From a virus, in the IMG/VR virus record IMGVR_UViG_3300015264_000040, positions 1 through 33,795 of that record: DNA of 33,795 nt. One strand, written 5' to 3'. A program made the translations under genes and the position numbers. Every line of letters begins with the position of its first letter. The stretch's first letter is position 1. Shown here piece after piece: positions 1-33,795 of this stretch. The notes under the pieces are model-generated. The model saw only the letters and a program-made list of their open reading frames with translations. It did not search any database and was not told where the DNA came from.

Positions 1-719
1 GAAGAGTGCCGCGCGCCAGCCTCTTGCAGTTTGGCAATGATGCCATCCGCGTCGAGGATTTCCACCTCCGCACTCTCGCTGGCCTTGCCATCCTTCTGCC
101 ATGCCTTCGGGAGCGGGAATCCCTTGCGCTTGGCAATGCGGATGATGTTGGACTTGATCGTTCCGGCATCCAGATTTCCGGGACCTGCTCGGCCCAAGCT
201 GCTGGCCGCCGCCGCTACATCCTCGGCCTTGAGAATCGGGAAGCTCTTGCCATTACCAGCGAAATCCGAAGCGCTCGCCTTTTCGCGGGTTGCCTTCGGA
301 ATGAAGCGCTCGTACACCGGCACCACGTCACCGTAAAGCTTCTCTGTGCGCAGCGACTCCATGCTGGCGATGTGATCCGCTTCGTCCTGCTCGACTTCAT
401 AGACGGTGCGCGGAACAACATCCTCGGCATCGTCGGTATTGATGATGCACTTGGCTGTTTCGCCGTTCGCACCGCTCGACATTTCGTATGGTGCGCGGCA
501 AGTGTCGCCGCCACAGGAGTAAATGACGTCGCCCGATTCCCCGTCTCCGAAACTATCCAGGTAGTAGCACCATTTACCACTGCCCTTGCCCAAGTCGCTG
601 CACGCATCGGATAGCCGTTTGCGGATATCGCCAGCGCTCAATGAGTCGCCAGCGTCCATCGATTCCTGAAGCCTGAGAGCGAGTGCGGCATAAGCTGCCG
701 TGAGAACTTTGCGGGCCAT
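1..719 (-). CDS. Head-assembly (scaffold/prohead) type protein, 3' end cut by window edge
   Basis: The minus-strand frame is open from ATG 719 to base 1, about 239 residues, with no stop, so the C-terminus lies outside the window. The reading has good protein character: a helical N-terminus, a Cys-containing middle (WCYYLD, then CGGDTC near residues 70-75), and a segment around residues 160-205 of the type SFPILKAEDV ... LGRAGPG ... IARKRKG-like ... FPLPKAW. That lysine-rich pattern (prohead peptidase/scaffold-associated, SFPI ... V..A...LGR ... IA..KG..LP..W) is familiar from phage head modules, and the position two units downstream of the portal fits. The exact family is inferred. The start at 719 follows a short leader from a candidate promoter and lacks a clear ribosome-binding site. 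A long plus-strand frame across it is a shadow. Confidence 0.75.
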   Translation of the reverse strand, partial: MARKVLTAAYAALALRLQESMDAGDSLSAGDIRKRLSDACSDLGKGSGKWCYYLDSFGDGESGDVIYSCGGDTCRAPYEMSSGANGETAKCIINTDDAEDVVPRTVYEVEQDEADHIASMESLRTEKLYGDVVPVYERFIPKATREKASASDFAGNGKSFPILKAEDVAAAASSLGRAGPGNLDAGTIKSNIIRIAKRKGFPLPKAWQKDGKASESAEVEILDADGIIAKLQEAGARHS

Positions 720-730
720 GTCTGGCAATG

Positions 731-760
731 ATGGTACGGACGTTCACCGATTCGTAGCAA
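731..760 (-). promoter_or_regulatory. Candidate promoter for the leftmost head gene
   Basis: Leftward TTGCTA (760-755), 18-bp spacer, TACCAT (736-731), then 11 nt to ATG 719. The TTGC -35 start and the TACCAT -10 both recur at other unit starts in this window (TACCAT also before 4498 and 7951). The match to sigma70 consensus is only moderate. Confidence 0.4.
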
Positions 761-764
761 GAAA

Positions 765-773
765 TGGTTTAAT
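765..773 (+). promoter_or_regulatory. Extended -10 for leaderless start at 780
   Basis: TGG-TTTAAT (765-773) lies exactly 6 nt before ATG 780. No Shine-Dalgarno sequence and no convincing -35 are visible. With normal -10 to +1 spacing the transcript would begin at or next to the start codon, the same arrangement seen before 4498, 7951, 24844 and 26493. Confidence 0.45.
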
Positions 774-779
774 TATTCC

Positions 780-1076
780 ATGGAATCTGAGAAGAAACTC
801 TGCTCCAAATGCGGTAAGAATGCTCCGTCGAATGGCAACCCCTGGTGCCAAAACTGCCGCACTGAGCACGCCCGAAAGCAGAGAGAGCAGGATGCCGCGA
901 TGATTGGCGCGCGCAATTTCATCGCTGGGGCTAATGCCGTGCGTAAGGAGTTAGCCAGCAAGTATGGATGCGCCCCTGGCGCAATGTTCGAGGGAACCGC
1001 AATCGCTCGCTACATCCTGAATTTTCCAAATCCTCAGTTTCCAGACAAGCCTGCCGAGGAAGCTAAAGACCTTTGA
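780..1076 (+). CDS. Small zinc-ribbon protein
   Basis: 98 residues on the strand opposite to its neighbours. The N-terminus has a CSKCGK motif (Cys8, Cys11) and a second pair in WCQNC (about residues 23-26), a four-cysteine zinc ribbon, followed by a charged helix (HARKQREQD) and an Ala-rich helical segment. Such short zinc ribbons are often nucleic-acid or protein binding, but nothing here shows a target. The gene stands alone with its own -10-like element and no Shine-Dalgarno. Its 3' end overlaps the 3' end of the propeller gene by 14 bp (convergent). This is a moron-like island; function unknown. Confidence 0.7.
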   Translation: MESEKKLCSKCGKNAPSNGNPWCQNCRTEHARKQREQDAAMIGARNFIAGANAVRKELASKYGCAPGAMFEGTAIARYILNFPNPQFPDKPAEEAKDL

Positions 1077-2640
1077 TCTGCCCGATAAGAATGTGGTTGA
1101 CCAGATTCGGGCCGTAGACCACTACCGTCTGGTCGAGCGTTCCCACGTAGATCTTCCCATTGGCCACAGTCGGTATCGTGAGTTTCGCCAGCGTACCCAC
1201 CGCATCACCAGCACGCCCCGTGCTGCTCCAGTATTCATCCAGAGTGGTCGGATTGAACGCTACGAGCTTAGCGGCCCGCGGAGTAAGTAGGGCATCCCCG
1301 GACACTGGCATTGTGCCCCACACAATGCAGGCGCTTCCGTTGTTGCAGGACGCCATCATTTGAGAGCCTGGAAACTGATATGTTCCTGAGCTGATGACAG
1401 GCGTGGTATTCCACGTTGATCCGGTAAGGCTGAACGCATACACGCTGCCAGTCGTGTTCGGAAAGAATCCCTCGTGAAGGCCAGGAATATAGACGCCGCC
1501 GTAAATACCACGGTGATCGCTCGGTCCACTGGCCGCTCCAGTCGCAAATGTTTGCGGGGCAGTGCAACCGTTGTTGGTACCGCCGATATTCCCCATGCAC
1601 GCAGTGTTCAACGAGGTCAGGGCGTAGTTTTTATCTCCAAAGACCACGAGCGATGTGCCAGGGATGAGCATCGGCCGACCAGATGAGAGGTCCCAATCGT
1701 TGGTGTTGTAGGTGGAGTAATCCGAGGTAGAATACCAATCGAGCAGCGCCAGCGCGGGGCTCAACTTAATCACCGACAGGCACAGATTGCCAGCAGCCGG
1801 CGTGCCGCCACCGTTTCCCGTAATCGCATAGAGGTTGCCGCTTAAGTCCACCGATAGCCCGCCGCCAGCCTGCCAGACGCCACCTTTTGCTTGCCCGCCA
1901 GCGCACGTAGTGCAGAATACTGCCGTCTGTGAGAGCGAAGCATCATACGCAAAGACCCAGCCATACCAGGAACCCCGAGAGGCATCGTCAAACATGCTTC
2001 CAAAGCTCACGTAGATCCGTCCCGGCGATGCAGGAAAGGCTACATTACTCAGCGTTGCCCCTGCGGTGTTCTGCTGACAAAGCGGACAGAAGGTAATACC
2101 CGAAACCGTGCCCGTGATTATCACGTTCGCCACTTGCGTCCCATCGAGGAGGTTCGTCTTTCGCAGCACCCATGTCGTTGCCGTCGAGCACACCGAGTAA
2201 ATCATCTGGCCAGACGGCTCAATGATGGGCGTTCCCTTGCATCCAGTCTCCCGGTTATAGATGCCATCACCCATGGTGTTGACGTAGCTGTTCGGGGCTT
2301 GGTTCGTGCCGAAGTTCGTATTCCAGATTGGCGCGCCGCACTTATCCGCGTTGAAGGCATACAGCGAAGAGTGCATCGTGGCAACGACCAGAAGATTCAC
2401 GGCGCCCGATTGGCCTGTGACGCCAGAAACATTCGGCACGTAGAGCGGCTGTGCATAGACGTCGCCGTCTACCGAATAGGTGCAGAGCTTGCCGAAATTG
2501 GCGCTCGTCACCGTGGCCGGGGAAATGAAAGTCTCGAAATCATTGGTGCCAAGTCTGGCATTAGTGTAATGATCCGTCAGCAACGTCACTGTCGCGCCAA
2601 GGATGCCCACCACACAACACAGCCAGAGCTTACGCCTCAC
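1063..2640 (-). CDS. Secreted/anchored PQQ-type beta-propeller repeat protein
   Basis: 525 residues with a hydrophobic N-terminal segment (about residues 4-21) that reads as a signal peptide or anchor. The following residues show NARLGTN (27-33), a FGKL..YSVDGDVYAQPLYV block (49-68), VVATMHSSLYAFNAD, and repeated propeller-blade strands (GTPIIEPSGQMIYSV; GGVWQAGGGLSVDLSGNLY; ANGKIYVGTLDQTVVVYG). This is the pattern of the large secreted PQQ-repeat-like propeller family that I associate with Acidobacteriota and relatives. No enzymatic residues can be assigned. It is translated after the fibre protein with a GTGA overlap (GTG start 2640), so it may be a virion adhesin tip or an exported host-surface protein. 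Host origin is an inference from family knowledge. Confidence 0.75.
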   Translation of the reverse strand: MRRKLWLCCVVGILGATVTLLTDHYTNARLGTNDFETFISPATVTSANFGKLCTYSVDGDVYAQPLYVPNVSGVTGQSGAVNLLVVATMHSSLYAFNADKCGAPIWNTNFGTNQAPNSYVNTMGDGIYNRETGCKGTPIIEPSGQMIYSVCSTATTWVLRKTNLLDGTQVANVIITGTVSGITFCPLCQQNTAGATLSNVAFPASPGRIYVSFGSMFDDASRGSWYGWVFAYDASLSQTAVFCTTCAGGQAKGGVWQAGGGLSVDLSGNLYAITGNGGGTPAAGNLCLSVIKLSPALALLDWYSTSDYSTYNTNDWDLSSGRPMLIPGTSLVVFGDKNYALTSLNTACMGNIGGTNNGCTAPQTFATGAASGPSDHRGIYGGVYIPGLHEGFFPNTTGSVYAFSLTGSTWNTTPVISSGTYQFPGSQMMASCNNGSACIVWGTMPVSGDALLTPRAAKLVAFNPTTLDEYWSSTGRAGDAVGTLAKLTIPTVANGKIYVGTLDQTVVVYGPNLVNHILIGQIKGL

Positions 2641-4220
2641 TGAATCACCATGGAGTAAACGTACAGCCGGGCAGCGCCACTGTTGGGATACATTCCAAGC
2701 CAGAGTTGATCGGGGCCTCCGCTCATGAACGCCGTACGCCCCTTCTGAAACACCTGATCGAAATTGATCCCGTCCATCGAGGTAAAGACCGTGAGATTAG
2801 TGTTGTCATCCTGAATTCGGATGAAATATCCGCGCCGAACCACAGCAGCCATAATCGATGTTCCGGTAACGCTCGCCGCGGTCGAGTTGTTGCTCGTGGT
2901 CGTATTCCAGTAGTCCATGGCAATCTGTGGAGACGATCCGCTGAATAATGCCAGGAAATTAATGATCTTGCCCGTGCTGCTCTGCCTCCATCCCGCCCCT
3001 ACCCCCAACTCTCCACCAGCAGTTGTGATCCCGCCGATGTCGTCATCAATAAAGTAGGTGACGATGTAAGGCGCGCTCGGTGCAGTGCGATAGATGCCAC
3101 GCAGGGTAACGGCGCTCGTGGCCGCCGCAGAGATGTAGAGGTAACCGCCACTCGTTGTGAGCGATGCGGAGTTCTCAGCAGTCCAGCCAGTCAGTGCAGG
3201 CGCGGTCAGTGCGAACACTGGACCGTAGGAGGCCCCTCCGAACGAAATGTAAGGCGGCGAATAGGTGGCTCCCCCTACGGAAGTTCCCATCTGGACATTC
3301 ATAGTCCAATTCGGAGTCGCTGAGATCGTTCCCGTGAAAACCGCTTTGATATCGAGAACATCGGTTGCCACTGCCGAGAAATTATGAGTGACATCCGAAC
3401 AGGCCGTTGCCGGGTTGGTGATCGTGCAGGTGACGGCGGTGTCCGAGCCGTTCTTTCGCCACGTGACAACAACCACGTTATTGGCCGCGATGGTAGTCCC
3501 AAGCGACGCCGAAAGATCCACACCAAAATCCGTGACGGCGATCGACGATTGGACGTGTGAGGATACGCTGGCCTCCGTGGCGCTTGCCAAGCCGCCGCCG
3601 CCAATGGGGAAAAAGATCGTCGCATTCGATAGGGACACACCCGCCAGGCCGCTGTAGACCGTGATTCCCGTTCCGCCATCGCTCCCGTTCGTCCCATTCG
3701 AGCCCGCCGCTCCTGCAAGCCCGAACGAGCAGACATAATTTGCACCGTCAGGAGCGGTCCAGCACTGCTGTTCACTCGCAGAAACACCGGAGATTCCGGG
3801 GATAGTGATATTCGAGGCAACGCCATTTATGGTCGTGCTGTTCCGCGAAACGGTATGTGCGGAAGCGTTGATGTTGATCACTCCAAACTTGCACGTCGCG
3901 GAGATTGGCGGATTGGCCAATGTAAGGGTGGTAGCCGTCCCGTTGACCACCAGCCAATTGCCGCAATCGCCACTGTTCAATGTGTGGTCCGTGGTATAGC
4001 TGAGCGCTACGCCAGCGTTTGCGACCGCAACGGCAGCGTCCACATAAGAGTTCGTCGCCACCTTCGTGCTGCTGTCGAGAGCGCTCTGTGTGGTTGCCGT
4101 GCTGCCATTGGCGAGCGTACATCCGGATCCCGTAGTGCAGGTGTTCGTGCCGCCACCGGGAGGATTGATCGGCTGCCCGTGCGCAACAGCCACCAGCAGC
4201 AACGCCACAATCAGGCGCAT
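2637..4220 (-). CDS. Fibre/adhesin-like protein with signal peptide, collagen-like stretch and lectin-like C-terminus
   Basis: 527 residues. The first 15-16 form a textbook signal peptide (basic R2, LIVALLLVAVAHG, then QP). Residues 55-170 resemble phage fibre segments (ATNSYVDAAVAVA; TLTLANPP; a Cys-rich GVININASAHTVSR strand pattern). A short Gly-X-Y run (GLAGAAGSNGTNGSDGG, about 172-188) is collagen-like. The C-terminal third (YFIRIQDDNTNLTVF..SMDGINF ... LWLGMYPN) has the strand pattern of concanavalin/LamG-like or DUF1349-like glycan-binding domains. Low Lys/Arg and many Ser/Thr/Gly/Asn fit an extracellular or virion fibre. The ATG start overlaps the preceding gene by 10 nt. A signal peptide on a phage fibre is unusual. 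Confidence 0.7.
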   Translation of the reverse strand: MRLIVALLLVAVAHGQPINPPGGGTNTCTTGSGCTLANGSTATTQSALDSSTKVATNSYVDAAVAVANAGVALSYTTDHTLNSGDCGNWLVVNGTATTLTLANPPISATCKFGVININASAHTVSRNSTTINGVASNITIPGISGVSASEQQCWTAPDGANYVCSFGLAGAAGSNGTNGSDGGTGITVYSGLAGVSLSNATIFFPIGGGGLASATEASVSSHVQSSIAVTDFGVDLSASLGTTIAANNVVVVTWRKNGSDTAVTCTITNPATACSDVTHNFSAVATDVLDIKAVFTGTISATPNWTMNVQMGTSVGGATYSPPYISFGGASYGPVFALTAPALTGWTAENSASLTTSGGYLYISAAATSAVTLRGIYRTAPSAPYIVTYFIDDDIGGITTAGGELGVGAGWRQSSTGKIINFLALFSGSSPQIAMDYWNTTTSNNSTAASVTGTSIMAAVVRRGYFIRIQDDNTNLTVFTSMDGINFDQVFQKGRTAFMSGGPDQLWLGMYPNSGAARLYVYSMVIQ

Positions 4221-4498
4221 ACGAACACCGCCGTATCGCCTATGGCCAGCTTGTAATAGATCGCCGTGAGGTCGTAGAAGTTGTAGTCCTCGGCGATTGG
4301 CGGATTGAACTGACCACCTCCAGCAGAGAGCGGAATGCCTGCCGTATCCCCAATATTTGCATCTCCGAGCCTGCTATTGCCCGCGATGGCCTGCCCGACA
4401 AGCTGAAACCACTTGCACGCCTGTGGAGCGCCAGGAATAGTTGAAAGGGCGTGGACCGCGCCATCGCCGGTCACCCAGGTGGGAGTGTGGAGCGTCAT
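4211..4498 (-). CDS. Small virion-type protein (jelly-roll-like)
   Basis: 95 residues, first gene of a leftward unit. The motif series ARxGDxNI-like (SRLGDANIGD), SAGGGQFNPPI and YDLTAIYYKLAIGD resembles short beta-sandwich phage proteins encoded beside tail/fibre genes. That family likeness is from memory and moderate. ATG 4498 has no Shine-Dalgarno; instead TGG-TACCAT sits 6 nt upstream. It overlaps the fibre gene by 10 nt, so the three genes down to 1063 probably form one transcript. Confidence 0.65.
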   Translation of the reverse strand: MTLHTPTWVTGDGAVHALSTIPGAPQACKWFQLVGQAIAGNSRLGDANIGDTAGIPLSAGGGQFNPPIAEDYNFYDLTAIYYKLAIGDTAVFVCA

Positions 4499-4504
4499 GG
4501 CGCG

Positions 4505-4514
4505 ATGGTACCAT
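4505..4514. promoter_or_regulatory. Palindromic bidirectional -10 element (ATGGTACCAT)
   Basis: The 10-bp sequence ATGGTACCAT is its own reverse complement. Read leftward it gives TGG-TACCAT, then 6 nt (CGCGCC), then ATG 4498. Read rightward it gives TGG-TACCAT, then 5 nt (AGCTT), then the first base of tRNA-Ser at 4520. Both distances match -10 to transcription-start spacing, so one palindrome may start both the virion operon and the tRNA. A good -35 is absent on both sides. Confidence 0.5.
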
Positions 4515-4519
4515 AGCTT

Positions 4520-4604
4520 GGAGAGTACGGACGGAAGGTCTGTCTCCGGTCTTGAAAACCGGCGCTCCGAAAGGATGGGGGTTCGATTCCTCTACTCTCC
4601 GCCA
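4520..4604 (+). tRNA. tRNA-Ser (anticodon UGA)
   Basis: The 7-bp acceptor stem GGAGAGT pairs with ACTCTCC, followed by G and an encoded CCA. The anticodon arm is CCGGT-CTTGAAA-ACCGG, giving anticodon UGA (reads UCA). A long variable arm (GCTCC-GAAA-GGATG) marks a class II serine tRNA. The T arm is GGGGG-TTCGATT-CCTCT with two G-U pairs. Anticodon and variable arms closely follow the bacterial tRNA-Ser pattern, while the D arm (about GAC/GTC) is short and divergent. It could serve phage codon usage or mark an attachment site, but no integrase is visible. Confidence 0.9.
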
Positions 4605-4610
4605 AGCTTT

Positions 4611-4811
4611 ATGAAGATGCCCGCCAAGTCCGTCACGCTGCGCTACGAAGCAACCCGCTCGCTCGATAGCATCGCACTGGGCTTGGTGCGCCAAGGAATG
4701 GGTGTGGAGAAGGCGTACAGGCAGGCAGCGCTGGAAGTCGATGCGCAAGCCCAGCAGCGATTCCCTGTCACCAAACGCGGCGAGCGCAAGTTCCCGCTAT
4801 TCTCTACTTGA
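4611..4811 (+). CDS. Small hypothetical protein downstream of tRNA-Ser
   Basis: 66 residues, starting 6 nt after the tRNA CCA end. It is basic and helical (MKMPAKSVTLRYEATRSL..., GMGVEKAYRQAALEV, ending RGERKFPLFST). No family recognised. No clear Shine-Dalgarno lies between tRNA and ATG; translation could follow tRNA processing. Its last 8 bases overlap the end of the small membrane gene on the other strand. The frame could be fortuitous, but codon character and length favour a real moron gene. Confidence 0.5.
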   Translation: MKMPAKSVTLRYEATRSLDSIALGLVRQGMGVEKAYRQAALEVDAQAQQRFPVTKRGERKFPLFST

Positions 4812-4968
4812 TCGCCGCACCGAATACAGCCCAGCCAAGAATGGCGAACAGCACAAATCCCAACAGCGTATTTGGCCAGTAGTACGGCGTTGCGGGCGTC
4901 GGCCTGCCGATCCATCCGAACACCAACCAGACAATCATGAGGACCCAGAATAGGACTGAGAGTGTCAT
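4804..4968 (-). CDS. 54-residue membrane protein with two predicted helices
   Basis: Starts at ATG 4968 and ends TAG 4804. Residues 4-20 (SVLFWVLMIVWLVFGWI) and about 34-51 (TLLGFVLFAILGWAVFGA) form two membrane helices joined by a Pro/Tyr-rich loop (GRPTPATPYYWPN), ending AAIK. It is the last gene of the portal unit and overlaps upstream by ATGA with a possible 23-residue frame. Two short helices in a phage late operon would suit a small holin or a superinfection-type membrane peptide, but that is inference. Confidence 0.6.
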   Translation of the reverse strand: MTLSVLFWVLMIVWLVFGWIGRPTPATPYYWPNTLLGFVLFAILGWAVFGAAIK

Positions 4969-5036
4969 GGCTTGAGTGTACTATGCGGGGCGGTGCCAGA
5001 GTCGTGAACGGCCGTGTCACGCTCCTTTGGACTCAA
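4965..5036 (-). CDS. Possible 23-residue peptide linking 5033 and 4968
   Basis: TTG start at 5036 overlaps the preceding stop (TTGA) and its own stop overlaps ATG 4968 (ATGA). An AAAGGAG sequence lies inside the frame. The product (MSPKERDTAVHDSGTAPHST...) has no recognisable features. The only support is the exact overlap chain. Confidence 0.25.
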   Translation of the reverse strand: MSPKERDTAVHDSGTAPHSTLKP

Positions 5037-5134
5037 CTCTGACGGCCATCCTCGGTGATTGCTAACCGAATGGGCCGGGTCCCATGGATACTTCGCTGCT
5101 GGGTGTCCGGCGAGATGGCACAAACCGCCCACAT
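5033..5134 (-). CDS. Possible 33-residue peptide after the minor head gene
   Basis: ATG at 5134 shares one base with the stop of the preceding gene (TGATG), and its TGA overlaps the next possible TTG start. The product (MWAVCAISPDTQQRSIHGTR...) is not recognised. Together with the next small frame it would fill the otherwise empty 4969-5133 interval; neither is certain. Confidence 0.3.
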   Translation of the reverse strand: MWAVCAISPDTQQRSIHGTRPIRLAITEDGRQS

Positions 5135-5421
5135 CAAGTGTACACCCGCTGGCGCTTCACTTTGTATTCTAGACCGCATCCGCAGTGGGGATGCAGCGGC
5201 GGCCCGTCCTCATCGCCGAAGACCCCCTCAAAGACCGCATCATCCTCTATCCAGTCCAGATCCGCAGCATCTTCGCAGATCTCACACGCGCCATCGTCAG
5301 GCACGAAGCGCTTGACGTTGACCTCCTCGTAGTAATAGGAGCGGCCAGCCTCATCGACCCGCAGAGATGCGCGGACCAGCAGGGCGGAAAGTTGCTCGAC
5401 GGCCTCAGCGAGCGGGCTCAC
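5134..5421 (-). CDS. Phage minor head / Mu F-like zinc motif protein (short)
   Basis: 95 residues. The diagnostic part is CEIC (Cys46, Cys49), an acidic stretch, then PPLHPHCGCGLEY (residues 74-86), the C-terminal Cys/His cluster typical of phage Mu F-like minor head proteins. In the full-length family this follows a domain of about 200 residues that is missing here, so this is either a stand-alone C-terminal module or a reduced version. GTG start 5421 overlaps the preceding stop (GTGA). Position just downstream of the portal supports a head role. Confidence 0.65.
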   Translation of the reverse strand: MSPLAEAVEQLSALLVRASLRVDEAGRSYYYEEVNVKRFVPDDGACEICEDAADLDWIEDDAVFEGVFGDEDGPPLHPHCGCGLEYKVKRQRVYT

Positions 5422-5657
5422 GAGCGCAGCACCTCGGCCATTATCTGGTTTCTCAATTGGGCGTGGGCCGCATTGCGCTGCTGGTTGATCTGATCGGCTA
5501 GCATCCTTGGCATGCCAGGATACATCATCGCGTCAAAGTGCGCGTCGATAGCATCCGAAAGCTGCTGGATGCGACTAGTGCTTGAAGATGGCGAAGAAGA
5601 CACAGGGCCTCCAGACTCGAATTCCATCCACTTCACGCGGCAGCCATTCGCATCCAC
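5418..5657 (-). CDS. Small helical protein between portal and minor head genes
   Basis: The open frame starts at ATG 5657 (79 residues), but this would overlap the upstream gene by 83 nt. A GTG at 5603 is preceded by GGAGG at 4-nt spacing, so a shorter form of 61 residues (MSSSPSSSTSRIQQL...) is a good alternative. The conserved-looking part is amphipathic helix (DAIDAHFDAMMYPGMPRML; INQQRNAAHAQLRNQIMAEVL). No family recognised. It is translationally coupled to the next gene by GTGA. Confidence 0.55.
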   Translation of the reverse strand: MDANGCRVKWMEFESGGPVSSSPSSSTSRIQQLSDAIDAHFDAMMYPGMPRMLADQINQQRNAAHAQLRNQIMAEVLRS

Positions 5658-5778
5658 AGTCGGGGCAGTCCCAATGCTCTGCGGTTTCCAGCGTTCTTTT
5701 GGCTATCGATTTGTTCAGGTGCTTCACGCAGCACGGATCATCTGCGCATTCAGGCGTGACCGTTTGGACGATTGGCAT
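5575..5778 (-). CDS. Small cysteine-rich (zinc-binding) protein
   Basis: 67 residues from ATG 5778, which has GAGG 9 nt upstream; a TTG at 5793 is possible. Cysteines at 11, 16, 17, 38, 41 and 43 (CADDPCC ... DCPDCGCEW) suggest a zinc ribbon. The start lies inside the last codons of the portal gene. No family assigned. Confidence 0.6.
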   Translation of the reverse strand: MPIVQTVTPECADDPCCVKHLNKSIAKRTLETAEHWDCPDCGCEWLPREVDGIRVWRPCVFFAIFKH

Positions 5779-7951
5779 TTCGACTTGCCTCAAATATCTT
5801 GAGCGCTCCCAGCAGATTATGGAGCGCGGTTTCTAGTTCGGCTTCCTTGACGGGCGCGGTCACTGGGACTGTTGGCTGCCCAGTCGCCGGGTTGAGTTGC
5901 GGTAGCCCTCCAGGATTGGGCGTGAGCTTCTGGACTGGCGGCGCAATTTCCTCCTTGGTGCGGTCCAAATCATACTCGCCCTTGGGGAACATCTTCTCCA
6001 CGATCTGGTCGGCATTCGGAATCTGGAGAAGCTTGAAGAGCATCCGAATGCCCTCCTTCTCGTCGATCCCGACTATCTGGCCTTGCCGGTTCCCTAGCGT
6101 CATCGAGTGAATAACAGCGTCGATGAGCTGCGGCAGGTTAGCCACTTCCGGCGCCTGCGTGCGGTCCTGGTAGTCGCCAATGTAGGACTTCGGCGGGTAC
6201 ATTGCGTCGATGATATCGGTGACGCCCTCGATGTCCAGAGTCTCCATTAGTTTCGAGACTCCCGCACGCTCGTCAATGCCGCTCACCTGTTGGCCGCGGA
6301 GAGTGAGCGCGTCCACGATGGCAGCGACCTGTTGCGGAGTGTCGCCCTCGCGAATTGCGGGGAACTTGCAGACTACCTCGATGACATCGGGCGTTGGCTG
6401 CTTCGAAGCTTCGTAGACCCAGTGGCAGTTCTTCATCTTGCGGCCAGCTTCACGAATCTCAATCTTGGTCATATCCAAGATCATATTGCTGGCCTTCCAG
6501 CGCTCTTGCAATGCTTCCTTCAGTTTCCCGCTGGGGGCAGCCTTTGACACCTGGAGCGCGTACCGCCCCATCACCACCAAGTCCTCCTGCCACTCCTCCT
6601 GCATAAGCAGAAAGCCGAGTTCTGTGGGCCTGTCGAGTGTTTGTGCGGTGCTGAGGTTAGACGTCTCCATGTCACCCAGCCATGTTGGCGGAATACCAAT
6701 GACACATGCGACCATATTGCGAAACTCTTTGATGCGTCCCGGGTCGCCCCCTGCGTCCTTCATGTTGAACGCTTCGACTGTGGTGCCAGGGCCTGAGGCG
6801 AATGTTGAGCCAGGCAGGGGAGTAGGATTCGGGTCCCATACTGTTCCGGTCGGTCCAGCACCTGTCTGCATCTGGCCCTTGGCCCCCATGATGGCTTGCT
6901 GGCCGCCCTTGGTCTGCATCACAATAGCGATTTGGTGGAGCGCTTGCCAGACGGAAGCGAAAGCCTCCAGGAACTTCTTGCCCTCTTTGCTGTATTCGAG
7001 TGCTGGATAGATCGGCGGGCAACCCCAGATCCAAGAAGCCACCCCACCGACCTTGCGATGGTAGACGGGCGAGTCCCATTGCACGGGGATTCCATTGATG
7101 GTCGCCTCTCGCTTGGTTGGTTTAAACCACAGGGCTGGATACCAAGCCTCGGCGCTCTCCGTGCGAATCTCTCCAGATTTCGGGTCAAATATCCGCTGCG
7201 TCCACGTGCGCCGGAAGTACCACTCTTCCGCTGCATCATCGGGGTTGCAGATGATGTCCTGCACTTCGGTGGCATCAATCAGCCGCACACTAACGTCGCC
7301 GCTGTCCTGGGTGTCTGGGAATAGGCGCCAGAATAGGTTTCCGTCGTACATCTTCCGCTTCTGCAAGTCGGTGAGCGCGATTTGTCCCAGCACGGATTTG
7401 TTGTTTTCGATGAGGCGCTTGAGAACATCGTTAGCATCGGGATCAGGTGAAGAAAGTTCCACGCCCTGGCCGAACACGTATGCTGCCGAGAGGTTAATGC
7501 CGCGACGCAACCACGGGTGCTTCAGGTAGTACAGCCGCGATATCAGGATGATTTGCTGAATGCCCCAGCGCGAGAACTCAAGCAGTGAGAAGTTGACCTC
7601 GCGCCGCCACTCTACATTTTGTAGCGCAAGATCGAGATCCCCAGTCGCGCCCTGCGACAGGAACGGATTCGCCTCTTTGAACCTTCCGGGTTGGTTGATA
7701 GTGGCACGCGCCTCGTGGACCAGCCACGGCCCCGCGCCGGCCATCTGTCGCGCTTCCATCAACTCGTGGCATCGCTCAACGTATGCGGCACGGTGGACAG
7801 CCTCCGGGTCAGGTGGCGCTATCGCCTTGGCCAGCAGCGCCTTGAGGTCGCGCTCCATGTCCGTTTCGGGCACGGGTTGACGGACGGGATTGAGCCTATT
7901 GAAGGCGCGACGGAGGAGCGTATTAGCGAACTGGTGTAGCCGCTGGTTCAT
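5750..7951 (-). CDS. Phage portal protein
   Basis: 733 residues, long for a portal, with a head-completion-type N-terminal region, a central region with WGIQQIILISRLYYLKHPWLRRGINL (portal wing/stem entry), ATEVQDIICNP, and the characteristic FRNMVACVIGIPPTWLGD..TSNLSTAQTL block (about residues 430-455) of SPP1/HK97-type portals. A Pro-rich C-terminal tail follows. It forms the dodecameric DNA channel at the capsid vertex and docks terminase. ATG 7951 has no Shine-Dalgarno; TGA-TACCAT lies 6 nt upstream and overlaps the stop of the preceding gene, so it appears to start its own unit. It is separated from terminase by about 12.5 kb of accessory genes, which is atypical. Confidence 0.85.
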   Translation of the reverse strand: MNQRLHQFANTLLRRAFNRLNPVRQPVPETDMERDLKALLAKAIAPPDPEAVHRAAYVERCHELMEARQMAGAGPWLVHEARATINQPGRFKEANPFLSQGATGDLDLALQNVEWRREVNFSLLEFSRWGIQQIILISRLYYLKHPWLRRGINLSAAYVFGQGVELSSPDPDANDVLKRLIENNKSVLGQIALTDLQKRKMYDGNLFWRLFPDTQDSGDVSVRLIDATEVQDIICNPDDAAEEWYFRRTWTQRIFDPKSGEIRTESAEAWYPALWFKPTKREATINGIPVQWDSPVYHRKVGGVASWIWGCPPIYPALEYSKEGKKFLEAFASVWQALHQIAIVMQTKGGQQAIMGAKGQMQTGAGPTGTVWDPNPTPLPGSTFASGPGTTVEAFNMKDAGGDPGRIKEFRNMVACVIGIPPTWLGDMETSNLSTAQTLDRPTELGFLLMQEEWQEDLVVMGRYALQVSKAAPSGKLKEALQERWKASNMILDMTKIEIREAGRKMKNCHWVYEASKQPTPDVIEVVCKFPAIREGDTPQQVAAIVDALTLRGQQVSGIDERAGVSKLMETLDIEGVTDIIDAMYPPKSYIGDYQDRTQAPEVANLPQLIDAVIHSMTLGNRQGQIVGIDEKEGIRMLFKLLQIPNADQIVEKMFPKGEYDLDRTKEEIAPPVQKLTPNPGGLPQLNPATGQPTVPVTAPVKEAELETALHNLLGALKIFEASRNANRPNGHA

Positions 7952-7957
7952 GGGGCA

Positions 7958-7966
7958 ATGGTATCA
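7958..7966 (-). promoter_or_regulatory. Extended -10 (TGA-TACCAT) for portal start
   Basis: Leftward TGA-TACCAT with 6 nt (TGCCCC) before ATG 7951. The TGA is also the stop codon of the preceding gene. The same TACCAT-N6-ATG layout occurs before 4498. No -35 consensus is visible. Confidence 0.45.
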
Positions 7967-8263
7967 CCACGGAAGAATCGGGGACTGATTTGCGTTTCTG
8001 GCAGCGATTGCCATCAATTCCCATACAAGGTTTTCTGGCTCGTCGCATACCGAGTCCGCGTATTCTTTGGCCAATCTCATCAGCCGTTTATAATCTTTGG
8101 TTGCCGATACAAGCCCCTCTCCAAAGCTCCATTCGTTGTCTTCGGCACTTAGACAGCACGTGATTTTGCTCCTGACGTCAATAGCAGCATTGCAAAGAGA
8201 TTCGATCAAGGCAATAAACCTTGCCTCCCCTCCGCCCTTATTCCTAAGTTCTTCTACGTTCAT
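7964..8263 (-). CDS. Hypothetical helical protein, last gene of the accessory operon
   Basis: 99 residues from ATG 8263, chosen because it overlaps the preceding stop (ATGA); longer frames upstream have poor composition. Helical, with FIALIESLCNAAIDVRSK, KRLMRLAKEYADSV and a Trp-rich end (QSPILPW). No family recognised. Some small phage proteins of this layout accompany replication or packaging genes, but no role can be assigned. Confidence 0.6.
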   Translation of the reverse strand: MNVEELRNKGGGEARFIALIESLCNAAIDVRSKITCCLSAEDNEWSFGEGLVSATKDYKRLMRLAKEYADSVCDEPENLVWELMAIAARNANQSPILPW

Positions 8264-9132
8264 AACTCCAACCCGTAACTGTTCAGCCCATCCGCCAGCC
8301 TCGGATTCTCGGCTAGCAGTCGCTTCACCCCTGCCATCTGCCAGGGCCGCGCGTCCACGTGGAGGTGCTCCATCAGGTCCACGTAGGGTGCCCACCAAGA
8401 TTCGGGAACGCGGCTCATGAGGCCGAGGCCTTCGACGGTCGGATCGTACATCGCGTTGATCTGTGCGGCCGTCATGCGATTCGGCCAGCGCTTGCGCTCG
8501 GTGAGCTTATAGAGGAACTGCTTCCACTTCAGCCGCTGCTCGCTCACCATTTGAAAGTGCATCAGCCCACCCGTGCGATTCCCTGGCGATAGCGGAGCGC
8601 AAGGCACGAATCCGCGCCCCATCGGATGCCGGTGGTGATGGTCGTAGCCCTCACGCGCCTTCCAGCAGTACGCGGGCTCGTCGCGGAACGCCGTGCTGAC
8701 ATCTTGCGTGCCCCACAGGCCGTCGATGTGAACGGTGTAGATGGAGCCTCGAAGCTGGAGCCATGGCAACTGGAGTATCGCGCCGGGCGGAATATTCTCG
8801 ACCCATGCGCGAATCTTCGGGAGCAGGTTGCCAGATAAAACCTCGTCATCATCGATTGTCACGATGTGCGTGGCATCGAGCATCCGCGCCGCGTCAAGCA
8901 ACCGCTGCCGATGCGCCATCTCGGCCCAAGTCGGCAACCCGTCGTACAGATAACTGACGCGCTCTTCGCCGTATTCGATCGCCAGAGCGATGCAAATGTT
9001 CGGTGTCGCGTCCGTGCTGCAATGGTCAAGGATTATCAGATGGTCCACCCACATGAGCAGCGCCCGCGCAGAGAGCCCCAATATCCAAGCGGAATTGCGA
9101 CACGGCATGATGGCGATTATGCGGGAGGTCAT
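8260..9132 (-). CDS. Glycosyltransferase family 2-like protein (GT-A fold)
   Basis: 290 residues. The N-terminal strand RIIAIMPCRNSAW, the LDHCSTD turn (35-41) and IDDDE (93-97, the metal/nucleotide-sugar binding DxD) are hallmark GT-A features of the glycosyl transferase 2 family. A His-rich stretch (YDHHHRHP, about 163-170) and a Trp-rich C-terminal region follow. It would transfer a sugar from a nucleotide sugar to an unknown acceptor, most likely virion protein, host surface glycan or DNA. It starts by TGATG overlap and ends by ATGA overlap, so it belongs to the 20-kb accessory operon. Confidence 0.75.
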   Translation of the reverse strand: MTSRIIAIMPCRNSAWILGLSARALLMWVDHLIILDHCSTDATPNICIALAIEYGEERVSYLYDGLPTWAEMAHRQRLLDAARMLDATHIVTIDDDEVLSGNLLPKIRAWVENIPPGAILQLPWLQLRGSIYTVHIDGLWGTQDVSTAFRDEPAYCWKAREGYDHHHRHPMGRGFVPCAPLSPGNRTGGLMHFQMVSEQRLKWKQFLYKLTERKRWPNRMTAAQINAMYDPTVEGLGLMSRVPESWWAPYVDLMEHLHVDARPWQMAGVKRLLAENPRLADGLNSYGLEL

Positions 9133-9506
9133 CAGTCCCGTTGCTCCAATTCGTAGATGATTCTCAGCAGCCGATCGATTATGTCAGCAGCCGCCCCTTC
9201 GAGGCAGTCCGATCCTGCTATGGAGTGAAGCCTGAGGTTTTTGCTAACGCTTTCCGACCGCCTTAAGAATTGCTGCGAGGATTCTTGCGCCTCTGCGGCC
9301 CATTTCGCGCCCTGCCATTCCCCACACCATTCCTTAGCAGTCACATCCGGCCACTCCGTTTCCGGTCCAAGATCCGAACTGCCGGTTACAGTTGGCGGAT
9401 GCGCCCTGCACTTGCCGAACACTCCACCGCCCTGCTCTGTGGGATTGTCGGCCTTGAAGAATCGGCAGTTTTCGCAGGATTCGAGTACTGGAGTTGAGCT
9501 ACTCAT
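9132..9506 (-). CDS. Four-cysteine small phage protein
   Basis: 124 residues. The N-terminal half holds CENCRFF (Cys11, Cys14), GKCRAHPP (Cys33) and EWCGEW (Cys61). This C-x2-C...C...C pattern with RFF and RxHPP recurs in small phage and bacterial proteins of unknown function and could bind zinc or an iron-sulphur cluster. The C-terminal half is helical (DIIDRLLRIIYELEQRD). It overlaps its upstream neighbour by 8 nt. Confidence 0.6.
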   Translation of the reverse strand: MSSSTPVLESCENCRFFKADNPTEQGGGVFGKCRAHPPTVTGSSDLGPETEWPDVTAKEWCGEWQGAKWAAEAQESSQQFLRRSESVSKNLRLHSIAGSDCLEGAAADIIDRLLRIIYELEQRD

Positions 9507-9681
9507 AATCCACCGGAATCGCTAGAATCGGGCCGACGACCATAATGTCCCTGTGCCTCGTCTCGACCCTTCCAGGCAATCTCCATTCGCGTTTGGCCTC
9601 ATTCCAGAATCCCACAATCCATCGAGGCATTCCTTCATCGGGCTTCACGAGACGCAAGCAATACCAGCCACATTTTCTCAC
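9499..9681 (-). CDS. Small phage protein of the GWYxxRxxxP...W type
   Basis: 60 residues, GTG start 9681 overlapping the preceding stop (GTGA). Sequence pattern CGWYCLRLVKPDEG...IVGFWNEAKREWRLPG ... VVGPILAIP resembles a common family of tiny beta-rich phage proteins that comment on no known function. A distant analogue in this window is the gene at 19258-19458 (GFYWIKFREQW...). Confidence 0.55.
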   Translation of the reverse strand: MRKCGWYCLRLVKPDEGMPRWIVGFWNEAKREWRLPGRVETRHRDIMVVGPILAIPVDYE

Positions 9682-9893
9682 CAGCAGACCTCCGAATCGG
9701 GCATCGTAATCATGACGGTCCAGATGAGACTTTCGCCCTCATGGCCAGCCTTAGCGTCGTAGCCGGTAGCCAAGTAAAACTGACTGGCCGCCAAATTGGC
9801 CGTCGCGCGAGAGCCGAAAATGGCCTTCATTTGAATGACTCCTGGCGTAATATCCATATTCACGTAGAGCCCTCCGCGCCACTCCAAATTCAA
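9678..9893 (-). CDS. Hypothetical protein, possibly the 3' part of a broken gene
   Basis: 71 residues from TTG 9893, directly preceded by AGGGAG (too close to be an ideal ribosome site). The frame is open further upstream to about 9977 and reads like protein (LENLIPLFKAHKPEGWIDF, RDRELNLEWRGGLYV), but contains no ATG, GTG or TTG there. The product has a beta-rich core (GLYVNMDITPGV, SLIWTVMITMPDSEV). No family recognised. See the adjacent remnant entry. Confidence 0.5.
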   Translation of the reverse strand: MNLEWRGGLYVNMDITPGVIQMKAIFGSRATANLAASQFYLATGYDAKAGHEGESLIWTVMITMPDSEVCW

Positions 9894-10064
9894 CTCCCTA
9901 TCACGAAAATCTATCCAGCCTTCTGGCTTGTGCGCCTTAAAAAGCGGAATCAGGTTCTCTAATCCTGCAAGAAGCTACTCTTGCTTCGCAGCCAGTGATC
10001 AGTGCCAGAATGAACTCCTTGATGAAGCGATAGCTCCAGCGAATTCAAGCTCAACGCGTTCCAT
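9894..10064 (-). pseudogene. Probable decayed 5' part of the 9678-9893 gene
   Basis: ATG 10064, with AGGAGG just upstream, opens MERVELEFAGAIASSRSSFWH and meets TGA, then seven codons (SLAAKQE) and TAG, then continues in the same frame into LLAGLENLIPLFK and the gene at 9678. The in-frame continuation with two stops suggests a mutated or misassembled 5' end. Alternatively a 31-residue TTG-started peptide (10054-9959, TTGA overlap) is the real gene here. The TGA and TAG used as true stops all around argue against genome-wide recoding. Confidence 0.35.
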
Positions 10065-11052
10065 AAACCTCCTCGACCACTCTCAACACCGCTTGCGCAT
10101 CCCTGATTCCGGGCTCCGGCTCTCGATCCTCGCGGATGTCGCGCAGGAATTCCGCCCACTCCGTCTCGAAGCTGTCGTCTTCGCCGAGATACTCCCAACT
10201 GGTGACCTGTGGCGGCCCCATCTGCGGCGACATCTGCGATAGCGTCAGCCGCTCAATCCCGTAGCTTCCGCCGAGGCCGTTAATTTCGAGCTTTCCGCGA
10301 GTGCCGAAGATCTCGAAGAGGAAGGTATTGCGCCATTCGGTCCAGGAGGCGTGAAGCTGAATGGCTTTCGGCGGATCATCTTCTGTACGCATTAGCAGAA
10401 AGATATTATCCTCCACCTCTGTATTCCAAAAGCAAGTAGGTGCGGCATAAGCTTTCTTAGTTCTATTGAAGTCTCCAAGAAACCACCGACTCAGGTCAAT
10501 CAAATGCACGCCCTGGTCGATCAGTTCGCCGCCGCCTGAAATCTTTGGGTCGCAGCGCCACTCCTTCTCCATTCCAAGTCGGCCGCCATGGCCGTAGACG
10601 CCTCGAATATACATCAGGTCGCCAAGGAATGGTTGATGAAGGACAGCGAACTTATGCGCCTCGCGGATTGCCCGGTGGTAGCGGAGATTGTAGCCGACGC
10701 GGACCTTAACCTTCTGCCACGCAACATTAAAGACTTTCTGGAGGTCGTCTGCGTGTGTGGCTCCCGGCTTCTCGATGAGCACATGCTTGCCCGCTTGGGC
10801 CGCCGCGAATGCGATCTCCGGCGCTACATCCGGCGTGGTGCAGACTATCACGATGTCGATGTCCAGATCCTTGCATGCATGCCGCCAATCTGGATATATG
10901 CCAACATCGTTTACGATAGCTTGCATATGGACTGCCTTATCGACGTCCAGATCAGAGACAGCGATCAGCACCGCCGTATCGCCCAGCGCATTGGCTCTCC
11001 GCTGGCCCATGCGACCGCAGCCGATTATCGCAACGTTCGGGCGCTCTCTCAT
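10051..11052 (-). CDS. Gfo/Idh/MocA family oxidoreductase
   Basis: 333 residues, normal length for the family. The N-terminal Rossmann motif is VAIIGCGRMGQRRA (7-20), the family signature EKP is at 94-96 (VLIEKPGATH), and the C-terminal domain has GGGELIDQGVHLIDL (173-187). These proteins oxidise or reduce sugar hydroxyls with NAD(P)(H), for example making 3-keto or deoxy/amino-sugar precursors. Beside glycosyltransferases and an SDR it probably makes a modified sugar donor. ATG 11052 overlaps the preceding stop (ATGA). Substrate unknown. Confidence 0.85.
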   Translation of the reverse strand: MRERPNVAIIGCGRMGQRRANALGDTAVLIAVSDLDVDKAVHMQAIVNDVGIYPDWRHACKDLDIDIVIVCTTPDVAPEIAFAAAQAGKHVLIEKPGATHADDLQKVFNVAWQKVKVRVGYNLRYHRAIREAHKFAVLHQPFLGDLMYIRGVYGHGGRLGMEKEWRCDPKISGGGELIDQGVHLIDLSRWFLGDFNRTKKAYAAPTCFWNTEVEDNIFLLMRTEDDPPKAIQLHASWTEWRNTFLFEIFGTRGKLEINGLGGSYGIERLTLSQMSPQMGPPQVTSWEYLGEDDSFETEWAEFLRDIREDREPEPGIRDAQAVLRVVEEVYGTR

Positions 11053-11228
11053 TTGTCCAAGGCTCCAATGAAGATCCGAGCCTCTTCTCGGCGTACGGCT
11101 TTGTACATGGCCTCGGCCAGCGCCCGTGACATTTCCTCTTGCATGCGTATTTCTGACCCTAAGACCACATCGGGATCGGGATCGACTGGCACTATTTCGG
11201 TGGAATACTTCACATCGTAGGTTTTCAC
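11049..11228 (-). CDS. Small helical hypothetical protein
   Basis: 59 residues from GTG 11228, which overlaps the SDR stop (GTGA). A longer frame upstream is only the shadow of the SDR gene. Acidic beta N-terminus (STEIVPVDPDPDVVLG) then a helix (MQEEMSRALAEAMYKAVRREEARIF broken here for length). No family recognised. Confidence 0.55.
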   Translation of the reverse strand: MKTYDVKYSTEIVPVDPDPDVVLGSEIRMQEEMSRALAEAMYKAVRREEARIFIGALDK

Positions 11229-11941
11229 GGCGTCACTCTCCGCAGCGTGTACATGTCCGCTCCCTTGCTCAAATTCCGCTCCAACTCCGGCCACGGGTCC
11301 CAGACGGCAGAGATCAGCTTGCCAGTGATGGGGCGTGAGGCATCCGAGGCCAGAAATGTAACGAGTTGCGCGGCGAGGGCCGGGTCCGCAAATTCGCGCT
11401 CTTTGTTGGTGGTGATATCCGCAGCGCCAAGCCTCGTGTCCATCGCTCCCGGAGACACGCAGTTGACGCGGATGCCAAACTCGCGGCACTCCTCGGCCAC
11501 CGTCTCGCTGAAGCGCACGAGCCCGCACTTGGAGGTCGCATACGCCGAGAATCCTGGCCTCGGGTTGCAGGCGCCGCCGCCGCTGATGTTGATGATGCTC
11601 CCCTTGGTTTTGGATGCCTTCATGTTTGCGACCGCGAGCGCACACAATTGCATAGGCGTGAATAGATTTACCTGGAAGCACTCGCGCCAGTCTGCCAGGG
11701 TGTTTGTCTCTGCCGGTCCCATTGGCCCGATCACTGCGGCGTTATTGACAAGAATGTCAAGCTTGCCACCAGCCCGGAACCACATGCGAGCCGGAACGGT
11801 GCTGTCAGCAAGATTGAACTCTCCACGGCTCGGTGCATAGACCTTCGCGCCGGCCGCCTCGAATGCCGCCTTGATCGCAGCGCCGAGCCCGCGGGAGGCT
11901 CCCGTCACGATTGCCCGCTTGCCGGTTAGGTCGTAGGGCAC
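11225..11941 (-). CDS. Short-chain dehydrogenase/reductase (SDR)
   Basis: 238 residues, classical SDR length. Cofactor motif TGASRGLG (13-20), NNAA (66-69), catalytic Ser120 (INIS), Tyr134 and Lys138 (YATSK), and the RVNCVSPG motif after them are all present, so it should be an active NAD(P)-dependent oxidoreductase. Specificity is not readable. In this setting it most likely works on a sugar or sugar nucleotide together with the Gfo/Idh/MocA enzyme two genes downstream. GTG start 11941 overlaps the previous gene by 16 nt. Confidence 0.85.
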   Translation of the reverse strand: MPYDLTGKRAIVTGASRGLGAAIKAAFEAAGAKVYAPSRGEFNLADSTVPARMWFRAGGKLDILVNNAAVIGPMGPAETNTLADWRECFQVNLFTPMQLCALAVANMKASKTKGSIINISGGGACNPRPGFSAYATSKCGLVRFSETVAEECREFGIRVNCVSPGAMDTRLGAADITTNKEREFADPALAAQLVTFLASDASRPITGKLISAVWDPWPELERNLSKGADMYTLRRVTP

Positions 11942-12216
11942 GGCTGCTCCTTTTCGATTTGCTTGACCAACTCCATTTCCGGATGCCGCTTTCGGTAGGC
12001 AGCAATCGCTGCTATCCGTGCTCGCACCTCCGACCTGGAAGATTCAGTCCAATCGTTCTCGGCAGGGAACCACAGGTCCATCGAATGTGCCTGAATACGA
12101 AGCTTGTCAAGCAAAGCAAAATCTTCGACGGTATCGGCTCCACAGCCTTCGCCGGCAGCGGCCTGATACCAGCCGGTGAGAATGCCAATCTCTTCGGCGC
12201 TTAGGTCGTAGGTCAT
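11926..12216 (-). CDS. Hypothetical helical protein
   Basis: 96 residues from ATG 12216 (ATGA overlap with the HNH gene). Sequence [20 protein letters not shown], then a charged helix with [18 protein letters not shown] and a KQIEKEQ end. No domain recognised; possibly a small structural or regulatory phage protein. Confidence 0.5.
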
Positions 12217-12644
12217 ACAGAAAGTCTTGCCCTTCTGGCTCTCATGTAGTTGCGACTGTAGCAAGTCTGGCATTTTTGGCAGTTGCATTTCGCGGGCATA
12301 GGCCCTCTCTTTCTTGGTTTCTTATGAGAGCGTTGATTTGCCCGCTGCTCTTTATGTGTTGACCATTTACAGTTCTCTGGGGAGTACGGCCCGTTATTGT
12401 CCTTGCGGTCAAGAGTCATCCCGTCAGGACGCTCGCCCATGTCACTGACGAACGTAGCTGGATCGTTCAGCCATCTTTCGCAAACGGTTATGCCACGGGC
12501 GCCATAAAGATAGTAATCAGAATTGCCAGGAGAGCAACATCGAGATTTCATGGCCGCCCATATATCATAAATCTTGGTTTGGCAAAGTCCGTGCCTGTAC
12601 TTCGGATTGGCTGAGCCCGCGTACTGTCCTGGAGAGGCGCTCAC
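12213..12644 (-). CDS. HNH-type endonuclease (YGxRGI family)
   Basis: 143 residues, GTG start 12644 (GTGA overlap). Contains [32 protein letters not shown] (47-58), [19 protein letters not shown] (76-94), the hallmark order of small phage HNH/AP2-associated homing-type nucleases (YGGRGI...W...DRIDNxGxYxPxNCRW). An extra C-terminal Cys cluster (Cys120, 122, 125, 128) may add a zinc site. Such nucleases are mobile and often free-standing. A second member lies at 30441-31013. It interrupts the sugar-gene cassette. Confidence 0.75.
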
Positions 12645-13246
12645 TTTGCGATCACCGCATTTTCCTGGTTGAGGTGGACCATTTTGTAGCCGTACTTCTC
12701 GGCCACTTGCATGACCTCCACGGCCCTGCCATTATGCTCCCAGCATATTACCCTGGGACGGTGGTCGGTTCGCAGCAGCGCTATCGTCACCTCGGTAGAG
12801 TTGCCTTCGATATCGATGCTGGCGAAGTCGATCTGTCTGTCGCCAAAGAACTGATCCAGTAACTTCCGCACCGTCAGCGTTGGCACCCAAAGATTGCCAT
12901 AGAATCCGCCGTCTTTCTCCCAGAGCTTCAGATGCTTCGCGTCGTTTCCGCTCAGTGCGTCGTCAGTGATGCGGAACTCAGCGACGTGGCCCGGCTCTGC
13001 GGTGATGGCCGCCGCTATGACCTGCACGCGCTCGAAGATGTGGGCGTACTCGCGAATCAGCTTGCTCACGGGGATTGGCGAGAACTCGCACAGCACTGCG
13101 CTCCAGCCGGCCTCGATGAGTAGCCTAGAGTTGCTGAGGTTGATCGGCTCCCATGCACCAATTTCCAGGAGCGTGCCTTTGAAATCGGGAGGGAACTGCG
13201 CCGCTACGATAAGATCTTCGCCGTTCTGGCTTCTCGATTCGCTCAT
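12641..13246 (-). CDS. FkbM-family methyltransferase
   Basis: 201 residues from ATG 13246 (ATGA overlap). The start [16 protein letters not shown]-binding LEIGAWEP (27-34), acidic loop FSPIPVSKL, and [13 protein letters not shown] toward the C-terminus match FkbM-type O-methyltransferases, which commonly methylate sugars in surface glycans. This fits the surrounding glycosyltransferases. Acceptor unknown. It could cap or diversify a phage-made glycan. Confidence 0.75.
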
Positions 13247-13509
13247 TTCGAAGTCACCACCCAATAGCCTGCTGTGTTTTGGAGCCGGACATCTGTTGTG
13301 ATAGAGATAATCTGACGGGTCCTGGCGAAGTCAGCAAGCGCCTTGCCGAACTCTGACGAGCACCCGAAATAGTAAACACCGCTTCCGTAGGCATCGATTC
13401 GGCAACCGCTGTCTGGAGTAAGCCTTCCGATTGCGCCTTCCGGCGTTCTGCTGGAAAAATATATTAGGATGCCAATAATCGCCGCACATCCGAGCATCAC
13501 GTATTTCAT
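13243..13509 (-). CDS. Small membrane-anchored or exported protein
   Basis: 88 residues from ATG 13509 (ATGA overlap). N-terminal hydrophobic helix (MKYVMLGCAAIIGILIYF) followed by a soluble domain with cysteines in GCRIDAYGSGVYYFGCSSEF, which could form a disulphide outside the membrane, and a C-terminal beta segment ([10 protein letters not shown]). A lipobox is possible around LGC (Cys8) but too early for certainty. No family recognised. Confidence 0.55.
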   Translation of the reverse strand: MKYVMLGCAAIIGILIYFSSRTPEGAIGRLTPDSGCRIDAYGSGVYYFGCSSEFGKALADFARTRQIISITTDVRLQNTAGYWVVTSK

Positions 13510-14267
13510 TCGCATCTCGACCAATAGTCCTGAAAGTCCACCATCGCCGCCTTGTGAGGCGCGAAGTCCATCGCCGGGTCGGGCGTGTGGTTTGGCGGGA
13601 ACCAGCCGCGCTCTGCTTGCTCCACTAGTGGCATCGGATCGTTCATTCGCAAGGTCGCCACGTCATGCCCCCTCCAGCAGCACGCCACCCCATTGGGCGT
13701 CCAGTACACCCGGCAGCGCCAGCCGTTATCCATCAGCCAGCGAACGCCGTCGCGAATAGCCGGCCCCAGGAAGTCGTGGAACATGATGATGCAGTCCGGC
13801 TTCGCGTGAGCGTGCGCTCCCATGGCATCGTTCAGTGGCTCTGGACTATCGTGGCAGCCGTCGATTACGAAGCCGTCGTATTTGTTGGTATCGAATTCAA
13901 AGAATCGCGATGCCGTGCAGGCGTGAATCCATATATTCCATTCAGGCCCGACATTTTCCAAGAACCGCTTGCGAAATTCGGGCTGTTTGAGCTCCGGATC
14001 AACACACCATACGATACCATTCGTCATCCAGTTAATGTGCTTTGCGGTCCAGCCGAGGCGACATCCGATGTCAACCCATTCGGAATGGAGCGGCAGAGAT
14101 CCAGCGATGGTGCAAAGAATTGCACATTCATCAACCGTCCAATAGGTGCAGTTCGGATCGAATTCCGGATCGCTCGGCGCATCGTAGCCGCAGTGCTGCT
14201 TTGGCGGGTCGAGGAGTTTGAAGTAGGGGCGCAAGTCTGGAGCCGACAGATTGCTTTTGTAGATCAT
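13506..14267 (-). CDS. Class I SAM-dependent methyltransferase (Methyltransf_24-like)
   Basis: 253 residues. SAM motif I VDIGCRLGWTA (65-75), a following acidic strand (WCVDPEL, 87-93), YDGFVIDGCHD (130-140) and IIMFHDFLGP (160-169) match Methyltransf_24-type enzymes used in polysaccharide and cephalosporin-like chemistry. The first 13 residues (YKSNLSAPDLRP) repeat the start of the next gene downstream in position (14264-14509), evidence of a copied gene start. ATGA coupling to the next gene. Acceptor unknown. Confidence 0.7.
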   Translation of the reverse strand: MIYKSNLSAPDLRPYFKLLDPPKQHCGYDAPSDPEFDPNCTYWTVDECAILCTIAGSLPLHSEWVDIGCRLGWTAKHINWMTNGIVWCVDPELKQPEFRKRFLENVGPEWNIWIHACTASRFFEFDTNKYDGFVIDGCHDSPEPLNDAMGAHAHAKPDCIIMFHDFLGPAIRDGVRWLMDNGWRCRVYWTPNGVACCWRGHDVATLRMNDPMPLVEQAERGWFPPNHTPDPAMDFAPHKAAMVDFQDYWSRCE

Positions 14268-14509
14268 ATCAGGTTTACATAAAACCGAACTTCGAATTCT
14301 TTTAGTTCGGCTTTGATTGAAGAGTGGTTTTCTCTCAGCCAGTTAGTGAGTTGCGCGCTTGTATCGAAATACTCTATGATCAGTTGCCAGCTAACACATA
14401 CTGGGCCACGATCCATAACGCGCTCGAAAATCTCCCACATGAACGCCTTTATCTCTTGATGACTGGGGCGCAAGTCAGGGGCGCGGAGGTTGCTTTGGTA
14501 GATGGCCAT
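14264..14509 (-). CDS. Hypothetical protein sharing its N-terminus with the adjacent methyltransferase
   Basis: 81 residues. Begins MAIYQSNLRAPDLRPS, nearly the same as the methyltransferase start (YKSNLSAPDLRP), then diverges into a helical sequence (EIKAFMWEIFERVMDRG; TNWLRENHSSIKAELKEFEV). At DNA level the segment ending GACTTGCGCCCC is identical in both. It may be a chimera made by recombination at gene starts. No function assigned. Confidence 0.6.
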   Translation of the reverse strand: MAIYQSNLRAPDLRPSHQEIKAFMWEIFERVMDRGPVCVSWQLIIEYFDTSAQLTNWLRENHSSIKAELKEFEVRFYVNLI

Positions 14510-14510
14510 T

Positions 14511-14699
14511 TTAATCGCTCGTGACGATCATTCTGTACTCTGCATAGCCGTCGCGAATTGTGTAGGAAGAAAAGACAGCATGCACGGTAATGTTATTTAT
14601 CGAAAGCCGCACCGCTCTCGGAACATCCCCTTTCGACAACTCGGACTCCAAACGTGAGTCTTTAGTCATAATCACCACCTCTTGGCGTCTGCTGGTCAT
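14511..14699 (-). CDS. Small hypothetical protein
   Basis: 62 residues, ATG 14699 overlapping the preceding stop (ATGA); an internal ATG (MTKDSR) preceded by GAGGTGG is an alternative. Beta-rich C-terminus (AVRLSINNITVHAVFSSYT; YAEYRMIVTS). No family recognised. Confidence 0.5.
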   Translation of the reverse strand: MTSRRQEVVIMTKDSRLESELSKGDVPRAVRLSINNITVHAVFSSYTIRDGYAEYRMIVTSD

Positions 14700-15496
14700 A
14701 CGTTTCTGAACCTACTCCCTTTCCCGTCGTCTCTGCCGCTCGCTCCGACTTGCAGGAATAATTGCTGATACCAATCGTCAGTCCCGTGCGCTGCCAACTC
14801 CGCGTTGCCAAATTGGCACGCCTCGCGGTAGAGGTGATAGCCGTACTTATGCGCCAATAGGCTGAGGATCGCTTGCTCCGTGCGGTGCTGTTCGAAGCCT
14901 TTCAGTTCCTTGCCATTGCAAATCACGCTCGGGCCAAAGGTGGTGGCGAGTGGATTTAGGCAGTAGCTCAACCACTCCATGAGAAACTGCTGAACATGCC
15001 AATGGCCTTTTTGAAACAGCATAAACCTTGCAACGGCGTGCTGGGAGTCGGGCAGCACGGGATGCCTGTTGGGCGGCAAATATCCTTCGGCCGCCATCGT
15101 CACCCAGCAATCAGCCTTCACCCACTGGCGATTACTGCACCCCTGTGCCGCGAAGAGCATCTGCCCACCGTCCTGCGCGCAGCGTTCGTACAGCGGAGAG
15201 AGGTCGGCAATGGGGTAGCAATCACCATCGAGGTAGCATACAACATCGCCCTTTGCCGTTCCCTGGTTCTGTAGGGCATCTAGGATTACCAGCGGCTTCC
15301 AGGCGAACCAGCAGAGGCCGCGGACGCCAGGAAGCTCGAACAGCCAGCGGTTGAGTTCGTAGAAGGGGTGCGCCTTGAGGAATACATCATCGTAAACGAG
15401 CACCTGATCGACACCGAACTTCGCGGCATCGCGCACGGTGATGGCAGTGGTGGCTTCGTAAGCGCTTCCGCCGAAGGTAATAAGGAAACGAGTCAT
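14696..15496 (-). CDS. Glycosyltransferase-like protein (GT-A fold)
   Basis: 266 residues from ATG 15496, chosen for its ATGA overlap. N-terminal MTRFLITFGGSAYE, then FAWKPLVILDAL (64-75) and VVCYLDGDCYP (85-95), whose Asp90-Gly-Asp92 is the DxD metal motif. The KP...L.aL...D.v.Y.D.D layout is that of glycosyltransferases acting on capsular or O-antigen-type substrates. Part of the cassette with GTs at 8260, 16561 and 18036. Acceptor unknown. Confidence 0.7.
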   Translation of the reverse strand: MTRFLITFGGSAYEATTAITVRDAAKFGVDQVLVYDDVFLKAHPFYELNRWLFELPGVRGLCWFAWKPLVILDALQNQGTAKGDVVCYLDGDCYPIADLSPLYERCAQDGGQMLFAAQGCSNRQWVKADCWVTMAAEGYLPPNRHPVLPDSQHAVARFMLFQKGHWHVQQFLMEWLSYCLNPLATTFGPSVICNGKELKGFEQHRTEQAILSLLAHKYGYHLYREACQFGNAELAAHGTDDWYQQLFLQVGASGRDDGKGSRFRNV

Positions 15497-15987
15497 GCGC
15501 ACTCCAGTTTCAGGCGTGGCAATGAATCAAAGAACCGCATGCCCGCTGCCGTCAAGCGCACCGTAATCCATCGTTCGCTGTAGAGATACATGTAATATTG
15601 GACCAGTTCGAAATATCCAGCCACGATGGCGGCCTGGGCTGCGGCGATGTCTTTGTACCAGCGATACGTGATCTCTGCACCGATACCCTTGCCATCCAAA
15701 AGAACGCAGCCGTCATAGCGCGGATACGCCAGGGACTCTATTGGGGACGGCTCCGCTTTCGCACGGTCATTTGCCCACCAAAGCACGCCAGTCGGAGTTA
15801 CCTCATATTTTAGATCGCCAAGCTCGCGAAGTCTGCCGTCGTCCACAAGCGGCTTTAGCCAATCCACATACCAACCCCTGCGCTTGCGCCAGTCCTTGAC
15901 ATCTGACACGGTGCCCATGCCGTTCATGAAGCATTCAATAACCCACCAGTCCGGCGCTGGCGTCGTGGCCTCTTCTTTTCTGGTCAT
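15493..15987 (-). CDS. Hypothetical winged-helix-like protein
   Basis: 164 residues, ATGA overlaps on both sides. Contains WWVIECFMNGMGTVSDVKDWRK-type helices, YEVTPTGVLWW (about 62-72) and VRLTAAGMRFFDSL near the C-terminus; the two TxxG turns resemble wing hairpins after a recognition helix. DNA binding is a weak inference. No family recognised. Confidence 0.5.
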   Translation of the reverse strand: MTRKEEATTPAPDWWVIECFMNGMGTVSDVKDWRKRRGWYVDWLKPLVDDGRLRELGDLKYEVTPTGVLWWANDRAKAEPSPIESLAYPRYDGCVLLDGKGIGAEITYRWYKDIAAAQAAIVAGYFELVQYYMYLYSERWITVRLTAAGMRFFDSLPRLKLECA

Positions 15988-16361
15988 AGCGACTCGCTCC
16001 CCGGAAGCCCCAGCCGCTCTACAAAATCATGCGCGGCATGGTAGCAGTCCATCACATCGGATATTCGCCGGTCAATTGCATCGCGCTTTTCTGGAATGGT
16101 CGTCGCGTCAAGCTCGGCCAGCAGCGCTTTGGTCTTTGGCGCAAAGACTTCCCGCCACAGCAGATCGTCAGACATGTTCATTTTGGTCTTCCTAAAGAAC
16201 CGACTATCCAGCGCCTCGTTGGGACAGCCAGGAAGTGGAACGCCGTCCTTAGTGCCAGCCTCAGCATTGCATCGCGGGCAATGCAGCCTAGCTACCGAGC
16301 CCAGGGCGACAAGGTCTTCGCGGTCGCCTTCCCACCCACAATGCAGACACCTTAGTTTCAT
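15984..16361 (-). CDS. Zinc-ribbon protein with C-terminal helical region
   Basis: 125 residues from ATG 16361 (ATGA overlap); the longer frame upstream is discarded. MKLRCLHCGW (Cys5, Cys8) and HCPRCNAEAG (Cys28, Cys31) form a four-Cys ribbon, followed by a helical domain (LLAELDATTIPEKRDAIDRR). Ends LPGSESL, a tail shared in pattern with its two upstream neighbours, because the downstream start signal is embedded there. Confidence 0.6.
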   Translation of the reverse strand: MKLRCLHCGWEGDREDLVALGSVARLHCPRCNAEAGTKDGVPLPGCPNEALDSRFFRKTKMNMSDDLLWREVFAPKTKALLAELDATTIPEKRDAIDRRISDVMDCYHAAHDFVERLGLPGSESL

Positions 16362-16564
16362 AGCGGTGCACTCCCTGGAATCACATCGCCTTGCTGCGGC
16401 CACATCATCTCGTCTCCATAATCGCGGTTAACCTCTATTTGCGAGATCTGATTACCGCGAGCCGCAGCCATCCGCGCCTGCGGCTCATTATCAAAGAGGC
16501 CTACAATTGACCAGCCTGTTTCTGCCCAGTTCGGCTGAAGGCTTCCGACTATCCACAGTTTCAT
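16358..16564 (-). CDS. Small hypothetical protein
   Basis: 68 residues from ATG 16564, overlapping the glycosyltransferase stop (ATGA). Pattern MKLWIVGSLQPN..TGWSIVGLFDNEPQARMAA is typical of tiny phage proteins with a beta-alpha layout (W.i.G.f......A...) of unknown function. Ends VIPGSAPL. Confidence 0.55.
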   Translation of the reverse strand: MKLWIVGSLQPNWAETGWSIVGLFDNEPQARMAAARGNQISQIEVNRDYGDEMMWPQQGDVIPGSAPL

Positions 16565-17328
16565 AAAGGCTCCGATCCCGGAAAACCAGCAGCCTTTCGC
16601 GCCCTGAACAGCGGCTCGAACTTGTGGTAATCCGCTGTCGCTCCTGCCAAGTGCGGAGCCCACTGGCCAGTAGTGCGCACGCAGTGGTTGTGGTAGTGCG
16701 TGAGATCGCGGCGCTGCCAGAAGCAGCCGTACTTGATTGCCACGTTCTGAAGCTCCTCATCAACCCAGTTGTGGAAGTACTCTGGCCAAAGCGGGCCGTT
16801 GCCTTGGTTGATGCGTTCGCAGAAGGATCGCCCCATCCACGGAGAGCCGCAGATCCTGTCAATCATGGCTGGCGCGTCGGGCCACATCTGTCGCGCATAT
16901 GGCTCCTCTTCGCCCCAACGGTCGCCGGTCGGCTGCATGACACCGAAGGTAGTCCAATCTCCCGGTTTGGATAGCCGCTTACCTCCGAAGTGCTCGCTGC
17001 ACTGCGCCGCGATTTCATCAGCCGTGTGGTTGGGGTCGGGGAAAACATCGTCGCCGCCAGTGACAATCCAATCGCACTTCGGATCTTCATGCAGCACTTG
17101 GCGCACGAGCGTGTTGACGGCTTGCGCATAGCCGGGGTAGCGGCCGGGCAGGGCAGGAACGTGCATCAAATCCACCGCCCCTACTCCGTGATCGCCAAAC
17201 GCCCATGCAGGCACGTCCTGTGCATCAACCATGATGATGGTGTTGTAGCCGCGCTCTTTCCACTTGCGCAGACACGCCACGGCCTCAGCAGGCGGGCGCT
17301 TCGATGGAACTGCAAACCATACGCTCAT
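16561..17328 (-). CDS. Glycosyltransferase-like protein (GT-A fold)
   Basis: 255 residues. Starts SVWFAVPSKRPPAEAVACLRKW, with IIMVDAQD (31-38) and CDWIVTGGDDVFPD (85-98), where Asp93-Asp94 fit the DxD region. The C-terminal half has WMGRSFCERIN and a Trp/His-rich part (THYHNHCVRTTGQW). The fold assignment rests on motif order, not on close family likeness. Coupled by ATGA on both sides; ends FPGSEPL. Confidence 0.65.
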   Translation of the reverse strand: MSVWFAVPSKRPPAEAVACLRKWKERGYNTIIMVDAQDVPAWAFGDHGVGAVDLMHVPALPGRYPGYAQAVNTLVRQVLHEDPKCDWIVTGGDDVFPDPNHTADEIAAQCSEHFGGKRLSKPGDWTTFGVMQPTGDRWGEEEPYARQMWPDAPAMIDRICGSPWMGRSFCERINQGNGPLWPEYFHNWVDEELQNVAIKYGCFWQRRDLTHYHNHCVRTTGQWAPHLAGATADYHKFEPLFRARKAAGFPGSEPL

Positions 17329-17870
17329 CTTCCACCTCCCAGTAGCCGCTTCACCTTGGCGATGTCGCCCTCGTCAATCGTGGCTGCCTCCGTCGCGAAC
17401 TCGAAGACGCCACGCTCGATGGCGGCTCCGAATCGTGTGATGTTGAACACGAGCGCGATCTCCGCGCTGCCATGCGCGAGAATCATCCCGCGGCGCTGGG
17501 CGTCGAACGTCAGGGTAGCGCAGTGCTTCGCCAGCACCTCCAGCATGGACTTGATGATGTCCTCCACCTGGGCGTGGTCGATAGGGCGAATCATGTTGGG
17601 CTGGAGCACCGGGTCGGCTTCGAAGATGCCTTTGTCGTACTTCGTGCCGACTTGAGCGATCCGCTTCAACAGCCCAACCACTTTGTACCTCCCGCCAACA
17701 GCCTTCGAGCGGTCAGCCGCCATCAGCAGCATCGCCCGTTGCTCGTGGCGGTAGAATAGCTCAGCCTCGAAGCGCCGGAGCACCGCGTGGAGGTCTTGCA
17801 GGATGTCGCGGGCAAGCTCCAGGTCTTGGCCGAGCAGCATATTCGGGCGGAAGAGATTGGGCTCAGGCAC
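17325..17870 (-). CDS. Hypothetical protein
   Basis: 181 residues from GTG 17870 (8-nt overlap with the upstream stop, GTGCCTGA). Helical (LELARDILQDLHAVLRRFEA; VEDIIKSMLEVLAKHCATL) with a basic end (KVKRLLGGGR). It starts MPEP like the glycosyltransferase two genes upstream (ATGCCTGAGCC against GTGCCTGAGCC). No recognised domain. Confidence 0.55.
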   Translation of the reverse strand: MPEPNLFRPNMLLGQDLELARDILQDLHAVLRRFEAELFYRHEQRAMLLMAADRSKAVGGRYKVVGLLKRIAQVGTKYDKGIFEADPVLQPNMIRPIDHAQVEDIIKSMLEVLAKHCATLTFDAQRRGMILAHGSAEIALVFNITRFGAAIERGVFEFATEAATIDEGDIAKVKRLLGGGR

Positions 17871-18039
17871 GTGGACGATCCCCGAGACGTCGCATAAACT
17901 GGTCAGCCACGACGAAGCAGCCGTCCACAGTCGCGTCTCGATTGCGAAAATAGATAACCAGTGCCAAGATCGTTCTGACATATGGGTAGAGGTCCTCAGC
18001 GAATTGCTTGCCGGTTGCCATCTCTGCTTCGGTTTTCAT
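17863..18039 (-). CDS. Small hypothetical protein with central hydrophobic helix
   Basis: 58 residues from ATG 18039 (ATGA overlap). MKTEAEMATGKQFAEDLYPY then VRTILALVIYF, possibly amphipathic or a short membrane segment, and a basic C-terminus (RRLGDRPRA). No family recognised. Confidence 0.5.
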   Translation of the reverse strand: MKTEAEMATGKQFAEDLYPYVRTILALVIYFRNRDATVDGCFVVADQFMRRLGDRPRA

Positions 18040-18818
18040 AGCTTCATAGTCTCCCGACAGTACGAGTCCCACTCCAGTGCCCGCTTCCACTCCTGCTTCC
18101 CTGGCGCGATGTGGTCGCCCGTGTTGCCGCCATGGATGCCTGCGATCATGCGAGGCGACTCACCAAAATCATCACGGCAAGATAGCGGCCAGCCAGGGCG
18201 CGGCCCATCTGGAATGCTGCTCACAGCTTTGACGCTGAGACCCGCCACGAAGTGCAGATCCTCGCCGCGCTTGACGTCAGTCCTGAACGGCTTCCGCTCC
18301 CACGTCCTGCGCCAATAGCACAGCGAGGTGCCGAGGATCTCGCCAGTGTAGAGCCACGCTTCGCCAACAGGCTCGTCAGCGCGATGAGAGCGCAGGACGC
18401 CACTCTCCAAGCGCATCAGCCCCGCGTTCTGGTCCCAGAAGAGCATCTGATTGTAGCCCACGCAGTCCGCGCCGGAGGCTTGCAGCAGGGCGACTTGCTC
18501 GGCCAGGCGGTTGGGATGCGACCAGTCGTCGTCATCGAAGTGGCAAAGAATATCGGGAGGCGCAGGGAGGCCGCGAGCCATCTCAACGGCCCACTCATTT
18601 GCAGAGTTTCGCTGTTGGCCGATGGTCTCTTCTGGATGGCTTCCGTGAACATGCCGTTCCATTTTGCCAGTAGCAATGTAAATCCATGGCTCGGTGGTGT
18701 CCCAGATCACCAACTCTTTGCGCTCGTAAGTCTGCCGCCGAAAGCCCTCTACGGCGCGCGCAGCCATCTGGGCGCGATCCTTGGTGAGCATAACACATGC
18801 CACTGTTGGCTCAGGCAT
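18036..18818 (-). CDS. Glycosyltransferase family 2 protein (GT-A fold)
   Basis: 260 residues from ATG 18818, which overlaps the HNH gene stop; the frame further upstream is spurious. TVACVMLTKDR (5-15), FRRQTYERKELVIWD (26-40) and CHFDDDDWSHPNRL (92-105) are classic GT2 elements, the last being the DxD site. A GEDLHFVAG segment follows where the catalytic base ED is expected. This is the most confident glycosyltransferase of the four. Acceptor unknown. Confidence 0.85.
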   Translation of the reverse strand: MPEPTVACVMLTKDRAQMAARAVEGFRRQTYERKELVIWDTTEPWIYIATGKMERHVHGSHPEETIGQQRNSANEWAVEMARGLPAPPDILCHFDDDDWSHPNRLAEQVALLQASGADCVGYNQMLFWDQNAGLMRLESGVLRSHRADEPVGEAWLYTGEILGTSLCYWRRTWERKPFRTDVKRGEDLHFVAGLSVKAVSSIPDGPRPGWPLSCRDDFGESPRMIAGIHGGNTGDHIAPGKQEWKRALEWDSYCRETMKL

Positions 18819-19254
18819 ACGTGCGGTGCTCCTTCTTGTGGCAACGATCACATAGCCACTCTAAATCGAGCCTTTTTGCATAATCACTGTGATGGGCATG
18901 TGTTTTGGGGTCGCCACAACATTGGCACTGCATTCGCTGTAAAGTACCCCTCCGCAGGGCGTACGCTACGGCGTTATGGGCCGCCTTCTTATGCGGGTTC
19001 CTTTGTGACCACGCTTTTATCGTTTCGTATGAAGTCTTTGACTTAGGTCGTTTTCCATCAGAAACATACTTTTGTAACCTGATGGCCCGACATCTAATGC
19101 ATGGACTGCATGGCTTACCCCGACAGCCGACCTGAAATTCTTCTGGCCCCTTGTCTTGTCCGCAGTCATAACAATGCACAAAACCGACAGGTGGACGGAC
19201 GCGAGGCCCGGATCTATGCGTCTTGATCGCGCAGACTGCCGGCTCATTTGCCAT
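18811..19254 (-). CDS. HNH endonuclease with N-terminal zinc finger
   Basis: 147 residues. An N-terminal cluster CYDCGQDK (Cys28, Cys31) and PCSPCIRCR (Cys49, Cys52, Cys55) is followed by CQCCG (Cys110-113), HAHHSDY (119-125) and WLCDRCHKKEH (133-143), the treble-clef HNH core of phage recombination endonuclease VII-like proteins. A free-standing nuclease within the sugar cassette, consistent with mobility. It begins MANEP, similar to MASEQP at 19589. Confidence 0.8.
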   Translation of the reverse strand: MANEPAVCAIKTHRSGPRVRPPVGFVHCYDCGQDKGPEEFQVGCRGKPCSPCIRCRAIRLQKYVSDGKRPKSKTSYETIKAWSQRNPHKKAAHNAVAYALRRGTLQRMQCQCCGDPKTHAHHSDYAKRLDLEWLCDRCHKKEHRTYA

Positions 19255-19257
19255 GGC

Positions 19258-19458
19258 TCATTCACTCCTCGGAGCGCATGTCGGCAGTTCTATCCGCTCG
19301 CCAATCTCGACAAAGTCATGACTGGCATAGTTTCGCCCGGGCGCGCGAGTGAGCCACCAAGCAGCCGCAAACCATTCAGCGATTATCCACTGCTCGCGGA
19401 ACTTTATCCAATAGAATCCTTCTGGGCGTTGCACCGTGTCGCTCATTTTCGTTATCAC
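19258..19458 (-). CDS. Small phage protein (GFYWxKF type)
   Basis: 66 residues from GTG 19458 (GTGA overlap), or 62 from the ATG four codons later. PEGFYWIKFREQWIIAEW ... WWLT ... FVEIGERIELP resembles widespread tiny phage proteins (EGYYWVK..GEW.VAEW...W). Upstream, the same frame is open back to 19578 and reads as helical protein without a start codon, raising the possibility of a frameshift with the 19455-19589 gene. Confidence 0.6.
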   Translation of the reverse strand: MITKMSDTVQRPEGFYWIKFREQWIIAEWFAAAWWLTRAPGRNYASHDFVEIGERIELPTCAPRSE

Positions 19459-19589
19459 CTCGGTCTGCTTTGCCTTTTGCCCGGCCGCCTTGAGCGCATC
19501 CTGAAAGGCTGCCTCGATGGATTCTCGTAGCCCGCCAGGAAACTCACCACGCCCGCGAGCGGTGAAGGCCAGGGCTGCTCACTTGCCAT
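19455..19589 (-). CDS. 44-residue protein, possibly the shifted 5' part of the next gene
   Basis: ATG 19589 has AAGGAG 7 nt upstream and the TGA overlaps GTG 19458 exactly. The product begins MASEQPWPSPLAG and ends Arg-rich (RRPGKRQSRPR), which looks unnatural, whereas the alternative frame after about residue 7 reads FTARGRGEFPGGLRESIEAA and DALKAAGQKAKQTE and runs straight into the 19258 gene. A one-base indel near 19565 would fuse both into one protein of about 108 residues. Confidence 0.4.
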   Translation of the reverse strand: MASEQPWPSPLAGVVSFLAGYENPSRQPFRMRSRRPGKRQSRPR

Positions 19590-19752
19590 CGGTGCGCTCC
19601 TTCTCCAATTCCGCTTCGATCCGCTCCATGCTGATGACCCGCAGCCAGATGGTCAGCGGCATCCCGCGCTGTTTGGCGATACGCTTCGCCACCTTGAAAT
19701 CGTGATGGTGGAAGCGGACGTATGCGCCGGGCTCTTTCTTGTCAGGCTTCAC
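19579..19752 (-). CDS. Ribbon-helix-helix-like small protein
   Basis: 57 residues from GTG 19752 (GTGA overlap with the ligase stop). PGAYVRFHHHDFKVAKRIAKQRGMPLTIWLRVISMERIEAEL (split here: strand YVRF, helix 20-30, helix 34-50) has the strand-helix-helix layout of Arc/CopG-type DNA-binding proteins. Could regulate the operon. Family likeness is moderate. Confidence 0.5.
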   Translation of the reverse strand: MKPDKKEPGAYVRFHHHDFKVAKRIAKQRGMPLTIWLRVISMERIEAELEKERTDGK

Positions 19753-20411
19753 CGCTTGCCTGCCTGGAAGTCTTTGGTCTTGAGCTTTATTATCAGACGC
19801 TCGCCACGACGGTCAAAAAGCGTCTCGATTGGACGGGCAACGATGCCTTCTGCCATACTTGTCCCGATCTTCGACGCGAACGGAACGCGAACAAGCTCGA
19901 CAATCTCAGGCAGCGACATGCGCCCAAGATATGGCACGAGATCGCAGCCTAGCTTTCCAGCCACGTCCTCAAGTGCCGCCTTGTCCAACCACCATTTACC
20001 AGCCACCAGAACATCGAATAGAATGAATCCCTTGTCAGTCCGGTACGTTCCGCCCTTCTGAATTCCTGCCCCGTACCCTTCGCCATAGAGCACTGCAGAT
20101 ACAGGCCCGTTCGCAAAGAAAGCAGATTGCATTTTCGGGATCGTGAATTGCTGCATGAGCTTCACCACAAGATCGGCTGGCATCTGGGCATTATTCGAGC
20201 GCCCCCCGAATGTCACATTGCCTTGCTCAGAGAGCATCACACGAACATTCGTGCCGTCGATCTTTTCCGTAACGTCCCAAACACTAATCGTGCCAATGAC
20301 GGGGCTTTTGAGCCTTGCCTCGTTTACGCGGAAATCCTCGCTACGCTCGAAGATGGTGTCGATTTTGTGATATTCGGCAAATCCCTCTATCGAAGTTTGA
20401 AACAGTGCCAT
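19749..20411 (-). CDS. RNA ligase (Rnl2/DRB0094-like nucleotidyltransferase)
   Basis: 220 residues from ATG 20411. Complete set of ligase motifs: I KIDG (Lys50 as adenylation site), III VLYGEGYGAG (107-116), IIIa GFILFDVLV (128-136), IV EGIVARP (188-194), V LIIKLKTKDF (206-215). It seals RNA ends by an ATP-dependent adenylate route; phages use such enzymes to repair tRNAs cut by host anticodon nucleases, here plausibly with its own tRNA-Ser. No polynucleotide kinase partner is visible. It heads the accessory operon, lacks a Shine-Dalgarno and has its own promoter. The long upstream extension of the frame is terminase shadow. Confidence 0.85.
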   Translation of the reverse strand: MALFQTSIEGFAEYHKIDTIFERSEDFRVNEARLKSPVIGTISVWDVTEKIDGTNVRVMLSEQGNVTFGGRSNNAQMPADLVVKLMQQFTIPKMQSAFFANGPVSAVLYGEGYGAGIQKGGTYRTDKGFILFDVLVAGKWWLDKAALEDVAGKLGCDLVPYLGRMSLPEIVELVRVPFASKIGTSMAEGIVARPIETLFDRRGERLIIKLKTKDFQAGKR

Positions 20412-20418
20412 GCGTGAA

Positions 20419-20447
20419 ATGCTAGCACCATCTCGCACCGAACGCAA
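20419..20447 (-). promoter_or_regulatory. Promoter for RNA ligase and accessory operon
   Basis: Leftward TTGCGT (20447-20442), 17-bp spacer, TGC-extended TAGCAT (20424-20419), then 7 nt to ATG 20411. It lies in the 43-bp gap after the terminase stop. Spacing predicts transcription starting at the A of ATG, a leaderless message. Confidence 0.55.
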
Positions 20448-20454
20448 GCCAGCC

Positions 20455-21861
20455 TCAGTACTGCCCGATCTGGTAGCTGCCTGCGGGGTTGAGGATATGC
20501 GTTTCCTGCTTCGGTACCAGCCTTGCCCATGCCATGATGAGGGATTCCGCCCTGTCTGGTGACGACCCGCCCCTTGCCCTGAGTTCGTCCTTGTGCTCGA
20601 TTTCAATTTGGCCACCCGGCAATTCGCGGTAGCGGATGTCAGTCAACTGAGCGCGCGTGTCTTCATCTTCCACGCCAAGCACGTGCCCGTCCCGCATGCA
20701 CTCCCGCAACCACCAGTAGGCTTCCGCCTTCGCATTTCGGAACATCACGCTATCAATTGGCGCAGCTCCAGCGATGAACGCTCTCACGTCATAGCCCTTG
20801 TGCGCGATGCCGCGCATGAAATGATAGCCAATGCCCACAGTGTCACCGAGCACAACGACAGACGCTCCAGGAAATCGGTTATGCAGTTCGCTCAGGAACA
20901 GATGAACTTCCTCAAGCGGGTCGGCCTTCATCCACGAGTCGCGGAGCACCACGTACGGGCCGAGGCGTGCGGTCGCTGTCGTTTCATCCGCGCCAGGGCC
21001 TGCAACGTCGACGCCCACCTGAATGTACATGCCGGGACGGAAGTACGGCTGGAGGTCCTTCTTCTCGTATGGCAGGCCGGCCGCTTCCACCCATTCCAAC
21101 CTGAACACCGCATTGTCAGCCTGCGTTGGAAACTCGCCCAGCACACGCGACATGAAGCGGGGATTGTTCGGACCCCACTTGTAGTACATCTCGCGCACCC
21201 AGCGGCGGCGCGTCAGATGCGGGAACGGTGCGTAGTCAAGTTCGCTGTCAGGTAGCTGTAGCAGCGATTCCATCGTGAGCCCCGCAAGGTTGGGGGTGTC
21301 GAATGCTGAGATCGTGAGGCAGTATGTTGAGCCACGAAGCTTCGTGAAATCCTCATATGGCGCACCGCTTGGCACGGTCGGGTTGCACATCTTGACAATG
21401 CGCACATCGCCCGCGGCGCGTATGCCTTCGATAGCTTCCCAGACGTCGGCAGATACGCCAATAGCTTCATCCACAATAATCAGCACGCGCTTACCGTGAT
21501 AGCCCTGTGCGTTGACACCCTTAGCTGAAGAGAATCCGATGGCCTTGCACTTCTCGCTCAGTGCCCAGCCGGTCGCCGTGCGGTCAGGAACGCACATTGG
21601 CAACGCCTGGATCGCCGCCTCAATCTCAGACCAGAGATTCTTGACCTGGCGCAGCGTGGGCGCTGTCGTAATGACGATGGTCTCTTCCTGCGTGATGAGT
21701 TCGTAGGGCACCATGCCGGCGACACAGAAGCTCTTGCCGGATCCATGGCAGCCCTTGACAGAAACGCTGCGATGCGTGGCGATTGCGCGACACAGTTCCT
21801 GCTGTTTACTCCAGAGTTTGCGGCGCAGGAATTGGCGCTGAAAGGTTTCCGGCGAGATCAC
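20455..21861 (-). CDS. terL: Terminase large subunit
   Basis: 468 residues. ATPase: Walker A GCHGSGKS (37-44), Walker B VLIIVDEA (126-133) and a motif III-like region (IVKMCNPT, 155-162). Nuclease: Asp285 in QVGVDVAG, Asp340 in VVVLGDT and an Asp in the SSPDRAESL segment near residue 445, the RNase H-like triad. It powers DNA packaging and cuts the concatemer. ATG 21861 overlaps the small subunit stop (ATGA). Full length with all key residues. Confidence 0.93.
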   Translation of the reverse strand: MISPETFQRQFLRRKLWSKQQELCRAIATHRSVSVKGCHGSGKSFCVAGMVPYELITQEETIVITTAPTLRQVKNLWSEIEAAIQALPMCVPDRTATGWALSEKCKAIGFSSAKGVNAQGYHGKRVLIIVDEAIGVSADVWEAIEGIRAAGDVRIVKMCNPTVPSGAPYEDFTKLRGSTYCLTISAFDTPNLAGLTMESLLQLPDSELDYAPFPHLTRRRWVREMYYKWGPNNPRFMSRVLGEFPTQADNAVFRLEWVEAAGLPYEKKDLQPYFRPGMYIQVGVDVAGPGADETTATARLGPYVVLRDSWMKADPLEEVHLFLSELHNRFPGASVVVLGDTVGIGYHFMRGIAHKGYDVRAFIAGAAPIDSVMFRNAKAEAYWWLRECMRDGHVLGVEDEDTRAQLTDIRYRELPGGQIEIEHKDELRARGGSSPDRAESLIMAWARLVPKQETHILNPAGSYQIGQY

Positions 21862-22295
21862 TTGGCTTCATCGATTGTCTTGCAGTATTGGCGGACAGAT
21901 GCGACATCGAAGAGGGGGTTGCCATCCTTGCCGGTGAGTTCGCCGGTCCACCGTTCTCGGAACTTCTCGGGCAGATTACCCCTTAGCAGTGTCTGCATGA
22001 GCGCATCGGAGTATTCATACTCCCACCCAACGATCTTTCCTTTGTATCGCACAGCCTTGCGCAGCCCCTCATGGGCTCGACGTACAGCTTCATCTTCGAG
22101 AGTGCGTCCAGCAACCTTTTCAGCCCTTGCGAAGGCATCAGAATACACCCCGCTATCCATCCACAGGTAATGCGTTTGCCTTTGGATCTTTGCCCACCTG
22201 GCGGCTTGCGTCACGCTAGCACAAGCTTCGAAGCAGCGCAGAAACCGGACTTGTTTAGGCGTCAATTCGTGAGTGAGGACCGGTGCCGCTTCCAT
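21858..22295 (-). CDS. terS: Terminase small subunit
   Basis: 145 residues from ATG 22295; a TTG at 22316 could extend it by 7. Helix-turn-helix region TPKQVRFLRCFEACASVTQAA (split: LTPKQVRFLRCF, then SVTQAARWAKIQRQTHYLW) with the following AEKVAGRTLEDEAVRRAHEG helix matches small subunits that bind packaging sites. TACAAT lies 9 nt upstream of ATG 22295, so the transcript would have almost no leader. Confidence 0.8.
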   Translation of the reverse strand: MEAAPVLTHELTPKQVRFLRCFEACASVTQAARWAKIQRQTHYLWMDSGVYSDAFARAEKVAGRTLEDEAVRRAHEGLRKAVRYKGKIVGWEYEYSDALMQTLLRGNLPEKFRERWTGELTGKDGNPLFDVASVRQYCKTIDEAK

Positions 22296-22304
22296 CCGCC
22301 ACCG

Positions 22305-22310
22305 ATTGTA
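22305..22310 (-). promoter_or_regulatory. Candidate -10 (TACAAT) for the terminase unit
   Basis: Leftward TACAAT, 5 of 6 to consensus, 9 nt before ATG 22295. No -35 at standard distance; a TTGACA is present but 34 bp upstream. Supports the shorter terminase small subunit start. Confidence 0.35.
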
Positions 22311-22378
22311 GCGCAACGGGTGCGGGCTATGCGCGGCGGGAATCTGTCAAGTGCCATTTGGCGTACGGATTGAACGGG

Positions 22379-22408
22379 TTGCGATTGTAAAGACTTTTGC
22401 TGTAGAAT
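22379..22408 (+). promoter_or_regulatory. Promoter before the DUF559 nuclease gene
   Basis: TTGCGA (22379-22384), 18-bp spacer, TAGAAT (22403-22408). The -10 covers the first ATG (22407), so a start further downstream (TTG 22443 with AGGGG) is favoured. Confidence 0.45.
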
Positions 22409-22442
22409 GCACAGTGCCATCGCGGCTTTCAGGGGTTTTTCC

Positions 22443-22937
22443 TTGGCATCTGGATACAACCGTAAACCGTTCAGGCTCGACGTTGGGCTTCCTTCAAAGC
22501 TCCAGCGTGGCTTTGTTCGCGGTCGCCGAAAGGTTGACAGCGAAGAGGATAAGCCCGCTCCAGTTAAGATCATTTGCCTCGATGGGCAGGCACTTGCCGA
22601 GCCTCGCGTTGCGGCTGTAGAGGGTAAGCATGACATCGCCTTCCGCCTACGTGCCAAAGCTCCCGCGAGTGAGCGGGCGATTGCTGCGGGAATGAAGGAA
22701 CTCGGGTTCGCTCATTCGGTTTCGGTCTGCGGATTCATCGCGGATTTCTTTCACGCCAAGCTGCGGATTGCAGTTGAGATTGACGGGCCGTGCCATAAAG
22801 GGCGAAAGGCTTACGACCGTCAGCGAGACGCGGCCTTTTGGCGGAAAGGAATTCATACAATCCGATATGGCGCGGATGACGCCTTCCTGAGGCCAGAATA
22901 CATTCTCGACTGCGTTCGGCGTGCCATCGCCGTTTGA
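22443..22937 (+). CDS. DUF559 / very-short-patch-repair-like nuclease
   Basis: 164 residues from TTG 22443 (AGGGG 7 nt upstream); ATG 22407 gives 176 but lies in the -10. C-terminal half: VCGFIADFFHAKLRIAVEIDG, GRKAYDRQRDAAFWRKGIHTIRY and a DC.RR.I end, the PD-(D/E)XK layout of DUF559 proteins (Asp in ADFF, Glu-x-Asp in VEIDG, HKGRKAYDRQRD). The N-terminal part is basic and not recognised. It lies rightward between terminase and the 23044 gene, a position often used by nucleases acting with packaging. Activity is inferred from the family fold. Confidence 0.75.
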   Translation: MASGYNRKPFRLDVGLPSKLQRGFVRGRRKVDSEEDKPAPVKIICLDGQALAEPRVAAVEGKHDIAFRLRAKAPASERAIAAGMKELGFAHSVSVCGFIADFFHAKLRIAVEIDGPCHKGRKAYDRQRDAAFWRKGIHTIRYGADDAFLRPEYILDCVRRAIAV

Positions 22938-22939
22938 AG

Positions 22940-22973
22940 TTGCGTTTGTGCCTCTTGGGCGTAATGATATGCT
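22940..22973 (+). promoter_or_regulatory. Candidate promoter for the 23044 gene
   Basis: Two overlapping options: TTGCGT (22940-22945) 16 bp before TAATGA (22962-22967), or TTGTGC (22946-22951) 16 bp before TATGCT (22968-22973). Either gives a leader of about 65-75 nt, unlike the leaderless units elsewhere. Confidence 0.4.
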
Positions 22974-22990
22974 GAAGAGGTTCAAATCCA

Positions 22991-23021
22991 ACGGGCTCTA
23001 AACATTGAGCGGCTAGCCCGT
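22991..23021 (+). promoter_or_regulatory. Leader inverted repeat before 23044
   Basis: ACGGGCT (22991-22997) and AGCCCGT (23015-23021) form a 7-bp perfect stem around a 17-nt loop, ending 9 nt before the AAGGAG ribosome site. It may stabilise the messenger or control translation; it has no U-tract, so it is not a classical terminator. Confidence 0.4.
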
Positions 23022-23034
23022 ACGCTGTTAAAGG
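23014..23034 (+). repeat. Imperfect direct repeat, copy 1 (second copy 23980-23999)
   Basis: TAGCCCGTACGCTGTTAAAGG here resembles TAGCCCCGAACGCTGTAAGG at 23980-23999. The copies flank the two-gene 23044-23982 unit at its start and end. The second covers the stop codon of the 52-residue gene. Confidence 0.35.
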
Positions 23035-23043
23035 AGCTTCAAC

Positions 23044-23814
23044 ATGATGTATCGCAACAGCCTCGTTCTCGCGATCAAAGTAAACGGGCGAATTCTTCGT
23101 GAAGTAGGCGATGAAGTCTCGCTTCCCTTCGGGTGCGAATATTCCATCCTGATCAAAAACCTGGATTCAGTTAGGGCTCAAGTCGAAGTTTCGGTCGATG
23201 ACGTCATTGCTTCTGGTCGCGGGAAGATAATCATCGCGCCAAACTCAGATCTGGAGCTTGAACGGTTCATCCGGGATGGCAATCTGGATTCTGGCAACCG
23301 CTTCAAGTTCATCGAGCGCACTGAAGAGATTGAGGCTCACCGAGGGGCAATGGTGGACGATGGGGTTGTACGTGTCGAAGGATGGCGCGAACGTGTCGTT
23401 GAGTATCGACCAGCAACGGACTACACGCCTCGGTATGAGCATCCCCAATTTCGCCAATCACCTCTCCGTGGCGGCAATGACACGTTTGGAAGCCTAGGCC
23501 CACGGCGACAACACCCGATGAGAGCCAAGGCGGCTGCACCCCCTGCGCGACCCCATGCATCATCCCGCTTGGCCGCTCCTGGGATCACAGTTCCTGGCAG
23601 TGAAAGCTCTCAGCGCTTCTACGTGGCTGGCGGGTTTCTGCTGGAGCCCCAAAGCTCCGTGCTCGTGCTGCATTTGAGAGGAGCGGTCGGAGAATTGCCT
23701 ATCGCGGATCCGGTTACCGTTCATGACAGCCCGATATGCTCTACCTGCGGCAAGACCAATCGGCCGAAGCACAAATTTTGCTTCGCGTGTGGAACAGCGC
23801 TTCAGCTAATTTAG
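23044..23814 (+). CDS. Conserved phage protein with C-terminal zinc ribbon
   Basis: 256 residues, ATG 23044 (AAGGAG 9 nt upstream). The N-terminal 115 residues (NSLVLAIKVNGRILRE, LPFGCEYSILIKNLDS, RFIRDGNLDSGNRFKFIE, EAHRGAMVDDGVVRVE) form a beta-sandwich type domain that I know from many unrelated phages, where it is of unknown, probably virion-related, function. A Pro/Arg-rich linker follows, then GITVPGSESSQRFYVAG, and CSTCGKTNRP..KFCFACGTAL (about 232-254), a zinc ribbon. It seems complete. Strong ribosome site and structured leader suggest high expression. Confidence 0.75.
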   Translation: MMYRNSLVLAIKVNGRILREVGDEVSLPFGCEYSILIKNLDSVRAQVEVSVDDVIASGRGKIIIAPNSDLELERFIRDGNLDSGNRFKFIERTEEIEAHRGAMVDDGVVRVEGWRERVVEYRPATDYTPRYEHPQFRQSPLRGGNDTFGSLGPRRQHPMRAKAAAPPARPHASSRLAAPGITVPGSESSQRFYVAGGFLLEPQSSVLVLHLRGAVGELPIADPVTVHDSPICSTCGKTNRPKHKFCFACGTALQLI

Positions 23815-23823
23815 GAGAATGAG

Positions 23824-23982
23824 ATGATAGGTGATCCCGAAGACTTCACATCAAAGACCATACTTCTCATGACGACGTTGTTGCGCCTTATGAGACACCT
23901 TGGGAATGGTTCTACGCCGGAGGAGAAGTTTAGCTTTGTAGACGAGCACGGCACCAAACACGCGGCGCGCCCTGGAGATTAG
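23824..23982 (+). CDS. 52-residue hypothetical protein
   Basis: ATG 23824 with AGGAG 8 nt upstream and only 9 nt after the previous stop. Sequence MIGDPEDFTSKTILLMTTLLRLMRH, then EEKFSFVDEHGTKHAARPGD: an amphipathic or weakly hydrophobic helix followed by a charged tail. No family recognised. Likely co-transcribed with 23044. Confidence 0.6.
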   Translation: MIGDPEDFTSKTILLMTTLLRLMRHLGNGSTPEEKFSFVDEHGTKHAARPGD

Positions 23983-24131
23983 CCCCGAACGCTGTAAGGC
24001 ATTTGCCGCGCAAGACGCCCCACTTCGGCGCGCTCAATCGGATTCTCATATTGCGCACCACGGCACTAACGTATAGGAGCAGAGCGTTCCTAAACTTCAG
24101 CGCTAACTGTCATTCGTTCCAACAGTATATT

Positions 24132-24470
24132 CTACTTTGGGGCCTTCATGAGCATGTTGATGAAGGCGATGAGGGCAGCGGTTCCGATGGCGCCGGCGAC
24201 GGCCCAGATGATTCCGGTCTTGCTGTCGATGCGGGTGATTTGGTTGGAATCAACAGCTCGCGCTTCGACCAATTTGGTTTGCAGTGCGGCTTCGCTTTTA
24301 ACGGCATCGATTCTGGTCTGGGCAATTTGCAGGGCGAGATCGTTTTGCCCTTTGTTGAGCGCAGAAATTGAGCCTTCAAGCGCGGTCAGGCGCAGCCGAA
24401 ACTCGTCTTTGAATTCGCGGATTAGGTCTCGAAATTCGCCAACAGTAATGGGGCGCTCGTCTTCCGGCAT
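24132..24470 (-). CDS. Coiled-coil protein with C-terminal membrane anchor
   Basis: 112 residues from ATG 24470, which shares its A with the stop of the sensor-domain gene (TGATG). The upstream extension of the frame is shadow. Residues 10-80 are long charged helix (EFRDLIREFKDEFRLRLTAL; DAVKSEAALQTKLVEARAVD), then a hydrophobic helix IIWAVAGAIGTAALIAFINML and a KAPK end. This order resembles XhlA/hemolysin-type holin-associated proteins and other phage tail-anchored coiled coils. Partner of the sensor-domain protein by coupling. Function inferred only. Confidence 0.65.
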   Translation of the reverse strand: MPEDERPITVGEFRDLIREFKDEFRLRLTALEGSISALNKGQNDLALQIAQTRIDAVKSEAALQTKLVEARAVDSNQITRIDSKTGIIWAVAGAIGTAALIAFINMLMKAPK

Positions 24471-24844
24471 CAGATTCTCAGTTTCGTTGTCGCTTCGCGG
24501 AGCAAGACCGTTAATTCGGCCACGGTCAAAGCTCTCTTCATTTCTTCGATATAGACCCGGAAGTACGTTAGAACAACCCATGCTGTTACAGCAGATACTA
24601 GCGCAGTGAGGGCGTTCCACCAAAGAAAAATTGTGTTGTATCTCCCGCATTTTCCGCGAAAGCCAAACCAGGCCTCCTGGCCATGGCCTAAGCCGCAGAG
24701 GAAAACAAAGGCCGCGCAAAGAACAAGAAAGGCGCGAAGAGGACGTTTGAAGCTGGGGACGCCAGTCGCGGCAACGATGCCAGCTGGGATAACCAAGTAA
24801 CTCAAGCAGATAACGAGGTCAGAAATCCAAGGGGCCGATGTCAC
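24470..24844 (-). CDS. Stand-alone ethylene-receptor-like three-helix membrane sensor domain
   Basis: 124 residues, GTG start 24844. Three predicted membrane helices (about 8-27, 37-56, 72-95) and a helical tail (YIEEMKRALTVAELTVLLRE). The sequence lines up with the N-terminal domain of plant ETR1 and the matching domain of bacterial sensor kinases: ISD..I...Y..IP near residues 7-20 and FLCGLGH (48-54). Asp9, Tyr16, Ile19, Pro20, Cys50 and His54 match ETR1 Asp25, Tyr32, Ile35, Pro36, Cys65 and His69, including Cys-x3-His that binds copper. No kinase, GAF or GGDEF domain follows; a coupled coiled-coil membrane protein does. What it senses is unknown. Confidence 0.75.
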   Translation of the reverse strand: MTSAPWISDLVICLSYLVIPAGIVAATGVPSFKRPLRAFLVLCAAFVFLCGLGHGQEAWFGFRGKCGRYNTIFLWWNALTALVSAVTAWVVLTYFRVYIEEMKRALTVAELTVLLREATTKLRI

Positions 24845-24850
24845 GTGCTG

Positions 24851-24859
24851 ATTCTAACA
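24851..24859 (-). promoter_or_regulatory. Extended -10 (TGT-TAGAAT) for leaderless sensor-domain gene
   Basis: Leftward TGT-TAGAAT lies 6 nt (CAGCAC) before GTG 24844, with no Shine-Dalgarno. Standard spacing puts the transcript start on the GTG. No good -35. Confidence 0.5.
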
Positions 24860-24869
24860 GAACGTGTAG

Positions 24870-24875
24870 TACGAT
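24870..24875 (+). promoter_or_regulatory. Candidate -10 (TACGAT) for 24882
   Basis: Rightward TACGAT, 6 nt (TGAGCC) before ATG 24882, without Shine-Dalgarno. With the leftward TAGAAT 13 bp away it makes a compact divergent start region of 37 bp. Confidence 0.35.
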
Positions 24876-24881
24876 TGAGCC

Positions 24882-25028
24882 ATGGCAAAGAAAGAACCGG
24901 TAAAGACGCCACCCTGTGAGCCAGAGCCGCCACAGACGCCGCTGCACGATCCTCAGCCCAGGCCGCGCACTTCGTCAATCGACCCAGGCCCGCCCGCGCC
25001 GAGCACAAAACCGCCCGGCGAGCCGTAA
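24882..25028 (+). CDS. 48-residue proline-rich peptide
   Basis: ATG 24882 to TAA 25028. About a third of residues are Pro (KTPPCEPEPPQTPLHDPQPR; GPPAPSTKPPGEP). No hydrophobic segment. Proline-rich linkers of this kind occur in outer spanin components and in scaffolding peptides, but no signal peptide is present. No Shine-Dalgarno is visible. The next gene follows after 6 nt. Confidence 0.45.
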   Translation: MAKKEPVKTPPCEPEPPQTPLHDPQPRPRTSSIDPGPPAPSTKPPGEP

Positions 25029-25034
25029 GCCATC

Positions 25035-25307
25035 ATGGAAACCACGGTCGGCTGGGGGACCGCTTTGCTGCTGGGCTGCTGCGGAGGGTATCTTCTCGGC
25101 GGCGTGCGTTGCCGTGCAGAAAGAGCACGAATGCGGGCAGCGATTAAGGCTCGCGATGAGCAATTCTCAGCCGATGCGCGCGAATATCTTCGGCTGGCGT
25201 CAGAACTCCGAGGGCTAAAAGACTGGCATCATGGGATCTTTCAATGGATTGAGCAACATGAGGTACAATGGCCCAGCACAGTAAGACCACCGCGTCCACC
25301 AGCGTAG
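25035..25307 (+). CDS. Small membrane-anchored helical protein (spanin-like layout)
   Basis: 90 residues. N-terminal helix WGTALLLGCCGGYLLGGV (7-24), then a basic and charged helix (RAERARMRAAIKARDEQFS; REYLRLASELRGL), HHGIFQWIEQH, and a Pro-rich end. One anchor followed by a periplasmic-type helix is the i-spanin layout, but the length is short and no endolysin is nearby. The 3' 164 bases overlap the end of the leftward membrane gene, so one of the two tails may be non-coding. Moderate confidence. Confidence 0.45.
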   Translation: METTVGWGTALLLGCCGGYLLGGVRCRAERARMRAAIKARDEQFSADAREYLRLASELRGLKDWHHGIFQWIEQHEVQWPSTVRPPRPPA

Positions 25308-25899
25308 CAATCCAGTCCGCGGTGCGCCAAACTCCTCCAGTTGGGTGCTTGGTCATCGCCATCAGGGAGTTGGCCGCATGCGTGAACGCGAGTGAGAAGA
25401 GCGCGGCAGTGTGCCAGTCCTCCAGCCTGTTTCGCCACCAGCCGACTGAGAGCGTGAGCCACTCTACCGCCAGCATCACCATGAAAATCCAGATTTGCAG
25501 GTAGCGGCGGTACTCGGTGAACAGCCCCGCCCATTGGCCATCGCGCGACAGGTGAAGGGCCAGCACCACACCGAAGGCGAGTGTGTATGCGCCGAGGTTA
25601 GTCATTGACCAGGAGCGGCCATCTCGGTCATGCGTCTGGTAGTGGAGCGCTTCGAGACAGGCGAGCGTCCGCAATAGCAGAATTGCCACCATAAGGCCGG
25701 CGAAACTCTCCTCGAAGTTCGGCCAGATTTCCGCCACGGATGGAAAACTGAAGTATGCCGAGTAGATCACCGCGAACGGGGCGGAGACGCCCAGGTAGGC
25801 TTGCCAGAGGGGATGGTAGCGCCAGCGATGCGTCCACACCTCGATGAGGCAGAGCAGATGCGCGAGAATCCAGAGCAAGCGGACGGCGTAGACGATCAC
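25144..25899 (-). CDS. Polytopic integral membrane protein, unknown function
   Basis: 251 residues, GTG start 25899 (GTGA overlap). About seven hydrophobic segments: LLWILAHLLCLIEVW, LGVSAPFAVIYSAYF, FAGLMVAILLLRTLA, LGAYTLAFGVVLAL, LQIWIFMVMLAVEWLTL, TAALFSLAFTHAANSLM, and ATLVDAVVLLCWAIVP. Cytoplasmic tail rich in charges (EDIRAHRLRIAHREP). No transporter or enzyme motif recognised. Large polytopic proteins are rare in phages of this size; with the sensor-domain gene it makes a membrane-focused neighbourhood. Ends within the rightward 25035 gene. Confidence 0.65.
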   Translation of the reverse strand: MIVYAVRLLWILAHLLCLIEVWTHRWRYHPLWQAYLGVSAPFAVIYSAYFSFPSVAEIWPNFEESFAGLMVAILLLRTLACLEALHYQTHDRDGRSWSMTNLGAYTLAFGVVLALHLSRDGQWAGLFTEYRRYLQIWIFMVMLAVEWLTLSVGWWRNRLEDWHTAALFSLAFTHAANSLMAMTKHPTGGVWRTADWIATLVDAVVLLCWAIVPHVAQSIERSHDASLLALGVLTPAEDIRAHRLRIAHREP

Positions 25900-26072
25900 T
25901 GGCCGGCTCTTTTTTTAAGCAGGCGCGCTGCTCGATTCGAAGGATACCGCTTCCGTAGCTCAATTTCGGCTACCAGCGCTATTCCTGCATTGCTGCATGT
26001 TGTGGCAATTGAGATTAAGTCGTCATCCGGTATGCGGTATTTGCCACGTGTTGGAGGTTTTTTATCGCTCAT
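25896..26072 (-). CDS. 58-residue basic protein
   Basis: ATG 26072 (ATGA overlap) to TGA 25896 (overlaps GTG 25899). MSDKKPPTRGKYRIPDDDLI, central hydrophobic patch (SIATTCSNAGIALVAEI) and a basic C-terminus (RKRYPSNRAARLLKKRAG). Both exact overlaps support it. No family recognised. Confidence 0.5.
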   Translation of the reverse strand: MSDKKPPTRGKYRIPDDDLISIATTCSNAGIALVAEIELRKRYPSNRAARLLKKRAGQ

Positions 26073-26218
26073 GCGGACACCGGTGCCTGATACCCGTTTC
26101 TTCGCAGCAGGGCGTCATTTGACCTTTCGGGCTCCCGAACCACCAGCAGAAACAACTGCCGCTGCCAAGGGCGGAACTTTGGCCGCTTGCGGCGCGGAAG
26201 TCGGAGCTTGAGCGTCAC
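26069..26218 (-). CDS. 49-residue very basic protein
   Basis: GTG 26218 overlaps the preceding stop (GTGA) and TGA 26069 overlaps the next ATG. MTLKLRLPRRKRPKFRPWQR then LFLLVVREPERSNDALLRRNG. Strong positive charge suggests nucleic-acid binding, but no motif is recognised. The longer frames over this stretch are shadows of the zinc protein. Confidence 0.5.
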   Translation of the reverse strand: MTLKLRLPRRKRPKFRPWQRQLFLLVVREPERSNDALLRRNGYQAPVSA

Positions 26219-26493
26219 GCCACTTTGCCGCGCGGATTTCTCGAATCCCATGCTTTCCATCGGCATTTTCCTGAACAGTAAAGCGCGGGCTTCTTCGATC
26301 TGATCCTGCCACCGCAAGACTTACAGATCAGATTTTGCCCAACTGGCCAGGGCCGCGATCCCTGCCCGAATCTTTTTTCCCACTTCGCTCGGCGACAAGC
26401 TGCGCAACAAAACCGTTTGGAAATTCGCTTGTAGATGTACTTTTCTCCGCAATCCTCACAGACGCCCTGCTTTGGCTGTTCAGGTTCGCTCAT
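26215..26493 (-). CDS. Double zinc-ribbon protein
   Basis: 92 residues. Two four-Cys units: Cys12, Cys15, Cys29 or 30 and Cys33 (CEDC ... FCCAAC), then Cys57, Cys60, Cys73 and Cys77 (CKSC ... YCSGKC). Basic between and after (RRAKWEKRFG; KCRWKAW). Such tandem ribbons in phages usually bind DNA or RNA. First gene of its unit, with a good promoter 6 nt upstream and no Shine-Dalgarno. Coupled to the next gene by GTGA. Confidence 0.65.
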   Translation of the reverse strand: MSEPEQPKQGVCEDCGEKYIYKRISKRFCCAACRRAKWEKRFGQGSRPWPVGQNLICKSCGGRIRSKKPALYCSGKCRWKAWDSRNPRGKVA

Positions 26494-26499
26494 AGATAC

Positions 26500-26528
26500 A
26501 TCATAGCTAGCGTGGCAAGGCGTTGCAA
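26500..26528 (-). promoter_or_regulatory. Promoter for the 26493-25144 unit (leaderless)
   Basis: Leftward TTGCAA (26528-26523), 17-bp spacer, TATGAT (26505-26500), 6 nt (GTATCT), ATG 26493. This is the best sigma70-like match in the window (4/6 and 5/6 with ideal spacing). It lies in a 90-bp gap, one of few on this strand. Predicted start of transcription is the start codon. Confidence 0.65.
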
Positions 26529-26583
26529 CATGTCCAGAACGATAATTTGATATACGGCCACGTACGGGCCATCCCAGCGAGGC

Positions 26584-27057
26584 TCAGGGGTTGCCTTTTG
26601 CCGCCCGGAAGCGCCTGACAGCCTCTTCGAGCCGATAGGCTTCTTCGTCCAAATCCTCATTTCGGCGAATGTTCCGCAAAGCCGACGCTCCGCGAACGGC
26701 CGCCGTCAGCAGCAGTTCCACCTCTGCCTCGGCTTGGGCATCTGTTAGCGGTTCTACATTCGGCCTGCCACATTCGGCAATCGCTCGTGCTCGCTCATTC
26801 AAAAAATCAACCTGCCTGCTCATCATCGCTCCTCTCCCAGCAGCCACTTTGATGTTTGCGCCCTGCCGCTGGAGCCATAGCGCGAAATGCTGCGGAAATT
26901 CGCCACCGTCCTTGCGCCAGTAGCCGTCGCCCAAGGCAATCCAGCCATGCGAGGCGAGAAATAGCCGATCATCAGCGCCCGTCATCTTCGCCGACATCGC
27001 GTCCACCCGTTCGCGCCGGGCCTCTGCGTGCGGTCGTGCCTTGTTGGCGATTTTCAT
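26584..27057 (-). CDS. Hypothetical phage protein
   Basis: 157 residues, ATG 27057 (ATGA overlap). Middle segment DDRLFLASHGWIALGDGYWRKDGGEF with a Trp/Gly pattern; C-terminal half helical (AEAEVELLLTAAVRGASALRNI...). An internal ATG pair (about 26824) is preceded by GGGAGAGGAG, so a second product of about 80 residues (MMSRQVDFLNERARAIAEC...) may be made. No family recognised. Confidence 0.55.
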   Translation of the reverse strand: MKIANKARPHAEARRERVDAMSAKMTGADDRLFLASHGWIALGDGYWRKDGGEFPQHFALWLQRQGANIKVAAGRGAMMSRQVDFLNERARAIAECGRPNVEPLTDAQAEAEVELLLTAAVRGASALRNIRRNEDLDEEAYRLEEAVRRFRAAKGNP

Positions 27058-27311
27058 GCGAGAACCGGAGGCATATCAGCTAATTTGCACTTTCGCGATT
27101 TCGTCCACGCTTCCATCCTATCGGCATGGGCCATTGCCGCGAGGTACACCGTATCGCTACCGCCGTTCACGCGGTGCAAATGAGCATAGGCCCTAACCGC
27201 CATGTGGCCGACCAGATCTTGGCCGCGAATCAGGAACACAGGTTCATCCTCGGGAATTTCCTGTGCCAGATCTTGAATTCTCTCGTTGTAGTCTTTTCTC
27301 GCGTGTAGCAT
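27054..27311 (-). CDS. Small phage protein (EPVFxxRGQD type)
   Basis: 85 residues, ATG 27311 with AAGGAG 6 nt upstream. Pattern EDEPVFLIRGQDLVGHMAVRAYAHL ... AHADRMEAW resembles a common small phage family of unknown role (pvF.lRaqD..a...v..wa). Overlaps its upstream neighbour by 68 nt out of frame, unusual in this operon of 4-nt overlaps. Confidence 0.6.
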   Translation of the reverse strand: MLHARKDYNERIQDLAQEIPEDEPVFLIRGQDLVGHMAVRAYAHLHRVNGGSDTVYLAAMAHADRMEAWTKSRKCKLADMPPVLA

Positions 27312-27429
27312 TTTTCTCCTTCATCGGATCAGACAATTTTGCCAGCGGCCACGGCACGAAGCGCTCTGCCAACAGTTCGCGCCGCCGCTCGGGGGTGACG
27401 AAGCGCTCATCAACACCATACGGATTCAC
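27244..27429 (-). CDS. Small protein with PYGxDxRFVxPE start motif
   Basis: 61 residues, GTG 27429 (GTGA overlap). Begins NPYGVDERFVTPERRREL, a motif repeated in the 23-residue gene at 27641. The C-terminus is strongly basic (REKRLQRENSRSGTGNSRG) and is the part overlapped by 27054-27311, so the natural end may be shorter. No function known. Confidence 0.5.
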   Translation of the reverse strand: MNPYGVDERFVTPERRRELLAERFVPWPLAKLSDPMKEKNATREKRLQRENSRSGTGNSRG

Positions 27430-27644
27430 GCTTCCACCGCAGTAGATAGAATCTCTCGTGCGATTGTGCGACAGATCAAATCCGCGTCTTCGCTCTCAAT
27501 TTCATATGAAGCGGCGATCTTTGATGCCGCTACCATGCCATCCTTGTGCTCAGTTTTGATTATCGTACTCAAAATCGAGACAATAACATTTCGTTCTCCA
27601 CCAACTAACGCAGGAAAAGTTGCAATCCAGTGCTCTGCCCTCAA
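27426..27644 (-). CDS. Hypothetical helical protein
   Basis: 72 residues, TTG 27644 (TTGA overlap) with GGAGAGGTGA upstream. IVSILSTIIKTEHKDGMVAASK and EDADLICRTIAREILSTAVEA are helical, with an acidic centre. No family recognised. Confidence 0.5.
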   Translation of the reverse strand: MRAEHWIATFPALVGGERNVIVSILSTIIKTEHKDGMVAASKIAASYEIESEDADLICRTIAREILSTAVEA

Positions 27645-27712
27645 GGTCTCACCTCTCCATGGATTCCCTCGGGGGAAACGAAGCGCGGGTCGGTACCGTA
27701 TGGGCTGCTCAT
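27641..27712 (-). CDS. 23-residue peptide with PYGxDxRFVxPE motif (truncated copy)
   Basis: ATG 27712, GGAG about 11 nt upstream, TGA overlaps the next TTG. SSPYGTDPRFVSPEG matches the start of the 27244 gene (NPYGVDERFVTPER). It looks like a short duplicate of that gene start. Below usual gene length; supported by motif and overlap. Confidence 0.4.
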   Translation of the reverse strand: MSSPYGTDPRFVSPEGIHGEVRP

Positions 27713-27716
27713 TCCG

Positions 27717-28247
27717 TTATTTTCTCCGTTTCTTGCCATGACGGTTTCCGTGACATGCTCCACATAAAACCACCAAGTCCTTAAGATGATCGGGCCATTC
27801 CCTGCCCCTGTTTTGGTAGGTTTTATGATGCACTTCAAGTTGGCCCAGTTTTGAAAACCTTCCATAGCAATCAAAACACTGCATGCCAGCAGCACGTTTC
27901 ATCCACGCCGCTAGTCCCAGCCAATATGCTGTGTCGCAAAACTCATCGTGAGGCAAATGTTCAAACACGTCCTGATCGTCCGCGTCACATATGCGTGCGT
28001 ATCTGCGACACTCAGAGTCAAGTTTTTCGTGAGCCAGGGCGTAGGCAGATCGATGTGCTTCAATCACATCTTCGTTATCTTTGTCTTCATCGAGCTCGGG
28101 CCAACGAATTCCATTTTGGCGAAACTCTCTGCGTTCTGCTCGCTGCGGAAATCCGTCTGGATGCCAAGGGAAAGACCGAGTGTTTAGCCATTTGGCCAGT
28201 AGCGCTTCGACGCCGCCATTGCGTTCAATGATTTCGCCGATAGTCAC
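27717..28247 (-). CDS. HNH endonuclease
   Basis: 176 residues, GTG 28247 (GTGA overlap). The C-terminal core is CFDC (Cys124, Cys127), LEVHHKTYQNRGRE (138-150) and LVVLCGACHGNRHGKK (158-172), i.e. a zinc-stabilised HNH site with His140-His141 and His166/His170. The N-terminal 115 residues are helical and acidic with no recognised domain. Could be a packaging- or recombination-associated nuclease or a homing nuclease. Confidence 0.8.
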   Translation of the reverse strand: MTIGEIIERNGGVEALLAKWLNTRSFPWHPDGFPQRAERREFRQNGIRWPELDEDKDNEDVIEAHRSAYALAHEKLDSECRRYARICDADDQDVFEHLPHDEFCDTAYWLGLAAWMKRAAGMQCFDCYGRFSKLGQLEVHHKTYQNRGREWPDHLKDLVVLCGACHGNRHGKKRRK

Positions 28248-28873
28248 AGACCAGCCTCTTCTCTCGCTCTCTTATCGCGGAGTTCCTGAACGGTTCGATC
28301 AATATCCGCCTGAGTGATTGGCTTAAAATCTGGGCTCGCAGGGGGAGCCTTAAAGCGCTTCCGCTTGTGGTCGAAGGTATTCATAACCTCACGCAGACGA
28401 GCATTCTCATCGGGCCTTTCCGGATGCCCTGGAGGTAGCGCCTTCAACGCTCCGGCTGGCAGCGCCAAGGGATCGTGACCTGTTTCGCTCGGCAACCCCT
28501 CAGGGAATTGATCGGTCGGCCCGCTCTCGATGCCGTCTACCGGACGGTATCGCGCACAGACGATCTGTCGCAATCCCAAGACCCCACACTTGTCCCATGA
28601 CCGATACAGAGCCACGGCTCTACGCACCATGTACCGCAGCGATTCCACGCTGGGACACATTGATGCGATAGCGTCTCCAATCACCGTCTGGGACGGCTGG
28701 TCTTGCGGGAAGAAGGCGATGGCGCCCAGCGACTTCGTAGCCGCGGCCACGGCCTGCGGATTGAGCGGCGTACAGGTCTCGGTTTCCCGCGTCGGCTGTT
28801 TCGTATGACGGCACCGCACAGCGCCGCGTTCGGTTGTTTCCCAACCAGTGTCTTCGCAAAACTCACAGATCAT
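28244..28873 (-). CDS. Hypothetical protein with N-terminal zinc knuckle
   Basis: 209 residues, ATG 28873 (ATGA overlap). MICEFCEDTGW (Cys3, Cys6) and RCRHT (Cys21, His23) suggest a small zinc site. Then FFPQDQPSQTVIGDAIASMC and MVRRAVALYRSWDKCGVLGL, helical and reminiscent of replication-associated phage proteins. The C-terminal third is charged (QADIDRTVQELRDKRAREE). It follows the DUF1376 gene, so a helicase-loading or replication role is plausible but unproven. Confidence 0.55.
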   Translation of the reverse strand: MICEFCEDTGWETTERGAVRCRHTKQPTRETETCTPLNPQAVAAATKSLGAIAFFPQDQPSQTVIGDAIASMCPSVESLRYMVRRAVALYRSWDKCGVLGLRQIVCARYRPVDGIESGPTDQFPEGLPSETGHDPLALPAGALKALPPGHPERPDENARLREVMNTFDHKRKRFKAPPASPDFKPITQADIDRTVQELRDKRAREEAGL

Positions 28874-29838
28874 CGTGTCCTCCCAAAAGCTTCTATGGAA
28901 TCTGCCAGCTCGTCAATAGTGGCCCGTCCGTTCTTTCGAGGGATTAACTCCGGCATTCGGTTTTCGTCCTCGTAGCGCTCGTCGTTTAGCCAGCCTTGCG
29001 CAAATTTTATCTTGATCGTGGAATCGGCTGCGCACTGCTTTGAGTACCGCTTAGCTCCTTTGAAAACCTTGACGGCCAACTCGTGAGTATGGACTTTTCG
29101 CTCGAAGGTGTCCATCCCAGCTTGTTTGCCATCTCGACCAGGGAAAACGTCCCAGAAGGCATCCCACCATTTCCCGCGCTCTTCGCCCAGCGCCTTGCGA
29201 ATCTGTTCCGTGGTACGGTGCCCGTTTTTCCGGGCGTGCCCATTCGAGGAAGGGGACGTCAAAACAAGCGCCGTAGGCGCGGGGGGCTTAGGGGGTTCTT
29301 CTTCTATAGCAGTAGGAGAAGCAGAAGGAGAGCATTGCACAGCGGATGCACGTGCATCGCTCTGCTCTTTTAATTTCTTGTATTTATCCCATCGCACCGT
29401 AGCGGCCTCAGATTTTATTTCAGAAAATTCTTTCGATTTTTCTCTAGAATTTTCCTGTTTTTTGTTAAAAAACCTTCCGTCCCGCTCGAAGAAACAGGGC
29501 GAAATCGAAGGCCAAATCTTGGTGACATACCCAAAGGTTCGGCCCATGATAACCGCGAGGCGCTTGAGGTCGGACGGGACGCCGTTGTTGAGCCAGGAAT
29601 GGTTCAGGAGCCGGATGTAGAATCCGAACTCTCGATCATCCATTGCCTTAACGTTTTCGTCTGTGTCGCAATCCTTTGGATACCATTGGAATGCTGGAGC
29701 CTTTTCTGACGTATGGTCTCTCCCTTCGATGAGAGGTGCGTGTGGGCCGGCAGGTCGAAGGTTCATGACCGGCCCGGTCACGCGGAGTCGGGAGCTACCC
29801 GACGTGTCTATTTTCGCACGGGCTGCCACCCGAATCAA
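28870..29838 (-). CDS. DUF1376-type phage replication protein
   Basis: 322 residues if TTG 29838 (TTGA overlap) is used, 298 from ATG 29766. APAFQWYPKDCDTDENVKAM then FGFYIRLLNHSWLNNGVPSD (about 48-90) is the DUF1376 domain found in phage DnaT/replication-initiator-like proteins. A Lys/Glu-rich and Pro-rich linker follows, then a C-terminal domain (WWDAFWDVFPGRDGKQAG; YSKQCAADSTIKIKFAQGWLND) similar to primosomal protein ends. It probably recruits helicase to the origin. Confidence 0.7.
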   Translation of the reverse strand: MIRVAARAKIDTSGSSRLRVTGPVMNLRPAGPHAPLIEGRDHTSEKAPAFQWYPKDCDTDENVKAMDDREFGFYIRLLNHSWLNNGVPSDLKRLAVIMGRTFGYVTKIWPSISPCFFERDGRFFNKKQENSREKSKEFSEIKSEAATVRWDKYKKLKEQSDARASAVQCSPSASPTAIEEEPPKPPAPTALVLTSPSSNGHARKNGHRTTEQIRKALGEERGKWWDAFWDVFPGRDGKQAGMDTFERKVHTHELAVKVFKGAKRYSKQCAADSTIKIKFAQGWLNDERYEDENRMPELIPRKNGRATIDELADSIEAFGRTR

Positions 29839-30017
29839 GTGATACTATCACCGTTTGCGCGTGAAAGCACGTCCTTGAGAGCCCGCGCCACGGTGAAACA
29901 GTCGCGATGTCCCGGCTTGCTCATGAACCACTCACGCTGCTCTGAGGGCATTGCCAAGACTTCTGCCTCGGTGGCTAGCAGCCGGTCGCATGCTTCAATG
30001 AGACCCTCAACTCTCAC
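29835..30017 (-). CDS. Small helical hypothetical protein
   Basis: 60 residues from GTG 30017 (GTGA overlap), or 64 from GTG 30029. VEGLIEACDRLLATEAEVLAM then FTVARALKDVLSRANGD. All-helical. No family recognised. Confidence 0.5.
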   Translation of the reverse strand: MRVEGLIEACDRLLATEAEVLAMPSEQREWFMSKPGHRDCFTVARALKDVLSRANGDSIT

Positions 30018-30196
30018 TTGGCTCCACACGCAATTGCAAGGGCCTTGCGGCGTTCCTGGTCCACGATCTTGGCGACATGCTGACGGGTGCAGCCAGCTAA
30101 CTTGGCGATGTCATCGGGGCTCAGCCAAAGAGCCTCACAATGCAGCCGCCAGATGAGCGTTCGGCGGTTGCTGATGGCCAGGCCGCGGGTGGTCAT
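30014..30196 (-). CDS. Small helix-turn-helix protein
   Basis: 60 residues from ATG 30196 (ATGA overlap). LSPDDIAKLAGCTRQHVAKIV (about 31-51) is a helix-turn-helix of the sigma-70 region 4/XRE class: helix, turn AGCT, recognition helix RQHVAKIV. Basic flanks. Could be a regulator of this operon. Confidence 0.6.
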   Translation of the reverse strand: MTTRGLAISNRRTLIWRLHCEALWLSPDDIAKLAGCTRQHVAKIVDQERRKALAIACGAK

Positions 30197-30444
30197 GACT
30201 TGCGCTCTAGAGCATCGATAGCGGTGCAGCACGCCAAGCACACGGTACAGTGAGCTGGGTCGCAATCATGTACTGGAGCAGCCTCTAAGGCCCGCTGTAT
30301 GCTCATAAGCGCCGCCCGCAGCCGCTCGTTCTCACCATCAGCCGCAACTATCCGCAGCGCATCCTCATCTGTTTGGCATTGGCCGACCAGTCGGTCGCCT
30401 TCGTACAGGTTGCGCGTGACTTTGGTGCCGGTCCGATAACTCAC
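30193..30444 (-). CDS. Small protein with coiled coil and cysteine cluster
   Basis: 83 residues, GTG 30444 (GTGA overlap). A beta start (GTKVTRNLYEGDRLVGQC), a coil (DGENERLRAALMSIQRALEA) and a C-terminal cluster CDPAHCTVCLACC with His. No family recognised. Confidence 0.5.
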   Translation of the reverse strand: MSYRTGTKVTRNLYEGDRLVGQCQTDEDALRIVAADGENERLRAALMSIQRALEAAPVHDCDPAHCTVCLACCTAIDALERKS

Positions 30445-31013
30445 CTAATTGCCCCAGGATTTACATTACTGCTCCTGCGTGGGCTGGTTCTTGCCACGTT
30501 CGCATCCCATCCAGCTTTAATCCTCCACCTTATGGTGCTTTCGCCAAGATCCTTACTACCATATACCTCAGGCTGGCGAAGAAACACCTTGTCGATACTC
30601 AGTCCTATCCTTAAACGGCGGCGAATAGTGGTCACCGCTATTCCAGTTTCTCTTGACCACGCAGAAAGCGACTGTCGTTTTCCTTCGTGCTCGATATATG
30701 AGCACTGCCGTGTATTATTCTGCTGCTGAATTGGCGTAGCCCATCGAAGGTTTCCAGGCTCATAATTTCCATCGTTGTTGATACGGTCAACAGAATATTC
30801 GGGGGAAGGCCTTGGACCGATCTCGGCGAGTAACTCCGAGCAAAAAACCACCGCGCTTGCTTTCCATTCAGGGGACATTTTAATGCCGCGACCGCCGTAG
30901 TAATTTCTCTGTTCATACTTCAGAGAATAGCAGCGCTTTTTGATTTGCTTCCACGCCCTATAAAACACACGGGTTTCCTCGTTAGATTCCAACCTAGCCG
31001 TTCTAATCGCCAT
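30441..31013 (-). CDS. HNH-type endonuclease (YGGRGI family) with C-terminal DNA-binding repeat
   Basis: 190 residues, ATG 31013 (GAGGAGG 10 nt upstream). YYGGRGIKMSPEW (38-50), EYSVDRINNDGNYEPGNLRWAT (72-92, split) and IQQQNN are the family signature. The C-terminal third has two NUMOD-like helix-turn segments (KRQSLSAWSRETGIAVTTI; ESTIRWRIKAGWDANVA) usually used for site recognition by homing nucleases. Paralogue of 12213-12644. Likely a mobile free-standing homing endonuclease. Confidence 0.8.
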   Translation of the reverse strand: MAIRTARLESNEETRVFYRAWKQIKKRCYSLKYEQRNYYGGRGIKMSPEWKASAVVFCSELLAEIGPRPSPEYSVDRINNDGNYEPGNLRWATPIQQQNNTRQCSYIEHEGKRQSLSAWSRETGIAVTTIRRRLRIGLSIDKVFLRQPEVYGSKDLGESTIRWRIKAGWDANVARTSPRRSSNVNPGAIR

Positions 31014-31053
31014 TACGCTTTTGCCTCCTCAATGTGAATCACGGCCCCTGGAA

Positions 31054-31509
31054 CTACAACCACTTCGACCTCCGCATGAGGCCGCTCATCTCATAGTGCG
31101 TCTTGAAGCCTTCCACGCTGGCCGGGAAATCGACACTGGCGATCCAGGTGCGAAATCCCCGCGCCCGCTCTTTGTTGTGCCAGTCGAGTTGCGCTTTCGA
31201 CGGCTTGCCGTTGCGTGCCTTAAATTCTACCCATAACATTTCACATGCGCCCAAATGACCACAATTTCCGCTCATTGGTCTCATGAAAAGATAGTCAGCC
31301 ATCCCGATCTCGCCGAAGCCCTTGCCGCGGCTCTTGTCGCTTACCGGGTCAGTGCGGAGCGCTCGCCAGCCGTCTTCCTGCATGAGCTTCACACACTCAT
31401 CCTGTATGTCGTCCTCGCTAGCATCAGGACAGGGCGCGGGTTGCGCCCCCTCGGGTGGTTGCTTAAGTCGCGCGTAGTGCTCGTCCAGTTGCTCTTGTGT
31501 CCATCCCAT
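31054..31509 (-). CDS. VRR-NUC domain nuclease
   Basis: 151 residues, ATG 31509 with AGGAG 6 nt upstream. GFGEIGMADYLFM (64-76) and MLWVEFKARNGKPSKAQLDWH (91-111, split by role: Asp72, Glu95, Lys97, Gln107) are the VRR-NUC PD-(D/E)XK active site. Phage members resolve branched DNA or Holliday junctions in replication and packaging. N-terminal 40 residues are acidic. No fused helicase. Confident domain call; substrate inferred. Confidence 0.85.
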   Translation of the reverse strand: MGWTQEQLDEHYARLKQPPEGAQPAPCPDASEDDIQDECVKLMQEDGWRALRTDPVSDKSRGKGFGEIGMADYLFMRPMSGNCGHLGACEMLWVEFKARNGKPSKAQLDWHNKERARGFRTWIASVDFPASVEGFKTHYEMSGLMRRSKWL

Positions 31510-31518
31510 GAAAAGCTC

Positions 31519-32142
31519 CTAGAACGGCACGTCATCGCTGCTCGCGCTGCCATCGGCCACGGCCTCGGCAGCCGGGTTGCGCTTGTTGCGCTCCTTGCGC
31601 GTGCCCTTCTGGTGTGAGCCGCCCATCTCGATAACCGACGCCAGAGGAGCGCCATTCTCGGCGGCGACATCAGCCGCGCTCATGATTTCGGGCTCTGCGA
31701 TGGCGATAGGCGTTGGGGTCGGAAACGGTGGTGGCGTGATGATAGGCTCCTTCTTCGCCTGCTCGGCATCTTCCTGCGCTTGCGCCTTTTCCTGGAGGTC
31801 CAAGACCATCTGGCGATCAGTGTCGGTCATTGCCTTGACCGCGACCTCTTCGCCAGTGTCGTTGCGAATGATGCGCTTCTTTCCCGGCTCTGGGCTATCA
31901 AGCTCCACGCGACACTCGATCATGCGGTACTCGAATCCGTTGTCAATGAGTCCGCTAAGTCGAACTACTATACCTTGCTGGAGAGCTATGTCGGCCTTAA
32001 GCTGGCTTACTATCTCCTTCTGGCGAAGCTCGATGCTCTGCTGCATCTTACTCGCACGGGCGGATTCTTTAGCCATTTCGGCTATTTCTGAGTCACTGAA
32101 CTGATACTTCAGGTGCTCCGTGAACTTCTGGTTTTGTTGCAC
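31519..32142 (-). CDS. Coiled-coil phage protein with SSB-like acidic tail
   Basis: 207 residues, GTG 32142 with AAGGAG 4 nt upstream. Helical N-terminal half (SDSEIAEMAKESARASKMQQ; IELRQKEIVSQLKADIALQ), a beta block (GFEYRMIECRVELDSPEPGK; DTGEEVAVKAMT) of a kind common in phage recombination operons, a Pro-rich linker and a basic patch (GTRKERNKRN), ending SASSDDVPF. The end copies the DDDIPF tip by which bacterial SSB recruits repair proteins. No OB fold is evident, so it may be an SSB mimic or adaptor. Confidence 0.65.
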   Translation of the reverse strand: MQQNQKFTEHLKYQFSDSEIAEMAKESARASKMQQSIELRQKEIVSQLKADIALQQGIVVRLSGLIDNGFEYRMIECRVELDSPEPGKKRIIRNDTGEEVAVKAMTDTDRQMVLDLQEKAQAQEDAEQAKKEPIITPPPFPTPTPIAIAEPEIMSAADVAAENGAPLASVIEMGGSHQKGTRKERNKRNPAAEAVADGSASSDDVPF

Positions 32143-32281
32143 TTGTCTCCTTCGCTCTTACTTCGTTGATAACATCAAACTCTACAGCGTAGGTCCTGAG
32201 GCATCGCCAGCAGCGATACCTTCCGTTTATCGGGAGGCTTATAGCGCCGTGAAAGTGTGTGCAGATCCAGCGGCCTATCAT
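32093..32281 (-). CDS. Small protein with CxxC zinc motif
   Basis: 62 residues, ATG 32281 (ATGA overlap). WICTHFHGAISLPINGRYRC then CWRCLRTYAVEF: Cys7, His10, Cys24 and Cys27 are a possible zinc site. The C-terminal 17 residues overlap the next gene start by 50 nt. No family recognised. Confidence 0.55.
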   Translation of the reverse strand: MIGRWICTHFHGAISLPINGRYRCWRCLRTYAVEFDVINEVRAKETSATKPEVHGAPEVSVQ

Positions 32282-32433
32282 TCTGCGTCACGATCCTTGA
32301 TTTTATCTAGCAGCGTAAGTAATATAAGATCTTTGGGATATAGCTCTAAAATAGCTCGGATTTCTGCGATGATAGCCCTACGCTCTTGCCGAGCCCCCTT
32401 TTCTCGCTCAATGTTTTGCAGAGCCGTGCTCAT
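32278..32433 (-). CDS. 51-residue helical protein
   Basis: ATG 32433 has AGGAGG at 8-nt spacing and overlaps the previous stop (ATGA); an earlier ATG at 32469 would add 12 residues without a ribosome site. STALQNIEREKGARQERRAII and LILLTLLDKIKDRDAE are amphipathic helices. No family recognised. Confidence 0.55.
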   Translation of the reverse strand: MSTALQNIEREKGARQERRAIIAEIRAILELYPKDLILLTLLDKIKDRDAE

Positions 32434-32510
32434 CTGTACATCCTCCTGACAGCCAGGGCAATGCAGCAAAATACGAGGAACAGGGCGATGGGCGCGAATA
32501 TTCTAAGCAT
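32430..32510 (-). CDS. 26-residue single-helix membrane peptide
   Basis: ATG 32510 with AAAGGA 10 nt upstream; it overlaps the previous stop by 8 nt, and its TGA overlaps the ATG of the next gene. MLRIFAPIALFLVFCCIAL is a full membrane helix and the end (AVRRMYR) is positively charged, so the C-terminus would stay in the cytoplasm. Tiny membrane peptides of this size in phages regulate lysis or block host functions; role unknown. Confidence 0.5.
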   Translation of the reverse strand: MLRIFAPIALFLVFCCIALAVRRMYR

Positions 32511-32733
32511 TGGGCGCATCCTTTCCCTGTCGCTTATTGTCTAACTCCATAGCCTCAGCCTGCGTCCACGGCTTAGGGCGCCGCTTGCGCACCGCTGGCG
32601 TAGTGCCGTTGCCCGCTGCCAGGCACCGAGTATGCGCGTAGACCATATCCTTGAAGCGTGCCTGCTCCTCTGGCGTAAGGCTGGCCCAGAGCTCGAATGC
32701 TGCGGCGACTCGGTCATTACGCTGACGGCTCAT
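32503..32733 (-). CDS. Small hypothetical protein
   Basis: 76 residues, ATG 32733 (ATGA overlap). Helical N-terminus (VAAAFELWASLTPEEQARFK; VYAHTRC) and a very basic C-terminus (KRRPKPWTQAEAMELDNKRQG). No family recognised. Confidence 0.55.
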   Translation of the reverse strand: MSRQRNDRVAAAFELWASLTPEEQARFKDMVYAHTRCLAAGNGTTPAVRKRRPKPWTQAEAMELDNKRQGKDAPNA

Positions 32734-33056
32734 TTGCTCACCGCGTGCCAGCAGGATAGAGTTTTCTTCATGATGGTGTCTGGGCCGTTGGGCACATGGA
32801 TCGAAGAATAGCCGACCTTGTTGACCACGACCGCCGTCTTATAGGCCCAGCACTCCTTCACGTTGTACGGATTGTTGCCGTTGTAAAAGTTGTCCTCGCA
32901 TCCATCGCACATAGCCTTGTTTGGATAGACATATTCTGATGGATGGTTGAAAGTTCGAGTGATTGTTCCTCTGCCGTGGATGCGCTTGCCCTCGCGCAGC
33001 TTGTTGTCTGTGTGGATAGCCGTGCCGTCCACCATTACCAACGCCATGCTACTCAT
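32730..33056 (-). CDS. Hypothetical cysteine-containing protein
   Basis: 108 residues, ATG 33056 (ATGA overlap with the 45-residue gene). HGRGTITRTFNHPSEY, MCDGCEDNFYNGNNPYN, KECWAYKTAVVVNKVGYSSI, and SCWHAVSK at the end: Cys49, Cys52, about Cys69 and Cys102 could bind zinc. Not recognised as a named family. Confidence 0.6.
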   Translation of the reverse strand: MSSMALVMVDGTAIHTDNKLREGKRIHGRGTITRTFNHPSEYVYPNKAMCDGCEDNFYNGNNPYNVKECWAYKTAVVVNKVGYSSIHVPNGPDTIMKKTLSCWHAVSK

Positions 33057-33190
33057 TTGCGCTCCTCTCTCCGCACCCGATTCTCGATGGTCGGGTAGGT
33101 CGTAGTGCCATTGGACGCCCCATCCTTGGTGTACGTCAGCCTGGATTGACCGACTCGCTTCAGATCACGTACTCGTTTGTTGGCCTTCAT
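33053..33190 (-). CDS. 45-residue basic protein
   Basis: ATG 33190, AAGGAG 5 nt upstream, TGA overlapping ATG 33056. MKANKRVRDLKRVGQSRLTY then KDGASNGTTTYPTIENRVRR. Rich in Lys/Arg, no recognised fold. Exact overlaps on both sides support it. Confidence 0.55.
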   Translation of the reverse strand: MKANKRVRDLKRVGQSRLTYTKDGASNGTTTYPTIENRVRREERK

Positions 33191-33336
33191 TTTGTCTCCT
33201 TCGCTTCTTTGCGCTTCTGATTATTGGCCCGTAGCCTCTGCTGAATCTGCTCCTTCACCTGAGCGCACCTGGGGCACTTACACGGAGAATGTGCCGCCAA
33301 CAGGTGAGCCGAACTGCGAGAGATGTTCAGCCGCAT
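33187..33336 (-). CDS. 49-residue protein with CKCPRC motif
   Basis: ATG 33336 directly follows the preceding TAG; TGA overlaps ATG 33190 (ATGA). HSPCKCPRCAQVKEQI has three closely spaced cysteines (19, 21, 24), with a basic helical tail (QRLRANNQKRKEAKE). Possibly a metal-binding micro-protein. Confidence 0.5.
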   Translation of the reverse strand: MRLNISRSSAHLLAAHSPCKCPRCAQVKEQIQQRLRANNQKRKEAKETK

Positions 33337-33795
33337 CTACTTCACCTGCGACCATTCGCGGCAATCGCCGGCCGTTTCGACCACTTCCCAGAGCTTCCCT
33401 TGAGAACGCACCTTGTACCCGATTACGTGCTCGATCGCATCTGGCAGGGCGTCAACCTCGGGGATCTGCAACCACGCAACCTCAAGCTCCTGGATGGCCA
33501 GCGAAAGTTCCTTGTAGCAGCCCCTGGCCGCCTTTATGCCCTCCGTGGTGGCCGGAAACTGGTTCCCGTAAAGATCGGAGGGATGTGGAGTTTTCTGGTT
33601 AAATACCCTGTTTACTCCGGAGGTTGTTACCACGTATATCTGAGCTGGATCTAGGATGAGGAGCTTAGCGACGTCGTTCGTCTGTGTATCGTCGGTGACC
33701 GAAATAGCGCTCATCTCCTGTAGTGTTTCGCTGAGTAATCGGCCAAACGCTACATCCGCAGCTAATCCGCTGTCCTCGATGGAAATGGTTTGTTG
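33337..33795 (-). CDS. Hypothetical protein, 5' end beyond window
   Basis: The frame is open from the right edge (27 codons before the first ATG at 33714) to TAG 33337, so the true start may lie outside; the in-window part is 152 codons. The edge segment is acidic and helical (SIEDSGLAADVAFGRLLSET), followed by DVAKLLILDPAQIYVVTTSG and ATEGIKAARGCYKELSLAIQ. A beta end VRSQGKLWEVVETAGD closes it. No family recognised. Confidence 0.6.
   Translation of the reverse strand, partial: QQTISIEDSGLAADVAFGRLLSETLQEMSAISVTDDTQTNDVAKLLILDPAQIYVVTTSGVNRVFNQKTPHPSDLYGNQFPATTEGIKAARGCYKELSLAIQELEVAWLQIPEVDALPDAIEHVIGYKVRSQGKLWEVVETAGDCREWSQVK

Follow-up and report, generated by a model that had tools for sequence, protein, structure and literature searches.

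The useful result obtained for the 10-bp palindrome ATGGTACCAT is not the palindrome itself, it is a signal behind it that extends throughout a clade of related phages. In the window, i.e., the whole stretch of DNA analyzed here (an IMG/VR virus record of 33,795 bases, classed as linear), ATGGTACCAT is present in a single, perfect copy at 4505-4514 and the string TGG-TACCAT is readable from either of its strands. Judged by its spacing and by comparison with related phages, the leftward reading is rather probably the extended -10 of a leaderless promoter, from which the mRNA of the neighboring gene, termed p4211, would start at the A of its ATG. The site comprises the following features:

4505-4514, no strand: palindrome ATGGTACCAT, one of 24 10-bp palindromes in the window
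4505-4513, minus strand: leftward extended -10 TGG-TACCAT, predicted leaderless promoter (TANNNT peak at gap 6 in relatives; 15/27 homologues)
4506-4514, plus strand: rightward reading TGG-TACCAT, probably incidental (gap 5 at background, 7/862)
4498, minus strand: A of the p4211 start codon, where leftward transcription is predicted to begin (seventh nucleotide after the hexamer; clade-wide spacing)
4211-4498, minus strand: p4211, 95 aa, conserved family near the portal gene, without Shine-Dalgarno sequence (profile matches and alignments)

Leftward, 6 nt (4499-4504) lie between ATGGTACCAT and the ATG of the ORF at 4211-4498 and, rightward, 5 nt (4515-4519) separate it from the 5' end of a tRNA-Ser(UGA). 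An earlier sequence-only reading of this DNA had given these two spacings, the coordinates of the palindrome and the occurrence of the same TGG-TACCAT on both strands, all of them exactly. The hexamer TACCAT agrees with TATAAT in four of six positions, among them the two that count most (A at -11, T at -7), and is preceded by the extended TGn. Since a sigma-70 scan of 4200-5100 returned no promoter, and no -35 at TGG-TACCAT, this element must, if used, act as an extended -10 without a -35. At the start of p4211 (4498), TACCAT is located at gap 6 and no Shine-Dalgarno sequence is found upstream. The leftward -10 implies a leaderless mRNA because a start 7 nt after the hexamer coincides with the A of the ATG; in mechanistic terms, the extended -10 would drive a leftward transcript from exactly this base. 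The spacing of the -10, its conservation and the missing Shine-Dalgarno sequences are shown by sequence statistics; a leaderless p4211 mRNA, the actual start sites and leaderless translation are inferred from them, and we consider them likely.

No close relatives were obtained from viral contigs with p4211, with the portal protein or with exact patterns of the tRNA. A portal profile built from four sequences led to 80 loci, 48 of which (L018-L065) showed 36-54% identity, and the clade statistics given below refer to about 50 related viral loci with 862 distinct start codons. The genes surrounding p4211 that are relevant in this context are listed here:

5750-7951, minus strand: portal protein gene, the query for relatives (phrog_10963, 1.6e-54)
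7958-7966, minus strand: extended -10 TGA-TACCAT at a distance of 6 nt from the portal ATG (7951), same leaderless layout
5134-5421, minus strand: p5134, head-associated ORF, the immediate upstream neighbor of p4211 homologues in several relatives
4804-4968, minus strand: small membrane-type ORF of 54 aa, preceded at gap 6 by a TACACT of its own
2637-4220, minus strand: following gene, which overlaps p4211 and encodes a glycine-rich protein of 527 aa with a signal-like stretch at its N terminus; no family match

The gene run of p4211 also contains an ORF of 525 aa (1063-2640, minus strand) with a weak, below-cut-off match to PQQ_2/BamB-like beta-propellers, and an ORF that by eye resembles glycosyltransferases (8260-9132, minus strand) is conserved in most relatives at a position closely preceding the portal gene.

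We regard p4211 as a genuine gene that is conserved in the vicinity of the portal gene, because a profile made from six p4211 sequences matches in 31 of 52 related records, homologues having been sought only in records already found through the portal. No match for p4211 was present in PHROGs or Pfam, and a genome scan produced one weak, chance-like locus, L002. The term "virion operon" chosen in the sequence-only reading is plausible; the p4211 family recurs in portal-related records but is matched by no annotated family. TANNNT is kept at a distance of 5-8 nt from the start in 15 of the 27 distinct p4211 homologues and is missing there in the other 12; the corresponding binomial p of ~4e-17 against background overstates the evidence, as more than one candidate start was tried for each homologue and the homologues share common ancestry.

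The same arrangement recurs well beyond p4211. Before 862 distinct starts of close relatives, TANNNT occurs 37, 31, 19 and 17 times at gaps 6, 7, 8 and 9, respectively, compared to a background of 5.8 per position (p ~3e-18 for gap 6), and the crude calling of gene starts in the relatives should dilute this peak, not create it. Gaps 4, 5 and 10 are at background level, with 7/862 for gap 5. A Shine-Dalgarno-like sequence precedes just 5 of the 102 TANNNT-type starts vs. 201 of the 760 others. Furthermore, TGn is favored before the hexamer, and at gap 6 the start codon is preceded by C in 70% of the cases in close relatives. The start sites of the clade would fall on the start codon because transcripts begin ~7 nt after the hexamer, and the combination of TANNNT spacing and missing Shine-Dalgarno sequence appears to be the signature of leaderless mRNAs across these related phages. 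The claim of a leftward -10, originally made for a single site, has in this way become broader and stronger. In distant portal relatives, there is at most a trace of a TANNNT peak and none that is clear, and plasmid DNA from the acidobacterium Granulicella, a possible yardstick for the host, revealed no clear leaderless peak either (4/180).

Within the window, the leaderless layout is found for the portal gene (TGATACCATtgccccATG) and the ORF starting at 4968, and the same layout, TANNNT with gaps of 6-7 nt, precedes the minus-strand starts at 18851, 20411 (an RNA ligase gene), 24844 and 26493. The leftward site in the palindrome would accordingly represent one of a set of leaderless promoters employed all across this phage and the phages related to it. 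As a separate observation, two divergent ORF starts at 24844 (minus strand) and 24882 (plus strand) are ~37 bp apart, with TAGAAT facing leftward and TACGAT facing rightward, each at gap 6.

A leaderless phage mRNA that starts at AUG is known for lambda cI. There, a single gene is leaderless, whereas the signal described here concerns many genes across a phage clade. In bacteria, leaderless genes whose start codon is accompanied by a TANNNT Pribnow box have been described (Zheng et al., 2011; PMC3160421), with reports from Acidobacteria, Actinobacteria and Deinococcus-Thermus among others. The phage genes resemble them in the TANNNT core at a fixed distance from the start codon and in the missing Shine-Dalgarno sequence, but they belong to a clade of uncultured phages and not to cellular genomes, and their start sites are predicted ones.

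In the rightward direction, the site faces the tRNA-Ser gene:

4520-4604, plus strand: tRNA-Ser(UGA), CCA encoded, weak score, unusual D arm (ARAGORN; RF00005, 31 bits vs. a cut-off of 29)
4515-4519, plus strand: AGCTT before the tRNA, pairing with AAGCT at 4604-4608 (fold)

Homologues of p5134 and p4211 are directly adjacent in three relatives (L020, L043 and L044). In the window, ~640 bp lie between the two genes and hold the tRNA and two small ORFs, so that the tRNA-Ser sits in a stretch that parts p4211 from its usual upstream neighbor. An ORF of 66 aa directly 3' of the tRNA (4611-4811, plus strand), for which no homologue was found, may not be a gene. An RNA ligase is encoded at 19749-20411 on the minus strand of this tRNA-carrying phage (phrog_548, 6.7e-26); the repair of cleaved tRNAs is a known task of RNA ligases from phages.

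Several explanations can be put forward for the tRNA-Ser. It is possible, if rather unlikely, that it is a silent or decaying passenger and that only the leftward promoter matters. Such a state would agree with a score close to the RF00005 cut-off, with a D arm that is devoid of the usual U8 and A14, with the antisense orientation relative to the direction of the genes and with the absence of the tRNA from relatives: a tRNA-Ser at the homologous place was not found at any of the p4211 homologues examined. Blastn matches in a phage collection cover only the conserved part of the tRNA-Ser. On the other hand, anticodon arm, T arm, acceptor stem and CCA are all intact and ARAGORN does call a tRNA.

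It is doubtful that a rightward promoter within p4211 drives the tRNA-Ser, with normal processing of the transcript by RNase P. Most tRNAs are made with leaders, and the pairing of AGCTT with AAGCT fits this picture in that it would extend the acceptor stem of a leader-bearing precursor, five bases being weak evidence. However, the scan of 4200-5100 did not reveal any promoter of the sigma-70 type, and the 80 nt that precede the tRNA hold no other suitably spaced TANNNT.

The most far-reaching proposal of the sequence-only reading was that a single symmetric -10 gives rise to a leaderless mRNA leftward and a leaderless tRNA rightward, for which RNase P would not be needed. Three points are in its favor. 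Apart from TGG-TACCAT, no extended -10 (TGnTANNNT) occurs on the plus strand between 1376 and 22965, G4520 is located 6 nt after the hexamer and thus one nucleotide off the optimum, with start sites varying by ~1 nt, and the sharing of TA by the two -10s places the starts ~23 bp apart, a distance common in bidirectional promoters of E. coli (PMC12825309). Against it, a start at 4520 requires gap 5, which is one nucleotide short of the shortest gap enriched in the clade and remains at background level there; when the clade spacing is applied to the -10 at 4509-4514, starts at 4521-4524 are obtained, corresponding to nucleotides 2-5 of the tRNA. Because gap 5 is not enriched, rightward starts would mostly lie inside the tRNA. 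The only other good tRNA in the clade, a tRNA-Met (G037), has TACAAT at gap 11, from which a short leader would result. Conservation is seen neither for the tRNA-Ser nor for the palindrome, and the complementarity of AGCTT and AAGCT matters only if a leader is made. Taken as a whole, the two-sided leaderless arrangement is improbable, the leaderless tRNA-Ser derived from the rightward -10 is unlikely, and the part of the sequence-only reading that concerned a tRNA without 5' leader is not supported. The rightward reading of ATGGTACCAT is probably incidental, as inferred from the clade spacing; any rightward firing may be low-level, as at known symmetric promoters, with starts mostly inside the tRNA.

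For bacteria, it has already been described that polymerase may take either direction at a single symmetric -10 (PMC12825309). In E. coli, the most frequent distance between divergent starts at symmetric -10s is 18 bp, and distances of 10 and 23 bp are common as well (PMC12825309; PMC10268837); bidirectional promoters with symmetric -10s have been described by Warman et al. (2021), as cited in PMC12825309. The site studied here is similar in that the -10s on both strands share TA and that the predicted starts (4498 and 4520/4521) are 22-23 bp apart, a separation within the 7-25 bp expected of bidirectional symmetric -10 promoters. It differs in that the predicted rightward start is at or inside a tRNA and that the symmetry is not conserved. 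Leaderless tRNAs are established for Nanoarchaeum equitans, which has no RNase P (PMC10941002). What is shared is the notion of tRNA synthesis that leaves out the 5' leader; in N. equitans, however, leaderless tRNAs are general, whereas here a single phage tRNA with an off-optimum -10 and a predicted 5' end is concerned. A literature search on leaderless bacterial tRNAs gave nothing useful. The ATGGTACCAT site would best be filed as a leaderless promoter, for which two-way use is possible.

With regard to the symmetry as such, perfect 10-bp palindromes are at chance level in the window (24 vs. ~33 expected from 33.8 kb/1024; 4 of the 24 extend to 12 bp) and the palindromy of ATGGTACCAT alone therefore carries no meaning. 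What is above chance at ATGGTACCAT is the position of the leftward -10 relative to the start codon. The sequence-only reading had named a lack of conservation of the palindrome in relatives beforehand as a refuting result, and no conservation was seen: neither GGTACC nor a 10-bp palindrome centered on the TA of the -10 occurs at any of the p4211 homologues examined, and one relative (L114) has an unrelated palindrome further upstream of its p4211 homologue. The two-way form ANNNTANNNT was detected in 17 of 102 leaderless-type sites vs. 39 of 201 control TANNNT and is thus no commoner in the former, and none of the 102 sites is a perfect palindrome. By these comparisons, the symmetry of ATGGTACCAT is neither kept nor favored in relatives; it looks accidental, a chance property of this copy in which TGGTA complements TACCA. 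A scan of viral contigs for TGGTACCAT near GGAGAGT returned 12 matches, none before a tRNA-Ser. The perfect dyad over the -10 might suggest an operator that overlaps the promoter and binds a dimeric repressor; this is very improbable, given that 10-bp palindromes are at chance level, the 10-mer is not repeated in the window and no such palindrome is found at any homologue, which leaves the operator reading of ATGGTACCAT unsupported by conservation.

The rightward half would gain importance only if a leaderless tRNA were shown for a bacterial phage; if one symmetric -10 did produce two leaderless RNAs, the tRNA-Ser would need no host RNase P. As for the leaderless promoter of p4211 and the signal to which it belongs, uncultured tailed phages appear to start many genes, the portal gene included, via leaderless mRNAs from extended -10s. 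If confirmed, the signal of this clade would inform on the initiation habits of the host, improve the calling of gene starts in such phages and offer a test bed for leaderless translation.
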